Origin: Chitinophaga arvensicola
Lineage (GTDB): Bacteria > Bacteroidota > Bacteroidia > Chitinophagales > Chitinophagaceae
NCBI RefSeq assembly: GCF_900110835.1
Contig: NZ_FOJG01000002.1
Coordinates: forward strand, 3,488,698 to 3,552,697
DNA: 64,000 bases
Direction: 5' to 3'
The notes under the pieces were generated by a model. That model was not told the origin of the DNA. It saw only the letters and a program-made list of their open reading frames with translations, and did no database searches. Positions within the stretch are counted from its first letter, which is position 1, and each line of letters starts with the position of its first letter. The translations under genes were made by a program, and so were the position numbers. Below are positions 1-64,000 of this stretch, piece by piece.

Positions 1-98
1 GTTTCATCTGCAATGGCCGCCTGCGGCTCCGTATCCAGTGTTTTATTGCAAGCCAGTGCGAGTAATGCTAATAATACAAATAAATATTTAGGTGTCAT
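1..98 (-). CDS. SusD-family outer-membrane lipoprotein, N-terminus only
   Basis: The 32 codons visible before the window edge start with MTPKYLFVLLALLALACNKT, a short lipoprotein signal with a lipobox ending at Cys17, followed by a SusD-like Asp-Thr-Glu-Pro. It begins 11 bp downstream of the stop of the SusC gene at 110-3190, which is the invariant susC-susD order, so it is the surface glycan/nutrient-binding lipoprotein partner of that receptor. Identification rests on the signal, the position and the N-terminal style; the diagnostic SusD helical core lies outside the window. Confidence 0.8.
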   Translation of the reverse strand, partial: MTPKYLFVLLALLALACNKTLDTEPQAAIADE

Positions 99-109
99 GA
101 TGACTGATT

Positions 110-3100
110 TTATAAAGTTAAGCGAAGTCCTACGGCGAAGGTTTTGGGCTGTGGGGTGGTATTAAAATCCAATCCCTGTACAATGCTGTTGGTTTCACCG
201 GAGTTATTGGCTTCCGGATCCGGACCGCTGTATTTGCTGATGGTAAAGAGGTTGCTGGCGGTAGCATAGATATTCACATTGCTTATACGGTACTTCGACA
301 ATAATCTCGATGGTAAAGTATAACCGATCGTTACATCACGCAGGCGGATATACGAAGCGTCTTCCAGGAAGCGGCTGGTATTGCCGTTGTAATTGCTGCT
401 ACCATCAGGATTAGGTAAAGAAGTGGGTCGTGGTAAAACGCCTTCATCGCCGGGTTGCTTCCAGTAATTGAGCGCGCTTTTCTGAATAGAGCGGGTAACC
501 CCGCGTGTGCCGCCTGCTTCCAGGAAATAGCGGGTGTAGTTAAATACCTTGTTGCCATACTTGTAAAAGATATTCACATTCAGATCAAAGCCTTTGTAGG
601 TAAATGTATTCCGAAGTGTTCCTTCAAACTTCGGCCAGATGTTACCCACAATCTTTTTATCGTCGTTGGTGATCTTTCCATCGGGCACACCTTTAGGTCC
701 GCTTACGTCTTCATCAATCACATTACCGGTAGCAGGATCTACGCCCAGCTCATTAAACAGGTACAAAGAATAAATAGGATAGCCCTGTACAATACGATAC
801 ATACCGTAACTACCGTCTGTAATCGGATCAGGGAGTTTCTCCACGCGGTTTACGTTATGTGAAATAGTGAATGTAGATTTCCAGGAGAAGTTTTTGCTTT
901 CTACATTCGTAGAGTTGATTAATAACTCCACGCCTTTGTTGCTCATAGCGCCCACATTGCTCACAATAGAGCCATACCCGGAGATAACCGGTATGGAAGC
1001 CGGCAGCAGCAGATCTGACGTATACTTGCTATAGTAATCTGCCTCAAAGCTCAGGCGATCATGAAACAAACTACCGGCAATGCCTATATTAAACTGCCGG
1101 GTGGTTTCCCATCTCAGATCCGGGTTAGCCGGCTGATTGGGTGCTGTACCTGGTTGCTCTAAATAGTTTTTACCCCCATTCCACAAACCACGGGAGGCAA
1201 AGTCATCGATATTCTGGTTACCTGTTAACCCGTAACTGGATTTAATTTTCAGATCAGTAACCGTCGCATTTTTCGGAAAGAAATCTTCCCGGCTGATCGT
1301 CCAGCCTGCACCTACCGAAGGAAAATATCCCCAGCGATGATCACGGCCGAAGCGCGACGAAGCATCGGCACGGATATTCGCATCCAGGCTGTATTTGTTG
1401 TGGAACAAATAGTTGGCGCCGGTGAAGAAGGAGATCAGCCGTGATTGTGAGCCGGAAGAAGAAGCGGTTTGCACGGCAGCAGAAGTGATCCTTTTAAACT
1501 GATCACTCGGAAAACCCGTACCGGTTAACGCAGCGCTTTCCTGGCTGGTAAACTGGGCCGTGTTACCCAGGAATACAGACAGATCATTTTGCGATCCGAA
1601 ACTTTTATTATAGTTCAGCAGTTGTTCTGCAATCAATGTTTCTTTGGTAGTAGTTACATCGTTGGCTTCTCCCGCAGGTTGTCCATATACCAGGAAAGTA
1701 TTGTAATAGGCCTTCTCGTGATAGTTGGCATAGTCGCTGCTTAAAGTGGATTTGAAGGTCAGTCCCGGCAGCAGGGCCAGTTGCGCATAAATACTGTTCA
1801 AACTCCGCAGGCTATACGAATAGGTATCAGAATTATTGAGAATCGCGTATACATTGTCGAATACGCCCACTTTATAATAGCTGCCATCGGGGTTATACAA
1901 CGGATAAAAGACCGGCGTATGAAGGGCAGCCTGGAACAGGCCCGCAGGGCCATCTCCCACTCTTACCAGCCTGCGTGGCACATAAGAAAGGCTATTACTG
2001 GTACCAATTTTCAACGCATTGGAAACGGTATGATCCAGGTTTACACGCAGGGAGTAACGTTTGAAATCCTGCAGTTTTAAGGTAGACTGGGTATACTCAT
2101 AATCACCACCCAGGTAGAAATTTGTTTTGGCATCTCCACCGGTCACGGCTACACCGTATTTCTGCGATACGGCCGTTCTGAATACATCTTTCAGGCGATC
2201 GTAGGTTGGTTGTTCTTCCGGTGTGCCATAAGCCGGAAACCCGGACACAGCCTGTCCTTTAGGGCGGAAAGGCAGCAGGTTGGCCGGTACGCCATCATTC
2301 GTAGAAGCAGCATTTACAATGGCCGCATGTTCAGGGCCGGTCACCAGTTCCCATAAATTGGTGGATTGTGCCAATCCATATTGTGCGTTAAAGCTCACCT
2401 TAGAGCGGGAATTTTTGGCGCCACGTTTTGTTGTAATCAGGATCACGCCATTTGCCCCCCGGGCGCCGTAAATGGCAGTAGCGTTGGCATCTTTCAACAC
2501 AGAAACAGATGCGATATCTTCCGGGTTTAAATCCGATAAAGGATTCGGTACCTGTCCACCGAGGCCACGCCCCAGGTTCTGCATATTGCCGGTATTAATA
2601 AACACACCGTCTACCACATAGAGCGGATCATTACCGGCGGTAATGGAGGTAGCGCCGCGAAGTCGCACCAACACAGAAGTACCTGGCACGCCGGAGTTAC
2701 TGGCAATCATGAGTCCAGGTACCTGCCCCTGTAATTTTTCCACCACACTGGTGGAGTTCACCCTGGAAAAATCGCTGGCTGCCACCGTGGTAATAGCGCC
2801 GGTGCGGGCATTGCTCTTTGTGCGGGTATACCCCACCACGGTGAGTTCGCTGAGTTTACTGTTAGCGGCTTTCAGTAACACGATCACCGGCGCACTGCCT
2901 TTGATAATCACTTCCTGCGGCTCATACCCTATGTAACTGATCTGTGCAGTAGCCGGAAACTCTTGCCCGGTAAGGAATTGAAAGCCACCTTGCTCGTCGG
3001 TGAGTACCTGGTGCGTTGTATTCCGCAGACGGACAGTAGCACTTACGAGAGGTTCTTTTGTATCGGCGTCCAGTACTTTACCGGCAATGGTAATATTGGG

Positions 3101-3190
3101 ATGCTGGGCAAAGGCAGTCGCCAGCAGGCATAGCAGCCATATCGTAACAGCCAGCCGCTTCAAATAATCAGGTTGATTGATTCGGATCAT
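110..3190 (-). CDS. SusC/RagA-family TonB-linked outer-membrane receptor (locus 1)
   Basis: A 1026-residue TonB-dependent beta-barrel that works with the SusD partner just downstream (11 bp gap). Visible parts are a signal peptide ending near AFAQ, a carboxypeptidase-D regulatory-like domain (ITIAGKVLDADTKEPL), the SusC linker LTVVGYTRTKS, a plug with VLKDANATAIYGARGANGV, and a barrel ending in a hydrophobic C-terminus. There is no STN domain, so signalling through an anti-sigma factor is not expected. I chose Met at 3190 because it gives a clean signal peptide; the frame stays open to 3247 but that adds 19 unlikely residues. No regulator is adjacent. A tiny Cys-rich ORF lies about 170 bp upstream. 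The substrate cannot be read from the sequence. Confidence 0.93.
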   Translation of the reverse strand: MIRINQPDYLKRLAVTIWLLCLLATAFAQHPNITIAGKVLDADTKEPLVSATVRLRNTTHQVLTDEQGGFQFLTGQEFPATAQISYIGYEPQEVIIKGSAPVIVLLKAANSKLSELTVVGYTRTKSNARTGAITTVAASDFSRVNSTSVVEKLQGQVPGLMIASNSGVPGTSVLVRLRGATSITAGNDPLYVVDGVFINTGNMQNLGRGLGGQVPNPLSDLNPEDIASVSVLKDANATAIYGARGANGVILITTKRGAKNSRSKVSFNAQYGLAQSTNLWELVTGPEHAAIVNAASTNDGVPANLLPFRPKGQAVSGFPAYGTPEEQPTYDRLKDVFRTAVSQKYGVAVTGGDAKTNFYLGGDYEYTQSTLKLQDFKRYSLRVNLDHTVSNALKIGTSNSLSYVPRRLVRVGDGPAGLFQAALHTPVFYPLYNPDGSYYKVGVFDNVYAILNNSDTYSYSLRSLNSIYAQLALLPGLTFKSTLSSDYANYHEKAYYNTFLVYGQPAGEANDVTTTKETLIAEQLLNYNKSFGSQNDLSVFLGNTAQFTSQESAALTGTGFPSDQFKRITSAAVQTASSSGSQSRLISFFTGANYLFHNKYSLDANIRADASSRFGRDHRWGYFPSVGAGWTISREDFFPKNATVTDLKIKSSYGLTGNQNIDDFASRGLWNGGKNYLEQPGTAPNQPANPDLRWETTRQFNIGIAGSLFHDRLSFEADYYSKYTSDLLLPASIPVISGYGSIVSNVGAMSNKGVELLINSTNVESKNFSWKSTFTISHNVNRVEKLPDPITDGSYGMYRIVQGYPIYSLYLFNELGVDPATGNVIDEDVSGPKGVPDGKITNDDKKIVGNIWPKFEGTLRNTFTYKGFDLNVNIFYKYGNKVFNYTRYFLEAGGTRGVTRSIQKSALNYWKQPGDEGVLPRPTSLPNPDGSSNYNGNTSRFLEDASYIRLRDVTIGYTLPSRLLSKYRISNVNIYATASNLFTISKYSGPDPEANNSGETNSIVQGLDFNTTPQPKTFAVGLRLTL

Positions 3191-3532
3191 GCAATAGTAG
3201 TTTGGACCCATGCTGAATGGATCATGAAGAAGATATAAGAAGGACATTACTTTCCCTGCTGCCCGGTCGTAAGGAGCAGAAAGTATAGCCGGCGGCTATT
3301 TAGAGCCGTAATTAAGATACTGGTGATCCCTGGTGGAAGGAGTAATAGTAACAGAAATGCTATCAGTTGGTTATACAACAACAAGGGTAAAGCTTCTGCA
3401 TAGAATAATAATTTTGATGATCAAATAGTGACAAATATCCGTCTGCAGCGAAATATAAATAGTCTACAATATTAGTAGGATAAAACTAATAAATGTTTTT
3501 TAGAAAGTATAATTTTTTCGGGAATAAAAGTA
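3191..3532. other. AT-rich leader/intergenic region upstream of susC locus 1
   Basis: This 342-bp gap between the propeller protein and SusC holds no full-length gene. I see a weak stem-loop (arms 3293-3297 and 3304-3308), a near-consensus minus-strand -7 element (GATATTTG, complement at 3432-3439, one mismatch and no -33 at proper spacing), an inverted repeat TATTAGT/ACTAATA (3470-3476 and 3485-3491), and the minus-strand mini-ORF at 3363-3401. It is probably the 5' leader of the susC-susD transcript. Confidence 0.5.
3363..3401 (-). CDS. Candidate 12-residue Cys-Cys-Cys leader peptide before susC locus 1
   Basis: An ATG-started ORF of 12 codons reads MQKLYPCCCITN, with three consecutive TGT codons, and ends about 170 nt before the susC start. 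It has the form of an attenuation leader peptide, and two other susC genes in this window also carry small leader ORFs. On its own such a short ORF could occur by chance, and I see no strong hairpin right after it. Confidence 0.25.
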   Translation of the reverse strand: MQKLYPCCCITN

Positions 3533-6196
3533 TTAGCGTATCAGTGTAAAGGCTCCCTTCTTCATCTGTAGCTGGCTTTCCTGGCCGTAATAGGCGTATT
3601 GAATCATGTATACATAAGCGCCTACAGGCTGCAGCTCATTTTTGTAATAGCCATCCCAACCAATTTTTGGATCATTGCTTTCAAATATCAGGTTGCCCCA
3701 GCGATTGAAGATGGACATTTTGTATATAGCTACGCCTCTTAACCTTGGCCTGAAAACATCATTGATACCATCATTATTTGGGGTAAATGCGTTAGGTACA
3801 AACAAAGACGATACATTCGATACTGCGATACGTACCGTATCCGATTTGATACAGTTCTCTCCTGTGATGGTGGTTACAATGTAGACTGTATTTTTTAATG
3901 GCATCGCCAACGGTGTGGCACAATTGGAGCAGCTAAGACCTTCGACAGGTGTCCATTGATAATCGGGTGCGTTGGTGGCAGTTAATCTGATGGTTTCCCC
4001 GATCGTAATTTCTGTATCGTCATTAAGAATCTTAACACGCTCCGGAGATTTATTATACATCGTAATGATAGTGTCCTTACTACAATTATTATCATCGATT
4101 ATCTTCAGGTCATAATTACCGGCGCCCAGGTGTTCGACAGTCGGCGAAGAGATCAACAGGTTGTCCCAGTACATCCGGTAGGGCGGCGTACCTCCGTTCA
4201 GGGTGGTTAAAGCCTTACCTGTTTTTTTATCGCACAGATCATCTGAAGTCAGCACTTTTAAATTCAATGCTGCTGGCTCGGAAACACTTACCTGCACACT
4301 ATCCAGGCATGCGGCATTCCGGATGTAAATTTTGTAACTGCCCGGGCCGATCCCGTTAAAGACCGGCTGTGACTGGAAATCCTGGCCTTTTATCGCGTAT
4401 TCAAAAGGAGGTACTCCTCTGTTTACAGCCACTGTAAAGGTACCATCAGCGATGCCATTACACAAAGGCGGCTGGGAAGAAACACTTCCTTTGAGCATCC
4501 GTTCTTCAATTTCTTTTATAGCTAAACTTCCGGTAAGTTCACAACCATTTTTATCCGTTACTTTATAAGCATAGTCACCAACCGGCAGTTTATCTGCCAC
4601 AGGATCGCTGCCTCCATTAAGTGAAAAAGTATAAGGAACGGCGCCACCGGCGGGCGCGAGTTCTATTTTACCTTTATGGTTACAATCAATATCTGTTACG
4701 GTGCTTGTAAGCGTCAGGTCACTAAACTTTACCTCTACCTGGTCTTTTGCTGTACACCCACCATTGCTGACTTCTACCTCAAATGTTCCGGACTGGTTCA
4801 CTACTATTTTTTGCGATACTTCCAGCGTGTTCCATTTATAGGAGCTATAGCCCAAACCGGCATCCAGCGTTAAAGAAGTGCCATCGCAAACAAGCACGTC
4901 TTTCCCAAGATCCGGCTTTGGTAAAGGCATCACCACAATATTCTTACAGGTAGTACTTTCCGTGAGCGTAAATTCATCGGTCAACAGATTAACGGTATAA
5001 ATACCTGGCTCTTTATAAAAGAAAACAGGCGGTTCCTTATCAGTGGAAGACGGAATACTGGCATTGTCACAGTTACCAAATACCAGCCGCGATAATGTAT
5101 TGGTAGCCACATTTGTGATAAAGGCATACAGGTTATTGCCTTCCCGGAAAATAGTGGAAATAGAATGCGGAAAACTAAGATCTCCGTTGGTTGTTAACAC
5201 GGAACCTGTGAGCGCATCAGGAAGCTCACTTTTGATCCCATCTTTAAAATCAATTCTTACCATGTCATTGGTTCTCCTGTTCACTACCAATGCAAATATA
5301 TTTCCGCAATCATGTATCAGGGAAAGATCCCGGGGGCCGGCCAATACATTACCAGGGTTACCTAAATTTGTACCGGTTGGCGTATTGGAAAGAGAAACTC
5401 CGAGTTCCAACCGGGTAATGCTGGAAGATCCTTCATTGGAAACAAATATGTACCACTCACCATTTTCTTTAATGGGAAAAATACCAGTAGGATTATCCAG
5501 GTTTCCTACATTACGAAAATTGGTAGCAACAGGCGTATTACTAAAAGAAGTGCCGAATTCAAAACGGGTAAAAGAATTGTTATAGTAGTTAACTGTAAAT
5601 CCATACCAGTTACCATTTTCCTGTGTAATAAACAGATCAACCGGGTAATTCAGATCACCTATGTTTCCCCAATTCTGCTGACCACTTACTGCATTTGACA
5701 ATGAATTTCCAAAATCCAGTCTCACGATCCTGGCCGAACCGGGGTCATTTCCTCCTACTATCACCAGGTGCCATCCAGTTGCATCTTTCACCACCTGCAA
5801 GCCTTCTGTAGTATTGGTCAAAAGCCCTCCAAATGTACCCAGGTCTTCAGACACAGGGGTATTCAGTAAATTATTGCCAAAAGATAAACGTACCAGGTTA
5901 CCGGTGTTATTTGTATAAAAAGCGAAGTAGTCATTTCCATCTTTAGCGGTTACCAAAAATACCGGAAGGCTCATATGCCCACCGATATTTCCCAGATTAG
6001 TCACCTGGGGCGGATTATATAATCCACCTGAACAAAAATTCCATAAAAACTTGGTAGCTCCAACGGAAGTATTCTTGATCACAACCGGTGCATTTACACA
6101 AACAGTATCTGGAGCATTGAAATCAGCCTGGCCAAACAATTGATTGAAAACCAGACAGAAAAAAACCGTAAAGAAAAAGTATAGAGATGCTCGCAT
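3533..6196 (-). CDS. Secreted propeller/SprB-repeat protein with type B T9SS sorting domain
   Basis: An 887-residue exported protein. After a signal peptide (about 1-22) come six repeats of about 55 residues with the pattern LGN-xG-x-L...GxWYxF...RLxFGxSLSNTP (about 45-385), which I read as a six-bladed propeller. They are followed by PKD/Ig-like sheets (about 385-490), three SprB-type repeats with the GGxxPYxxSL core (about 500-690), another Ig-like segment, and a C-terminal PNAFTPNNDGINDVF...FNRWGNLIFES...GWDG domain (about 800-887). That last domain is the gliding-motility-associated C-terminal (CHU_C) type B signal that directs secretion through the type IX system. SprB repeats occur in gliding adhesins, so a surface adhesion role is likely, but the ligand is unknown. 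It stands alone on the minus strand. Confidence 0.88.
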   Translation of the reverse strand: MRASLYFFFTVFFCLVFNQLFGQADFNAPDTVCVNAPVVIKNTSVGATKFLWNFCSGGLYNPPQVTNLGNIGGHMSLPVFLVTAKDGNDYFAFYTNNTGNLVRLSFGNNLLNTPVSEDLGTFGGLLTNTTEGLQVVKDATGWHLVIVGGNDPGSARIVRLDFGNSLSNAVSGQQNWGNIGDLNYPVDLFITQENGNWYGFTVNYYNNSFTRFEFGTSFSNTPVATNFRNVGNLDNPTGIFPIKENGEWYIFVSNEGSSSITRLELGVSLSNTPTGTNLGNPGNVLAGPRDLSLIHDCGNIFALVVNRRTNDMVRIDFKDGIKSELPDALTGSVLTTNGDLSFPHSISTIFREGNNLYAFITNVATNTLSRLVFGNCDNASIPSSTDKEPPVFFYKEPGIYTVNLLTDEFTLTESTTCKNIVVMPLPKPDLGKDVLVCDGTSLTLDAGLGYSSYKWNTLEVSQKIVVNQSGTFEVEVSNGGCTAKDQVEVKFSDLTLTSTVTDIDCNHKGKIELAPAGGAVPYTFSLNGGSDPVADKLPVGDYAYKVTDKNGCELTGSLAIKEIEERMLKGSVSSQPPLCNGIADGTFTVAVNRGVPPFEYAIKGQDFQSQPVFNGIGPGSYKIYIRNAACLDSVQVSVSEPAALNLKVLTSDDLCDKKTGKALTTLNGGTPPYRMYWDNLLISSPTVEHLGAGNYDLKIIDDNNCSKDTIITMYNKSPERVKILNDDTEITIGETIRLTATNAPDYQWTPVEGLSCSNCATPLAMPLKNTVYIVTTITGENCIKSDTVRIAVSNVSSLFVPNAFTPNNDGINDVFRPRLRGVAIYKMSIFNRWGNLIFESNDPKIGWDGYYKNELQPVGAYVYMIQYAYYGQESQLQMKKGAFTLIR

Positions 6197-6292
6197 CGAA
6201 ATATAGGGCTAAAGTGGAATAAAGTTAAACAACCTTTTCTAAAAAGAAGCACCCGGCTGCAAATCACTTATGCTGATGGCCGGTAGAATATT

Positions 6293-6323
6293 AAAAAACG
6301 CAATAGCCATAGACTATTGCGTT
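6293..6323 (-). terminator. Terminator of the first tRNA-Gln
   Basis: Perfect 10-bp arms (6297-6306 and 6314-6323) around a 7-nt loop. On the minus strand they are followed by a run of T (complement of 6293-6298). It lies 40 bp downstream of the tRNA. Confidence 0.85.
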
Positions 6324-6363
6324 CAAAAAATCTATTGTTGTGATAAAGTGATCAAACAATTTG

Positions 6364-6434
6364 TTGCCCAACCAGGATTCGAACCTAGACAAACAGAACC
6401 AAAATCTGTCGTACTACCATTATACTATTAGGCA
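6364..6434 (-). tRNA. tRNA-Gln (anticodon TTG), copy 1
   Basis: A 71-nt cloverleaf on the minus strand. The acceptor stem pairs TGCCTAA with TTGGGCA, the anticodon stem ACAGA/TCTGT encloses loop TTTTGGT (anticodon TTG), and the T-arm carries GGTTCGAATCC. The fifth acceptor pair is a U.G wobble, whereas the copy at 50076-50146 has C-G there; the rest is identical. CCA is not encoded. Confidence 0.95.
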
Positions 6435-6450
6435 TCATTTCAACGGGATG

Positions 6451-6480
6451 CAAATGTAGTTTTTTTCTGAAATAAAACAA
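6451..6480 (-). promoter_or_regulatory. Promoter of the first tRNA-Gln
   Basis: On the minus strand TTG (complement of 6478-6480), 19 nt, then TACATTTG (complement of 6451-6458). This exactly fits the Bacteroidota sigma consensus TTG-N19-TAnnTTTG and starts 17 nt upstream of the tRNA 5' end. Confidence 0.75.
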
Positions 6481-6505
6481 CTATTGTGAAAAAATATTCC
6501 CGCAG

Positions 6506-6994
6506 TTATTTTTTCTTCCGGATGGATAACGCCGCTATACCTACGGCTATAGCGTCTTCCACGCCGCCCACGGCTGCATCTCTCACCTGTAATTTCCGTC
6601 CGGTAGCCCTGCGTAAATAGAAGAAAACGTATGCTGCTGCCACTGCTGCGGCACCGCCAATCAATGCGCCCTTCCATGCTTTCTCTCCTTTGGCCTGGTA
6701 TAAAGTAGCGCCGGCCAATGCACCGGAGAGGGCCCTGCCGGTAATACCGGTGGCGGCTATACGATTACCAATGCCGGGAGCTTTATCCACTACCAGTTCC
6801 CCCGCTGCCATAGTTTGCAGATAACGCGAAGTGGCGGGTCGCTGCATAAATCCCAACGGTGATTTGCGCAATTTTTCAGAAGGATCGCGGCTAACAAAAT
6901 AACTCGCGAATGCCGGGCCCATAGCGCTCCGCATTCCGGTAACCACCCCAAGGCCGATAGTACGGCATATCGTAGATATTGTAGCTTTTTTCAT
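6506..6994 (-). CDS. DUF4126-like small membrane protein
   Basis: A 162-residue protein with a Gly/Ala-rich pattern: TGMRSAMGPAFAS near the N-terminus, VVDKAPGIGNRIAATGITGRALSGALAGATL in the middle (about 69-98), a hydrophobic segment (about 110-128) and a second Ala-rich helix near a KKK C-terminus. The order of an RS-x2-P motif, a D-x-P segment and a GRALSGALAGA block resembles the DUF4126 family, whose function is unknown. It is divergent from the GntR operon across 159 bp that include the palindromic operator at 7100-7114, so it might be controlled by it too. The tRNA-Gln downstream has its own promoter. Confidence 0.6.
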   Translation of the reverse strand: MKKATISTICRTIGLGVVTGMRSAMGPAFASYFVSRDPSEKLRKSPLGFMQRPATSRYLQTMAAGELVVDKAPGIGNRIAATGITGRALSGALAGATLYQAKGEKAWKGALIGGAAAVAAAYVFFYLRRATGRKLQVRDAAVGGVEDAIAVGIAALSIRKKK

Positions 6995-7099
6995 ACCCCA
7001 AAGGTCACAATCATTGTGCCATGCCTGCCCATTGCTTCTGCCCGTTAGTACGACAGGCTGAAGTATTGCCGGAATTATGCTTCTCCCCTCTCAAAAATA

Positions 7100-7134
7100 A
7101 AACATCAGATGTTTAAATAAACATCATACCTTTG
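7100..7134 (+). promoter_or_regulatory. GntR operator palindrome and -7 element
   Basis: A perfect palindrome AAACATC-A-GATGTTT spans 7100-7114, followed by a direct half-site AAACATCAT at 7119-7127 and a consensus -7 box TACCTTTG at 7127-7134. The regulator starts 19 nt later at 7154. The 11-mer AACATCAGATG of the operator recurs at 7811-7821, over the start codon of the permease gene. This is the expected arrangement for autoregulation by the GntR protein. Confidence 0.65.
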
Positions 7135-7153
7135 TATTCGCAAATGTAATTTT

Positions 7154-7807
7154 ATGGAGCAGACATCCAAATTATCGGATCGCGTGATCAACGCCATCCA
7201 GAAAGATATCTCCCAGGGGAAATATAAACCCGGACAGAAGATCCCCGCAGAGCCCGAGCTGATGGTACAATATGCAGTAGGCCGCTCTACCATCCGCGAA
7301 GCCATTAAAACACTCGCCATGTCGGGCATATTGCGGGTACAGCAGGGAGCAGGTACTTTCGTCAATGAAACCGTGCAAACGGAATCGCTGGACCAGCGCC
7401 TCCGCCGGGCCGACTTTGAAGAAATCAACCAGGTGCGGCGCATGCTGGATTATGAGATCGTAAAACTGGCGGCAGAAAACCATACCAAGGAAGATCTGCA
7501 TGAGCTGAAATCCTTGCTGGAAAAGCGGAAACAGGCTATTCTCGAACAAGAGTACCAGCAATGTATGGAAGCAGACATTGCTTTTCATACCGCCATTGCA
7601 AAAGCATCGGGCAACAATGTGCTGGCAGACCTCTTCCGCAGCTTCACCGTAGTAATCCGCGACTTCTTCTCCAAACGTGATACACAGAGCATCAGTCACT
7701 TCGCCATCAGCCATCATTTGCACGAGCAGCTGTACAAAGCCATCAAAAGCGGCAATGTCAAATTATCCCGGCAGGTAATGGAAGATATACTGGACAATAA
7801 TTATTAA
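7154..7807 (+). CDS. GntR-family (FadR/FCD) transcriptional regulator
   Basis: A 217-residue repressor-type protein. The N-terminal winged helix (about 8-75) shows the GntR signature GQKIPAEPELMVQYAVGRSTIREAIKTLAMSGILRVQQGAGTFV in pieces, and the all-helical FCD ligand domain (about 90-215) has the typical D-x-x-FH-x-AI-x-x-ASGN stretch (about 138-154) with later His residues suited to metal binding. It is the first gene of an operon with a TauE-type permease (11 bp gap) and DUF1634, so it probably senses the anion they move. The operator at 7100-7114 implies autoregulation. Family size is normal. The effector cannot be deduced. Confidence 0.9.
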   Translation: MEQTSKLSDRVINAIQKDISQGKYKPGQKIPAEPELMVQYAVGRSTIREAIKTLAMSGILRVQQGAGTFVNETVQTESLDQRLRRADFEEINQVRRMLDYEIVKLAAENHTKEDLHELKSLLEKRKQAILEQEYQQCMEADIAFHTAIAKASGNNVLADLFRSFTVVIRDFFSKRDTQSISHFAISHHLHEQLYKAIKSGNVKLSRQVMEDILDNNY

Positions 7808-7818
7808 AACAACATCAG

Positions 7819-8652
7819 ATGAATATCCTGATCTTTAGCTTAATACTGCTGGCAGGCGCTTATGTGGCCGGGCTTTTAGGCTCTCTCACCGGCCTTGGTG
7901 GCGGTGTCATTCTCATTCCTTTACTTACGCTTGTATTTCATGTAGATATCCGGTATGCCATCGGTGCAGCTTTGCTGGCTTCTATCGCCAATTCTTCCGG
8001 CGCGGCCACGGCGTATATCAAAGAAGGCATCACCAATATCAGGTTGGGTATGTTCCTGGAAATAGCCACCACAGCGGGCGCTGTAGGAGGTGCACTACTC
8101 GCCGTATTTACACCTGTCAATTTCATTGCGATTCTTTTGGGCGTAGTCCTGATTTTCTCCGCAGCTATGACGATCCGTAAAAAAACGGAACATATTGAGC
8201 AAACAGGTAGTAAATTATCCTACACTTTAAAATTGAATAGCACCTACCCTACTCCGGCCGGCGAAGTAGCCTATAAGCTGAAGAATGTGGTTGGAGGCTT
8301 CTCTATCATGCTGATCGCGGGCGTATTATCAGGCCTGCTGGGTATCGGTTCCGGCGCTCTCAAAGTACTCGCCATGGACGGCGCCATGCGTATCCCTTTC
8401 AAAGTGAGTACCACCACCAGTAATTTCATGATTGGTGTAACGGCTGCCGCCAGTGCGGTAGTATACCTGCAAAGAGGTTATATCGATCCGGGGATTGCCT
8501 TCCCGGTGGTATTGGGTGTACTCGGCGGCGCCTTTACCGGTGCGCGTTTGCTCACCTATATCAATCCACGCACGTTAAGAATCATCTTCTCCGCGGCGAT
8601 CACTTTTGTAGCGCTGGAAATGATTTATAACGGATTTAATCACCAGTTTTAA
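7819..8652 (+). CDS. TauE/SafE-family anion permease
   Basis: A 277-residue polytopic membrane protein with two related halves, each opening with a Gly-rich helix (GLLGSLTGLGGGVILIPLL at about 19-37 and SGLLGIGSGALKVLAM at about 171-186), as is usual for the TauE/SafE (DUF81) family that exports or imports sulfur-containing organic acids, sulfite or related anions. It follows the GntR regulator by 11 bp and precedes DUF1634 by 10 bp. The permease plus DUF1634 pairing is common and suggests a two-component transporter. The substrate is not defined by the sequence. Confidence 0.9.
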   Translation: MNILIFSLILLAGAYVAGLLGSLTGLGGGVILIPLLTLVFHVDIRYAIGAALLASIANSSGAATAYIKEGITNIRLGMFLEIATTAGAVGGALLAVFTPVNFIAILLGVVLIFSAAMTIRKKTEHIEQTGSKLSYTLKLNSTYPTPAGEVAYKLKNVVGGFSIMLIAGVLSGLLGIGSGALKVLAMDGAMRIPFKVSTTTSNFMIGVTAAASAVVYLQRGYIDPGIAFPVVLGVLGGAFTGARLLTYINPRTLRIIFSAAITFVALEMIYNGFNHQF

Positions 8653-8662
8653 TTGATTCGTT

Positions 8663-9058
8663 ATGAATATTTTCAGGAAAATGCTTGGCGACCGGGATAT
8701 TGAACTGTTCATCGGTCAGGTGCTGAGAACCGGTGTGATCACTGCCTGCAGCATTGCGCTGCTGGGAGGCATCTTTTACATTGCACAGCAAGGCGCTGCC
8801 AGTGTACCGGACTATTCGCAATTTAAAGGAGAAGGAGCTGATTATACTACGTTCCGTGGTATCTTCCAGGGTGTAGCACAAGGTAGCGCCACAGAAATTA
8901 TACAACTGGGCGTACTGGTAATGCTGGCAACACCTATACTCCGTATCTTTTTCTCATTGATCGCATTTGCGTTGGAAAAAGACCGGCTGTATGTGCTTAT
9001 CACGACTATCGTATTGGGGATTATCCTCTTCAGTATGTTCGGCGGATTGAAAATATAA
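8663..9058 (+). CDS. DUF1634 membrane protein, TauE partner
   Basis: A 131-residue protein with three hydrophobic segments (about 25-47, 74-100 and 106-128). The sequence around VLRTGVITACSIALLGG and LGVLVMLATPILRIFFSLIAFALEKDRLYV, taken in pieces, is typical of DUF1634. It is the last gene of the GntR-TauE-DUF1634 operon and is most likely an accessory subunit of the permease. It is convergent with the thioesterase gene, with only 3 bp between the two stop codons. Confidence 0.85.
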   Translation: MNIFRKMLGDRDIELFIGQVLRTGVITACSIALLGGIFYIAQQGAASVPDYSQFKGEGADYTTFRGIFQGVAQGSATEIIQLGVLVMLATPILRIFFSLIAFALEKDRLYVLITTIVLGIILFSMFGGLKI

Positions 9059-9061
9059 GTA

Positions 9062-9454
9062 CTATTCTTCCCGCAGCCGTTCATCCGTATAGGTGATCTC
9101 GGTTCTGCCATGCGGCACCGGTTTGCCCTGCTCATCCACACTTACAAATACCATTTTGTCTACCGTCAGAATGGTTTTCTGGGTAATCTTATTCCTTACC
9201 TGGCAAGTGAGGGTGAGCGAGGTTCTGCCAAAGTGGATGGCCTTGATGCCCAGTTCCACAATATCGCCCTGACGGGCAGAGTTAATAAAGTTGATTTCAG
9301 ACATGTACTTGGTTACACAACGATTGGTACCCAGCTGAATGATAGAATAAATGGCTGCTTCTTCATCGATCCACCGCAGCAAACTCCCGCCAAATAGAGT
9401 TCCGTGTGCATTCAGATCCTCCGGCTTTACCCATTTCCGTGTATAAAAATTCAT
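9062..9454 (-). CDS. Acyl-CoA thioesterase (hotdog fold, YciA/BACH type)
   Basis: A single hotdog domain of 130 residues. Visible are MNFYTRKWVKPEDLNAHGTL, the hotdog helix GGSLLRWIDEEAA with its conserved Asp, and the strand FGRTSLTLTCQV. Enzymes of this class hydrolyse acyl-CoA to free acid and CoA in the cytoplasm. The open frame extends upstream from a TTG at 9505 into nagA, but I prefer ATG at 9454 because a good promoter (TAGCTTTG) sits between 9473 and 9480, so the longer form would begin upstream of transcription. The gene follows nagA yet seems independently expressed, and no functional link to amino-sugar use is evident. Confidence 0.88.
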   Translation of the reverse strand: MNFYTRKWVKPEDLNAHGTLFGGSLLRWIDEEAAIYSIIQLGTNRCVTKYMSEINFINSARQGDIVELGIKAIHFGRTSLTLTCQVRNKITQKTILTVDKMVFVSVDEQGKPVPHGRTEITYTDERLREE

Positions 9455-9472
9455 GACCCGTACAATTTTATG

Positions 9473-9505
9473 CAAAGCTATTTCATTCTCCGATACGATG
9501 CACAA
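9473..9505 (-). promoter_or_regulatory. Promoter of the thioesterase gene
   Basis: On the minus strand TTG (complement of 9503-9505), 22 nt, then TAGCTTTG (complement of 9473-9480). It overlaps the last codons of nagA and fixes the thioesterase start at 9454. Confidence 0.55.
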
Positions 9506-10673
9506 CTTTTCCGGCTACCATGGTTAACTGTACGGTAATATCTTCATCAAAAATAACAATATCGGCGTCTTTCCCGGCTACCAGCGAGCCTTTGCGATCC
9601 GCTACCCCCATAATACGGGCAGGCGTATAGCTCATCATTCGCACGGCAGTGGCCACCGGCACCCCGGCCAGGTTCACCATATTTCTAACAAGACGGTCGG
9701 TGGTAGCTACGCTGCCTGCAAACGCCGTACGATCGGGCAATTTGGCCACGCCATCTTCTACAATCACTTCCAGTCCGCCATTCAACGGGCCCAGCACACT
9801 CTTCCCCGGCGGCATCCCTGCGGCACGCATCGCATCAGTGATCAGCGCAATACGGTCCGGCCCTTTGATCTTATAAATCAGCTGCAACAATGATGCTGGT
9901 AAATGCACACCATCTGCAATCACTTCTGCATCTATTTCATCGATCAGGTACACACTTTCAATAACACCGGCATAGCGGTACAGGTTACGCCGCGTAACGC
10001 CCGACATAGCAGAGTAAAAGTGTGTTGCCAACGTATAGCCACACTCCACTGCTTTTACCACTTCTTCATATATAGCATCGGTATGTGCAATAGCTGGCAG
10101 TATTCCTTTAGTACGCAGATACTCCCCCATTTCCAGCGCGCCCGGTAGCTCCGGCGCCACGCTCCAACGGGAAATGTGTTCGCTGTAATCCAGTATCTCC
10201 CGGTACTCCACCGGATCAGGATTGCGGATATACCTTGGATCCTGTGCGCCCCGCTGGCTCATCGCAAAATAGGGACCTTCCAGGTGCATACCCAGGAAAC
10301 CCGCGCCATTATGCGGTTGTGACACCGCTTCCTTGTAAATATCCAGCGTATGCAGTAAGTGTTCCTTTTCGGCAGTTAAAGTGGTAGGCACCATGGCAGT
10401 GGTGCCGTACCGTGCATGCGTTTCCGTTATACCATGAAAAGCGCGGACGGTGCCATCCATAAAATCATGACCACCGCCTCCGTGAATATGCAGATCAATG
10501 AAACCGGGGGCAACATAGTTACCTCCGGCATCAATGATCGTATCTGCGTGATCAGGAATAGTTCCTTCTCCCGCTGCTGTAATCCGGCCATCGCTGATCA
10601 GCACACTTCCCTGTGATATCACCCGGAAAGGCGTGATCAACCGGCCATTGATAATCTTAATTGTTTGCGGCAT
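9483..10673 (-). CDS. nagA: N-acetylglucosamine-6-phosphate deacetylase
   Basis: A 396-residue amidohydrolase that removes acetate from N-acetylhexosamine-6-phosphate in the cytoplasm. The metal and substrate residues of the family are present: H62-x-H64 in DLHIHGGGG, E132 in HLEGP, H197 in AHTDA, H218 in THFYSAMS, and the catalytic D280 in LITDAM. The length is normal. It begins 3 bp after the nagB stop and is the last gene driven by the GH109 operon. Because the upstream glycosidase is of the alpha-GalNAc-releasing family, the real substrate could be GalNAc-6-phosphate rather than GlcNAc-6-phosphate; the sequence does not settle this. Confidence 0.93.
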   Translation of the reverse strand: MPQTIKIINGRLITPFRVISQGSVLISDGRITAAGEGTIPDHADTIIDAGGNYVAPGFIDLHIHGGGGHDFMDGTVRAFHGITETHARYGTTAMVPTTLTAEKEHLLHTLDIYKEAVSQPHNGAGFLGMHLEGPYFAMSQRGAQDPRYIRNPDPVEYREILDYSEHISRWSVAPELPGALEMGEYLRTKGILPAIAHTDAIYEEVVKAVECGYTLATHFYSAMSGVTRRNLYRYAGVIESVYLIDEIDAEVIADGVHLPASLLQLIYKIKGPDRIALITDAMRAAGMPPGKSVLGPLNGGLEVIVEDGVAKLPDRTAFAGSVATTDRLVRNMVNLAGVPVATAVRMMSYTPARIMGVADRKGSLVAGKDADIVIFDEDITVQLTMVAGKVVHRIGE

Positions 10674-10676
10674 GTA

Positions 10677-11426
10677 TTAAACTGTTTTCTGCGCTGGTTG
10701 CAGTTTGGCGGCAGATGCTTCGTCCAGGTAAAACACACAGTCACTATGCGTTTGTAAGATACTGGCGGGAAACAGGTTGCTCACCGGCTGCTCCAGGCTA
10801 TCCTTCACGGCCTGTGCTTTACGCGCACCCGGTACAGAACAGATGATATGTTTGGATAACAGGATCTGGTGCACCGACATGCTGATCGCCTGTAATGGCA
10901 CTTCTGATACAGCGCTGAACCAGCCTTCATTCATCTGTTGCTGCCTGCAGGCGGCGTCCAGGTTCACAACAAGATACGGTTTTGTAGTGGTAAAATCTGC
11001 CGGAGGATCATTAAACGCCAGGTGACCATTTTCACCCACACCTACCAGCGCCACATCAATCGGATGCGCCTGTATCAGGGCGGAAATACGCGCACACTCT
11101 TCTTCCGGATCGCCTTCCCCGCTGATCAGGCATACCGATTGCAACGGCGCTACTTTCTCCAGGAAACGCTCCCGCAGGTATTTCCGGAAACTGGCCGGAT
11201 GTGTTACAGGTAAACCGATATATTCGTCCAGGTGGAACATGTTGACTTTGCCCCATTCAATATCACTGTCGATCAACTGCCGGATCGTTTCAAACTGACT
11301 GGTCCCTGTGGCCAATATAATGTTGGCGCTACCTTTTTCTTTAATGGCGGCATTGATCAAAGCAATAGCAGCATTGCCCGCTACGCTGCCGAGCGATTGT
11401 GGGTCTTTGGATGTGATTATTTTCAT
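10677..11426 (-). CDS. nagB: Glucosamine-6-phosphate deaminase-like isomerase
   Basis: A 249-residue NagB/RpiA-fold protein that would convert hexosamine-6-phosphate to ketohexose-6-phosphate plus ammonia. It has the phosphate-binding ATGTSQ (39-44), the LDEY motif with D67, and the signature VGVGENGHLAFNDPP (128-142) with H135. Compared with E. coli NagB (Asp141, His143, Glu148), the first Asp is Asn133 and the Glu is Asp140, a variant active site. It lies between GH109 (24 bp gap) and nagA (3 bp gap). An AgaI-like role on galactosamine-6-phosphate is a plausible alternative in this context. Confidence 0.85.
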   Translation of the reverse strand: MKIITSKDPQSLGSVAGNAAIALINAAIKEKGSANIILATGTSQFETIRQLIDSDIEWGKVNMFHLDEYIGLPVTHPASFRKYLRERFLEKVAPLQSVCLISGEGDPEEECARISALIQAHPIDVALVGVGENGHLAFNDPPADFTTTKPYLVVNLDAACRQQQMNEGWFSAVSEVPLQAISMSVHQILLSKHIICSVPGARKAQAVKDSLEQPVSNLFPASILQTHSDCVFYLDEASAAKLQPAQKTV

Positions 11427-11450
11427 TGCACTTTATTTTTCAGGAGATGA

Positions 11451-12884
11451 TTACTTTTTTTCTTTTACACCGGTGGTGCCACCCTGCGCCAGGGAAATAT
11501 CTACCGGCTTATTATGCTTCCAGGCGCCATTGGTAAAATCAGGTATGTCGATGGATGCTGAACGGTTAGCTACCGACCATTCACTTAATGGCCCGATGGC
11601 ACTCCATGCAGCGGCATCATATACATCAATATCCACCGGTAAACCATTGCGCAAACAATCAATGAGGCGCCAGTCCATCAGGAAATCCATACCACCATGG
11701 CCTCCCACTTGCTTAGCCATCTCACCCACTCTTTTCACGATCGCCGGTGTATATTTTTCCTCCAGTTTTTTAAATTCTTCCGGACTGATCCATCCTTCAT
11801 GGCTCACACTGATCCTGGGTTCCAGCGGATACTTCTGCGCCGTGGCCTTTGTACCGCTCACCAGGTGTAAACGGGAATATACCCTTGGTGTACTCACATC
11901 ATGCTGTAACATAATGGTGCGGCCCTTCCGGGTACGGATAGTAGTGGTATTCATATTACCACGCATATGCGCATTCACATAAGGCTTATAAAAATCATCC
12001 TTTGCCGCCAGTTCTACCGCGCGCTCATGCAGCATAAAATCATTGCTTTGCATAGATACCAGGTAGTCCATGCTGTCGCCCCGGTTTACATCCAGCACCT
12101 GGCATACAGGCCCCAGACCATGCGTTGGATACAGGTTACCATTGCGATGCGCATTTTCTTTCAGCCGCCATACATCGTAGCGTTTACTCTTATCAAAAAG
12201 ACTTTCCAGGATATCGTGGATATACGCGCCTTCACAATGTACCAGCTCCCCGAAAAATCCTTGCCGAGCCATATTCAGGGTAAGCAACTCAAAGAAATCA
12301 TAGCAACAGTTTTCCAGTAACACACAATGCTTCTTTGTTTTCTCAGATGTTTCCACCAATTGCCAGCACTGTTCAATTGTGACTGCTGCCGGAATTTCTG
12401 TAGCCACGTGCTTTCCATGCAGCATGGCGTATACGGCAATAGGTGTATGCAGTTCCCAGGGGGTAGCGATATACACCAGATCAATATCGTCGCGTTCACA
12501 CAATTTTTTCCATGCATCGGCAGATCCCGTGTATTCGTGTGGGTTATAACCCGAACCTTTGATGCGTTCTTTAGTAGCTGCAATCATTTCCGGCCGGATA
12601 TCACACAGTGCTTTTACTTCTATTCCCTGGAGATTGGTAATGCGTTCCACGGCCGCTGATCCACGATTACCCAAACCAATATAGCCGATACGCACCGTGT
12701 CAATTTTCGGTGCGGCATAGCCGCTCATATTAAATTGTTGCCGGTACTTACGGCCTGCCTGCTTCCGGATCTGATCCAGCACCTTGCCCTGTTTCTCCTG
12801 CGCAGTGGCATATCCTGGCAACAAAGTGCTGCCTAGTCCTACCAACCCTGCCAGTTTCAAAAAGTCTCTGCGTTTATTATTCAT
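11451..12884 (-). CDS. GH109 alpha-N-acetylgalactosaminidase (Gfo/Idh/MocA fold)
   Basis: A 477-residue NAD-dependent glycosidase. The N-terminus carries a twin-arginine signal (R5-R6-D-F-L-K), a Rossmann GxGxxG at 70-75, TPWELH at 141-146, THGLGP at 254-259 and GGHGGMD at 394-400, followed by VYDAAAWSA. This motif set marks family GH109 rather than a plain dehydrogenase. Known members cleave terminal alpha-linked GalNAc with NAD+ as a tightly bound, non-consumed cofactor, and the Tat signal fits export with cofactor already bound. It sits between an esterase and nagB in the SusC/SusD operon, suggesting use of GalNAc-capped (mucin-like or acetylated) glycans. Confidence 0.88.
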   Translation of the reverse strand: MNNKRRDFLKLAGLVGLGSTLLPGYATAQEKQGKVLDQIRKQAGRKYRQQFNMSGYAAPKIDTVRIGYIGLGNRGSAAVERITNLQGIEVKALCDIRPEMIAATKERIKGSGYNPHEYTGSADAWKKLCERDDIDLVYIATPWELHTPIAVYAMLHGKHVATEIPAAVTIEQCWQLVETSEKTKKHCVLLENCCYDFFELLTLNMARQGFFGELVHCEGAYIHDILESLFDKSKRYDVWRLKENAHRNGNLYPTHGLGPVCQVLDVNRGDSMDYLVSMQSNDFMLHERAVELAAKDDFYKPYVNAHMRGNMNTTTIRTRKGRTIMLQHDVSTPRVYSRLHLVSGTKATAQKYPLEPRISVSHEGWISPEEFKKLEEKYTPAIVKRVGEMAKQVGGHGGMDFLMDWRLIDCLRNGLPVDIDVYDAAAWSAIGPLSEWSVANRSASIDIPDFTNGAWKHNKPVDISLAQGGTTGVKEKK

Positions 12885-12901
12885 AACGATCTGTTTTCTG
12901 T

Positions 12902-14923
12902 TTAATGGAAAATGCTCTGTCCGGGTTGTTTACACCGTTTTCTTAGTTGCGCAAACACTTCCTGTTGTGCCTGTAGTTCCGCTCCTGTCAGGGATCGTCC
13001 GGACATGGTTACGGGTGCATTAAACACTACTTCTTTTCCGCTCAGGGCCGCTGCCAGGGATATATCTCCCCAAACCAGTATTCCCGGAACATGAATGGCC
13101 ATGCTGAAAAAATCAATGCCTGCACGCTCATCAAAACGATAACTCAATGGCGCATGATCCAATACCACCTGTGTTACATTGCCACCGAGCGCGGCTAAAA
13201 ACAGGGAGGCTATGCCGGCCTCCCTGCTACCGTTAAGTACTATACGAACATCTCCGTCTGACTTCTTTAAATAATTGGTGATCAGTTGCAGATCGCTTAC
13301 CCATCTTCCCTGCACGGTACCACCCAGCCACAACACGGAACGCGCCAGTGTATGATAAGGCGGCTGGCTACCATCGACAGTAGTGGCGGTAACGGAACTT
13401 TGTTCACCGGAACCCCACAGGTCTGTCAGTACCACACCCTGACCTGACTGTATCGCTTTCTCTATGTCCATTGCCGGAATACTGTCCTTACCACCCGGAT
13501 GAGTAAATACCACGTAACCTTTCTCTTTACTGCCGGGCGCACGGAGCAGCAACGGAATCAGGGAACCATCTGAGGTTTCCAGTGCGATCCGTTGCCATCC
13601 CTGCGCCGGGCTATAGGTATGTACTTGTTTCAGTGTTCTGTTTTCGTTGATGCGTAACAGCTGTTGCAATGCTTTGCGCTTTGCATTGTTATCGATAGGC
13701 GCTTTCAACAGTTGTTCATTCAGTAGTTGCCCCTGTTGTGTACACCAGGCGGCAGTAGTTACCACACCGGCATCACGCTGATCCGGTGAAAAGGTCTGTA
13801 ATTGCGCCACCGGCAATAAGTTGAACGCAGGCTCCTTTTTAGGGGCGCCGGTACCGGTATGTTTTAATTGCAGGTCCATCCAGCCGATCATGGTTTCCCT
13901 GATTTCGGGCCAGTAGCCATGCACGGTATTAAATAGCTGATAGCTGAGTTTATCGCTGGCGTGCAGTGCCTCATATACCGGTGCAGCGGCTTTGTAGCTG
14001 CGCAGCATTTCAGAAGGAAAAAACGACTTACTGGCATCATTCAGTGCATTGCAGATCTTCAGGGCGCGTGGCGCCACCATGGCTAATACGGCAGATTCTT
14101 CCATATAGGTGAGTCCATCCGGTACCAGTTCACATACGCAATTGCTGTTCAGAATATAGGATTCAAACGTGCCTACACTCACCACCGGAACGGCAGCTTT
14201 GATGCGTTCGTCCATCGCGGCGAGCCACATCGTCTGATTGCCTCCGCCGCTGGCGCCGGTAGCACCAATACGTTCTTTGTCTACCTCCGGTAAACTGGCC
14301 AGCAGATCCACTCCCCGCATGTTATCGCTAAGTTGCATGCCCAGTAAGGTATTGCCGGTATTCAGCAGCGAAGCACCGAGATTGGCGCCATGATATTCTG
14401 CCACGCCGGCAGTGGTAGTTCTTTCACCCGTACCCCAGGCATCTATCGTAAGGCATACATATCCATTCAATGCGAGGCTGTGTGCGGTGGCCTGTACCAT
14501 ATCGCCCATGCGGGCATCTTTCCAGTGGCCGTGCATATTAATCACCGCAGGAAAAGGGCCTTTCCCATCCGGTACATAGAGATTCGCCGTAGCGAATACA
14601 CCGGGCCGGGTCTGGAAAAATATTTTCCGTATATGGTATCCCGTTAGCTGGATACGGCCGGTTTCTTTTACCTGCAAGGGCAATGCGTGGTCCTCTACGG
14701 CGCCGGTCGACTGCAGAATGGCGGCTTTCAGTAGCCGTCGCCGTGGGGTCCATTCGCTCTCCGTGGCAGGCAGCACCTGCGCCTGAAAGGCGGTGGCTGC
14801 CTGCTGCCTCAGCTGCTGCTGTACAATGTCTGTCCGCTCTCCGGAAAACACCTTCGGCAACGGCTCCTGCGAAGAATAGAATAGTGAGGACAACACCATG
14901 GAAAATGAAACTAATGTCTTCAA
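12902..14923 (-). CDS. Tandem alpha/beta-hydrolase (acetyl-xylan-esterase-like), second domain degenerate
   Basis: A 673-residue exported protein with a signal peptide and two alpha/beta-hydrolase domains. The first (about 90-355) has the oxyanion HGHW at 131-134, DAWGTGERT at 161-169, the nucleophile elbow GASGGG with S225, and a candidate catalytic His at H335 (HGYW). The second (about 440-660) repeats the plan with FTHPGGK and DLWGSGEQ, but its elbow reads LNGSREAG and lacks the usual G-x-S-x-G. Only the first domain is therefore likely to be catalytic. It lies 17 bp upstream of GH109 and 25 bp downstream of the SusD gene, and would remove acyl groups from the imported glycan. Confidence 0.82.
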   Translation of the reverse strand: MKTLVSFSMVLSSLFYSSQEPLPKVFSGERTDIVQQQLRQQAATAFQAQVLPATESEWTPRRRLLKAAILQSTGAVEDHALPLQVKETGRIQLTGYHIRKIFFQTRPGVFATANLYVPDGKGPFPAVINMHGHWKDARMGDMVQATAHSLALNGYVCLTIDAWGTGERTTTAGVAEYHGANLGASLLNTGNTLLGMQLSDNMRGVDLLASLPEVDKERIGATGASGGGNQTMWLAAMDERIKAAVPVVSVGTFESYILNSNCVCELVPDGLTYMEESAVLAMVAPRALKICNALNDASKSFFPSEMLRSYKAAAPVYEALHASDKLSYQLFNTVHGYWPEIRETMIGWMDLQLKHTGTGAPKKEPAFNLLPVAQLQTFSPDQRDAGVVTTAAWCTQQGQLLNEQLLKAPIDNNAKRKALQQLLRINENRTLKQVHTYSPAQGWQRIALETSDGSLIPLLLRAPGSKEKGYVVFTHPGGKDSIPAMDIEKAIQSGQGVVLTDLWGSGEQSSVTATTVDGSQPPYHTLARSVLWLGGTVQGRWVSDLQLITNYLKKSDGDVRIVLNGSREAGIASLFLAALGGNVTQVVLDHAPLSYRFDERAGIDFFSMAIHVPGILVWGDISLAAALSGKEVVFNAPVTMSGRSLTGAELQAQQEVFAQLRKRCKQPGQSIFH

Positions 14924-14948
14924 GTATATTTGCGTTTAGTGATTCAAA

Positions 14949-16505
14949 TCAATCTACATCCCACCACAAACGGGTAGCTGCATTATCAGGGCCGCCCAAC
15001 AGCTGTATTCCTTTTTTCAGTTCTGTACCATTATTCACGGCTTCAGAAGATGGATAAGGTAAACGTTTGATAAAGGTACCTGCCGGCAGATCCGGGTTGT
15101 CTGACTGTACCACCGGATACATTACGGGAAAACCACTGCGGCGGTATTCTGCCCAACCTTCCAATCCGTCGGGATAAATAGCCAGCCATTTCTGTGTACC
15201 AATCTGCTGCCGCTGTATGTTTACTGCCGTTCCGAATTTAACCGGGATATTGGCCACGGGGGCAGAGTTCTGAAAATCACCGGGAGCGGTTGGCAAAGCG
15301 GTTGAATTCGTATAGGCGGTTACGATAGCCGCATCTTTTACACCCCAGTTTTCCATACTCACTGCAATGCCTTTTTCATACAGGTCTTGTGCTGTTCCTC
15401 CCATACTCCAACCGTTTAAAGCGCCTTCTGCACGCAGGAAATAAGCTTCTGCCGCCATCATCACATGTTTGGATGCTTCCAACGCAGGCAACCAGGAAAA
15501 GTTCAACGGGTTATAAGTTACCCAATAAGCGCCCACATTAGAAGTTTGAGCCGGTTGATTCAACGGATTGTTCAATGCCGCCGCCGATGATCCGTTACGC
15601 ACGCCTCTGTAAGTGCCGCCATTTACCGCAGGCTGATAAAAAGCCGCCAGTCTCGGATCATTATACCCCTTCATATAGGAAGCCATGGTGGCGCTCATAC
15701 TGAATTCATTATAGGAGGCTACCCTCGACAACCCGTTGCCATCGCCGCCGTTCAATGTCTTTTTCATCATGGCGGTATGCGCTACAGTTGTCATCACACC
15801 ACTGGCTACTGCCGCCTCGGCTTCTGTTTTAGCGCGGTCTGGCTGTACCTTGGAAATACGCAGTGCCAGTCGCAAACGGAGCGTATTGGCAAAACGGATC
15901 CACTGTTGTACATCGCCTGCATAGATCAGGTCGTTGGCGCCAAAAATATTCGTAGCGCTGGTGGCTTTCAGATTCTTCACTGCATGATCCAGCCGCTTGA
16001 AAAAGTCGTCATAAATTTTATCCTGGGCATCGTATGCGATCACATCCTGGGCCTTTCCTGCATCAAAATAAGCAACAGGACCGAAATAATCCGTCAGGTG
16101 ATGAAAGGCATATACCCACATGATTTCTGCGAGGGCATATTCGCCGGAATTTTCTGCTGTATTTTCAAAAATGGTGCGTAACTGCGGCACCGTTTGCACA
16201 TAGGCTATAATGCCCGGGCGCGGCAACCAACCGTCGTTGATCACATAGCGGTCGGTCTGAAAACTATTGGTAGTAAGTGCAAAATATTGTGCATACAAAT
16301 CTGCATACAGGTTTTGCACCGTCTGGTAGTATCCCTGGTTAATACCCGCAGAAGATTCTGCTTTGGAGAACATATAAGGCAGCTCTCCTTTTCCCACACC
16401 CGTCAACCCCGCAGGGTCCACATTCATGGAATCAAAGTTCTTTGTACAGCTGCCCAGCATCACCGTCAGCGCCAGCGGAAGTATATATTTAAATGGCTTG
16501 TTCAT
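14949..16505 (-). CDS. SusD/RagB-like_2 lipoprotein (locus 2)
   Basis: A 518-residue surface lipoprotein with lipobox LGSC (Cys20) and the SusD-like_2 pattern: NMNVDP near the N-terminus, AEIMWVYAFHHLTDYFG and WIRFANTLRLRLALRIS in the TPR region, and KWLAIYPDGLEGWAEYRRSG (about 445-465) near the C-terminus. It binds glycan at the cell surface and caps the SusC barrel encoded 20 bp upstream. The same SusD subfamily and the matching SusC subfamily occur again at 44884-49619. Confidence 0.93.
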   Translation of the reverse strand: MNKPFKYILPLALTVMLGSCTKNFDSMNVDPAGLTGVGKGELPYMFSKAESSAGINQGYYQTVQNLYADLYAQYFALTTNSFQTDRYVINDGWLPRPGIIAYVQTVPQLRTIFENTAENSGEYALAEIMWVYAFHHLTDYFGPVAYFDAGKAQDVIAYDAQDKIYDDFFKRLDHAVKNLKATSATNIFGANDLIYAGDVQQWIRFANTLRLRLALRISKVQPDRAKTEAEAAVASGVMTTVAHTAMMKKTLNGGDGNGLSRVASYNEFSMSATMASYMKGYNDPRLAAFYQPAVNGGTYRGVRNGSSAAALNNPLNQPAQTSNVGAYWVTYNPLNFSWLPALEASKHVMMAAEAYFLRAEGALNGWSMGGTAQDLYEKGIAVSMENWGVKDAAIVTAYTNSTALPTAPGDFQNSAPVANIPVKFGTAVNIQRQQIGTQKWLAIYPDGLEGWAEYRRSGFPVMYPVVQSDNPDLPAGTFIKRLPYPSSEAVNNGTELKKGIQLLGGPDNAATRLWWDVD

Positions 16506-16525
16506 GGCTGTGTGTTTTTTGATTA

Positions 16526-19500
16526 CTAAAAGGATACATTCAGATTCAGTCCAAAGCTGCGTACTGCTGGTGGCAAACCGGCTTCTATGCCCTGGTAATT
16601 ACTGGTACCCAGCGCGGATTCAGGATCTATCGGCAACTTACGTTTATCCATGCCTGGTATATCCAGCAGTGATTTACCTCTGTACAGGAAGAACAGGTTA
16701 CGGGCGGTTAAGGAAATCCTGGCGCTTTTCACCAGCTTCTGATCAAAATTGAGATCATAACCAAAAGACAATTCTCTCAGGCGGAAGTTAGTAGCGCTGA
16801 AAGCAAAGAATTGCCCCCACGCATCACGACCACCCTGCGATACTTTTGTCCAGAATTCTTCTGCACTGATCGACTTTGCATTCTGGCTGCCATCGGCGAG
16901 CACGCCCGGCAGCACCAGTCCGCCATCCCTGTATTTAGTAGTGTAATCCGCTACGCCGTAAGAGGCCAGCAGGGCGTCTGTTCCGGATACCATGATACCG
17001 CCTACACGGCCATCGATCAGGAAAGACATACTGAATCTTTTGTATTGTAACTGGTTGTTCCAGCCCAAAGTATAATCAGGATTGAAATTACCGAGATACT
17101 GGTTTTGTGCCACTACCGGTAAACCATCTGTACCAATGAGATACTGACCAGTCTTTGCATCTTTCTGCCAGGCGTATCCATACAGATCGCCATAACGGCC
17201 ACCGGTTCTTACCTGTACTGTAGCGAAGTTGGTGGCATTCGACAGATTGATCTGGTTAACGCCGTCTTTCAGGTATAACACCTCGTTGCGGTTGGTGGCG
17301 AAGTTCACATTGGTATTCCAGGTGAAATCGCTCCGCTTCACCGGGGTAGCAGACAACATCACTTCCAATCCTTTGTTCTGCACATTACCAGCATTGATAT
17401 ACTGGAGATCAAAGCCACTGGCCTGCGGCAAACCGATACGCAGCAACTGGTTGATGGTATTATTTTTATACACCGATGCATCCAGTCCTAAGCGGCCATC
17501 CAGAAACTTCCACTCCAGCCCTAATTCCCAGGATTTGGTTTGCTCCGGTTTCAGGTTATAAATTGATTTGGTGTTATCCCTGGATACAAATCCTCCACCC
17601 GCTCCGGGGCTATAGTAGTAAGCCTGCAGCAACATGTAAGGATCGGCATCATTACCCACTTGTGTGTACGCGCCGCGTACTTTACCAAACGTAACCCAGG
17701 AAGGCATTTTTACCATCTCCGAAATAACTGCCGACAAACCTACCGATGGATAGAAGTAGCTGTAAGGACTGGGTAAAGTAGATGACCAGTCGTTACGTGC
17801 ACTCACATCCAGGTAGAGATACTGTCTGAAATCCAGCTGGGCATTACCATATACGGATTGTATTTCTTTACGTATAGTCGTATTCGTAACGGCAGGAGCA
17901 GATGCAAAAGACAGGTTAAAACGGTTAGGAATGCTAAGTCCATTCGCCAGCGCCTGTGAATTATAGCCTTTACTGGTAAGAATACTTCCTCCAATATTAT
18001 AGCTTACATGAAAATCTTCTGATACTTTATTGCTACCGGATAACAACAGGTCCATGTTACGTTCCCAGTGATTTACATAAGCCTCCAGGTAACGGCCGCC
18101 GGGTTGTACCGGGAAGGCAACGGTACCATTGTAATAGGACGCCGTGATCTTGTCGTCATAACGGTCAAGGCTATACCGGCCTTGTAAACTGAGCCAGTCG
18201 GTGAGCCGGTATTTGGCAGATCCCATCAGCATAATGCGGTTACGGGATTCATCTACCTGGTTGCGGTTTACTTCCCAGTAAGGATTCTGGAAGGTAGTGG
18301 AAGTGGTCCAGTACTTAGGAAACGGCTGGCCGTTCGCATCGATTCCTTCATAATTCTTCAGGGAATCTTTGCTCAGGTCACGCGGCATCAGGTAAGCTTC
18401 ATTGGCAATACCCTGATCACCGAGACGTGGCTTATTCTTAATCTCCTGGCTGATGTAGGTGAGTTTTACGTCCGTTGTTAAACGGGGTAATACTTCGGCG
18501 GCTACGCGCATATTCAGCGTATTTCTATCCATTCTGTTCTTCGGAATAATGCCGGTAATAGCATTATTGGTGTAAGATGCATATCCTCGTAACTTGTCGT
18601 TGCCGCCCGAAATATCAATGGAATTATTCACTGCTGTTCCGGTGTTAAAAAAACTTCTCACGTTATCGGAATAGGTTTGTCCGGGTGCGCCCCAGCTGGC
18701 GGCGGCTCGGGTACCGGCTTGTCCTTTGTTACCAGCACCATAGGTATTCTGGAATTTCATCAGCATATTCGGCTGATCCATCGATACGCCACCATTATAG
18801 TTAACAGCCAGCTTACCGCTTTTACCGCTTTTGGTGGTAATAATGATAGCGCCGTTGGCGGCACGGCTACCGTATAAAGCAGCAGCGGCAGGACCTTTCA
18901 GTACGTTGATAGATTCCACATCCTGCGGGTTCACACTGGCTGCGCCATCACTACCGGAATAGCCACTGCTGGTGCTTTTAGGCTGTGTGCCAATGGTATT
19001 GGCAGATCCACCACCACCTTTCTCGGTAGACATGGTATTATCTATCGGTACGCCATCTACCACGATCAACGCATTATTATTTCCGCTGATAGAACGGTTA
19101 CCGCGTAATACCACACGTACAGCGCCACCAGGGCCGGAAGCCGCCGGTGTAATCACTGCGCCGGCCACTTTACCACTGAGGGTATTCATGATGTTGGCGC
19201 TCGGATCTTTTACAGTATTAATTTTGGCATTGTCCAGTTGTTGTGTGGCATAGCCCAGGGAGCGGGTTTTCCGCTCAATACCCAGCGCGGTAACCACTAC
19301 TTCGTTCAAACCGGTGGAACTTTGTTGCAACGATACATCGATGGTCGTTTGTGCATGTACAGGTAATTCCTGTTTATCATATCCTACGTAGGTAAACACC
19401 AGTATATTACCGGTGGTGGCGGAAATGGCATATTTTCCGTCCACATCTGTACTCACTCCTCTGGTGGTACCTTTAACACTTACAGTAACGCCGGGAAGTG

Positions 19501-19630
19501 GCGCTTTGGAAGCAGCGTCGCGAACTACGCCCTTCAGGGATAATTGATCTTGTGCGGATAGCTGCCAAGGCAAGGCAATAAGCATGAATAGGAAATACAG
19601 GTGTAGCTTGTGGCTAATACAGCTTCTCAT
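16526..19630 (-). CDS. SusC-family TonB-linked receptor (locus 2, GalNAc operon)
   Basis: A 1034-residue barrel with signal peptide ending LSAQ, a carboxypeptidase-D-like domain (LKGVVRDAASKAPLPGV), the linker VVVTALGIERKTRSLGYA, a plug with VLKGPAAAALYGSRAANGA, and C-terminal SFGLNLNVSF. The TALGI-R-SLGYA linker marks the SusC subset that pairs with SusD-like_2 proteins. There is no STN domain, so control is more likely by the divergent LacI regulator (19769) than by sigma/FecR. It is the first gene of the operon susC-susD-esterase-GH109-nagB-nagA. Confidence 0.94.
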   Translation of the reverse strand: MRSCISHKLHLYFLFMLIALPWQLSAQDQLSLKGVVRDAASKAPLPGVTVSVKGTTRGVSTDVDGKYAISATTGNILVFTYVGYDKQELPVHAQTTIDVSLQQSSTGLNEVVVTALGIERKTRSLGYATQQLDNAKINTVKDPSANIMNTLSGKVAGAVITPAASGPGGAVRVVLRGNRSISGNNNALIVVDGVPIDNTMSTEKGGGGSANTIGTQPKSTSSGYSGSDGAASVNPQDVESINVLKGPAAAALYGSRAANGAIIITTKSGKSGKLAVNYNGGVSMDQPNMLMKFQNTYGAGNKGQAGTRAAASWGAPGQTYSDNVRSFFNTGTAVNNSIDISGGNDKLRGYASYTNNAITGIIPKNRMDRNTLNMRVAAEVLPRLTTDVKLTYISQEIKNKPRLGDQGIANEAYLMPRDLSKDSLKNYEGIDANGQPFPKYWTTSTTFQNPYWEVNRNQVDESRNRIMLMGSAKYRLTDWLSLQGRYSLDRYDDKITASYYNGTVAFPVQPGGRYLEAYVNHWERNMDLLLSGSNKVSEDFHVSYNIGGSILTSKGYNSQALANGLSIPNRFNLSFASAPAVTNTTIRKEIQSVYGNAQLDFRQYLYLDVSARNDWSSTLPSPYSYFYPSVGLSAVISEMVKMPSWVTFGKVRGAYTQVGNDADPYMLLQAYYYSPGAGGGFVSRDNTKSIYNLKPEQTKSWELGLEWKFLDGRLGLDASVYKNNTINQLLRIGLPQASGFDLQYINAGNVQNKGLEVMLSATPVKRSDFTWNTNVNFATNRNEVLYLKDGVNQINLSNATNFATVQVRTGGRYGDLYGYAWQKDAKTGQYLIGTDGLPVVAQNQYLGNFNPDYTLGWNNQLQYKRFSMSFLIDGRVGGIMVSGTDALLASYGVADYTTKYRDGGLVLPGVLADGSQNAKSISAEEFWTKVSQGGRDAWGQFFAFSATNFRLRELSFGYDLNFDQKLVKSARISLTARNLFFLYRGKSLLDIPGMDKRKLPIDPESALGTSNYQGIEAGLPPAVRSFGLNLNVSF

Positions 19631-19768
19631 ACACTATGAATTTTTATGGTGATCCTGGTTGGTAATTGTGAACCTAAAATACACCCGATGAATCCTTTAA
19701 CAAGAAAATTCACCGAGAACGTTACCGATTCATTATATTTAACTATTCCAACCAGACCTGTAAGAAGA

Positions 19769-20782
19769 ATGCGCCGACACTATGCTACCATAAAAGATAT
19801 TGCTCATGCGTTGAATATCTCCGTTTCTACTGTTTCAAGAGCGTTGAGAGATACGTATGATGTAAGTGCAGACACCCGGAAGATGGTGCTGGAAATGGCT
19901 ACCCAATTGAATTACAAGCCCAACTTCAATGCTACCGGTCTTGTAAAAAACAGTACGCATAACCTGGCAGTCATCCTGCCGGCTATCACCAATTATTATT
20001 TCTCCACTGTTTTCACCGGTATTCAGGAGGTAGCTTACAGCCATAATTATAACATCATTTTATATGTGACCAACGATGACGCTGCACGTGAACTGAACAT
20101 CATCCGCAATTTATCACTCAGCAGTCTCGATGGCCTGCTGGTATCAGTTTCCTCGCAAGCCGGCTCCTGTGAACATTTCCAGGAAATCATCGACGACGGT
20201 ATTCCCGTGGTTTTCTTCGACCGTGTAGCAGATATTACTACTTCAAAAGTGATGCAGGATGATTATAACGGTGCGTTTGAAGCCACCGAGCATCTCATCT
20301 CCAACGGATATAAAAAAATTGCACATATCGCAGGGCCGGAGGGACTTACCTTTACTACCAGCCGCCTAAACGGTTATCTCGATGCGTTGCGCAAACACAA
20401 TATGCCGATTCGCAAAAAATGGATCCTGCATTCCGGCTTCTCACAGGAATGTGGCGAAAATGACCTGGAGAAATTGTGGAAACTGAATGATAAACCGGAT
20501 GCGATATTTTCGGTGAACGACCGCAAAGCCGTAGGGGTGATTGTGGCTTTAAAGCGGAAAAATATTGTAGTAGGGAAAGAAGTGGGTGTGATCGGTTTCA
20601 CGAATGACCCTATGTCTGCGATCATCTCCCCTTCCCTCAGCACTATTGCTGAACCAGCTTTTGAAATAGGAAAGAAAAGCTGCCAGTTACTACTCCAACA
20701 TATTAAAAAGAAAAACTTTATACCGGAAGAAATTATACTGCCCGGAAAATTGATTATCCGGGAAAGCAGTATACGCTCTTAA
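19769..20782 (+). CDS. LacI-family transcriptional regulator
   Basis: A 337-residue regulator. The DNA-binding helix-turn-helix begins a few residues after the start (ATIKDIAHALNISVSTVSRAL), with hinge YKPNFNATGLV, and the periplasmic-binding-like sensor domain follows (AVILPAITNYYFSTVFTGIQEVA...FDRV...GVIGFTND). I chose ATG 19769, which follows AGAAG and gives normal LacI length and register; the frame is open to 19646 but that would add 41 unconserved residues. It is divergent from the GalNAc-locus SusC, so it probably represses that operon until a sugar phosphate or amino sugar is present. Confidence 0.9.
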   Translation: MRRHYATIKDIAHALNISVSTVSRALRDTYDVSADTRKMVLEMATQLNYKPNFNATGLVKNSTHNLAVILPAITNYYFSTVFTGIQEVAYSHNYNIILYVTNDDAARELNIIRNLSLSSLDGLLVSVSSQAGSCEHFQEIIDDGIPVVFFDRVADITTSKVMQDDYNGAFEATEHLISNGYKKIAHIAGPEGLTFTTSRLNGYLDALRKHNMPIRKKWILHSGFSQECGENDLEKLWKLNDKPDAIFSVNDRKAVGVIVALKRKNIVVGKEVGVIGFTNDPMSAIISPSLSTIAEPAFEIGKKSCQLLLQHIKKKNFIPEEIILPGKLIIRESSIRS

Positions 20783-20790
20783 GCGTATAC
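20769..20790 (+). terminator. Terminator hairpin over the lacI-type stop codon
   Basis: Perfect 8-bp arms GTATACGC (20769-20776) and GCGTATAC (20783-20790) enclose TCTTAA, which contains the stop codon. A T-rich tract follows at 20801-20815. Confidence 0.6.
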
Positions 20791-20830
20791 CCTTTCCCGT
20801 TATTATTATTTTTTTGGGAAGATGACTACC

Positions 20831-21622
20831 TTATTTTTCCTTTCCCGGTAATTCGGCCTCATTACGCAGTTTCACCGGTTTTTCCGAACGTGATCTTGCT
20901 TTCAGGTTGAGTACCTCGATAAATACAGAGAAGGCCATTGCAAAATAAATATAGCCTTTGGGAATATGCTGATCAAAGCTTTCTGCGATCAGCGACACAC
21001 CTATCAGCAACAGGAACGACAGTGCCAGCATTTTCACCGTAGGATGCTTGTTCACAAAGTTACTGATGGACTCAGAAGCCAGCAGCATCACGCCCACAGA
21101 CACTACTACCGCGGCAATCATGATCTCCACATGATCGGCCATACCCACTGCCGTAATCACGGAATCCAGTGAAAATACAATATCGAGCAAAAGGATCTGC
21201 AGGATGACCTGGGCAAATTTCATGGTTTTAGCCTTTGCGGAATCATGCTCCGCTCCCTCCAGTTTCTCGTGAATTTCTGCGGTACTTTTGTAGATCAGGA
21301 ACAAACCTCCCACCAGCAAAATCAGGTCTCTGCCGGAAATAGCGGTCTTCTCCAGCCATTCCGGATCGTTTACACCTATCCAGGCGCCAACATTGAAAAG
21401 CGGTGTGGTGAGCGACATGATCCAGCTGATCGACAACAGTAATAAGATACGGACAAACATGGCAAGACCAAGCCCAAGGCGGCGCGCCTTCTTTTGTTTA
21501 TCTGCCGGCAGCTTCCCGGCCAGGATTGAGATAAACACAATATTATCGATCCCAAGGACAATTTCCAGGGCAGTTAACGTTAACAGGCTTATCAGCGAGT
21601 CAACGGTAAGCAGGTGTTCCAT
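20831..21622 (-). CDS. TerC-family integral membrane protein
   Basis: A 263-residue protein with about seven membrane helices and the two acidic TerC motifs EIVLGIDN (about 20-27) and DIVFSLDS (about 148-155). The Asp residues within helices are thought to handle metal ions; characterised relatives export manganese or contribute to tellurite resistance. The C-terminus is basic and soluble. It stands alone, convergent with the LacI gene and divergent from the desaturase. No recognisable metal riboswitch was seen in the 186 bp upstream. Confidence 0.9.
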   Translation of the reverse strand: MEHLLTVDSLISLLTLTALEIVLGIDNIVFISILAGKLPADKQKKARRLGLGLAMFVRILLLLSISWIMSLTTPLFNVGAWIGVNDPEWLEKTAISGRDLILLVGGLFLIYKSTAEIHEKLEGAEHDSAKAKTMKFAQVILQILLLDIVFSLDSVITAVGMADHVEIMIAAVVVSVGVMLLASESISNFVNKHPTVKMLALSFLLLIGVSLIAESFDQHIPKGYIYFAMAFSVFIEVLNLKARSRSEKPVKLRNEAELPGKEK

Positions 21623-21691
21623 AATTGACAGTTATATAGGTTATGTATGTGCAAACCCGAATATACTTCCTTTTTAGATAGTGATGAAATC

Positions 21692-21718
21692 TTGCTAAAC
21701 ACCTGCTAAATACTTTTG
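21692..21718 (+). promoter_or_regulatory. Candidate promoter of the fatty-acid desaturase gene
   Basis: TTG at 21692-21694, a 16-nt spacer and a consensus TACTTTTG at 21711-21718. The spacer is slightly short for the Bacteroidota consensus. It predicts a leader of about 85 nt before the ATG at 21809. Confidence 0.45.
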
Positions 21719-21808
21719 TCGTAGATTACATCCATATACAACGATCAGCACTTCTCCCCTCCTGCTTATTTTCTGTATCCGACACTGTTTTCTGATTAAA
21801 ATAATAAT

Positions 21809-22909
21809 ATGAAAAAAGATGAATGGCACATTGTGCGCTTTGCTTCGCGCGGCAATAACAGCTTTATAGAATCGGCCAAGGCCGCTGTGCAGGATTATTT
21901 TTCCACTAATAATATCACTGTGTATGCCAACAGGGAAATGTGGATTAAAACAATTGTCATGCTTGCCCTATACTTCGTACCCTATACTTTAATGGTTACC
22001 GGCCTCGGCGCCGGGAATGTATGGATCTATCTCGGACTATGGCTGCTCACCGGTCTGGGCGTTACCGGCATCGGCGCGTCTATTATGCACGACGCCAACC
22101 ATGGTTCCTTCTCCCCGAAAAAAAGTATCAACAACATCATCGGCCACGTGCTTGAAATCATCGGCGGATATGCACCTACCTGGAAAATACAGCACAACGT
22201 ACTGCATCATACCTATACCAATGTACAGGGCCTTGATGAGGATATCGACAGCATTAAATACCTGCGTTTCTCCCCTAACCAGCCACGACACTGGTATCAC
22301 CGCTACCAGCACATGTACGCCTGGGGATTTTATATGCTGATGACTTTGTTCTGGATGACCGCCAAAGATTATCTGCAGGTAATCCGTTACAAAAGTCATG
22401 GTTTACTTTCCAAACAGAAAGTTACCCTGAAACAGGCCATGTTCCGGATTTCCCTGTTTAAAGTTGTTTACTACGGATATATCCTCGTATTACCACTGAT
22501 CTTTTCCGGTATGCCCTGGTATTGGGTGCTGACCGGCTTCTTCCTGATGCACTTTACCGCCGGATTACTCCTGGCCTGCATCTTTCAACCGGCACACGTA
22601 ATGGCATCCTCCGGATACGCCATGCCCGATGAAGAAAGAAAAATGCAGGATAGCTGGGCGGTGCACGAAATGGAAAATACCACCAACTATGCACCGCGCA
22701 GCCGCGTACTTTCCTGGTGTATAGGTGGCTTAAATTACCAGATCGAACATCACCTGTTTTCCGGTATCTGCCACGTACACTACCGCAAACTGGCGCCTAT
22801 TATCCGCGAACAGGCGGCTGCCTTCAATGTACCTTACCAGGTGCAACCTACTTTCGTCCGCGCCCTCCGGGAACACGCACGGATGCTGAAACAACTGGGT
22901 CGTCATTAA
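21809..22909 (+). CDS. Membrane fatty-acid desaturase
   Basis: A 366-residue di-iron desaturase with the three His boxes HDANHG (about 95-100), HNVLHHTYTN (about 132-141) and QIEHHLF (about 311-317), set between hydrophobic helices. A Gln-x-x-His-His third box is typical of front-end (delta-5/6 type) desaturases, here without a fused cytochrome b5 domain. It introduces a double bond into membrane acyl chains, using an electron donor encoded elsewhere. It is monocistronic and followed by a strong GC hairpin. Confidence 0.92.
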   Translation: MKKDEWHIVRFASRGNNSFIESAKAAVQDYFSTNNITVYANREMWIKTIVMLALYFVPYTLMVTGLGAGNVWIYLGLWLLTGLGVTGIGASIMHDANHGSFSPKKSINNIIGHVLEIIGGYAPTWKIQHNVLHHTYTNVQGLDEDIDSIKYLRFSPNQPRHWYHRYQHMYAWGFYMLMTLFWMTAKDYLQVIRYKSHGLLSKQKVTLKQAMFRISLFKVVYYGYILVLPLIFSGMPWYWVLTGFFLMHFTAGLLLACIFQPAHVMASSGYAMPDEERKMQDSWAVHEMENTTNYAPRSRVLSWCIGGLNYQIEHHLFSGICHVHYRKLAPIIREQAAAFNVPYQVQPTFVRALREHARMLKQLGRH

Positions 22910-22912
22910 AGC

Positions 22913-22948
22913 AAACGGGGGTGTGCCGCTATCGGTACACCCCCGTTT
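22913..22948 (+). terminator. Bidirectional terminator hairpin
   Basis: 12-bp arms AAACGGGGGTGT (22913-22924) and ACACCCCCGTTT (22937-22948) lie between the convergent desaturase and DUF3823 genes, 3 nt after the desaturase stop codon. Confidence 0.75.
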
Positions 22949-22963
22949 AAAAAATGATGCAAA

Positions 22964-23683
22964 CTAGGGCAGCTGCACCTGTATCTCTTCAGAAAAATTA
23001 TATTGTTTGTAACTATCATCCACCCGCGCACCCACACGTGCAAAAAACACCCTGCCTGCTTTTATATCCGGTACCCTGATTTCAAAAGTCTGCTGCGCAA
23101 TGGCATCCGACCAGTTGGCTTCTATCTTCTGCATAGTTTTATCAGAAGTATATTGTGGAATCGTAGCACCATTACCTACATACTTTGTTACGTTTACAAA
23201 CGACTGCACATCCAGCAGCCGGGGTAAATTTTCCGTGACCGGCGCCTGTATTTTAAACGTCATCACCAGCGTAGTGCCTTCAAAGCGATGTGCCAGGTTC
23301 ACAATTTTCAGATACGGTGTTACGGCAATATCATGTGTATTGTTGCCCTTATTGATATCCAGTTCTACACCAGCCACCGGCCAGAAAGGTCCACCCATGG
23401 GCGTTACCCGGTAATGCCCGGCAAACAGTTGCGTATCTTCAAAAGTACCGTCATCTTTTGAAGGAATTGTTTGGGGAGATGGGGTAGCGCTCCAGCTCAG
23501 CTCTTCCAGCTTGATCTGGATACCAGCCGTTTCTGTCAGGAAATTACCATTCTTAGGATCTGTTTTATCCAGGATCCGTCCTTTAAAGGCGGCGTTGGGA
23601 CCGGGATAGTTGTCGGTTTTGGAACAGGAAGCGATGGACAATGCGAGCAAACCAATCAGCAAACCTTTTATTATCTTTTGCAT
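22964..23683 (-). CDS. DUF3823-type SusD-linked lipoprotein (locus 3)
   Basis: A 239-residue lipoprotein (lipobox IASC, Cys20) with two beta-sandwich segments: an N-terminal FKGRILDKTDP...GIQIKLEEL carboxypeptidase-regulatory-like part and a C-terminal part ending VDDSYKQYNFSEEIQV. The layout and its position 16 bp downstream of susD match the DUF3823 group, which takes the SusE/F place as an auxiliary surface binding protein. Its ligand is unknown. Confidence 0.82.
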   Translation of the reverse strand: MQKIIKGLLIGLLALSIASCSKTDNYPGPNAAFKGRILDKTDPKNGNFLTETAGIQIKLEELSWSATPSPQTIPSKDDGTFEDTQLFAGHYRVTPMGGPFWPVAGVELDINKGNNTHDIAVTPYLKIVNLAHRFEGTTLVMTFKIQAPVTENLPRLLDVQSFVNVTKYVGNGATIPQYTSDKTMQKIEANWSDAIAQQTFEIRVPDIKAGRVFFARVGARVDDSYKQYNFSEEIQVQLP

Positions 23684-23699
23684 GACTTCTTTTTTTGAA

Positions 23700-25526
23700 T
23701 TAATAGTTCGGGTTATTGGGATACAGATGAGGGTTCTTTCCTAATTCGCCTCCCGGTAATGGTTCGTAATAAAAACGTTTATCAAAAGTGTAGGGACGTT
23801 GAAAAGTTTCCAGCTCCCGGAGGAAAATAAATTTCTTTTCATCATTCAGATAGTAAGGCAGCAAAGCATGAAACCGGGTATTATCCAGGATCCTGTCGCC
23901 GATTCGCCAGCGCCGGATATCCCACCAGTATTGCTTTTCAAATGCCAGTTCCTTACAGCGTTCGTTGCGGATGGAGTCGATGGTCACCGGGCCTGATAAG
24001 GGCGCCGCGCCTGCCCGATCACGGATCTTATTAATAATGGCAGTCGCATCACCGCTATTCCCCAGTTCCATTGCCGCCTCCGCCCGATTCAGCAATACTT
24101 CTGCATAACGTAGGTCTATCCAGCTTTGCGTACTTTTATACAGGCCACAATCCGCCATCGGTTTATTGTAGTCGATGTATTTCCTTACATAAAAACCAGT
24201 ACGGGTGGTATTGTCACCGTCGGTGCTTACACCGGTAAAGCCGATCACACGACGGCCGGTCACCTCCGGCCACAGCACATTCGTATTATTGGCCAGGTGG
24301 CGGAAAGGCATATTGGGTGGATTCACGCCCAGTTCTGCTTCGGCACTGCCGCTGAAATGCTCATAAATACCACGTTGCGTATCAAAGGTCAGTCCGCGTA
24401 AAGTAGCTCCGGGAAAGTAAACGGTGGCCAGCAGGCGCGGTTCCAGTCCCTGCATAATTTCAGCCGGATTATTGAAGCGGCGGGGCGTTCCATCCGGGTT
24501 CACGATGGGCAACGGACCAGTAAAACGTTCTACCAGTTCCAGTGTAGGATAAGCGCGCGACAATCCATCTGCGGTCATGTAACGGCAGGTCATGGTAGCA
24601 TCCCAGCTGTGGGCAGTATTGCTTGTCAGAGAATAATCCCTCGCAAGAATAGTTTCATTACTGGAAGCATCGAGAAAGAGGTCGGTATAGTTCTTTACTT
24701 TATCGTCCATCTTTCTGGTGTACAAGTCATAATGTCCTTCCAGTAAGTGCGCTGCATCCCAGACCTGTTTAAAAAAGCGGGCTGCTTCGGATGCAGGGAT
24801 ACCAACAAAACCCTTTTCCCTGGCTTCTCCGTCTACATAATTCACCGCGCCATATTTGGCGATACTGCCGGCATAAAGCATGGCGCGGGATTTCAGCGCC
24901 GCTGCCACATATTTATTGGCACGTCCACGCTGACTGGTTTCCGGCAGCAGCAGTGCTGCACTATCCAGGTCGCAGGCCACAAAATTCCATACATCCAGCT
25001 CTTTATCTCTTGGCACCTGCAATTGCTCCATCGGTGTACGATAGTCCTGTACTACTTTGATAATGGGTATGCCCCCATATCTCTTCACCAGCGCGAAATA
25101 GAAATAAGCCCTGGAGAAATATGCCTCGCCCAGCCATTGCCTCACCTTTGCAGGATCAAAGTTAGCCGCGTACTTCGGCAACGTGGACATCAGGTAATTT
25201 ACATTCCGGATGTTGTCGTAAGGCCAATAACCAAAGCCATAGGCACCTTCGCCCAGGCTGCCGTAGGGCCCCGACAGTTCCCCGCAAAGCGCACCGGGAT
25301 GCCAGAAATGTTCCCAGCCCCGGTTAAAGCCGCCATCATTATTGCGGTAATAAAAATCTTCTATCGGCAATGCCTTGTACAGCGTGGCCAGGTAGGAGTT
25401 AACTCCATTCTCGGTAGAAAATACATCCTCATCCTGGATGATGTTCAATGGTTTTACATCCAGCTTATTACAGGCGAAAAGAACGCCTGCTATCCCTAAA
25501 ACAATGAAGTATTTTATGCTGTTCAT
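23700..25526 (-). CDS. SusD/RagB-family lipoprotein (locus 3)
   Basis: A 608-residue lipoprotein (lipobox LFAC, Cys19) with SusD landmarks: the N-terminal DVFSTENGVNSYLATLYKALP, EAYFSRAYFYFALVKRYGGIPII, the TPR stretch KYVAAALKSRAMLYAGS, and the C-terminal YAEVLLNRAEAAMELG and KELAFEKQYWWDIRRWR. It is the binding partner of the STN-type SusC 10 bp upstream. The substrate is not evident, since no glycosidase is encoded in this locus. Confidence 0.93.
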   Translation of the reverse strand: MNSIKYFIVLGIAGVLFACNKLDVKPLNIIQDEDVFSTENGVNSYLATLYKALPIEDFYYRNNDGGFNRGWEHFWHPGALCGELSGPYGSLGEGAYGFGYWPYDNIRNVNYLMSTLPKYAANFDPAKVRQWLGEAYFSRAYFYFALVKRYGGIPIIKVVQDYRTPMEQLQVPRDKELDVWNFVACDLDSAALLLPETSQRGRANKYVAAALKSRAMLYAGSIAKYGAVNYVDGEAREKGFVGIPASEAARFFKQVWDAAHLLEGHYDLYTRKMDDKVKNYTDLFLDASSNETILARDYSLTSNTAHSWDATMTCRYMTADGLSRAYPTLELVERFTGPLPIVNPDGTPRRFNNPAEIMQGLEPRLLATVYFPGATLRGLTFDTQRGIYEHFSGSAEAELGVNPPNMPFRHLANNTNVLWPEVTGRRVIGFTGVSTDGDNTTRTGFYVRKYIDYNKPMADCGLYKSTQSWIDLRYAEVLLNRAEAAMELGNSGDATAIINKIRDRAGAAPLSGPVTIDSIRNERCKELAFEKQYWWDIRRWRIGDRILDNTRFHALLPYYLNDEKKFIFLRELETFQRPYTFDKRFYYEPLPGGELGKNPHLYPNNPNY

Positions 25527-25536
25527 GGTTGTCGGT

Positions 25537-28500
25537 TTAAAAAGTCACACTGGCGCCAATACTATAGGTTCTGTTCATTGGGTATTTATAACCACCCTGC
25601 GAATAGTTCCACTGGTCGCCGTTCTTCGGGTCCTGCACTTCTCCGGGATGTTCCGGATCACTATTTTTCAATGCGGTGAATGTGCCCAGGTTGTAGCTAT
25701 TCACATACATTCTTGCGTTACTGATACCCGCTTTTTTTAACCACTTCTTTGGAAAACTGTATCCTATTTCCAATGTTTTGATACGCAGGTAAGAAGCATT
25801 CTGTACGGCTTTGGTGCCTGTTGCATCCGGCGATCCCATAGAAGGATAATAACCCGGTATCCATTTGGTATTGGGATCAAACACATCTGCGTTGGGATCT
25901 GCGGTATGCCAGCGATCCAGGAACTGCACCAGCGCACTCTGTTCATACATCAGCGGAGAAGCCATCTGCTCTGCATACTGTACATAAAACTGCGTAGCAC
26001 CCTGCAACAGGATGTTAAAGTCGATCCCTCTCCAGGCTGCGCCAACAGCCACTCCATAGTTGACCATCGGAATATCCCTGGTGGCAATGGGTACTTCATC
26101 CTTGTTATCTACTACCCCATCATGATTCAGGTCTTTATAATAATAATCACCGGGCACTACATTCTGATTACCGCCACCGGTGTTTACACTGTGATTATAG
26201 ATCTGGTCGTACGAAGTAAACTGACCGGCGTATTCCCTTCCCCACCAGATATTGGTGTAGCGGTTCTGCTGGGAATTTTTCCAGTTCTCGTAGGAATTGC
26301 CCGCCCGGGTTTCTTCCCGGTGTACCAGGATAGTTCTTGTGGAAGCAATGTTAGCGCTTACATGATATGCCAATTCTCCTATGTGGTTCCGATGCGTCAA
26401 CGCTACTTCCATACCACGGGTACGATCGCTGCGCAGGTTTTCCTGCGGCAGCCGGGCGCCCACGGTACCGGGCAAACTGGTAGTACGTGTATCCGGTAAT
26501 CCATCGCGGTTACGTACAAAATAATCGACAGATAAACCGAGGAGGCCGCGGTATAATTCTGCATCCAGTCCTGCGTTGAGTGTTTTGGCGGTAGACCAGG
26601 TAAGATCAGGATTCACGATACCACGACTACCAAGACCGTTCACAAAAGTACCGCCCATGATATATCCATCTCTCGGATAATCATAACCGGGGAAAGATTG
26701 AAAAGCGGTAGCTGCATCATCACCGGTTTTACCATAAGATGCACGGAGTTTCAGGTTACCCAGGATATGCGGAGAAATAAGGTGCTGAATAAATTGTTCT
26801 TCGCTCAAACGCCAGCCCACAGCGGCCGCCGGGAAAAATCCCCACTGATGCGAATTCACAAACTTACTGGAGCCATCCTGGCGGAAGCTGATATCCACAA
26901 TGTATTTGCCTTTGTAATCATATCCCACTCTGCCTACAATGCCTTTGGTAACAATCTGTCCCAGGCCATTGCCATCCATGTTACCCTGCTGATTATTCAG
27001 ATCGCCGGCAAAGAGGTAGGGAATGCCCAGCGAAAATTCCCGCTGTGCAGAAAAATTATCCACCTTCGAATTACTTTCTTCATATAATAAGAGGGCAGTA
27101 ATGTTATGCACTTCATGAATCCGGCGGTTATAGTTCAATGACAGCTGGAATAAAGTAGAAGTATTGTTCCAGTAGGAACGGTTCACGGTTGACGGGCTCG
27201 CCACCGGGGTTACTTTATAGGTATCATTCTGCGGATCGTAGGTATACAGCTTAAAGGCTTTATTCACCATGGTATTATCGCCGATATTAAATCCATAGTT
27301 ATACATTCCCCTGGCGGTTAATCCCCTGATGCCGGGCACATCATAGTCCAGTGCCAGCTGCCCCTGGAAATTCTTATTCTTATAGCTCTGATAGCCCACT
27401 ATATCCGAGTTGGTAATTACCACAGGGTTGGCATTATCGGTGATCACATGTGGATAAGCGGGATTGTTGTTGGCATATATCTGATCGGTGGGCAACTGGT
27501 TCCAGGTATATTTAAACATTTCCCATACGCCTCTGCCACCGGGTTGATTTTTGGTATCCATATACCCGGAAGTAAGGAGCGCTACCCGCAGGCGGTCTGT
27601 AATTTTTGCGTTGATATTGGAACGGAAGTTAAACCGGTCGTAGTTCATATCACCGCTTTTAAACATCCCATCCTGTTTGAAGTACCCGAGATTGAAGAAG
27701 TAATTGATCCGTTCGCTGCCACCGTTGAAACTCAGTGTATGCTGTGTTTCGGGGGCAAAGTCACGCATAGTGGCGCCTACCCAGTCGGATGATTTCAGGG
27801 TACCATTGCGGTATAATTCCATATCTGCTGCTGCAAAGGCCGGCGGGCGCATGATGAAGAAGTTCTTACCAAAATCTCTTTTTGTTTGCTCATTCTTCAG
27901 CATCATGTATTCCGTTGCGTTCACACCATGTGGGGCGTTCAGGAATTGCTGCCAGCTCTGGTTGACGGCATAGGTAATATCAAATTTCCCGCTCTGTGCG
28001 CTGGAGCCCTTTTTTGAAGTCACCAGGATCACGCCATTGGCGGCGCGTACGCCGTAAATAGCGGCAGTAGCGTCTTTCAATACAGAGATATTATCAATTT
28101 CATTGGGGTCCATGCGTGAGAGATCACCGCCACTGCGGGGTACACCGTCGATAACCACCAGTGGACTACCCATGCCACGGATATCAAAGACATTATCGTA
28201 GGCGCCCGGCTCACTGCTTTTCTGGAGGATGCGCATGCCCGGTAATTTACCCGTGAGCATATTGATTACGTTTTCATTTTTGGTGGTAACAATTTCCTCA
28301 CTGCTGATGAAGGAAACGGCGCCGGTGAGGCGGTTGCGGGTCTGTGTTTGTCCGTAGCCTACTACCACCACGTCGGTGAGACTGTTGATCTGCACATGCA
28401 GGCGCACATCGAGCGCAGTGCGGTCGCCCGCCACTATTTCCTGTGGCAGGTATCCGAGGTAGCTGAATTGCAGCGTTGCCTGTTTATTGGGAACATGGAG

Positions 28501-28944
28501 CGAAAATCTTCCTTTCGCATCCGTAGTGATACCTGTGGTAGTGCCTTTCACCTGTACATTGACCCGTTCCAGCGGAACACCGGTAGTATCACGGACGATA
28601 CCCGTTACCGTGATACCCTGCACTGCAGGCGCTGGTGGAAGTGCGCCGTTTCTTGCCTTGATCACCACTGTTTTATTGATGATATCATACGACAAGGGCA
28701 GATCTTTCAGGCAGAGTTGCAGTACATCGTCGAGCATGGCGTCTTTGACGTTGATACTCACCGGGGAAACATTGGATAACACCCGGTCGTTGTACAGGAA
28801 ATTATACCCGCTTTGCTTATGGATACTTTTAAATATCTTCTCCAAAGGGATATTGCTGCCCGAGAGCGTGATCTTATCTTGTGAAAAAGCTATTGCACTG
28901 GCCAGCAGGAAAACAGCAATGGTCAGGAACATCTTCAATTTCAT
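25537..28944 (-). CDS. STN-containing SusC-family receptor (locus 3)
   Basis: An 1135-residue receptor with signal peptide (to AFSQ), a secretin/TonB short N-terminal (STN) domain (about 28-95, ending NKTVVIKA), a carboxypeptidase-D-like domain (ITVTGIVRDTTGVPLE), linker VVVVGYGQTQTRNRLTGAV, plug with VLKDATAAIYGVRAANGV, and a barrel ending YSIGASVTF. An STN domain normally passes a signal to a FecR anti-sigma factor, yet no FecR or sigma gene adjoins this locus; the nearest pair (31351-33219) sits beside another STN receptor. The leader holds a 23-codon ORF with two hairpins (29043-29129). Confidence 0.94.
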   Translation of the reverse strand: MKLKMFLTIAVFLLASAIAFSQDKITLSGSNIPLEKIFKSIHKQSGYNFLYNDRVLSNVSPVSINVKDAMLDDVLQLCLKDLPLSYDIINKTVVIKARNGALPPAPAVQGITVTGIVRDTTGVPLERVNVQVKGTTTGITTDAKGRFSLHVPNKQATLQFSYLGYLPQEIVAGDRTALDVRLHVQINSLTDVVVVGYGQTQTRNRLTGAVSFISSEEIVTTKNENVINMLTGKLPGMRILQKSSEPGAYDNVFDIRGMGSPLVVIDGVPRSGGDLSRMDPNEIDNISVLKDATAAIYGVRAANGVILVTSKKGSSAQSGKFDITYAVNQSWQQFLNAPHGVNATEYMMLKNEQTKRDFGKNFFIMRPPAFAAADMELYRNGTLKSSDWVGATMRDFAPETQHTLSFNGGSERINYFFNLGYFKQDGMFKSGDMNYDRFNFRSNINAKITDRLRVALLTSGYMDTKNQPGGRGVWEMFKYTWNQLPTDQIYANNNPAYPHVITDNANPVVITNSDIVGYQSYKNKNFQGQLALDYDVPGIRGLTARGMYNYGFNIGDNTMVNKAFKLYTYDPQNDTYKVTPVASPSTVNRSYWNNTSTLFQLSLNYNRRIHEVHNITALLLYEESNSKVDNFSAQREFSLGIPYLFAGDLNNQQGNMDGNGLGQIVTKGIVGRVGYDYKGKYIVDISFRQDGSSKFVNSHQWGFFPAAAVGWRLSEEQFIQHLISPHILGNLKLRASYGKTGDDAATAFQSFPGYDYPRDGYIMGGTFVNGLGSRGIVNPDLTWSTAKTLNAGLDAELYRGLLGLSVDYFVRNRDGLPDTRTTSLPGTVGARLPQENLRSDRTRGMEVALTHRNHIGELAYHVSANIASTRTILVHREETRAGNSYENWKNSQQNRYTNIWWGREYAGQFTSYDQIYNHSVNTGGGNQNVVPGDYYYKDLNHDGVVDNKDEVPIATRDIPMVNYGVAVGAAWRGIDFNILLQGATQFYVQYAEQMASPLMYEQSALVQFLDRWHTADPNADVFDPNTKWIPGYYPSMGSPDATGTKAVQNASYLRIKTLEIGYSFPKKWLKKAGISNARMYVNSYNLGTFTALKNSDPEHPGEVQDPKNGDQWNYSQGGYKYPMNRTYSIGASVTF

Positions 28945-29331
28945 AACCAGGGAATTTTGGATAGGTTAGGTACAGGCATAGACCTGCACCTGCAAAGTGT
29001 TTACAATTGCATGCATACGTGAAGTTTTATGTATTGAATAGTAATTCCGCAGGAATTCTAATCAGGACTGAGCCGCCAGGAACACATCACCTGTGCCTGG
29101 CTCTTTTTGTCGTGGAACCGATGTTTCATGCTGGTGCCCGTGGAAATTTTAGTTCGTGAAATGTTAGCTTGTCTATTATGTCTCCTGCTGGTCGATCTTC
29201 AATATTATTCAGTTACCGTGGCCTTCCGGTTTAATTTTGCCGGTCAATTGTAAATACTCTACCTACAACTGTTTTGGTCGATCTGGGTATAAATTTAGAT
29301 AAAATGAACAATTCTGCAACTTTACCTTTTT
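28945..29331. promoter_or_regulatory. Structured leader of susC locus 3
   Basis: 387 bp between araC-type gene and susC, without a conventional gene. On the minus strand it holds the mini-ORF 29058-29129, an imperfect stem-loop within it (29070-29103: GAG, CCAGG and CACA pair with TGTG, CCTGG and CTC), and a perfect stem AATTCC/GGAATT (29043-29057) that starts directly after the ORF's stop codon. I found no exact TAnnTTTG promoter box. Confidence 0.5.
29058..29129 (-). CDS. Candidate 23-residue leader peptide before susC locus 3
   Basis: An ATG-started 23-codon ORF beginning MKHRFHDKKS and ending VMCSWRLSPD, 113 nt upstream of susC. Its second half lies in an imperfect hairpin, and its TAG is followed without a gap by the perfect stem-loop AATTCC-TGC-GGAATT. 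This stop-codon-against-hairpin arrangement is typical of regulatory leader peptides. I cannot name a family; conservation in other genomes has not been tested. Confidence 0.45.
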   Translation of the reverse strand: MKHRFHDKKSQAQVMCSWRLSPD

Positions 29332-30168
29332 TCAGGGGGTGGTCTGCATCTGTTCCCGGTAGGCGGAGGGAGTCATGTCATGATATTTCCGGAAGAATTT
29401 ATTCAGGTGGCTCTGGTCATTGAATCCCAGCTCATGACTGATCTCTTTCAGGGAGAAAAGGCTGAAATGCAGGCGGTCTTCCAGCAGTTGCAACCGGTAA
29501 CGGTTTACATACTCCCGCAGGGTACTGCCGGTTTGCTCCTTAAAAAACTCACCCAGGTAATGCTTTGAGAAACCGAATTGTCCTGCCAGTTGCTCCACCT
29601 GGATTTCATCTGCAGCGTGAATATGTTCATGGATATAATTGAGCAGATGCGTGACGCGGGTATCGTTTTTTGTGCCTGCCGGCGACACCGCCTCCTCTCC
29701 CTGGTGCCGGATCATCGTAAACAATGCCTGCAATAAAAAAAAGATAGTATCGCTGCTTTCTTCCCTAAAAGCTTTCCATTCCGCCACTATCAATTGTATC
29801 AACGGTTCCATCCGCTGAATGGTGATTATCTTTCTCTGGTGCCTCGCCTGTAACAACAGCTGATCCAGTTCCTGGTTCCAGCGCTGCTGCAGCTGCATAA
29901 CACCTGTACCATGGAGGTATACATTGGTAAACTTGATAAAGGTAAATGTAGTGGGTGTGGAGATATCAAAATAATGCGCATCACAGGGCGCCAGCAGGAA
30001 TAAACAAGGCCCCTTATACGGGATATTCATTCCCGAAATGCAATGTGTGCCGCTCCCCTTGTGGATAAAAATAAGCTCAAAGTGATTGTGGTTATGCACC
30101 GGATGCTCCCATTCACTCGTGGTAAAGTGCGACACTTTCAGATATTCGTGTTGTATGTATCTCTTCAT
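29332..30168 (-). CDS. AraC-family transcriptional regulator
   Basis: A 278-residue regulator with an N-terminal cupin sensor (about 10-90, with HPVHNHNHFELIFIHKGSG) and a C-terminal double helix-turn-helix (about 175-275): VEQLAGQFGFSKHYLGEFFKEQTG and LKEISHELGFNDQSHLNKFFRKYHDMTPSAYR. It is divergent from the PRISE-like reductase across 90 bp, so it most likely controls that gene. It also lies upstream of susC locus 3 in the same direction, but 387 bp of leader separate them. Confidence 0.92.
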   Translation of the reverse strand: MKRYIQHEYLKVSHFTTSEWEHPVHNHNHFELIFIHKGSGTHCISGMNIPYKGPCLFLLAPCDAHYFDISTPTTFTFIKFTNVYLHGTGVMQLQQRWNQELDQLLLQARHQRKIITIQRMEPLIQLIVAEWKAFREESSDTIFFLLQALFTMIRHQGEEAVSPAGTKNDTRVTHLLNYIHEHIHAADEIQVEQLAGQFGFSKHYLGEFFKEQTGSTLREYVNRYRLQLLEDRLHFSLFSLKEISHELGFNDQSHLNKFFRKYHDMTPSAYREQMQTTP

Positions 30169-30202
30169 TCTTTGAAATATACCAATGAACCCCGTTGTTG
30201 TA

Positions 30203-30210
30203 CAAATGTA
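30203..30210 (-). promoter_or_regulatory. -7 element of the AraC-family gene
   Basis: TACATTTG on the minus strand (complement of 30203-30210) fits TAnnTTTG and gives a leader of about 30 nt before the start at 30168. It overlaps the palindrome TTGTACAA (30198-30205). No good -33 element is visible, as expected for an activator-dependent promoter. Confidence 0.45.
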
Positions 30211-30258
30211 AGGCCTTCCGGAGCAGGATCTTTGTGCTGTTAAAAATACAACAGAGAT

Positions 30259-31317
30259 ATGAAAAACAGGAAAGTAGCCCTGATAGCAGGCGCACAGGGC
30301 GTAATAGGCCGCAACCTCATCGATTACCTTCTTACACAGGAAAACTGGGATATCATCGGCTTATCAAGAAGAGGCGGTACAGATACAGAGAAAGTAAAAC
30401 ATATAGCCGTGGATCTGCTGAGCCGGGACGACAGCCAGGCGAAACTCGGACAATTAACAACGGTAACGCATATCTTCTATGCCGCCTACCAAGATCGCGG
30501 AAACTGGGCTGCGCTGGTACCTCCCAATATGGCCATGCTCCGCAATGTAGTGGAAGTGGTAGCCCCTGTGGCTGCGGAATTACAACACATCAGCCTGATG
30601 CAGGGATATAAAGTATATGGCGCCCACCTGGGGCCGTTTAAAACACCGGCGAAGGAAACAGATGCCGGCCGCTTTATGCCGCCGGAGTTCAATATGGATC
30701 AGCAACGTTTCCTGGAATCGTATCAACAGGGTAAATCCTGGTCCTGGTCGGCTATACGACCTTCTGTGGTAGGTGGCTTTGCATTGGGTAACCCGATGAA
30801 CCTGGCCATGGTAATTGCGGTATATGCGGCCATTTCAAAGGAACTGGGCCTGCCACTCCGCTTCCCCGGCAAGCCAGGTGCTTATGATAAGCTCATGGAA
30901 ATGACTGATGCCGGGCTGCTGGCCAAAGCTACCACATGGGCAGCAAACAGTCCTGCAGGCGCCAACCAGGCCTTTAATATCAACAATGGAGACTTGTTCC
31001 GCTGGTCCGATCTATGGCCCAAAATTGCCCGTTATTTTGATATGGAAGTAGAAGCGCCCTTACCGATGCAGCTGGATGAAGTGATGGCCGATAAAGAACC
31101 GCTCTGGAACAGCATGATGGAAAAGTACGGACTCCGGTATAGTTACGCAGAAGTATCTTCCTGGAAATTCGGGGATTTTGTTTTCTCGTGGGATTACGAC
31201 TTCTTCGCTGATGGCAGCAAGGCGCGCCGCGCAGGCTTCACGGAATTTGTGGATACAGAAAACATGTTCTTCGATATCTTCTCCAACTTCAAAAAAATGA
31301 AAGTTATTCCTGCATAG
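30259..31317 (+). CDS. PRISE-like NAD(P)-dependent SDR (progesterone 5-beta-reductase/iridoid-synthase family)
   Basis: A 352-residue extended short-chain dehydrogenase. It has the Rossmann motif GAQGVIG (11-17), a following R37-R38 pair that suggests NADPH preference, QGYKVYGAHLGP with the family Lys at 118, and WSWSAIRPSVVGG (161-173). In PRISE reductases an NFYYDLED-type motif supplies the catalytic Tyr; here the aligned stretch is FNMDQQRF (144-151), with Asn and Met in place of both Tyr. It should reduce activated C=C bonds or related substrates if active, but the chemistry may have changed. It is divergent from an AraC regulator. Confidence 0.75.
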   Translation: MKNRKVALIAGAQGVIGRNLIDYLLTQENWDIIGLSRRGGTDTEKVKHIAVDLLSRDDSQAKLGQLTTVTHIFYAAYQDRGNWAALVPPNMAMLRNVVEVVAPVAAELQHISLMQGYKVYGAHLGPFKTPAKETDAGRFMPPEFNMDQQRFLESYQQGKSWSWSAIRPSVVGGFALGNPMNLAMVIAVYAAISKELGLPLRFPGKPGAYDKLMEMTDAGLLAKATTWAANSPAGANQAFNINNGDLFRWSDLWPKIARYFDMEVEAPLPMQLDEVMADKEPLWNSMMEKYGLRYSYAEVSSWKFGDFVFSWDYDFFADGSKARRAGFTEFVDTENMFFDIFSNFKKMKVIPA

Positions 31318-31325
31318 GAATAGAG

Positions 31326-31354
31326 ATAAAGCCATCATGTAACGGTGGCTTTAT
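31326..31354 (+). terminator. Bidirectional terminator between convergent reductase and sigma genes
   Basis: Arms ATAAAGCCATC (31326-31336) and GGTGGCTTTAT (31344-31354), one G.U pair, loop ATGTAAC, then a T-rich tract. The distal arm overlaps the stop codon of the minus-strand sigma gene. Confidence 0.65.
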
Positions 31355-31911
31355 GCTTTTTCCAGGGTAAAATTCACCGCAGCGGTAAGGCGTTTCATGG
31401 CAATAGCCAGTTGGTTTTCCACCGTTTTTACAGAGAGATTGAGAATGGTAGCAACTTCCTTATAACGCAGATCATATTGCTTTACGAGGATATAGACCAT
31501 TTTACATTTAGGAGGCAGCTGTTCAATGGTGTATTCCATTTTACGGATCATCTCCGCAGAAATCATCAGTTGCTCCGGATCGCTGTCGAACGCGATTTCC
31601 AGTTGTTCTTCTTCCGCAAACACCACCTGCCGGGAACTGGCCTGTTTCCGCATATGATCAATTGCTTTGTTCTTCGCAACCACAAACAGGTATACCTGCG
31701 GATTTTTTATGTCCGTCAGTGATTGCCTTTTTTGCCAGCAATGCATAAAAACATCGTTCGTAATTTCTTCTGCTACCTCTTTGGAACGGGTAAGCGAGAA
31801 AGAAAAACGCAGCAATTTGATGAAGAAATGATGGTAGAAAGCTTTGAAGGCTGTCTGATCATTGTTCGCTGTAATGTTTCTAAATAAGTCATTGATTGTA
31901 CACTGATCCAT
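31351..31911 (-). CDS. ECF-type RNA polymerase sigma factor
   Basis: A 186-residue sigma-70 family protein of the Bacteroidota ECF group. Region 2 is seen at about 18-85 (FKAFYHHFFIKLLRFSFSLTRS, EEITNDVFMHCWQKR, NPQVYLFVVAKNKAIDHMRK) and region 4 at about 120-180 (IEQLPPKCKMVYILVKQYDLRYKEVATILNLSVKTVENQLAIAMKRL), in pieces. It should be held by the FecR anti-sigma factor and activate the adjacent susC-susD when the receptor is loaded. Unusually it is divergent from fecR (231 bp apart) instead of directly upstream in the same operon. Confidence 0.92.
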   Translation of the reverse strand: MDQCTINDLFRNITANNDQTAFKAFYHHFFIKLLRFSFSLTRSKEVAEEITNDVFMHCWQKRQSLTDIKNPQVYLFVVAKNKAIDHMRKQASSRQVVFAEEEQLEIAFDSDPEQLMISAEMIRKMEYTIEQLPPKCKMVYILVKQYDLRYKEVATILNLSVKTVENQLAIAMKRLTAAVNFTLEKA

Positions 31912-32142
31912 CCCTTTTAAGCCACTGATATTGGTTGCAATAATAAATAACGCAGATTACGCTAAAGTTAACAAAATAATTTATCCGGAAATTTATTTTT
32001 GCCGGTAATGCTTTTTTGGCGAAACATGATGTTATCTGCACTTATCTCGGTTACCCATCTCCCGTAAAAAAAAATAAATACTTCCTTTGGGGGTTTTTGA
32101 TTTTCTTTTCGTCCTTCTGATATAACACGGAGAAAAAATTAA

Positions 32143-33219
32143 ATGATCGAGCGCAACCGGATAAATATATTGATGGCCAGGAAAGTATCCGGCGAGGCCA
32201 CCATAGCCGAATTAAAGGAACTGGAAACGCTGTTGATGCAGTTTCCGGAACTGCAATATGCTTTTACTATTGTGGGGGATATCAGCACCGTAAACAGTGC
32301 TAACGGATTTACCCCGGCAGAAGAAGAACAACTCGCCAGTGAAGGTATGGATCGCATGAACCTTTTCCTGCAACAGGAACAGGAAGTGCCCGCCGTAAAA
32401 CGCATCATCCCCTGGCGCGTACTTACCGGCATAGCCGCTACAGTGGCTATCCTGGTTATTACCTTTGCCGTATGGCCGGTAACACCGCGCAAACAGGCAT
32501 TCCGGAACGAAGTAGTTACCAAAACAGGTTCCAAAACCACCGTAGTACTACCAGATGGTACCAGCGTGATTCTCAATGCCTGCAGCCGCCTGCAATACGA
32601 TGCCACCCGCTTTCTCAACGGCGAACGCGAAGTGAGCCTCACCGGTGAAGCCTATTTCGATGTAAAACATGATCCGGCACACCCTTTTATTATTCAATCC
32701 GGAAAAGTAAATATCCGTGTATTAGGCACCATCTTTAACGTGAAAGCCTATGCAGAGGATGCTACCGTGGAAACCACGCTGCTCAGCGGAAAAGTGGAAG
32801 TAAATTTCCCCGACAACGACGCTGATGGATCGCGCAAAACCACACAGCTGGAACCGGGACAAAAACTGATCATCGGACAACTCAATACCAAACCATCAAC
32901 AGAAAATAAACAACACAGCTTTAGCATTACTCCCATCAAAACAATAGCCGGCACCGACAACACAGTAGCAGAAAAGCCCGCTACTGCCTGGGTAAACGAC
33001 CGTTTCGATTTTGATAATGTGACGTTTGAACAGTTGTCGCACGACCTGGAACGCTGGTTCAATGTTACCCTGCGTTTTAAAAATGATAAATATAAAAATG
33101 AAGTATTTACCGGCGCTTTCCGGAAACAAAGTATAGAAGACGTACTGCAGGCTTTACAACTGATGTCTGGCTTTCATTATGAAGTGAACACGAAAGAAAA
33201 TGTTATTTACATATGGTAA
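32143..33219 (+). CDS. FecR-family anti-sigma factor
   Basis: A 358-residue inner-membrane protein: cytoplasmic N-terminal segment with ARKVSGEATIAELKELETLL (about 12-31), one membrane helix (about 88-107, VLTGIAATVAILVITFAVW), FecR domain (about 125-225, with VVLPDGTSVILNACSRLQYD and TGEAYFDV) and a C-terminal DUF4974-type domain (about 285-358, FDNVTFEQLSHDLERWFNV). It relays the signal of the STN-type SusC 177 bp downstream to the divergent sigma factor. Confidence 0.93.
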   Translation: MIERNRINILMARKVSGEATIAELKELETLLMQFPELQYAFTIVGDISTVNSANGFTPAEEEQLASEGMDRMNLFLQQEQEVPAVKRIIPWRVLTGIAATVAILVITFAVWPVTPRKQAFRNEVVTKTGSKTTVVLPDGTSVILNACSRLQYDATRFLNGEREVSLTGEAYFDVKHDPAHPFIIQSGKVNIRVLGTIFNVKAYAEDATVETTLLSGKVEVNFPDNDADGSRKTTQLEPGQKLIIGQLNTKPSTENKQHSFSITPIKTIAGTDNTVAEKPATAWVNDRFDFDNVTFEQLSHDLERWFNVTLRFKNDKYKNEVFTGAFRKQSIEDVLQALQLMSGFHYEVNTKENVIYIW

Positions 33220-33396
33220 TACTTAACATCCAAACAGCATCTATGGCTTGATAATCCACTTATTCCTTTTTGCAGACAGCAAATAAAAAAAGGAGAATGC
33301 AGCAACATTCCCCCTTTCAAAATGCTGGCTAAACAACGTAAACCGATTTCTTACAATCAGGTAATGGCTCATTATTTAACCTAACGAAACAAATTT

Positions 33397-36300
33397 ATGA
33401 AAAAAAGCTATTGGTGGCCTTCCAATATTCCCCAGCGGAATATGAGGAAACTATTATTGCGTATGAAACTAACTTCCGTATTGCTTTGTGCTGGTTTCCT
33501 GCAACTAAGCGCACATGGGTTTTCTCAGGAACGCATCAGTGTTAATTATAATAAAATTAACATTGGTAAGCTGCTGAATGTGATCGGACAGAAAAGTGAC
33601 TATACTTTCCTGTACAAAAACACCAGCATCCCTGACAAAAAGATCACGATCTCTATGCAGGATGCCCCTGTAGCGGATATCCTTGATAAAGCGCTGGCGG
33701 GTACTTCGCTGGGCTATAAGATCATGAAAGGCAACCTGGTGGTGATCCTGGAAGCAGGAGAATCCGTACAGAATGTACATATAAAAGGACGTGTTACCGA
33801 TGAAGCCGGCAACGCGCTCATAGGTGTTACCGTACTGGTAAAAGGTACCACACAGGGCGCCAAAACAGACGCCGACGGCCGCTTTAGCCTGGAAGTACCG
33901 GAAAATGCCACCGTAGAATTTACCTATGTTGGATACGAAGCCCAGCAAATGAAAGCACGGGATGGCGCCAACTACAACATCGCCCTGAAAGCCAATTCCA
34001 GCGGACTCAATGAAGTAGTGGTAGTAGGCTACGGCAAACAGAAAAGGATTAATCTCAGTGGCGCCGTAGACGCGATCTCCGGCAAAGAACTCGAAAGCCG
34101 CCCTATCGCCAATATTAACAACGGTCTCCAGGGATTATTACCTAACCTCAATATCACCAACGACAATGGCCGCGTATCTTCCGCCGCGAAATTCAACCTG
34201 CGTGGTATGACCTCCATCAACGGAGGCGACCCTTTTATCCTGGTAGATAATATTCCATTTACCAACGAAGAAGTATCCCGCCTGAACCCCGCTGATGTGG
34301 AAAGCGTAACCACCCTGAAAGATGCTGCCTCCGCCGCCATTTATGGCGCCCGCGCCGCATTCGGTGTAATCCTCATCACCACCAAATCCGGGAAAGATGG
34401 CCGCCTTATTATGAATGCCAACGCCAACTACGCCGTTCGTACACTGGGCGCAGTGCCAAAAGTCATCACAGATCCGCTGACGGTTATGCAATACAAGCAC
34501 GACGCCGCCACACCACTGTATGACCTTTATCCCGCAGCCGACAGGGACTATGCGGCAAAACTGGCAAAAGATCCGTCTTTACCAACCGTTATCGTAAGTC
34601 CTACCGATAAAACAAAATACGCCTACTACGGTTCCACCGACTGGCTCCATGAAGTATACCAGAAATCAGCGCCCGCCTATAATGCGAATTTCAACATCTC
34701 CCGTGGCGATGATAAATTAAACTACTACCTCTCCGGTGATTATTATACACAGGATGGTATGCTGCGTTATAACCCCGACCAATACACGAGGTATAACATG
34801 CGCGCAAAAGCTACCTATAACATCAATGACCGCGTGAAGTTTGGTACCAACACCATGTACACCAACACCACCTATTCACAACCTTCCTATACCGTTGATT
34901 ACTTATTTTTTCATAACGCCAACCGCACCCCGTCGTTGTCCGTACCCCGCAACCCGGATGGTACCTGGACCTCAGATGGCGCCGCCTTACTCGGCAACCT
35001 GCAAAGCGGCGGCCGCTCTGCTGACACCTGGAGCGAATTTATGACTACACTCAATGGAGAAGTGAAACTGATCAAAGATGTATGGACCATCAAAGGAGAC
35101 GCTACCTACCGCCGCGGCAACGATATTGGTAAAGCCTACTCTCTGCCCGTACCCTACAGCACCGGTCCTGGTCAGCCTACACAATACACCAATGGCAACC
35201 AGTCATCCGCACAGAACAGCACCTATGAAGTGAAATATAATGTGTATAACCTGTATACCGACTTCCATAAAAAATTCAATAAAAAACATGAAATAGGGGC
35301 CCTTGCAGGTTTTAACCAGGAATATCATTTCACTAACCTGTTTAATGTAACCAGGCAAGGCCTGATCAGCTCCCAGTACCCAACACCACAGCTGGCTACC
35401 GGTAATATCACCGAAAAACAAAGTATCGAAGACTGGGCAGTAAGAGGTATCTTCTATCGCCTTAATTATACTTTCGATGATAAATACATTGTGGAAGTAA
35501 ATGGCCGTAACGATGGTTCCTCGCGCTTCCGCGAAGATAACCGCTGGGGCTTCTTCCCTTCTGCTTCAGCCGCCTGGGTGATCTCCAAAGAGAAATTTTT
35601 CAATAACATAAAAGGAATCGATCTCCTGAAAATCCGTGGTTCCTATGGTTCTCTCGGTGATCAGCAATGGGGCGCATATGGCTACATGCCGCTGATGACC
35701 AGCAGAAATATCAACTCCGTAGTAAATGGACAGCTACCTATCGGCGTATATGCACCTACACCGGTAACCGCCACCTATACCTGGCAGTCTGTAAAAACAA
35801 TCAATGGCGGTATTGATTTCAGTATGCTGAAAGAAAGACTCTTCTTCAGCTACGACCGCTATACCCGCTACACCAACGGCATGTTTGCCAAAAGCCAGGA
35901 ACTACCCAATGTATACGGTGCTCCGGCTCCCAAAACCAATTCTGCCGATCTGAAAACACGCGGGTGGGAAATGACCCTCTTCTGGCGCGATCAATTCAAA
36001 ATCGGCAACGATGATTTCGGATATGGTGTGAAATTACTGGTGGCAGACAGCCGCTCCTTTATCACCCGCTACACGAATCCTACCGGTACACTCGCCAACT
36101 ACGATGCCTCCTACCTCCCCGACCGTAACTATTACAACGGCCAGGAAATCGGTGATATCTGGGGACTCACCACCGAAGGATTCTTCCAGAACGAACAGGA
36201 ACTGAAATCACATCCCAACCAGGCAAAAGTAGGTTCCGATGACCAGCAGTACCAATTCTATGTAGGCGACCTGAAATTCAAGGATATCAATGGCGACGGT

Positions 36301-36855
36301 GTAATTGACTATGGTGATAATACCGTGTCAAAACCCGGCGATAGAAAAATTATCGGTAACAATGCTCCACGTTTCCCTTACAGTATCGATCTGACAGCTT
36401 CCTATAAAGGCTTCGATTTCCGCGCACTGATCCAGGGCATCGGCAAAAGAGACTGGTACCCAAATCCGGGCAATCACTACTTCTGGGGCGTTTATGCACA
36501 ACCATGGACCAACGTACAGGTACATAACCTCGACCGCTGGACACCGGAAACACCAAACGGCTATTTCCCACGCCTGAAATCTTACATCGCGGAAGATGCG
36601 ACAGAACTGGGTGCGCCACAAACCAGGTACCTCCAGAATGCTGCCTACGCCCGACTGAAAAATGTGTCGATCGGTTATACCATTCCAAAATCAATTACCG
36701 AGAAATATAAAATTTTCCGCTTCCGGGTATACTTCAGTGCGGAAAATATCTTTACTGTTTCTCACCTGAAAGCCAATATTGATCCGGAAGGACTGGACGG
36801 TTCCATTTATCCTTTCCAGAAAACCTATTCGTGCGGATTGAACCTGAACTTTTAA
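33397..36855 (+). CDS. STN-containing SusC-family receptor (locus 4)
   Basis: An 1152-residue receptor with signal peptide (to GFSQ), STN domain (about 48-120: ISVNYNKINIGKLLNVIGQ...NLVVIL), carboxypeptidase-D-like domain (HIKGRVTDEAGNALIGV), linker VVVVGYGKQKRINLSGAV, plug with LKDAASAAIYGARAAFGV, and barrel ending SCGLNLNF. The STN domain and the upstream FecR and sigma genes form a complete cell-surface signalling set, so this receptor should both import its substrate and induce its own locus. The SusD gene follows after 19 bp. Confidence 0.95.
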   Translation: MKKSYWWPSNIPQRNMRKLLLRMKLTSVLLCAGFLQLSAHGFSQERISVNYNKINIGKLLNVIGQKSDYTFLYKNTSIPDKKITISMQDAPVADILDKALAGTSLGYKIMKGNLVVILEAGESVQNVHIKGRVTDEAGNALIGVTVLVKGTTQGAKTDADGRFSLEVPENATVEFTYVGYEAQQMKARDGANYNIALKANSSGLNEVVVVGYGKQKRINLSGAVDAISGKELESRPIANINNGLQGLLPNLNITNDNGRVSSAAKFNLRGMTSINGGDPFILVDNIPFTNEEVSRLNPADVESVTTLKDAASAAIYGARAAFGVILITTKSGKDGRLIMNANANYAVRTLGAVPKVITDPLTVMQYKHDAATPLYDLYPAADRDYAAKLAKDPSLPTVIVSPTDKTKYAYYGSTDWLHEVYQKSAPAYNANFNISRGDDKLNYYLSGDYYTQDGMLRYNPDQYTRYNMRAKATYNINDRVKFGTNTMYTNTTYSQPSYTVDYLFFHNANRTPSLSVPRNPDGTWTSDGAALLGNLQSGGRSADTWSEFMTTLNGEVKLIKDVWTIKGDATYRRGNDIGKAYSLPVPYSTGPGQPTQYTNGNQSSAQNSTYEVKYNVYNLYTDFHKKFNKKHEIGALAGFNQEYHFTNLFNVTRQGLISSQYPTPQLATGNITEKQSIEDWAVRGIFYRLNYTFDDKYIVEVNGRNDGSSRFREDNRWGFFPSASAAWVISKEKFFNNIKGIDLLKIRGSYGSLGDQQWGAYGYMPLMTSRNINSVVNGQLPIGVYAPTPVTATYTWQSVKTINGGIDFSMLKERLFFSYDRYTRYTNGMFAKSQELPNVYGAPAPKTNSADLKTRGWEMTLFWRDQFKIGNDDFGYGVKLLVADSRSFITRYTNPTGTLANYDASYLPDRNYYNGQEIGDIWGLTTEGFFQNEQELKSHPNQAKVGSDDQQYQFYVGDLKFKDINGDGVIDYGDNTVSKPGDRKIIGNNAPRFPYSIDLTASYKGFDFRALIQGIGKRDWYPNPGNHYFWGVYAQPWTNVQVHNLDRWTPETPNGYFPRLKSYIAEDATELGAPQTRYLQNAAYARLKNVSIGYTIPKSITEKYKIFRFRVYFSAENIFTVSHLKANIDPEGLDGSIYPFQKTYSCGLNLNF

Positions 36856-36874
36856 TTAATTCAAACATCGGAAC

Positions 36875-38662
36875 ATGAAAAAGCTTTGCTTATCACTCAT
36901 CATACTAGGCTGCGCAGCTGCTTCCTGTAATAAGGATTTTCTGCAACGCCTGCCACAAACGGAGATTTCACCAGACGCCTATTTTAATTCCCCACAGGAT
37001 CTCAATACTTACATCAACGGATTGTACGATGATAACCTTGTAGCACCCTATGATGACAACAACTCCGACAACGTGTCCGGAAATACCGGCAGTGAAATGG
37101 ATAAACTGGTACATAATACCCTGGATCCTACTACTGTTGGAGGTTGGGACGACTGGAACAAACTCCGTAACATCAACTTCCTCCTCGATAACGCCGGCAA
37201 AGCAAAAGGCGATGCTGCTGCCATTAATCACTACATTGGCATTGCACGTTACTTCCGTGCAAGATTTTATTTTGAAAAAATAGCCACCTATTCTGATGTT
37301 CCCTGGTATGGTCACGTGTTATCAGATGTAGATCCTGAACTGTATAAAGGCCGTGACCCACGCGCTGCGATAGCAGATTCGGTATTGGCCGACCTTCAGT
37401 TTGCCGTTGATAATATTAAGGTAGACGACAAAGACAACGGTACCAGCGTTAATAAATACACCGCCCTGGCCCTCATGTCCCGCTACTGCCTGTTTGAAGG
37501 TACATTCAGAAAATACCATGATGAATTAAAACTCAGTGGCACCGCAGATGCATTTCTCCAGAAAGCAGCATGGGCAGCAGACCAGGTAATGAGCAGTCAG
37601 CGCTATACCATCTACAACACCGGCAAAGGTGGTGCAGATTACCGCGCTTTGTTTGTGAGTCTCTCTTTAGCCGGCAACAAGGAAATCATCCAGTGGAGAG
37701 ATTATCCGCAGGCATTAAGCAAAGGAAACAACACCCATACCGTACTCGGATGGACCTGGTCGCTCAGTCAAAGCCTGGTGTACAGCTACCTGATGAAAGA
37801 TGGTACACCATTCACCGCACAGGCCGGCTATGATAAGATCGGCTTCACGGCTACTTTTGCCAACCGCGATCCACGCCTGGCGGAAACCGTGTCCTATCCG
37901 GGCTTTTCTCCTACACAGGATAACAACGTATATATTGCCAAACCCAACCTGGGCGCTTACGACCAGCTGAAATTCTATCCCCGCGATCCAAAACAGCGCC
38001 AGGGATGGGATGCCAACTACACCGCTTTACCTGTATACCGCTATGCAGAAATCCTGCTGAACTTTGCAGAAGCAAAAGCGGAACTGGGTACGCTGTCGCA
38101 AGCTGACCTGGACAACTCTGTGAACCTGCTCCGCCGCCGTGTTCAGATGCCGGACCTCAACCTGGCTACTGCTAACGGCAACATAGATCCGGTGCTGGCC
38201 GCCGCGTATACTGTAAGTGGTGTGAATAAAGGCGCCTTACTGGAAATACGCCGCGAAAGAAGAGTGGAAATGGCCTGTGAAGGACTCCGTCTCAAAGACA
38301 TCAACCGCTGGAAAGCAGGCGCACGCCTGAAAGATGCACCACAAGGCATGTACATCCCAGCACTGGGTGGTATCGACATGACCGGCGACGGTGTTGCCGA
38401 CATCGCCATCCTGCCTAATCCAAATGATACCACCGCTATCGCCAACCTGCCTCCGGATGTGAAAGCCAGAGTTTCCCGCTTCTATCTCACAGATAAAGGA
38501 AGCGATAACAACTTCTACCTGGAAAATGGTACAAGCGGTCATATCCAATTCACCGCCGACCGCATCGGCCGCACTTTTACAGAGCCTAAGTTCTACTATC
38601 GTCCTATCCCTAAACAACAAACAATACTGAACGATAAATTAGTACAGATATTTGGTTGGTAA
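36875..38662 (+). CDS. SusD/RagB-family lipoprotein (locus 4)
   Basis: A 595-residue lipoprotein (lipobox AASC, Cys18) with the SusD pattern ISPDAYFNSPQDLNTYINGLYDD, IGIARYFRARFYFEKIATYSDVPWY, YRYAEILLNFAEAKAELG and LEIRRERRVEMACEGLRLKDINRWK, in pieces. It is the substrate-binding partner of the SusC upstream. A strong terminator or attenuator 25 bp after its stop separates it from the phosphoesterase fusion gene. Confidence 0.94.
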   Translation: MKKLCLSLIILGCAAASCNKDFLQRLPQTEISPDAYFNSPQDLNTYINGLYDDNLVAPYDDNNSDNVSGNTGSEMDKLVHNTLDPTTVGGWDDWNKLRNINFLLDNAGKAKGDAAAINHYIGIARYFRARFYFEKIATYSDVPWYGHVLSDVDPELYKGRDPRAAIADSVLADLQFAVDNIKVDDKDNGTSVNKYTALALMSRYCLFEGTFRKYHDELKLSGTADAFLQKAAWAADQVMSSQRYTIYNTGKGGADYRALFVSLSLAGNKEIIQWRDYPQALSKGNNTHTVLGWTWSLSQSLVYSYLMKDGTPFTAQAGYDKIGFTATFANRDPRLAETVSYPGFSPTQDNNVYIAKPNLGAYDQLKFYPRDPKQRQGWDANYTALPVYRYAEILLNFAEAKAELGTLSQADLDNSVNLLRRRVQMPDLNLATANGNIDPVLAAAYTVSGVNKGALLEIRRERRVEMACEGLRLKDINRWKAGARLKDAPQGMYIPALGGIDMTGDGVADIAILPNPNDTTAIANLPPDVKARVSRFYLTDKGSDNNFYLENGTSGHIQFTADRIGRTFTEPKFYYRPIPKQQTILNDKLVQIFGW

Positions 38663-38686
38663 CCCCGGATAAACAGTGATGACCAG

Positions 38687-38743
38687 GATTACCATGATCC
38701 ATGTACTGCAAAAGCAAGACAGGGATCATGGTAATCTTTTTTT
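38687..38743 (+). terminator. Intrinsic terminator/attenuator after susD locus 4
   Basis: Perfect 14-bp arms GATTACCATGATCC (38687-38700) and its complement (38723-38736), followed by seven T. An alternative upstream start for the next gene (ATG 38701) lies inside this hairpin, which argues for the start at 38779. Confidence 0.88.
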
Positions 38744-38778
38744 ATTCCGTAATCATGCTTATAAAAATATACCCGTTC

Positions 38779-41241
38779 ATGAAGAAATTACTTTTGACGC
38801 TTCTCACGGCAGGCTGTGTCCAGACACTACTGGCACAGGGCTTTTCCGGAAAGGTATTTACAGACAACAACAACGACGGCAAACAACAAACAACAGAAAA
38901 AGGCTTACCCGGCATCCGCGTATCAGATGGACTGAACGTGACCACCACCGGCGCCGATGGCAGCTACCGTCTTCCCGGCCACGCAAAAACAAGGTTTATC
39001 TTTATCACCACACCTGCCGGCTACCGGTTTACCAAAGCATTTTATCTTCCGGTAGATAGCACCCTGGCCAGTTACGACTTTGGATTGCAAACCGTAACCC
39101 AGTCTACCGCCACTGCCAGGTTCGTACGGCTGGCTGATACGGAAACTTACCAGTTCAACAGCTGGATGACGGAAGCAAAAGAATATGCACACAACGAAGC
39201 CGCCGACTTCATGATCCATACCGGCGATATCTGTTATGAAAAAGGGATGGCCTTTCACGCACAATACGTACATACACGTACCATGGGCCTGCCGGTGTAT
39301 TACTGTATCGGTAACCACGACCTGGTAAAAGGTCCTTATGGCGAAGCCTTGTATGAATCCTTATTCGGCCCGGTATTCTATTCCTTTGAAGCCGGACCAG
39401 CCCACTTCATTGTAACACCCATGCCGTCCGGTGACTACCAACCCTCCTACACCGCAGACGACGTAATAAAATGGCTAAAGAATGATCTGGCACATACTGA
39501 TCCGGCTAAACCGGTGATTGTATTTAACCATGATCTGCTTACATACGACACGCTCTTTACCATCCGTTCCAAAAATGATAGTATCAATCTCAACGAACAT
39601 CATCTGAAAGCATGGATCTATGGCCACTGGCATATCAACTTTGCCCGTACCCATGGTAACAGCGGTATCCGCTCCCTTTGCGCAGCGCCACCTCCGGATG
39701 GTGGCATCGACAACTCCGCCTCCAACTTTGATGTAGTAGACATTGATAAAAACGGGATTTCGTTTGTACAACGACGTTATACCTATGTACATGATCAACT
39801 GGTAGCCGTATCTCCTTCCGCTGCAGGTGTTGCTTTCGACCAGGATAAAATGGTTGTGAGCGCAAATGCTTATCACACGGCAGCACCAGTGAAAAAAATA
39901 CTGTTCAACCTGTTCGATAAAAAAGGAAATTTACTGAAACAGTTAACACTGCAGCCACGTACCGACTGGAACTGGACCACCACCACAGCTATTCCTGCCA
40001 GTTGGATGAACGGCGTTTATACCAGCACGTTAGAAGCTACATTGAGTACCGGCAAAACCCTGTTCCGCAGAGATACCTTCCAGCTGGCAAAAACGCCGGC
40101 AGCCGTTAAACCTGCTAACCAGCAGGACTGGCCGGAAGTATTGCAAAACATACAGCGTACCGGCGCTACCAACAATATCAACACAGCAGGGCCGCTTCGC
40201 CTGAGCTGGACCGCCAACATCGGGGGCAATATCTGGAAATCATCTCCCATCTGCGCAGCAGGAAAAATATTTACCGCCACCATCGATGATGAAGGCAACC
40301 AGCATTGTCACATTACCGCTTTAGATGCCCTCACCGGCAAACAATTATGGCAATTTGCCACCCGTAACTCCATTAAACATAGCATGAGCTATGCAGATGG
40401 CCTGTTGCTCGCCACCGATGCCGAAGGCATCACCTATGCCCTGGATGCCGCTACCGGTACACTGAAATGGCAACATAACGGTGCGTTGAAAAACCTGCCG
40501 GCATACAACTCCGGCGGCGCTATATACAACGGTACCTATTACACCGGCGCCGGCAAATACTTACAGGCATTGGATCTGCACACCGGACAGGTAAAATGGA
40601 CCAACAAGGACTGGAGCGGCGGTGAAGGCACACCCGCAGCTATGGCCATCCGCAACGGACAACTTATCACTTCCTCCAACTGGAATCACCTGTTTGCACA
40701 CGATGCTGCCACCGGCAAAATGCAGTGGAAACGCAGCGATGAAGGCCTCCGCTTCCGCAGTGGTACGCCCGCTTTCTTTGGCGATCTGTTGTATGTACAC
40801 GGTATCAATAAACTGCATATCCTCGAACCTACCACCGGTAAAACAATCGACAGCATCCCCGTAACCGCCGATCTGAAAACCATGACCGCGCCGCTGGTAA
40901 CGGATCAATATATCATTACCTGCACCGCCGCAGGCGGTATGTTGGCCTTCGACCGGAAAACAAAAAAAGAAGTATGGAACTTTGTACCCGGCGAAGCGCT
41001 CTTTTACTCAGCTCCTTACAGTTCGCCGTCATCTGCTACTATTGAGTCTACTCCGTTGCTGACAGGTAACCGCCTCATTACAGGCGCCTCAGATGGATGT
41101 ATATATGTGATCGATCTGGCAACCGGAAAAGCGATCAATCGCTTCAATACCGGTGCGCCTGTATTTGCAGAAATGGCAGTGTATAACGGGATGTTATATG
41201 TAGCGGACTTTTCAGGAAATGTGAATGCGTTTAAGTTATAA
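38779..41241 (+). CDS. Calcineurin-like phosphoesterase fused to a PQQ-type beta-propeller
   Basis: An 820-residue exported protein. After the signal peptide (1-20) comes a small beta domain with a DNNNDG calcium-like loop (29-34), then a metallophosphatase domain (about 110-300) with GD150, GNHD at 178-181, NHD at 250-252 and GHWH at 282-285; the usual first D-x-H motif appears as D120-T-E. From about 445 to the end run PQQ-like propeller blades (ALDALTGKQLWQFAT, ALDAATGTLKWQH, AHDAATGKMQWKR, VIDLATGKAI). It should cleave phosphate esters in the periplasm or at the surface while the propeller binds a ligand. The frame is open to 38701, but the start at 38779 gives a clean signal peptide. Confidence 0.87.
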   Translation: MKKLLLTLLTAGCVQTLLAQGFSGKVFTDNNNDGKQQTTEKGLPGIRVSDGLNVTTTGADGSYRLPGHAKTRFIFITTPAGYRFTKAFYLPVDSTLASYDFGLQTVTQSTATARFVRLADTETYQFNSWMTEAKEYAHNEAADFMIHTGDICYEKGMAFHAQYVHTRTMGLPVYYCIGNHDLVKGPYGEALYESLFGPVFYSFEAGPAHFIVTPMPSGDYQPSYTADDVIKWLKNDLAHTDPAKPVIVFNHDLLTYDTLFTIRSKNDSINLNEHHLKAWIYGHWHINFARTHGNSGIRSLCAAPPPDGGIDNSASNFDVVDIDKNGISFVQRRYTYVHDQLVAVSPSAAGVAFDQDKMVVSANAYHTAAPVKKILFNLFDKKGNLLKQLTLQPRTDWNWTTTTAIPASWMNGVYTSTLEATLSTGKTLFRRDTFQLAKTPAAVKPANQQDWPEVLQNIQRTGATNNINTAGPLRLSWTANIGGNIWKSSPICAAGKIFTATIDDEGNQHCHITALDALTGKQLWQFATRNSIKHSMSYADGLLLATDAEGITYALDAATGTLKWQHNGALKNLPAYNSGGAIYNGTYYTGAGKYLQALDLHTGQVKWTNKDWSGGEGTPAAMAIRNGQLITSSNWNHLFAHDAATGKMQWKRSDEGLRFRSGTPAFFGDLLYVHGINKLHILEPTTGKTIDSIPVTADLKTMTAPLVTDQYIITCTAAGGMLAFDRKTKKEVWNFVPGEALFYSAPYSSPSSATIESTPLLTGNRLITGASDGCIYVIDLATGKAINRFNTGAPVFAEMAVYNGMLYVADFSGNVNAFKL

Positions 41242-41246
41242 TCTCT

Positions 41247-41294
41247 GTTAAAACATGAAAGACAGCGCCGTGGCACTGTCTTTCATGTTTTAAC
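41247..41294 (+). terminator. Bidirectional terminator between convergent genes
   Basis: Perfect 19-bp arms (41247-41265 and 41276-41294) around CGCCGTGGCA, filling the gap between the phosphoesterase fusion and the hydroxylase gene, with T-rich ends on both strands. Confidence 0.88.
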
Positions 41295-42389
41295 CTACAC
41301 TGCTTCCACTTGTGTAACTGCTGCAATCTGCGGCACCAGTACAGGCCTCTCTTCCACTACCTCCACCTCATCACCTACCACCGGGCCGTTATGCGCCAAC
41401 TCACTGCCTTCTTTCTTCGATTTGAAAATAGGCCAGAGCAATTGTGCATACCACTCTTCTTCCTTGTAGTGTTTTAATCCATAGGCACTCGGATACTGGC
41501 GTGTAATGATGCCTGTTCCGAAAATAAGATCCCAGATAAAAAACATGTTACCAAAATTGCCTTTGTAATTACCGATACCATCATCCGTAGTATCTGCGTG
41601 ATGCGCATGATGTGTAGCCGGCGTGGATATCAGCCGCTCCATGACCCAGCCTACCGGATTCAGCCAGCGGATGGTGTAAAATGGTTTATCCCATTTGATA
41701 CTGGAATGCGCCGCTGTGGTAATCAGGGATTTGATACCTCCTACAAAAAGCGCCGGATAACCCAGTCCCATATACGTGAGTGCCACCGTGAGGTAGATCT
41801 GCGAAAAAAAGGCCGTATAAATGATATTCTGACGGCTTGTCATCGCCATACCCATGTACGGAGCAGAATGATGCGTACGGTGAAAACGCCAGAGCAGCGG
41901 CAACTGATGATGCAACCGGTGATACCAGTACTGTGTAAGATCATCGGCCACTGCCATGATCGCAAAGCCCCACCAGAAAGGTACCCAGGCAAAAATATTT
42001 TTGGCATCCGGTAAAATGAAGGGGAGCAACTGCAAACCGAAATAAGCAATCATCGGCCGTAATACAATCCGTGGAAGAATAAAGCAAACAATATCAAGTG
42101 TACGCTCATTCTTTGTCCACTTATTTTCGTATAGCCCTACTGAAAATTCAATCACACCTACTACCAGCATAATAGCCGGTAAACCCCATGTTTTCAGGTT
42201 GTCAAATATGGCTTCAAGAAATGCCGGGGCCTTAAAAGAAAGATGCTCCGTGGTAGCCGTGAGCCAGGGTTTGCTGCCGGTGATATAAAACGACAGAAAC
42301 ATCAGCCCGATGGGCAATACATATAACAGCAGACTAATCAGGGAATCTTTCAGAATTACCTCTGTCTGCGTTTTCGCTGTTGTAGTCAT
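41295..42389 (-). CDS. Sterol desaturase/fatty-acid hydroxylase superfamily protein
   Basis: A 364-residue membrane di-iron protein. The His boxes are visible as HRLHH and HRTHH in the middle (about 158-175) and HHAHH near 265, between hydrophobic helices (about 14-32, 68-86, 130-148). Members hydroxylate or desaturate sterols, fatty acids or ether lipids at the membrane. It is the last gene of the sulfatase operon, 11 bp after a 42-residue membrane protein, which suggests that the imported sulfated molecule, or the bacterium's own lipid, is the hydroxylation target. The exact substrate cannot be told. Confidence 0.88.
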   Translation of the reverse strand: MTTTAKTQTEVILKDSLISLLLYVLPIGLMFLSFYITGSKPWLTATTEHLSFKAPAFLEAIFDNLKTWGLPAIMLVVGVIEFSVGLYENKWTKNERTLDIVCFILPRIVLRPMIAYFGLQLLPFILPDAKNIFAWVPFWWGFAIMAVADDLTQYWYHRLHHQLPLLWRFHRTHHSAPYMGMAMTSRQNIIYTAFFSQIYLTVALTYMGLGYPALFVGGIKSLITTAAHSSIKWDKPFYTIRWLNPVGWVMERLISTPATHHAHHADTTDDGIGNYKGNFGNMFFIWDLIFGTGIITRQYPSAYGLKHYKEEEWYAQLLWPIFKSKKEGSELAHNGPVVGDEVEVVEERPVLVPQIAAVTQVEAV

Positions 42390-42400
42390 AATAAAATATT

Positions 42401-42529
42401 TTAGTGATGCTGATTAAATAAAAAATGGATCAACCATATACTACCGGCAATAATCACCAGCGGTATGAGGAATATCAGTATGCCAATGGCTATTTTTTTT
42501 ATCAGTAAAACAAGATCGGCTAAAGTCAT
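42401..42529 (-). CDS. 42-residue single-span membrane protein in the sulfatase operon
   Basis: A short ORF whose ATG overlaps the sulfatase TGA (ATGA, 42526-42529) and whose stop lies 11 bp before the hydroxylase start. The product begins MTLADLVLLIKK, continues with one strongly hydrophobic span of about 20 residues (13-35) and ends IHFLFNQHH. Four-base stop-start overlap, matching strand and a full membrane helix support a real, translationally coupled gene. It could anchor or assist the hydroxylase or sulfatase. A run of eight T at 42492-42499 lies within it. I know no family for it. Confidence 0.7.
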   Translation of the reverse strand: MTLADLVLLIKKIAIGILIFLIPLVIIAGSIWLIHFLFNQHH

Positions 42530-44856
42530 AAAGAAGGATTTTGTGATGGATGTATAATTTCTACCTGATGAAGTTTACCGGTAAAGTTGTAGGGAGATCT
42601 GTACAGCGGAGATACAGCAGATCCCTGATCCCTTCCCACATCCAGCCCTTCGTCGTAGGGACTGATCGTAGCATCTGCTTTGGTAATCGCTCTCTCTGCC
42701 ACCTTTTCATCGTTGATATACAACGCCTCTGTACCGGCAGGATCCGTGAGTCGCTGCGCAGGTGCATATTTCAGTTCATAGCGAAGTACCACGTTCCCTG
42801 ATGGTAATGCTTTTGTGGAGGTTAGGTCCGTGAACTTTCCGTTGTTATTATGTACTGCTTTTAGTTTTCCATCCTGCACAAAAAAAGTAAATCCGGAGAA
42901 ACGACCACCCACACTGAGTAATACGCCTTCATTCTTTGCGTCTGTCAGTTCCACGTCTGCCTTGATGATAAATGACTGCTCTGAAAGAAAAGGGGCAGAG
43001 CGTGTAGGCACCTGCGTGATACCGGGGTACAACACTGCAGTAGCGCGGCTATCGAGCGGTCCACGGGTAAGTATAGCGGGTGTAAGGCGGGTTGTATCTC
43101 CCAGTAACGGGTATACTTTATATTTCCATGCCTCTGTATCAAAGAGTTGTTGCAGCTCTTTCAGTTTAGCAGGATTACTTGCCGCCAGATCATGCTGCTC
43201 ATTAAAATCTACGTTCAGGTTGTATAACTCCCATGTATCTGTGGTGAAAGGTGTTCCACGTTTGTGACTCACAGCAGCTTTCCATCCATCTTTATACACG
43301 GAACGGCTACCCGCAATTTCATAGTACTGCACATGATGCCTGCCCGGTACGGTAGCGTTACTAATGGTATAGGCCAGGCTCACTCCTTCCAGTGAATCCT
43401 GCGGATAACCATTAATAACTTTGGGGATCTTTAATCCGGCTATATCCAGTACCGTTGGCGTCACGCTGTTTACATGCGAATACTGCGTACGGATGCCTCC
43501 TTTTTTGATCAGCTTCGGATAAAACAATACCAGCGGATTGCGGGTACCGCCTTCGCTATTGGCATCCTGTTTCAGGTAACGGAAAGGCGTATTAGCCGCC
43601 TGTGCCCAGCCTACAGGATAATTAGGCCCAGACTCCGGACTGCCGATCTTATCGTACAGGCTGTCGATTTCTTTGATCCGGCTATCATAATTTTCGGCAA
43701 ACAAACTACCATCGATATATTCATTGATACCATGTACATGACCACTCAAACCGCCTTCTTTGCTGGCGCCGTTATCGCCGATGATAAGTACAATCAGCGT
43801 ATTATCCAGCTGCTTGGTATCCCGCAGGTAATTAACCAACCGCCCTACGTCATAATCTGTATGAGACAAAAATCCGGCGTATACTTCAAAGAAACGGGCA
43901 AATACTTTTTGTTCAGTCGCGGAAAGAGATGCCCATGGCTTCACACCGGGATTACGCGGTGGCAGCGTTACATCTGACGGAACCAGTCCCAGTGCTTTTT
44001 GCCGCGCCAATACCTGCTCCCGGTAAACATCCCAGCCCGCATCAAATTTACCTTTGTACTGATCAATCCATTTTTTATCTACCTGGTGCGGACCATGCGT
44101 AGCTCCGGGTGTAAAGTACAGGAAGAAAGGCTTGTCCGGCGCTGCAGAATGCTGCCCTGCGATATAGGAAATGGCTTTATCTACCAGCACCGTAGTGAGG
44201 TGCTTTCCCTGCAGATCCGGCTCTACCTTGACCGTATTTTCCCAGAGTGCCGGCGTATATTGATCTGTCTCCCCTGCCATAAAACCAAAGAAGGAATCAA
44301 ATCCACGTCCGGTAGGCCATCGGTTGAAAGGCCCTGCCGGCGTAAGATCCGGACTTGGCGTTACATGCCATTTACCAACAGCGTAGGTATTATAACCATC
44401 TTCTCTCAATATTTCTGCAATAGTGCCTTTTTCAAAAGGCATGTAACCATTGTGTCCCGGTATATTCACCGCTGCGTCAATCACAGTAGGCACGTTCACC
44501 GAATGATGATTGCGACCTGTCAGCAAAGAGGCACGGGTAGGCGAACAGATGGCAGTGGTATGAAAATTCGTATATCGTAAACCGTTATTCGCCAGGCTGT
44601 CAAAGACCGGTGTTTGTACCAATCCACCAAAAGCGCTGCTGGCGCCCCATCCTACATCATCCAGCATAATGTAGATGATATTGGGAGCGCCCGCTGGGGC
44701 AACAGGATTAAAGGGCGCCGGGGTAACAACGGTTTGTGAGAGCGTAGTACCAATTTTGCCACCACTGCTATGCTGTGGGCTATACTGTGCATATGCACCG
44801 GATGCTATACTCAGCATCAATATGATAGACGGTCTGGAAACGTAGGATAATTTCAT
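42526..44856 (-). CDS. Arylsulfatase (alkaline-phosphatase fold, S1_4-like)
   Basis: A 776-residue exported sulfatase. The metal-binding LDD (65-67), the active-site C104-S-P-T-R-A-S-L-L-T-G-R motif, GKWH at 161-164, GPFNRWPTGRGFDSFFGF and GDNGAS are all present. Cys104 must be converted to formylglycine by a maturase encoded elsewhere. About 140 extra residues at the C-terminus form a beta-sandwich-like domain (about 640-776), as in long AtsA-type arylsulfatases. It hydrolyses sulfate esters in the periplasm. It follows the SusC/SusD pair and precedes the small membrane protein and the hydroxylase. Confidence 0.93.
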   Translation of the reverse strand: MKLSYVSRPSIILMLSIASGAYAQYSPQHSSGGKIGTTLSQTVVTPAPFNPVAPAGAPNIIYIMLDDVGWGASSAFGGLVQTPVFDSLANNGLRYTNFHTTAICSPTRASLLTGRNHHSVNVPTVIDAAVNIPGHNGYMPFEKGTIAEILREDGYNTYAVGKWHVTPSPDLTPAGPFNRWPTGRGFDSFFGFMAGETDQYTPALWENTVKVEPDLQGKHLTTVLVDKAISYIAGQHSAAPDKPFFLYFTPGATHGPHQVDKKWIDQYKGKFDAGWDVYREQVLARQKALGLVPSDVTLPPRNPGVKPWASLSATEQKVFARFFEVYAGFLSHTDYDVGRLVNYLRDTKQLDNTLIVLIIGDNGASKEGGLSGHVHGINEYIDGSLFAENYDSRIKEIDSLYDKIGSPESGPNYPVGWAQAANTPFRYLKQDANSEGGTRNPLVLFYPKLIKKGGIRTQYSHVNSVTPTVLDIAGLKIPKVINGYPQDSLEGVSLAYTISNATVPGRHHVQYYEIAGSRSVYKDGWKAAVSHKRGTPFTTDTWELYNLNVDFNEQHDLAASNPAKLKELQQLFDTEAWKYKVYPLLGDTTRLTPAILTRGPLDSRATAVLYPGITQVPTRSAPFLSEQSFIIKADVELTDAKNEGVLLSVGGRFSGFTFFVQDGKLKAVHNNNGKFTDLTSTKALPSGNVVLRYELKYAPAQRLTDPAGTEALYINDEKVAERAITKADATISPYDEGLDVGRDQGSAVSPLYRSPYNFTGKLHQVEIIHPSQNPSL

Positions 44857-44883
44857 TTGCTATTTGTTAAGTTGGCTGATAGT

Positions 44884-46377
44884 TTATTTATCCCACCATA
44901 AAGCGGGTGTCTGATAGCCCGATCCTGCCGGGGTATTTTTGTTCAATGCCTGTTCATTCTGCGGATAAGGAATCCTTCTGGGTATCTGCCCGTTCGGATT
45001 GGCCACACTGGTAGCATTTTTAGCCAATGGCAATGCCGGATAACCGGTGCGCCGGTAATCCGCCCAGGCTTCCGGTTGCAGGAACAAGGCAATATATTTC
45101 TGGGTGATAATCGTGCTCAGATCACTGGTAGCCACACCGCTGAGTGTAGTCTTTGCCGTTATATATGCCAGTTGCTTTTCCGGTGTGGCATACGGATCTG
45201 CATTATTACTGACCACCCGCTGAAACGAAGCACGGATGGCAGCCTCGAACGATGTTTTCACCAAAGGATCTGCCGGATTTATTCTCCATCTCGCTTCAGC
45301 TTCCAGGAACTTTGCTTCCGCAAAACTGCTGATCACCACCGGGGAAGTGGCCGTACCATAATAGGAGCCTATCACAGAAAATGCGCCCGGCACACCAGGC
45401 GCGCTGCCCCGGTAGGTATTACTGCCCACCGGCGAAGGCGTGGCAAAATAAGCCCGGCGCGGATCTACCAATAATCCTTCCGGTTTGGTAGGAACATCTG
45501 TTACCTCGTTTCCGTTCAACAGGTTCACAAAAGAAGCACCCAATCCTATCCATCCCGGTCTGTTGGTATTCTGCTGGTAGAAAGGATTCGCATTGGTAGC
45601 AGAAGAACCAAATACCACCAGGGCATCTGCGGAATTATCTGCTATTCCCCGGTAGCGCGTGCCGTCGTATAGCGCCGCCAATACCTGTTGTGCTGCTTCG
45701 GTACCTTTTATTTTTGTGAGATGGATAGCATACCTGGCCTTCAACGTATAGGCGAGCGATTTCCAGCGTTCCGTGTTACCGCCATAGATCACATCATCTG
45801 TGGCAGGCAATGCGCCCTGGTTACTGTTCGCCGGTAGTGACAGCTCTATAAGGGCAGAGTCCAGCTGCTCCTGCAATGATTTATAGATATCTTCCTGCTT
45901 GTCGTAGGCCGGATTGGTAATGTTGTTGCCATACAGCGATTCCCTGTAAGGAATATCTCCGAACAGATCTGTTAAAGTGCCATACGTGTATACGCTCAGC
46001 ACGCGCGCAATACCACTGTAATAGGGCAATTTCTTTTGGGCGGCGGCTGTTTTCACGATTTTCAGCTCATCCAGTACATCTCCGTAAAACCCTCTCCAGG
46101 TCTGATCAAAATACTGGATAGAGGAAGCATAGTTATCAAAGGAAGCCGCATCGCCATTGGCACCGGATGCCTGCTGGATATAGATATTGGCAATCAACCC
46201 GGCATTCACGCCCAGGTTGAATCCAAGTGCTACCTCTGCGCCGGTTAACACGGCACTGACGGAGACCTCCGTAGAGGCGTTGGGGTTAACGTTGGTGTCC
46301 TGCAGCGAGCAGGATGCCGGAATAACCAGCATAAAGGCAACGAATAAACGAACGATATTGTGGGAATATATTTTCAT
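44884..46377 (-). CDS. SusD/RagB-like_2 lipoprotein (locus 5)
   Basis: A 497-residue lipoprotein (lipobox IPASC, Cys23) of the SusD-like_2 type: NVNPNASTEVS near the start, ARVLSVYTYGTLTDLFGDIPY, WKSLAYTLKARYAIHL, FLEAEARWRI and KYIALFLQPEAWADYRRTGYPALP. It pairs with the SusC 20 bp upstream and captures the sulfated substrate at the surface. It is the same subfamily as the protein at 14949-16505. Confidence 0.93.
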   Translation of the reverse strand: MKIYSHNIVRLFVAFMLVIPASCSLQDTNVNPNASTEVSVSAVLTGAEVALGFNLGVNAGLIANIYIQQASGANGDAASFDNYASSIQYFDQTWRGFYGDVLDELKIVKTAAAQKKLPYYSGIARVLSVYTYGTLTDLFGDIPYRESLYGNNITNPAYDKQEDIYKSLQEQLDSALIELSLPANSNQGALPATDDVIYGGNTERWKSLAYTLKARYAIHLTKIKGTEAAQQVLAALYDGTRYRGIADNSADALVVFGSSATNANPFYQQNTNRPGWIGLGASFVNLLNGNEVTDVPTKPEGLLVDPRRAYFATPSPVGSNTYRGSAPGVPGAFSVIGSYYGTATSPVVISSFAEAKFLEAEARWRINPADPLVKTSFEAAIRASFQRVVSNNADPYATPEKQLAYITAKTTLSGVATSDLSTIITQKYIALFLQPEAWADYRRTGYPALPLAKNATSVANPNGQIPRRIPYPQNEQALNKNTPAGSGYQTPALWWDK

Positions 46378-46397
46378 CTGGCTGATTGGTTAATGGA

Positions 46398-49300
46398 TTA
46401 AAAAGAAACATTCAATGCCACGCCATAACTTTTTGTACTGGGCGTTGTCCAGAAATCTATACCGGCGGCATTCGACAATCCGTTGCGACTGCCCAGATCC
46501 GGATCACTGCCGGAGTAATTGGTAGACAACAGGAAGTTTCTGGCGGTCAGCGTTACACTTGCTGCTGCAATATGGGCGGGCTTCAATAACTGCTGAGGCA
46601 GTGCATAGGTAAAGTTGACATCCTTCAATTTCAACCAGTAAAGATCATGCTCTACATAAAGGCCCTGTATATTGAATGTATTCCGGTACCAGGCCTGTGA
46701 CAATACGGCTTCAATGTTATTAGGCTCTCCTTTGGACGCCGTAACGCCATCAAAAACAGTTTTAGTACCCCTTGTTACCGTCGACGCATCTACGCCGTTA
46801 AATACCATCTGCAAACGCGGCGCATTGAAGAGATCAAATCCAAAACGGCCATCCAGTAAAAACGAAAAAGTAAAGGGGCCGTATCTGAGTTCATTTCTCA
46901 AACCAACATTGAAATCAGGATTGGGATCTCCTATTTTTGTAAACGTGGTATTCACTAACGGATAGCCGTAACTCGCACTGGCGGGGTTGTCATCTATAAC
47001 AGGTTTACCCGCCGCATTGCGTTTTACATCGGTGCCATAAAACACGCCATAGGGCTGCCCTGCCTGCCCACGGGCCTCCATCCAGATACCACCCAGACTC
47101 ACACTACTGATATTGTCAGTGATATAGTTGACCCGGCTGATATTTTTATTAAACAAGGCGGTGGCCGTCCAGGAAAAACTACGATGACTGACAATGCGCT
47201 GTTGCAAACTGGCTTCAATACCCTTGTTAACAATATTGCCGGCATTAGTCAGCGTATAGGCGGCGCCGGTAGAATAAGGCAGCGTTACCGGGATGATCTG
47301 GTCCTTGCTGCTGTTGTAATAGTAAACCGCTTCCAGTTGCGTTTTATCCCGGAAGAAATGCAGATCCAGACCAGCTTCCCAGGTGCTGATACGTTCCGGT
47401 TTCAGGTTCGGATTACCGATAGTAGCGCTGTAGCTAAGTCCCTGTTTACCGTTAAAAGGAAAGTTGATGCCGCTCTGTATCCAGCCACCACTGGTGGTAG
47501 GCACGTAATAAGTATCCAGCGAATACGGATCTGCATCATTGCCCACTTGTGCATAGGTAGCGCGGATCTTACCAAAGTTCAGGATGCGGTTATTCCAGTG
47601 AAGGGCATCCGTAAAGATGAAACTGGTGCTGGCAGACGGATAGAAGAAAGCATTCTTCCCTTTTGCCAGCGTGGAAGTCCACTCGTTTCTACCGGTCAGT
47701 TCTAAGTATAGCCATTTCCGGTAGTCAAGTTTTATATCTGCATAACCGGCCACCAGCTTTTTGCGGATTGTCTGGTTAAAGGTTTGTGTGGAAGATGCGT
47801 TGGAGATATTAAAGTTGCCAGGGATGGTTAAACCATCGCCACGGGTGTTGACCTGGTTTTTCCAGGAATTATAGTAGTTGTATCCCGCTACCACGGTAAG
47901 GTTCAGGTCGGAACTGAGTTTATGGTCTGCTACCAGTAACACATCCAGGTTGTTATCTCTTCTCGCATAATTCACATCATTGATGGTACCCGTTGCTACG
48001 CCAGAGGTACCCCGACTAAAAGCGCCTTTCCGGATATCGGTATAGGAATCAATACCATAGCGTACGGTGGCCTTTAACCAGGAGGTAATATCCAAGTCTG
48101 CTTCTGCAAAAGTGATAAAGCGGTTCAGTTCATCGGTTTGCGGATTCATATTGAGGGACCAGTATGGATTATCCCATCCGATACCGTTGGCATAAGAACG
48201 ACTATCCCCCCAGGGCTTGTTCGTGGTGGGTGGCAGTTTATAAGACTCCGGATGTTCCCACGGTTTCGTATAGCCATTAGTGATATCAAAGTTGGCCGGT
48301 GAATTAATCAGGGCTCTTACTACGTTGGTATTAAAGCCGCCCATCAGCGCCCGGTTTCCCGCGCCATCCTTGATGTAATTGACGCCACCGGATACTTTCA
48401 GCCGTTCGTTCACTTTAAAATCGCCGTTAAAGCGGAAGGTGTGCCGGAAGAAATCTGTAGTCGGAATAATACCGGTCTGCTTCAGATTTCCATAAGAGAA
48501 ATAATAACCAGCATTACCGGTATTGCCATAAAAACTGATATTCTGATCATTCGTATAGCCGTTTACAAAAAACTGCCCGATATTATCATACCTGTTCACC
48601 GGAATACCATTGGAGGCCGGATCACTTTTCCCTACAATAGTGCCGTTCTTATCAAAATTGCTTTGAATAGCGCTATAGGTCAGTGTATCCAGCAGCGCGC
48701 CCCAGTTTTCATCGGAGCCTGTAGTGCCAGGCTTTACATATTGTCCGCCGATACCATTTGAAAAAGTGGTTTGCCGGGGTTGCACGCGGCGGTTTATTTT
48801 GTCTACCGTAAACGAGCCGCTATAGCTTACACCAAAAGATTTATCCGTGAGTGAACTCCCTCTTTTGGTATTGATCACCACCGCGCCGTTGGAAGCGCGG
48901 ATACCATACAATGCAGCGGCTGCCGGGCCTTTCAGCACCGTGATACTGGCAATATCTGCACTGTTGATATCGATAGCCCTGTTAGAAGGCGTGGCCAGCG
49001 ACACACTGTTTGAAATCGGGAGAATATCCTGGATAGAATTATCTACCGGTACCCCATCCAGGATAAATAAGGGGGCATTATTTCCCAGCAGGGAGCTGTT
49101 TCCCCTAATTTTAATGGTAGATGATCCACCGGGAGAACCACCGGAATTATTGATCTGTACGCCGGCGACCTTGCCGCTGAGCGCGGCCACAATGTTGGGT
49201 TCGCGGCTGTCTTTCAGCGCAGCGGCTTTTACTTCACCCACGCTGTAGCCGAGCGAGCGGGTAGAACTACGTATACCCACTGCCGTTACTACCACTTCAG

Positions 49301-49619
49301 AAAGTGCCTGCTGCTGTTCCAGCTTCACTACTTTATTCAGATCATTCTTTGTAATAAATATTTCCTGCGACTGGTAGCCGATGAAAGTAACAATGATGGT
49401 TTGTGGTAATTGCGTAAGACTCAACTGGTAAGTTCCGGTAGCATCAGCCAGGGTACCGGCTTTTCCGCCTTTCAGGCGTACGGATGCGCCGGGCAATGCT
49501 TCCTGTGTTTTACTATCTACTACTTTTCCTTTTAATAACACAGGGGCCTGTGAATAAGTACTGCCGGCAAAGGAAAATAAAGCAGCATATAATACAGTAC
49601 TTCGTAAAAAATTAAACAT
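46398..49619 (-). CDS. SusC-family TonB-linked receptor (locus 5, sulfatase operon)
   Basis: A receptor of 1073 residues from ATG 49619, where the signal peptide FNFLRSTVLYAALFSFAGSTYSQ, in pieces, is clean. It has a carboxypeptidase-D-like domain (LLKGKVVDSKTQEALPGA), linker VVVTAVGIRSSTRSLGYSV, plug VLKGPAAAALYGIRASNGA and C-terminal YGVALNVSF. The frame also opens at ATG 49685, which lies 4 nt after the stop of a leader ORF and could be used by coupling; the true start needs mapping. No STN domain and no adjacent regulator gene: control probably lies in the 330-nt leader and the operator-like repeat at its promoter. Confidence 0.92.
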   Translation of the reverse strand: MFNFLRSTVLYAALFSFAGSTYSQAPVLLKGKVVDSKTQEALPGASVRLKGGKAGTLADATGTYQLSLTQLPQTIIVTFIGYQSQEIFITKNDLNKVVKLEQQQALSEVVVTAVGIRSSTRSLGYSVGEVKAAALKDSREPNIVAALSGKVAGVQINNSGGSPGGSSTIKIRGNSSLLGNNAPLFILDGVPVDNSIQDILPISNSVSLATPSNRAIDINSADIASITVLKGPAAAALYGIRASNGAVVINTKRGSSLTDKSFGVSYSGSFTVDKINRRVQPRQTTFSNGIGGQYVKPGTTGSDENWGALLDTLTYSAIQSNFDKNGTIVGKSDPASNGIPVNRYDNIGQFFVNGYTNDQNISFYGNTGNAGYYFSYGNLKQTGIIPTTDFFRHTFRFNGDFKVNERLKVSGGVNYIKDGAGNRALMGGFNTNVVRALINSPANFDITNGYTKPWEHPESYKLPPTTNKPWGDSRSYANGIGWDNPYWSLNMNPQTDELNRFITFAEADLDITSWLKATVRYGIDSYTDIRKGAFSRGTSGVATGTINDVNYARRDNNLDVLLVADHKLSSDLNLTVVAGYNYYNSWKNQVNTRGDGLTIPGNFNISNASSTQTFNQTIRKKLVAGYADIKLDYRKWLYLELTGRNEWTSTLAKGKNAFFYPSASTSFIFTDALHWNNRILNFGKIRATYAQVGNDADPYSLDTYYVPTTSGGWIQSGINFPFNGKQGLSYSATIGNPNLKPERISTWEAGLDLHFFRDKTQLEAVYYYNSSKDQIIPVTLPYSTGAAYTLTNAGNIVNKGIEASLQQRIVSHRSFSWTATALFNKNISRVNYITDNISSVSLGGIWMEARGQAGQPYGVFYGTDVKRNAAGKPVIDDNPASASYGYPLVNTTFTKIGDPNPDFNVGLRNELRYGPFTFSFLLDGRFGFDLFNAPRLQMVFNGVDASTVTRGTKTVFDGVTASKGEPNNIEAVLSQAWYRNTFNIQGLYVEHDLYWLKLKDVNFTYALPQQLLKPAHIAAASVTLTARNFLLSTNYSGSDPDLGSRNGLSNAAGIDFWTTPSTKSYGVALNVSF

Positions 49620-49950
49620 ACAAAGGGGATTAGAAATTGGTGAGATAAGACAATAAACGGCCATGATGATCGCTTTACGCGTCATGCAATTAACCGGATG
49701 TATTCATCTGTAGATTCCTGGAAATGCCTAACAGCAACAACAACAGCTTTCGGCTGTAGTGAGGCATGCACGCGATGTTCTGTGATGTCTATTGTTGTAC
49801 AATAGCTGATTCATGGTTGAAAAATTTATCGAATGGTTACGCGGGTCACCTCTGTGAGGCAACTTCAATAAAGAAAATTATCTGGTTTGCTTTGTATGGT
49901 GGGGAGACAAAGACTTTGGTTGTTGTAAACTTTATTAGTCTACTATAATT
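49620..49950 (-). promoter_or_regulatory. Long structured 5' leader of the sulfatase operon
   Basis: From the predicted start site near 49950 to susC there are about 330 nt. In transcript order it holds a hairpin CTATTGT-ACA-ACAATAG (49789-49805), the leader ORF 49690-49767 whose AUGCCU start pairs with a later AGGCAU, and an inner ACAGC/GCTGT stem. I could not assign it to a known riboswitch class. Confidence 0.55.
49690..49767 (-). CDS. Candidate 25-residue leader peptide with six consecutive Leu codons
   Basis: An ATG-started ORF of 25 codons: MPHYSRK, then six leucines (residues 8-13, codons CTG TTG TTG TTG CTG TTA), then GISRNLQ and a short polar tail. The start codon region pairs with sequence inside the ORF, and the stop codon is 4 nt before an in-frame ATG of susC (49685). 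A homocodon run within alternative hairpins is the classic form of a translation-sensing attenuator. Whether it is conserved elsewhere is untested. Confidence 0.5.
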   Translation of the reverse strand: MPHYSRKLLLLLLGISRNLQMNTSG

Positions 49951-49985
49951 GTAGACAAATATACAAAGGCTTTTGTAAAACACAA
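49938..49985 (-). promoter_or_regulatory. Promoter and operator-like repeat of the sulfatase operon
   Basis: On the minus strand TTG (complement of 49983-49985), 19 nt, and TATATTTG (complement of 49956-49963), an exact consensus. Immediately downstream, over the expected start site, is the inverted repeat GTCTAC-N7-GTAGAC (49938-49956), which could bind a repressor. Confidence 0.65.
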
Positions 49986-50035
49986 GTAGGGGAAGAAAAA
50001 AAATATCTGCTTCATGGATTGTTAACATAGGGAGC

Positions 50036-50068
50036 AAAAAAAAACGCTTCACATATGTGAAGCGTTTT
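50036..50068 (-). terminator. Terminator of the second tRNA-Gln
   Basis: A perfect 28-bp palindrome (50041-50068, centre ACATATGT) followed on the minus strand by a run of T (complement of 50036-50044), 8 bp after the tRNA. Confidence 0.88.
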
Positions 50069-50075
50069 GTAGTAG

Positions 50076-50146
50076 TTGCCCAACCAGGATTCGAACCTAG
50101 ACAAACAGAACCAAAATCTGTCGTACTACCATTATACTATTGGGCA
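50076..50146 (-). tRNA. tRNA-Gln (anticodon TTG), copy 2
   Basis: A 71-nt cloverleaf identical to the copy at 6364-6434 except that the acceptor stem is TGCCCAA/TTGGGCA, fully Watson-Crick. Anticodon loop TTTTGGT, T-loop GGTTCGAATCC. CCA is not encoded. Confidence 0.95.
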
Positions 50147-50168
50147 ATACCCTTGTTGTTTGGGATGG

Positions 50169-50197
50169 CAAAAGTATAACTTTTTTTATTTCTGCAA
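50169..50197 (-). promoter_or_regulatory. Promoter of the second tRNA-Gln
   Basis: On the minus strand TTG (complement of 50195-50197), 18 nt, then TACTTTTG (complement of 50169-50176), ending 22 nt before the tRNA 5' end. Confidence 0.7.
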
Positions 50198-50250
50198 AAA
50201 AAACTTGCCAGATTTTTAAAATATCCTTTGAAATCCTTTACAGCAAAGAC

Positions 50251-51291
50251 TTATAAAACTATCTCATTCACTTTTTCCGCTATCTGTGCTGGTTTTATCC
50301 ACTCCATGCAGGCGTGATCCCCTCTGAAACAGGGTTTATTGCCAAATACAGAACAGGGCCGGCATCCCAGATCCAATATCTGCACTGCATTTTCCGGCCG
50401 TTGTGCATACCCCATAAAACCGGCAAACGGATGAGTGGCGCCCCAGACAGATACCACCGGTACGCCAAACAGCGAGGCCAGGTGCATGTTAGCGGAATCC
50501 ATGCTGATCATCACGTCCAGCTGGCTGATGACGGCCATTTCCTCCTGCAGGCTGAAACGCCCGGCTACTACTATCACCTCTGGATATTGCGCCGCCAGCT
50601 GTGTCAGCAGCGTAACTTCCTGTTGTCCTCCTCCCATCAGAAATAACTGTAATCCGTGTTCCTGGGCCAGCATACCTGCAACAGCACTCATTTTTTCCAG
50701 CGGATACATTTTCTCCCGGTAAGTGGCAAAAGGAGCCAGTCCTACCCATTTCCTGTTTCCTTTGGCACCAGTGACTGCCAATACGGATTCAGGCAGCGAA
50801 CGGGGCTGAAAAACGGGTTTGCGGCCCATTTCACAACGTAATCCCAGTTGCCTGAAAACAATGGCATATCGCTCAATGGTGCTTGTTAATGGCTGTAATA
50901 CCTTATTTTCTTTCCGGGTAAGTGCTTTTTTTTCTGCCCGCCCTTTATCAATAGCAGCCACAGGCGTGCCACTAAGTCGGAAAAAAGAACGTATAATTTT
51001 GGATCTCAGCACGTTATGAAGGTCTGCTACCGCAGCGATGTGGTGTGCCTGCTTTACTTCCCGGAAGAGACGGTATAATCCCTTCACTCCTTTGTGAATT
51101 CCTTTCACATCTGCCGGGAAAAAGGTCAACCGGGGAATATCCGCACACAAAGCGCCCCAATTCCTGTTGGTCACAAAAACAATCTCCACCTCAGGGTTTT
51201 CGTCCAGCACCTGCTTCATAACGGGAACCGTCATGGCAACATCTCCCATAGCCGACAAACGGGTAACCAGTATTGTTTTTACAGTGCCCAA
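50251..51291 (-). CDS. Glycosyltransferase family 9 (heptosyltransferase-like)
   Basis: A 346-residue GT-B enzyme. Typical features are the N-terminal ILVTRLSAMGDVAMTVPVM, ADLHNVLRSKIIRSF in the middle, VGLAPFATYREKMYPLEKM at the domain boundary, and the C-terminal nucleotide-sugar site VISMDSANMHLASLFGVPVVSVWGATHP, in pieces, followed by a Cys-rich CRPCSVFGNKPC. Family members add heptose or related sugars to lipopolysaccharide core on the cytoplasmic side of the inner membrane. It follows the DUF4254 gene by 10 bp, with which it forms a small operon. Confidence 0.9.
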   Translation of the reverse strand: MGTVKTILVTRLSAMGDVAMTVPVMKQVLDENPEVEIVFVTNRNWGALCADIPRLTFFPADVKGIHKGVKGLYRLFREVKQAHHIAAVADLHNVLRSKIIRSFFRLSGTPVAAIDKGRAEKKALTRKENKVLQPLTSTIERYAIVFRQLGLRCEMGRKPVFQPRSLPESVLAVTGAKGNRKWVGLAPFATYREKMYPLEKMSAVAGMLAQEHGLQLFLMGGGQQEVTLLTQLAAQYPEVIVVAGRFSLQEEMAVISQLDVMISMDSANMHLASLFGVPVVSVWGATHPFAGFMGYAQRPENAVQILDLGCRPCSVFGNKPCFRGDHACMEWIKPAQIAEKVNEIVL

Positions 51292-51301
51292 GATTGCTGG
51301 T

Positions 51302-51907
51302 TTATTTTTCAGTTTTGTATAAAACAGGATTCAGGGAAGGATCGTTATACATTTTCATCTGCTTGTATACCTTCATGAATTTTTTACCCGCCGCAATATC
51401 TGCCAGCAAGGTTTCTATCGCTGTTCCCAGGTCCTCCCGCTGTTCCAGCAGAATGTCCAGCTTGCGCTGACAGGCAGCCCGGTGCTCCGGCGTCGCATCT
51501 GCACGGGTAGCTTCCTCCTGCATATGATATATTTTCAGCGCGAGAATAGACAAACGGTCTATAGCCCAGGCCGGACTTTCGGTATTAATTGCTGCATCCG
51601 CAGCAGGTACTGTTTTGCTGTATTGCCCCAGGAAATAGCTGTCTATGTATTCTACCACATCGGTACGTTCCTGGTTGGAACGGTCGATCCAGCGTTTGAT
51701 GCCCAGTGCTTCCACCGGGTCTATCTTCGGATCACGGATAATATCCTCAAGATGCCACTGTACGGTGTCGATCCAGTTTTTCAGGAATAGCAGGTGTTCA
51801 ATGCTGCTTTTTTCATAGGGATTGGAAATGGCCTGATGCACATCATTGTGCTCGTGGTAGGCCGCGATACTCTGGTTAAATATCTTATTGCACACTTGTG
51901 TAAACAT
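51302..51907 (-). CDS. DUF4254 protein
   Basis: A 201-residue, mostly helical soluble protein beginning MFTQVCNKIFNQSIAAYHEHND, with HLLFLKNWIDTVQWHLEDIIRDP and LGIKRWIDRSNQERTDVVEYID, typical of DUF4254, a family of unknown function often next to GT9 enzymes. The frame is open to 51976, but a consensus promoter (51912-51940) lies inside that extension, so the ATG at 51907 is the start, only 4 nt after the -7 box. This implies a leaderless or near-leaderless mRNA. Confidence 0.82.
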   Translation of the reverse strand: MFTQVCNKIFNQSIAAYHEHNDVHQAISNPYEKSSIEHLLFLKNWIDTVQWHLEDIIRDPKIDPVEALGIKRWIDRSNQERTDVVEYIDSYFLGQYSKTVPAADAAINTESPAWAIDRLSILALKIYHMQEEATRADATPEHRAACQRKLDILLEQREDLGTAIETLLADIAAGKKFMKVYKQMKMYNDPSLNPVLYKTEK

Positions 51908-51911
51908 GGCG

Positions 51912-51940
51912 CAAATATACCAGCTTTTAGCAATTAGCAA
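51912..51940 (-). promoter_or_regulatory. Promoter of the DUF4254-GT9 operon
   Basis: On the minus strand TTG (complement of 51938-51940), 18 nt, then TATATTTG (complement of 51912-51919). The start codon follows after CGCC. Confidence 0.65.
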
Positions 51941-52006
51941 CCCCTTTTTAGCGGAATTATCCCGCCCTACACGCACCTTCTACACCGGAGATAGTCAGGC
52001 TCAAAC

Positions 52007-52040
52007 AAAAAAAGAAGCGCATGGTAGAGACCATACGCTT
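52007..52040 (-). terminator. Minus-strand terminator without an adjacent gene
   Basis: Arms AAGCG-C-ATGGT (52015-52025) and ACCAT-A-CGCTT (52030-52040) with one mismatch, loop AGAG, and a T-run on the minus strand (complement of 52007-52013). Confidence 0.6.
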
Positions 52041-52516
52041 ATTGTAAAAGATTGTCATGTGAATGTTCGAGAATGCAAATCGTGAAGGCTTTTAATGGTT
52101 ATCTTGGGGTTGAGATGCCGTCAAGGTTATACCACCTTATTTTCCTTTTTACCCTAAAAATGATGTTGTCACACACCATATTGTTGGCAATAAATATTTT
52201 TATATAGTTTTTGTTTTTTTGAATATTAATTGAATGCAGTAAAGTTTAAACTCTAATGGCTATACGTTTTATTGAGGGTGTCGATAAATAATTTCTGTAA
52301 TTGTTAACAACAATACCAGGTCACAAATTACAGGGCCAAATCACAGACGTAAAATTTTCATAAATTGGAGCAGCCTCTCGCCACTTCGGTTTATGGGATT
52401 TCCTTCGCTAATGTTGACAATGTTTCCTTTGTTTAAATATTCTCAAATAGTCCGGGTTTTCTAAATTATCAGGGTTTATGCAGACATCACTCGTTCCGTG
52501 TGTCTTAGTGCAAATT

Positions 52517-52560
52517 AAAAGGGGCCACTGCATGATACACTGCAGTGGCCCCTTTTTTTT
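52517..52560 (+). terminator. Strong plus-strand terminator without an upstream plus-strand gene
   Basis: Perfect 16-bp arms AAAAGGGGCCACTGCA (52517-52532) and its complement (52541-52556), loop TGATACAC, T-run through 52560. It may also stop transcripts of the permease arriving from the right. Confidence 0.85.
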
Positions 52561-52600
52561 ATACAACGTTAGTGGTAATTATACCTTTTTTTTGTCCAAA

Positions 52601-54034
52601 TTAGTTCCGGCTGCCCTTTGGCTGTCCCAACATCGCCAGATAATACAATGGAATACCCAATAAAATGATACCCAATCCAGGTAAGGTATAGTTGCTCTCA
52701 AACACCAGCAACAGCGCTGCCAGCGACAATGCCACAATAATATACACCATTGGCAGTACCGGGTATCCGAAAGCTTTATAAGGTCTTTCTATCTCCGGAC
52801 GCTTCTTTCTTAAAAGAAAAATACCCAGGATGGTCAGCACATAAAATATCAGTACCCCGAAAATTACCAGCGCCAGCAAATCATTGTACCTGCCTGTCAA
52901 ACAAAGCATAGAAGCCCATACACACTGAATCCACAACCCTTTTGCCGGTACGCTGTGCTTGTTCAGTTCACCCGCTCCCTTAAAAAACAATTTATCTTGT
53001 GCCATGGTATAATAGATCCTCGCACCTGATAAGATCAACCCGTTATTACAACCAAAGGTGGAGATCATGATCATTACAGCAATAATAATAGCGCCGTTGG
53101 ATCCAAAAATTTTCGCAGCCGCCGCCACGCCTACCCGGTCATTTGCGGCAAAAGCAATTTCATTCAATGGCAACACCGCCAGGTACATCAGGTTACAGCT
53201 CACATAAATGACAGTAACGATCAGCGTTCCCAGGAAAAGTGAACGCCCGATATTTTTTGCCGGATTTTTTATCTCGCCCGCAATAAAGGTCACATTATTC
53301 CAGGCATCGCTGGAAAACAACGATCCCTTCATCGCCACGGCAATAGCGCCAAATAAAGCAAGCCCCGATAATGCCGCTGTAATCACTTCTCCATTTTGTG
53401 AGGTTACTGCCGCTGCATCCCAGGCATGTTGCCAGTTCGCATGCCAGATCTCCTGTTTGGCACCGAGCAGGAATCCGAAAATAATCAGTCCAAATAAAGA
53501 CAACAGCTTCGCCAGCGTAAATACCGTTTGTATCAGCTTTCCATGCTGCACACCACGTGTATTGATAAAGGTGAGGAGGAAGATGGATACAATGGCCACT
53601 ATCTGTGCTGCGGAAATCTGCACAATACCGGCATCCAACAAAATATTCTTTTCACTGAAACCCGGAATAAGATAGGCGGTAAATTTGGCAAAAGCCACCG
53701 CCACCGCCGCAATGGTACCGGTTTGAATAACGCCGAACTGTGTCCAGCCAAATAAGAAGGCAATAAAAGGATTGTAGGCTTCGCGGAGATATACATACTG
53801 TCCGCCTGCTTTGGGATACATCCCGGATAATTCACCATAACTCATAGCCGCAATCAAGGTAACGATACCTGCCAGTACCCACATGGCGGTGATCCAGCCT
53901 GCCCCGCCCACACTACGGGCAATTTCGGCGGTAACAATAAAAATGCCGGAGCCTATCATCGAACCGGCAACGATCATGGTAGCGTCCAATAAACCCAGGG
54001 ATGGCTTGAACGAATTAGTTTGGTTGATTTCCAT
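52601..54034 (-). CDS. APC-family amino-acid permease
   Basis: A 477-residue transporter with about 12 membrane helices. The first helix has the broken-helix substrate motif GSMIGSGIFIV (about 24-34), then YGELSGMYPKAGGQYVYLREAY, and FSSDAWNNVTFIAGEIKNPAKNIGRSL in the sixth-helix region, in pieces, all typical of the LAT/SteT branch of the APC superfamily. It takes up or exchanges amino acids across the inner membrane. It is monocistronic, preceded by the OmpH terminator. The preferred amino acid is not evident. Confidence 0.92.
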   Translation of the reverse strand: MEINQTNSFKPSLGLLDATMIVAGSMIGSGIFIVTAEIARSVGGAGWITAMWVLAGIVTLIAAMSYGELSGMYPKAGGQYVYLREAYNPFIAFLFGWTQFGVIQTGTIAAVAVAFAKFTAYLIPGFSEKNILLDAGIVQISAAQIVAIVSIFLLTFINTRGVQHGKLIQTVFTLAKLLSLFGLIIFGFLLGAKQEIWHANWQHAWDAAAVTSQNGEVITAALSGLALFGAIAVAMKGSLFSSDAWNNVTFIAGEIKNPAKNIGRSLFLGTLIVTVIYVSCNLMYLAVLPLNEIAFAANDRVGVAAAAKIFGSNGAIIIAVMIMISTFGCNNGLILSGARIYYTMAQDKLFFKGAGELNKHSVPAKGLWIQCVWASMLCLTGRYNDLLALVIFGVLIFYVLTILGIFLLRKKRPEIERPYKAFGYPVLPMVYIIVALSLAALLLVFESNYTLPGLGIILLGIPLYYLAMLGQPKGSRN

Positions 54035-54046
54035 ATGGTTGTTTAT

Positions 54047-54075
54047 AAAAAATCCCGGCTCATAAGGAACCGGGA
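54047..54075 (-). terminator. Terminator of the OmpH-like gene
   Basis: Arms TCCCGG (54053-54058) and CCGGGA (54070-54075) followed on the minus strand by six T (complement of 54047-54052). Confidence 0.72.
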
Positions 54076-54111
54076 CTATAAGGTAGAAAAATTTTCATTG
54101 GTTTTATCCGC

Positions 54112-54723
54112 TTATTTAGCAGTGGCCGCACCATGATCATTCATCCCTTTGATAACATCCGGAGTTACATCGTAAGCCGGATCTTTATACAGGATGTTGC
54201 TGGCTGTGCTGCGATAAGAGAATATATATGCGAAACGTTTGTCGGAATTAAACGACTTCAGGAAATCATCCAGACGCTTCTGTAATTCTTCATTAAACTT
54301 GGTTTCCTGTTCTGTGTAGGTAGCACGAAGATTCTGTGCTTCCTGCTCCAGTTGCTGTTGCTTGGTCATCAGGCTACGCTGTGCAGATTCGCCCTGTTCC
54401 TGGGTCAGCGTAGATGCTCTGCGCTGCAGGTCTTCATATTCACTCTGCAATGCACGGGCTTTACCTTTCAGCTGATTATCCATCTGCTGTTGTTTCTGCT
54501 CCAGTAATGCTCTTTTTTCCTTGAAATACTCAAAATGCGCTTCCAGTGAATCCAGGTCTACGTAAGCAATTTTGAAACTACCTGCAGCAGGAGTACCGCC
54601 GCCTGCTGCGGGTGATGCAGCTGGTGCACTGTTACCAGCTTTATTTCCCTGGCAAGACATCAATAATCCGGCTGCGAATGCCGCTAATAATCCTTTAGTC
54701 ACTAATTGTTTACAAGTGCGCAT
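54112..54723 (-). CDS. OmpH/Skp-family lipoprotein
   Basis: A 203-residue lipoprotein (lipobox LLMSC, Cys24), a low-complexity Ala/Gly/Pro linker (about 25-48), the Skp-like strand FKIAYVDLDSLEAHFEYFKEKR, and a long coiled coil (about 65-150) rich in Gln and Glu. The family resembles the periplasmic chaperone Skp, which holds unfolded outer-membrane proteins; the lipid anchor and linker tether this version to a membrane. It has its own terminator. Confidence 0.87.
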   Translation of the reverse strand: MRTCKQLVTKGLLAAFAAGLLMSCQGNKAGNSAPAASPAAGGGTPAAGSFKIAYVDLDSLEAHFEYFKEKRALLEQKQQQMDNQLKGKARALQSEYEDLQRRASTLTQEQGESAQRSLMTKQQQLEQEAQNLRATYTEQETKFNEELQKRLDDFLKSFNSDKRFAYIFSYRSTASNILYKDPAYDVTPDVIKGMNDHGAATAK

Positions 54724-54837
54724 GTTAATAGGTGGATTTGCTTCTTTTAGTACATTTTAAAAATGGAACGGCTAAAATAACGTTTTTAACGGATTTTCAT
54801 ATTCCCATCCATTTTTTTAGCTAGGTTTTAACTAATA

Positions 54838-55866
54838 TTATGGTTTTACTTTACTTAACAGGATCTCCGGCTCATTTGTCGTAATATAATCAATACCGCT
54901 TTTTAACAACTCATCCATCACTTCCGGTTTATCGATCGTCCAGGCATTCGTAGTTACCTTGTGCTGCTGGGCAGTAGCAATAAGTTGCGGATCTTTCTTA
55001 AATACCTGTTGATTGTAATCCAATCCCCAGATACCATCTGCCTTCAACTGCTCCGGCGTTTTATCCCCGTTCAGATAGGCAATTTTGGCGGCAGGATCCA
55101 GCTCTTTTATTTTCTTGCAGATATTGTAGTCAAAGCTGATGTAATACATCCAGGCCTGTGCCTTCTTTGCCTGTACCAACGCTACTGCCTTCGTAGCCAG
55201 TAATTCGCCTTTCCCTTTGGCCGATGGCTTCAACTCCAGTACCAGCCGGGTCTGGTGCTGCCCCTGAATCACATCAATAAACTCCTCCAGTGTAGGCACC
55301 CGGTCGCCGTTATTCAAAGGCACTGTTTGCAACTCCGCCAATGTAGATTCTTCAACCTTTTTCCCACCAATCTCCGGATCATGTGATATCACCAGCCCGT
55401 CGTCAGAAGATAACCATACATCAAACTCCGACCCCTCGCAACCCAGCTTTATCGCATCTTTCAGCGAGGTAATACTGTTCTGACTGCCCTCATGATGTTT
55501 CCACGCCCCCCGGTGAGCTACTACTTTATTACGGATGAAATCATCCGCTACCAGCAAAAACGCGGCTGTATCTGCACCGGCTTTGATACTTACCGGATAG
55601 GTAAACGTTCCGCTTTTATCTACACTCGCCTTCTTCTTCAGTCTTAATTCATTTCCACTGATGGTAAATAAGCCGGATTTATCTTCTATCAGCGTTGCGG
55701 CCGACAGGTTGCCTGCCCGGTCGTAGATCCTGCCAATCACGGCATTCTTCTTCTTCAATGGAATCGTATAGGCGTCCAGGTAAGGAGCACCGGCCTGTTG
55801 CGCCTGTGCCGTGGCTGCCCCAATGGCCATACCGGCCAGCAGAAATATCTTCTTGCAATTATTCAT
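54838..55866 (-). CDS. Glycerophosphodiester phosphodiesterase
   Basis: A 342-residue exported enzyme with signal peptide (1-22), a small beta domain (about 35-105) and a GDPD TIM barrel: VAHRGAW with H118, N130, CEGSEFDVWLSSD with metal ligands E147 and D149, ISHDP with catalytic H162, RLVLELKPS and the C-terminal TTNAWTID and YITTNEP. It hydrolyses deacylated phospholipids to glycerol-3-phosphate and an alcohol in the periplasm. It stands alone. Confidence 0.92.
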   Translation of the reverse strand: MNNCKKIFLLAGMAIGAATAQAQQAGAPYLDAYTIPLKKKNAVIGRIYDRAGNLSAATLIEDKSGLFTISGNELRLKKKASVDKSGTFTYPVSIKAGADTAAFLLVADDFIRNKVVAHRGAWKHHEGSQNSITSLKDAIKLGCEGSEFDVWLSSDDGLVISHDPEIGGKKVEESTLAELQTVPLNNGDRVPTLEEFIDVIQGQHQTRLVLELKPSAKGKGELLATKAVALVQAKKAQAWMYYISFDYNICKKIKELDPAAKIAYLNGDKTPEQLKADGIWGLDYNQQVFKKDPQLIATAQQHKVTTNAWTIDKPEVMDELLKSGIDYITTNEPEILLSKVKP

Positions 55867-55968
55867 GTTACCAGGGTTTGTTATTACAAAATAGCGTGCA
55901 ATTTATTTATTTCCACCCCCCGGACAGAGAAATATGGCGTTAAATTAATATAAAGCTTTGGGTATGCT

Positions 55969-56661
55969 TTAATTATGCTGCACCATCAACACGTTGAACT
56001 TGTTAGGGTCCAGCGGATAACCATTGCTGATCAACGTATAGGTTTTTCCTGTTTGAGCAGCCAGGTTAAAGGTTTTAAGCACCTTCGAAGAATCCCCCCA
56101 GCGGAAATTTATTTTATAAGTACTATCACCGGCAATAGGGGCAAATCCCGTTTGCGCAGGGAATGTAAGTCCCCTGAAAAAACGGGGGAATGTGTCAGAT
56201 ACCACATCGATCCCCAATGGGGTGCGGTTGGGCTTAAATGCCTGTGTGAAATTGATAACCCGGAACTTTGCCAGCCCCTCTCCCGGATTACTCAGATCAT
56301 CTTCGGTAGTGATCAGCACCATGTTGGCCATAGCACTATCGGCGCCGAGGTAAGCGGAATAATAACGGTTATTACGCAAAAAGATCTCCGCGTTGTAGAG
56401 CACTACATTGGGCTGACCTGATGGTGTGATAATAAGATTGTATTTCTGTGCACGATAAGATTTATATCCTGTGTTGGTTCCGTAACCTACGTTGCTGGCA
56501 AATTGGTTGGTATCCAGTCTCACATCGAATTGCAGGTTGCCGGGTATGGCATTTACAAACAGGAAACTACCGTGGGTATCCGGTACCGCACTATCACTGT
56601 TCTTTTTACAGGCGCCCAGCATCACCAACAATATGATAACAGGAATGATCAGATGTTTCAT
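55969..56661 (-). CDS. DUF4397-type lipoprotein
   Basis: A 230-residue lipoprotein (lipobox MLGAC, Cys18) of all-beta character: FLFVNAIPGNLQFDVRLD, YYSAYLGADSAMANMVLITTEDDL, AKFRVINFTQAF, and YTLISNGYPL. The phrases VNAxPG and RVINF are characteristic of DUF4397 surface proteins of Bacteroidota, whose role is unknown. A -7 element (56686-56693) lies 24 nt upstream. It is directly downstream of rpoC, but the rpoC terminator separates it. Confidence 0.8.
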   Translation of the reverse strand: MKHLIIPVIILLVMLGACKKNSDSAVPDTHGSFLFVNAIPGNLQFDVRLDTNQFASNVGYGTNTGYKSYRAQKYNLIITPSGQPNVVLYNAEIFLRNNRYYSAYLGADSAMANMVLITTEDDLSNPGEGLAKFRVINFTQAFKPNRTPLGIDVVSDTFPRFFRGLTFPAQTGFAPIAGDSTYKINFRWGDSSKVLKTFNLAAQTGKTYTLISNGYPLDPNKFNVLMVQHN

Positions 56662-56685
56662 GAAATCCGCTTCTTTTTACGGACC

Positions 56686-56693
56686 CAAATGTA
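56686..56693 (-). promoter_or_regulatory. -7 element of the DUF4397 gene
   Basis: TACATTTG on the minus strand fits TAnnTTTG. No TTG at the right spacing upstream. Confidence 0.4.
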
Positions 56694-56741
56694 GTGAAAT
56701 TAAAAATTGGGCGTACAGAAATCCCCCTTCGGGAGATGGGG

Positions 56742-56775
56742 AAAAAAAAGCGCCTGCCGGAGAGGCAAGCGCTTT
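56742..56775 (-). terminator. Terminator of the rpoBC operon
   Basis: On the minus strand AAAGCGC-T-TGCC pairs with GGCA-G-GCGCTTT around TCTCC, then eight T (complement of 56742-56749). It starts 24 bp after the rpoC stop. Confidence 0.88.
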
Positions 56776-56798
56776 CTATATATATCATTGGTATGATA

Positions 56799-59700
56799 CT
56801 ATTCTTCTTCGTCAAACTGGAACACTTCTTTAGAAGAGGCCAGGATGTCGTATTCTTCTTTAGAACCTACGATCATGTTTTCGAACTCACGTAAACCAGT
56901 ACCGGCAGGGATCAGGTGACCTGTGATCACATTCTCTTTCAGACCCATCATATCATCGGTTTTACCGTTGATAGCAGCCTGTGACAATACTTTCGTGGTT
57001 TCCTGGAACGAAGCAGCAGAGATCCAGCTACGGGTACCAAGGGACGCCTTGGTAATACCTTGCAGGAGCGGGCTGGAAGTAGCCGGTTGTGCATCACGGA
57101 ATTCTACCAGTTTTTTATCTGCACGACGCAACAGGGAGTTTTCTTCACGAACCTGACGCAGTGTTACAATCTGACCTGCTTTCAGGTTAGCAGATTCACC
57201 TGCTTCAGTTACTACCTTCTTATCGAAGATCATATCGTTTTCTTCGAAGAAATCAAATCTGTCTTCAGTATCACCTTCGAGGAAGCGGGTATCGCCCGGA
57301 TCTTCGATGTTTACTTTACGCATCATCTGACGAACAATCACCTCAATGTGCTTGTCATTGATCTTCACACCCTGTAAACGGTATACTTCCTGGATTTCAT
57401 TTACCAGGTATTCCTGTACGGCAAACGGTCCTTTGATAGACAGGATATCCGCAGGAGTAGTAGAACCATCGGAGAGAGAAGTACCAGCCTTCACGAAGTC
57501 ACCGTCCTGTACAAGGATATGACGTGTTAATGGCACCAGGTATTTCTTGATCTGACCTTCACGGCTTTCGATGATAATTTCGCGGTTACCACGTTTGATG
57601 TTACCAAATGCTACCACACCGTCAATTTCAGAAACGATGGCAGGGTTGCTTGGGTTACGGGCTTCAAACAGTTCCGTTACACGTGGCAGACCACCCGTGA
57701 TATCTCGCAGTTTACCGATAATACGAGGGATTTTCACGATTACCTGACCAGCTCTCACTTTATCTCCTTCGGAGATAACGATGTGGGAACCTACCGGTAA
57801 GTTGTAAGATTTCACCTCTTTATTACCATCTACCATGATAGACGGGATCTTATTTTTATCTTTTGTTTCAATTACCACTTTCTCACGGTGACCTGTTTGC
57901 TCATCCGCTTCTTCACGGAAGGTGATACCTTCTATGATGCTGTCGAAACGAATGCTACCAGGAATTTCAGACACGATAACGGCGTTGAACGGATCCCATG
58001 TGCAGATCATATCACCTTTCGCTACTTTCTGTCCGTCCTTCACCAGGAGGGTAGAACCGTAAGGAATGTTGTTGGTTACCAGCAGACGGTCGTTTTTCAC
58101 GTCCATGATACGTAACTCACCGGTACGACCGATAACGATCTGTACTTTTTCACCGGTGTTGTTCTCGTAGGTAGTGGTACGCAGACCATCGAACTGTACA
58201 GTACCATCAAACTTAGCTGGCATACCGGATTCAACGGAAGTAGAACCGGCCACACCACCCACGTGGAAGGTACGCAGTGTCAACTGGGTACCAGGCTCAC
58301 CGATCGACTGTGCAGCAATGATACCTACAGCATCACCTCTCTGTGCAGTGTAACCGCTCGCCAGGTTTTTACCGTAACATCTCACACACACACCACGACG
58401 GCTTTCGCAAGTCAGTACGGAGCGAATTTCTACGGTTTCAATTGCACTTTCTTCAATTCTGTGTGCAATTTCTTCAGTGATTTCAGCACCAGCGCCAACG
58501 ATCAGGTCCTCGTCATTATGAGGGTCAAATACATCGTGCAGGGAAGTACGGCCGAGGATACGGTCATACAGTGTTTCGATCACTTCTTCATTATCTTTCA
58601 ATGCGGAAGTAGCAATACCACGGAGAGTACCACAGTCTTCTTCATTGATTACCACATCCTGCGCAACGTCTACCAGACGACGGGTCAGGTAACCCGCATC
58701 CGCCGTTTTCAACGCCGTATCCGCAAGACCCTTACGGGCACCGTGCGTAGAGATGAAGTATTCCAATACGTTCAAACCATCTTTAAAGTTGGACAATACC
58801 GGGTTTTCGATGATCTCGGAACCGGTAGATCCACTCTTACGCGGCTTGGCCATCAGACCTCTGATACCAGCCAGCTGTTTGATCTGCTGCTTGGAACCAC
58901 GCGCACCGGAATCCAACATCATGTATACAGAGTTGAAACCTTGCTTGTCTGTTGCCAGCTCACGGATCAGGGTTTCTGTCACCTTCGTATCCACACGTGA
59001 CCAGATATCGATGATCTGGTTGTAGCGTTCGTTGTTGGTGATCAGACCCATGTTATAGTTATCCCAAACCTCTTCTACTTCACCGGCTGCACCGTCAATC
59101 ATATCCTGCTTAACGTCTGGGATGATCAGGTCATTGATGTTAAATGACAGACCACCACGGAACGCCATGCGGAATCCTAATTGCTTGATGTCATCCAGGA
59201 ACTTCGCAGTCTTTGGAATGTCAGTTGCTTTGATGATATCACCGATGATTTCACGCAGTGACTTCTTGGTCAGCAGGGCATTTACATAACCGGCAGCTTT
59301 AGGTACGTGCTGGTTGAACAGTACGCGGCCTACAGTTGTTTCGATCAGTTTTCTTTCCAGGCTACCATCTGCATTTCTTACGTCCGCTTTAACACGGATG
59401 TGTGCGTGCAGGTCGATACGGTCTTCATTCAGTGCGATGATTACTTCTTCAGCAGAGTAGAACGCTTTACCTTCTCCTCTTACTACCACATCACCCATTG
59501 TTTTCTTACCCTTGGTAATGTAGTACAGACCAAGAACCATGTCCTGTGAAGGCAGGGTGATTGGCGTACCATTCTGCGGGTTGAGGATGTTGTGGGAAGA
59601 CAGCATCAGCAGTTGGGCTTCCAGGATAGCAGCATTGCTCAAAGGCACGTGTACCGCCATCTGGTCACCATCGAAATCCGCGTTGAACGCAGAACACACG

Positions 59701-61097
59701 AGCGGGTGCAACTGTATCGCTTTGCCTTCCACCAGTTTTGGCTGGAAAGCCTGTATGGACAAACGGTGGAGGGTCGGAGCACGGTTTAACATAACCGGGT
59801 GACCTTTCAGTACGTTTTCCAGGATATCCCAAACCACCGCTTCTTTACGATCTACCAGCTTTTTAGCTGATTTCACGGTTTTCACGATGCCTCTTTCAAT
59901 CAGTTTACGGATAATAAACGGTTTGAATAATTCAGCCGCCATATCCTTAGGCAAACCACACTCGTGCAGTTTCAGTTCAGGTCCTACCACGATAACAGAA
60001 CGTCCGGAATAATCCACACGTTTACCGAGCAAGTTCTGACGGAAACGACCTTGTTTACCTTTCAGTACGTCTGACAGTGATTTCAGTGCACGACCACCTT
60101 CCGCTTTTACCGCGTTGGATTTACGGGAGTTGTCGAACAGGGAATCCACTGCTTCCTGCAGCATACGCTTTTCGTTACGTAAGATCACCTCAGGTGCCTT
60201 AATTTCGATCAGACGTTTCAGACGGTTGTTACGGATAATTACCCTGCGATACAGGTCGTTCAGGTCGGAAGACGCAAAACGGCCACCATCCAATGGAACT
60301 AACGGACGCAGTTCAGGAGGTACCACAGGAATATATTGCATTACCATCCATTCAGGACGGTTTTCTACACGGCCATTGGCTTCACGGAAAGCTTCCACTA
60401 CGCTCAGACGTTTCAGCGCTTCCGCTTTACGTTGCTGGGAAGTTTCAGTAGCTGCCTGGTTACGTAACTGGTAAGAAAGGCTGTCCAGATCAATACGGGC
60501 CAGCATCATTTCTACCGCTTCCGCACCCATTTTAGCAATAAACTTGTTAGGATCTTCATCCGGTAACAGTTGATTGTCTTTTGGTAAGGTGTCCAGGATA
60601 TCCAGGTATTCTTCTTCAGTGAGCAGATCACCGTAGTTCATACCTTTCTCCTGTTTCATACCCGCCTGGATTACTACGTATCTTTCATAGTAAACGATGG
60701 TTTCCAGTTTCTTGGAACTCATTCCAAGCAGGTAACCGATCTTGTTTGGCAGGGATTTGAAATACCATATATGTACAACAGGCACTACCAGACGGATGTG
60801 ACCCATTCTTTCACGACGTACTTTCTTCTCCGTTACCTCAACACCGCAGCGATCACACACAATACCCTTATAACGGATACGTTTGTATTTTCCGCAATAG
60901 CATTCGTAATCCTTTACAGGCCCGAATATTCTTTCGCAGAATAAACCATCACGTTCCGGCTTGTAAGTACGGTAGTTGATGGTTTCAGGTTTCAGCACTT
61001 CACCGTATGAACGCTCCAGGATAACATCCGGAGAAGCCAGACTGATGGTAATGCTGTTAAAATTTGATTTAGGACGATTTTCTTTTTTGATAGCCAT
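56799..61097 (-). CDS. rpoC: DNA-directed RNA polymerase subunit beta'
   Basis: A complete 1432-residue beta' subunit. The N-terminal zinc site uses C66, C68, C81 and C84, the catalytic Mg site is NADFDGD at 472-478, the bridge/trigger-helix region includes [18 protein letters not shown], and the second zinc cluster is [11 protein letters not shown]. The C-terminus ends FQFDEEE. It starts 121 bp after rpoB, and that spacer is filled by an inverted-repeat element. Length and motifs are normal for Bacteroidota. Confidence 0.98.
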
Positions 61098-61105
61098 CTG
61101 TAATT

Positions 61106-61217
61106 AGCTTTTAGCTGTTAGCCGTTGGTGGTAAGCCAGCGACAAAAATTTTATTCCTGCGAAATATCCAAGCTATCAGCCACTGGCATTACTGCCAATG
61201 GCTGGTAGCTAAAAGCT
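61106..61217. repeat. Inverted-repeat element filling the rpoB-rpoC spacer
   Basis: Two arms of about 36 nt (61106-61141 and 61181-61217) are inverted copies, beginning with the exact 11-mer AGCTTTTAGCT. Twenty-nine positions pair as Watson-Crick, six as G.U in plus-strand RNA, one is a mismatch and one base is bulged. The right arm also folds alone (AGCCA-C-TGGCA / TGCCA-A-TGGCT, 61178-61203). It runs from 1 nt after the rpoB stop to 8 nt before the rpoC start. It may be a small repetitive or MITE-like element, or a structured RNA. Confidence 0.7.
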
Positions 61218-61218
61218 C

Positions 61219-64000
61219 TTAGTCAAATTTCAGATCCAGACCCAGACCACGCAATTCATGGATCAATACATTGAAGGATTCAGGTACACCCGCTTTAGGG
61301 ATGTTGTCTCCTTTAACGATTGATTCATATGCCTTCGCACGACCCACGATATCATCAGATTTAATTGTAAGCAGTTCCTGCAGGATGTTGGATGCACCAT
61401 ATGCTTCCAGTGCCCATACCTCCATCTCACCAAAACGCTGACCACCAAACTGAGCTTTACCACCCAGCGGCTGTTGGGTAATGAGACTGTACGGTCCGAT
61501 AGAACGGGCGTGCATCTTATCATCCACCATGTGGCTCAGTTTAAGCATATAGATAACACCCACGGTTGCTTTCTGGTGGAAGCGGTCGCCCGTTTCACCA
61601 TCGTGCAGGTAAGCGTGACCAAAGCTTGGTAAACCAGCTTCGTTGATATATCCGGCAATCTCTTCTGTAGTAGCACCATCAAAGATCGGTGTCGCAAAAC
61701 GTACACCCAGTTTCAGACCAGCCCAACCTAATACGGTTTCGTAGATCTGTCCAAGGTTCATACGGGAAGGTACCCCGAGTGGGTTCAGTACGATATCCAG
61801 TGGTGTACCATCTTCCAGGAACGGCATGTCTTCATCACGCACGATCTTGGCAACGATACCCTTGTTACCGTGACGTCCCGCCATTTTATCACCCACTTTC
61901 AACTTACGCTTGCTGGCTAGGTAAACCTTTGCCAGTTTCAGTACACCCGCTGGCAGCTCATCACCAATAGAGATGTTGAACTTCTCACGTTTGTAACGAC
62001 CCAGCTCTTCGTTGAACTTGATGTTATAGTTATGCAGCAGGGTATTGATCTGATCGTTCACCACTTCGTCTGTTGTCCAGCCCAGCGGATTCACGTTCAT
62101 GAAATCAATATTTACCAGGTTCTTCGGAGAGAACTTGGAACCTTTGGAGATCAGTACTTCACCGTAAGTGTTGGTAATACCCTGAGAGGTTTTATCCTTC
62201 AGTAATACCAGCAACTTGCTCATCAGTACTTCCAGCAGATCTTCCGCATTCTTCTGGTGAATTTTCTCCAGTTTCTCGATAGCTGCTTTCTCGCGGGTTT
62301 TGGAATTTTTATCTTTCTTGGCGCGACTGAACAGTTTCTTGTCAATCACCACACCTTCTGTGGATGGAGGCGCTTTCAGAGAAGCATCTTTCGCATCAGA
62401 AGCCTTGTCACCGAAGATTGCTCTTAACAGCTTTTCTTCAGGAGAAGGATCAGACTCACCACGCGGAGTGATTTTACCGATCAGGATATCGCCTTCTTTA
62501 ATGTGTGCACCAACACGGATGATACCGTTCTGGTCGAGGTCTTTGGTAGCCTCTTCACTTACGTTAGGAATATCCGGGGTCAGTTCTTCTTCACCCAGTT
62601 TGGTATCACGAACTTCCAGTTCATATTCATCAATGTGGATGGAGGTAAAGAGATCCTCACGTGCAACACGTTCAGAAATTACGATCGCATCCTCAAAGTT
62701 GTAGCCTTTCCATGGCATGAACGCTACCTTCAGGTTGCGTCCCAGCGCCAGTTCACCACCGCGGGTAGCGTAACCTTCTGTTAAGAAGTCGCCATCTTTC
62801 ACGCGCTGACCTTTCTTCACGCAAGGTCTGAGGTTGATACAGGTGCTCTGGTTGGTTTTTACGAATTTGGTCAGTGTGTAAACGATCAGATCGTCTTCAA
62901 AGCTCACCAGTTTCTGCATTTCATCACGCTCGTAACGAACATGGATTTCATTTGCATCCACAAATTCGATCACACCATTACCATCTGCGGTGATCTGCAG
63001 ACGGGAGTCACGTGCTGCCTTGCCTTCCAGACCAGTACCCACGATAGGCACTTCCGGATTTAGCAGTGGCACAGCCTGACGTTGCATGTTTGATCCCATC
63101 AACGCACGGTTGGCATCATCATGTTCCAGGAACGGAATCAATGATGCACTCAGACCTACGATCTGGTTCGGCGCTACGTCCATGAATTCCACTTCTTCTC
63201 TGTCGAGGATAGGGAAGTCACCGGTTTCGCGGGATTTTACTTTATCATTTACAAAGTGACCTTTGTCATCCAGTGGGGCGTTCGCCTGTGCAATCTTCAC
63301 AGAATCTTCTTCCTCAGCGCTCAGGAATTCCACTTTATGCATGTCTACTTTACCGCTGTTTACTTTACGGTAAGGCGTTTCGATGAAGCCCATCTCATTC
63401 ACCTTTGCGTGTACGCAGAGGGTAGAGATCAGACCGATGTTCGGACCTTCCGGTGTTTCGATCGTACACAGACGGCCATAGTGGCTGTAGTGAACGTCAC
63501 GCACCTCAAAGCCTGCTCTTTCACGACTCAAACCACCGGGTCCGAGAGCGGAAATACGGCGTTTGTGGGTGATTTCAGACAGCGGGTTCGTTTGATCCAG
63601 GAACTGTGATAACTGGGAAGTACCGAAGAAGGAGTTGATTACGGAAGACAGGGTCCTCGCATTGATCAGATCTACCGGCGTAAATACTTCATTATCACGT
63701 ACGTTCATTCTTTCACGGATGGTACGGGCCATACGTGCCAGACCAACACCAAACTGAGCATATAACTGCTCGCCTACAGTACGTACACGACGGTTAGACA
63801 AGTGATCGATATCATCGATCTCTGCTTTACCATTCGTCAGCTGTACCAGGTACTTGATGATGGAGATGATGTCGTCCTTCGTCAGCACTTTCATGTCTAA
63901 CGGAGTAGGAAGACCTAATTTTCTGTTGATCTTGTAACGACCCACGTCACCTAAATCGTAACGTTTGTCGGAGAAGAACAATTTATCAATGATGCCCCTT
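61219..64000 (-). CDS. rpoB: DNA-directed RNA polymerase subunit beta, C-terminal part
   Basis: The reading frame is open through the window edge ([15 protein letters not shown] at the limit), so about 926 C-terminal residues are present and the first third is missing. The rifampicin-binding region (63541-63624) reads [23 protein letters not shown] then [10 protein letters not shown], with the Asp, His and Ser residues that commonly mutate in resistance all wild-type. The flexible and switch regions [20 protein letters not shown] and [39 protein letters not shown], in pieces, are normal. The apparent TTG start at 63981 is only the first start-like codon in the window, not the real start. Confidence 0.97.

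Follow-up and report, generated by a model that had tools for sequence, protein, structure and literature searches.

Leader ORFs whose translation senses an amino acid through ribosome stalling are classical regulatory elements. For cysteine, the leaders with codon runs that we have found in the literature come from Actinobacteria, together with a two-Cys leader of cysS in Rhodobacterales. Mycobacterial leaders with consecutive Cys codons close to the stop codon have been described that lack accompanying terminators, and an involvement of Rho was suggested (PMC1262725, in the part available). Cysteine-dependent attenuation by the mycobacterial polycysteine uORFs was reported by Canestrari 2020, as cited in the accessible part of PMC9031893, and the same uORFs are cited in those of PMC9094748 and PMC13236596. 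The cysS leader of Rhodobacterales, uORFC-8-2, carries tandem Cys codons and is predicted to act by ribosome-mediated attenuation (PMC8632094, in part). For the Bacteroidota, leader-like sORFs in long 5' UTRs are known from Bacteroides thetaiotaomicron (PMC7366714, in part), the available portion of that paper mentioning no cysteine leader, and among open-licence papers, judged by the titles and beginnings of abstracts listed, we found no Cys-run leader in this phylum, which is weak evidence of absence. In the present work, we describe a short ORF from the soil bacterium Chitinophaga arvensicola and a set of related loci for which the best explanation, with a probability of roughly 0.8, is a cysteine-responsive, ribosome-stalling leader that would control a sulfur-scavenging regulon.

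The window (the whole analysed stretch of 64,000 nucleotides) contains a leader ORF (uORF; 49728-49814, (-)) of 28 codons and a TAG stop, which is translated as MNQLLYNNRHHRTSRACLTTAESCCCCC. It ends in five Cys codons, TGT TGT TGT TGC TGT (49731-49745, (-)), which directly adjoin the stop codon and represent the proposed stall site. An earlier note on this DNA had drawn attention to a different frame, viz. an ATG ORF of 25 codons with six consecutive Leu codons (49690-49767, (-)), which it took for a translation-sensing leader. That ORF, translated as MPHYSRKLLLLLLGISRNLQMNTSG, is present and contains CTG TTG TTG TTG CTG TTA, and it is an out-of-frame reading of the Cys run: a shift by one base turns the six Leu codons into TGT TGT TGT TGC TGT TAG, which is the Cys run with its stop. 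In the 11 aligned leaders of the MNQ type from the genus, the Cys ORF is intact in all 11, with four to seven Cys codons, TGT and TGC mixed, directly before TAA or TAG, whereas the Leu frame has an ATG ahead of the run in one, the window's genome alone. The Cys ORF exceeds chance expectation and the Leu ORF shows no sign of doing so. The codon TGT is commoner in the leaders (168:63 relative to TGC) than in 35 long ORFs of the window (70:51; p 0.006), and a stronger contrast with the long ORFs downstream (19:62) was given no weight, as that set may include false ORFs. A comparison of the Cys-ORF peptide with NCBIfam returned 0 families at E up to 1.

The kind of element proposed earlier, a translation-sensing leader ahead of a TonB-receptor/sulfatase operon, is thus well supported, while its frame and its amino acid have to be replaced by those of the cysteine reading; that cysteine, unlike leucine, suits a sulfatase operon supports it as the residue sensed. 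Conservation of the leader peptide in related genomes, on which the earlier proposal had been made to depend, fails for the Leu frame (its ATG in 1/11) and holds for the Cys frame. The finer architecture of that proposal is peculiar to few leaders. The AUGCCU and AGGCAU motifs that were thought to pair at the start codon occur together in 1/11 leaders (AGGCAU without AUGCCU is also found in G351, and AUGCCU without AGGCAU in G023), and the ACAGC/GCTGT stem between them is likewise present in 1/11. The ATG in frame with susC that follows the Leu ORF does exist at 49685 and has a counterpart in 3/11 leaders, 42-43 nt past the Cys-ORF stop; the susC start that is common to all 11 lies 96-109 nt past this stop, at 49617-49619 in the window.

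The genes behind this leader comprise susC, encoding a TonB-dependent receptor (46398-49619 from the conserved start codon, (-); TIGR04056, 9.7e-169), a gene for a SusD-like lipoprotein (44884-46377, (-); PF12771, 1.1e-66), a sulfatase gene (42526-44856, (-); PF00884, 6.2e-61) and, as the last member of the conserved gene order, a gene for a fatty acid hydroxylase family protein (41295-42389, (-); PF04116, 6e-23), which is found in the same place in 15/15 operons of the genus. The susC and susD homologues are adjacent, as is characteristic of a SusCD nutrient-uptake locus. The upstream boundary (50041-50146, (-)) is formed by a tRNA gene (50076-50146, anticodon TTG by eye) and a terminator-like hairpin (50041-50068). 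The family names of the downstream genes suggest a role in sulfur supply, and a Cys-run leader appears to govern genes for outer-membrane import and desulfation.

The distribution of the leader was examined from the peptide and from the operon. A profile search of 79 genus genomes with a five-row peptide alignment produced nine strong hits (E no higher than 1.4e-5, the values being inflated for the five rows that built the alignment and not for the other four, G037, G019, G352 and G018). The nine peptides have the form M[ND]QLL[YHN]N, a freely varying middle, four to seven Cys residues and a stop, and the orthologous operon stands behind all nine, that of G037 lacking the sulfatase. When the first 340 residues of SusC were used as the query (E <= 1e-90), an orthologous SusC was found in 15 of the 79 genomes, and in all 15 a short ORF with a Cys-rich tail precedes the operon. 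At least three peptide types are represented, since beyond the nine there are two MNQ peptides, one MKRQ...CCCSCS-stop and three MKRHT...CSCCC-stop. In the three MKRHT operons one gene stands between the leader and susC (in G027 it is weakly PBP-like, with PF12849 below cut-off), and their sulfatase is only 23-24% identical to that of the window. The operons of G037, G351 and G023 (L116, L175, L176) have kept the leader, SusC, SusD and the hydroxylase and have no sulfatase; as the sulfatase is absent from 3 of 15 leader-bearing operons, the importer and the hydroxylase are the constant part. In other genera, the sulfatase operons of six genomes were examined, out of 28 non-own genomes that matched the sulfatase: a Cys-tailed short ORF precedes the sulfatase operon in five, several with unrelated N-termini, and none was found at that of G125. 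Matching leader peptides are also present in C. hostae (L181), C. polysaccharea (L207) and Chitinophaga sp. CB10 (L190).

These comparisons bear on whether the poly-Cys peptide itself might be the functional product, for instance by binding metal, haem or thiol reagents or by acting as a small peptide after secretion. The N-terminus M[ND]QLL, conserved with little variation in nine genomes, would agree with such a function, but the codons of this N-terminus also form a predicted hairpin, the middle of the peptide varies freely, the number of Cys residues ranges from 4 to 7, and orthologous operons are preceded by peptides with unrelated N-termini, so that we regard a role of the peptide itself as quite improbable.

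An alignment search of 244 family genomes gave matches in 125 genomes at E <= 1, the best non-own match having E 0.0027, and of 24 weaker peptide matches that were inspected one, L106 in G055, is a PhyH-type Cys leader behind an operator, the others looking like chance. The L106 leader (region of G055:C1:3558584) has an AACSCCC-stop end, and the weak match L063 reads MNQLLQNNRQQAMSNW before its stop. A search for related loci with the five-peptide alignment yielded 22 stretches, 0 of which were confirmed by tblastn. The own genome has 23 four-Cys matches including that of the window, and the other 22 were inspected as translations where a stop follows; two of its frames (L014 and L011) carry 10 and 8 terminal Cys codons before the stop and have no ATG in the translated stretch.

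The leader is preceded by a promoter (49937-49963, (-)) whose -7 box TATATTTG (49956-49963), which we assign by the Bacteroidota consensus TAnnTTTG, overlaps an inverted repeat GTCTAC-N7-GTAGAC (49938-49956). The earlier claim of a promoter ahead of the leader agrees with this box, which lies 189 nt ahead of the Leu-ORF ATG; a scan for sigma-70-type promoters found none at the leader. The repeat begins 142 nt before the uORF. The sequence TATATTTGTCTAC-N7-GTAGACT occurs at exactly three sites in the 8.3 Mb genome, each before a Cys-tailed uORF, and the same holds for the exact combination of -7 box and inverted repeat (3 in the own genome, every one ahead of a Cys-tailed uORF). At the second of these sites the peptide MNTDQ...SYCCC-stop precedes genes for a PhyH-family dioxygenase and a short-chain dehydrogenase, and at the third MKRHT...CYCSRC-stop is found about 0.86 kb before a TonB gene. 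Two further sites of this genome with one mismatch have no Cys leader, and the genes that follow them are SusC-like at the N-terminus (by eye). The exact operator is narrowly distributed, being present in 4/395 genomes of the class, including 3/9 sampled from the own family (own genome counted).

The inverted repeat probably binds a sulfur-gene regulator. Known sulfur regulators of the Rrf2 family include CymR, and the own genome encodes an Rrf2 protein (G000:C3:2468362-2468766) directly before genes of the PAPS-reductase family, its sulfate assimilation (cys) genes. At L216, an Rrf2 gene 54% identical to that of the own genome stands before the operator, and the gene after the operator resembles a cysteine desulfurase (by eye). 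The Rrf2 protein as the binder of the repeat is our guess from this gene neighbourhood. No Cys leader was found at the genome's own sulfate assimilation genes of the PAPS-reductase family. Some variants of the repeat were noted by eye: a degenerate GTCTAT-N7-ATAGGT near a TATTTTTG box is seen in the intergenic region between Rrf2 and sulfate assimilation genes (L322; G000:C3, about 2458000-2471000), and in the leaders of G259, G168, G211 and G247 (L165-L168) a variant repeat (AGTCCA/TGGACT-like, or the right half only) replaces GTCTAC/GTAGAC around the likely promoter. Williamsia is an actinobacterium, and two records with this title (L201 and L216) have a promoter of Bacteroidota type together with the operator; the genes of L216 look Bacteroidota-like (by eye), and the label may be wrong.

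Scanning named genomes for the operator gave at least 119 loci (80 listed by name), of which 115 listed loci were kept after two had been dropped because the bases around their operator were identical to those of another locus and two because of short flanks. We counted as a Cys-tailed leader any ATG ORF, 8-80 codons long and lying within 400 nt, in which three or more of the last eight codons encode Cys. Such a leader is found at 49/115 listed operator loci, compared with 3/115, and 2/115 and 1/115, in controls; the 49 include weak cases (L234, L285), and the near misses L255 and L222 are uncounted. When the listed loci were clustered by sequence, as they are not independent, 19/53 clusters have a Cys leader, and after dropping the six loci of the window type from which the pattern was derived, it remains at 43/109 listed loci. 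Cys is the last residue in 41/49 listed leaders and is at most one residue from the end in 46/49. Among the 115 listed loci no other tail residue is similarly enriched, Leu tails being found at 15, versus 10 and 8 in controls. In 48 listed loci with at least three consecutive TGY codons, an upstream ATG and a stop within two codons accompany the run in the Cys, the other and the Leu frame at a ratio of 33:0:3. Leucine sensing by the six-Leu ORF, or its coupling to susC, has therefore been rejected on both conservation and frame, and although the ORF and its six Leu codons exist in the window, we consider this reading barely credible.

The same data bear on whether the (UGU)n tract could be a non-coding RNA or DNA motif, e.g. 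a protein-binding site or a repeat tract. TGTTGTTG is indeed the most enriched 8-mer after the operator (34/49 listed leader loci versus 0 upstream), as would be expected of such a motif. However, an ATG and a near stop are present in the Cys frame in 33/48 run-bearing listed loci (0 and 3 in the other frames), and many interrupted runs, such as CCSCCC and CYCSRC, break the repeat yet keep the Cys residues, which makes a non-coding motif very improbable. A further alternative is that the promoter operator alone regulates, the uORF being translated with a Cys tail that is no sensor. As 66/115 listed operator loci have no leader by our definition, the operator may act alone there; as a complete account, however, this would leave to be explained why the tail is specific for Cys and why such tails recur in unrelated leaders, and we see little likelihood in it. 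The related short frames before sulfur-linked genes suggest that cysteine supply is gauged through their translation.

The genes that follow the operators were called mechanically, and at five of the 115 listed loci no first gene was called. The first gene behind the 49 listed leaders is most often one with a TonB-receptor plug (15), PhyH (13), TonB_C (8) or fatty acid hydroxylase (3) domain. Behind the 61 listed leaderless operators it is plug in 25, TonB_C in 14, AhpC/TSA in 4, PF00266 (cysteine desulfurase-like) in 3 and sulfatase in 1, and further first genes lacking an evident sulfur link are also present. G027 has a single gene row of leader, PBP-like protein, SusC, SusD, sulfatase, hydroxylase and TonB, and G039 has such a row too, by similarity and eye; judging from these rows, the own genome would seem to have nearly this set of genes split over two units, with an operator and a Cys leader at each. 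At L297 an operator and Cys leader stand directly behind sulfhydrylase-like and homoserine acetyltransferase-like genes (by eye).

The leaders were also examined for RNA structures. In the window, a hairpin CTTTGT-CTCCCCACCAT-ACAAAG with a CCACCA-type loop (49890-49912, (-)) has the same stem in 11/11 leaders, and a hairpin GTTGCCTC/GAGGTGAC (49845-49863, (-)), 30 nt before the uORF, has 8 predicted pairs, 3 of them changed on both sides among the 11 sequences. RNAalifold analysis of the 11 window-type leaders placed hairpins before and inside the uORF and none between the uORF and susC; likewise, for 11 PhyH-type leaders, none was found between the uORF and the gene, and a GCGG/CCGC-type hairpin whose loop contains CCACC is present in 11/11. 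Hairpins with CCACCA/YCACC loops occur in 32/49 leader loci and 19/66 other listed loci, the corresponding numbers being 3 and 4 in upstream sequence and 3.4 and 3.35 after shuffling; overall, hairpins with CCACCA-type loops are found at 51/115 listed loci against about 7 upstream or shuffled, and their stem sequences differ. In 27 TonB-type leaders both strands of this stem carry changes, with as many as 11 changed sequences for a single pair, a figure that counts sequences and not events and is made up largely of groups of related rows. The TonB-type leaders have a second, conserved hairpin of about 100 nt behind the uORF region (L179:1148-1249, (-); G000:C2:3838184-3838285), with an apical UUGGUGG complementary to the CCACCA-type loop. 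As the pairs that would form such a loop kissing hardly vary, covariation neither supports nor refutes it. A model of the second hairpin matched 3/244 family genomes, all from the own genus, and did not match the window; Rfam gave no match to this hairpin at the loci examined. In the window region 49400-50200 only the upstream tRNA reaches the Rfam gathering score, with no riboswitch or T-box match, and 16 operator loci matched tRNA and 5_ureB_sRNA only.

Intrinsic terminators after the uORF are not enriched (4/49 listed loci versus 2.55 in shuffles), and in the window no terminator-like site was found between the uORF and susC; one such site lies inside the uORF (49743-49757), its stem being present in 1/11 relatives. 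The Cys run pairs with downstream sequence at a mean z of 0.10 relative to shuffles (49 listed loci) and with upstream sequence at a mean z of -0.42 (27 loci), i.e. no better than shuffles, and for this reason no conserved switch structure is shown. Since neither terminator enrichment nor pairing of the Cys run was found, a stalled ribosome would have to act otherwise, by shielding against Rho or by opening the downstream start. Rho-dependent attenuation, in which a ribosome at the uORF end would shield a Rho-loading site located between uORF and gene, as in the E. coli tna operon, is one form of this switch and not a rival to it. The terminal placement of the Cys run within the ORF and the lack of terminator enrichment agree with it, and it was likewise proposed for mycobacterial Cys leaders (PMC1262725, in the part available), but the 70 nt past the stop favour C over G only mildly (0.252 versus 0.197, mean of 49 listed loci), and we hold this form to be possible, though on the doubtful side.

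Under the cysteine-responsive leader mechanism, the translated uORF would end in its run of Cys codons. With plentiful Cys-tRNA, ribosomes would pass the run and terminate, and the long leader would hold down expression of the SusC-SusD-sulfatase-hydroxylase genes; under cysteine shortage, a ribosome would pause in the Cys run at the uORF end and expression of the operon would rise, its products probably importing sulfur esters and releasing sulfate. The switch itself would work through Rho or at the level of translation and not through an intrinsic terminator, and a second layer would come from the inverted repeat at the promoter, to which a sulfur-gene regulator probably binds. What the sequences show is the ORF with its conservation and frame, the Cys enrichment, the association with the operator-like repeat and the families of the downstream genes; we infer that the uORF is translated, that ribosomes stall on low cysteine, in which sense expression changes, that the genes serve sulfur supply, and the switch. 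A more far-reaching proposal, which we advance tentatively and at somewhat less than even odds, is a two-layer regulon of the Chitinophagaceae, in which the promoter-overlapping operator (probably for a regulator of Rrf2 type) and Cys uORFs that have arisen repeatedly, with unrelated N-termini, would gate SusCD importers, sulfatases, TonB proteins and dioxygenases, with a new CCACCA-hairpin RNA switch whose loop, in the TonB type, could kiss UUGGUGG across the uORF. With a Cys leader over import and desulfation genes, a nutrient-uptake locus of the Bacteroidota would follow the cysteine economy of the cell and not the polymer that is eaten. The combination of the operator with a Cys-tailed uORF is a sequence signature for operons that scavenge sulfur from an as yet unknown substrate, and the regulation is directly testable with simple reporters.

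Among known systems, Rrf2 regulators such as CymR are linked to the repeat, as a putative target, by gene neighbourhood only. A trp-type attenuator has an intrinsic terminator between the uORF and the first gene, for which no enrichment was seen in the present leaders. The Cys codons of uORFC-8-2 are a pair at positions 14-15, and that leader carries an intrinsic terminator (PMC8632094, in the part available), whereas in the window type 4-7 Cys codons close the ORF, and the present leaders show no terminator enrichment. The closest likeness is to the mycobacterial polycysteine uORFs, which, as far as the available parts of the sources describe them, share with the present leaders consecutive Cys codons at or near the stop of a short ORF and the lack of an obvious terminator; this likeness is one of layout, by description, and not of homology to a catalogued leader family (0 NCBIfam families). 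The mycobacterial uORFs are leaderless, whereas that of the window, which begins 142 nt after the operator start, probably is not. They also belong to another phylum, and the Cys leaders described here are tied to a promoter palindrome. Lastly, the mycobacterial uORFs precede cysteine-supply (cys biosynthesis) genes, in the available text, whereas the uORF of the window precedes SusCD and a sulfatase, and behind the Cys leaders in general there are genes for outer-membrane import, sulfatases, TonB and dioxygenases in place of those for cys biosynthesis.
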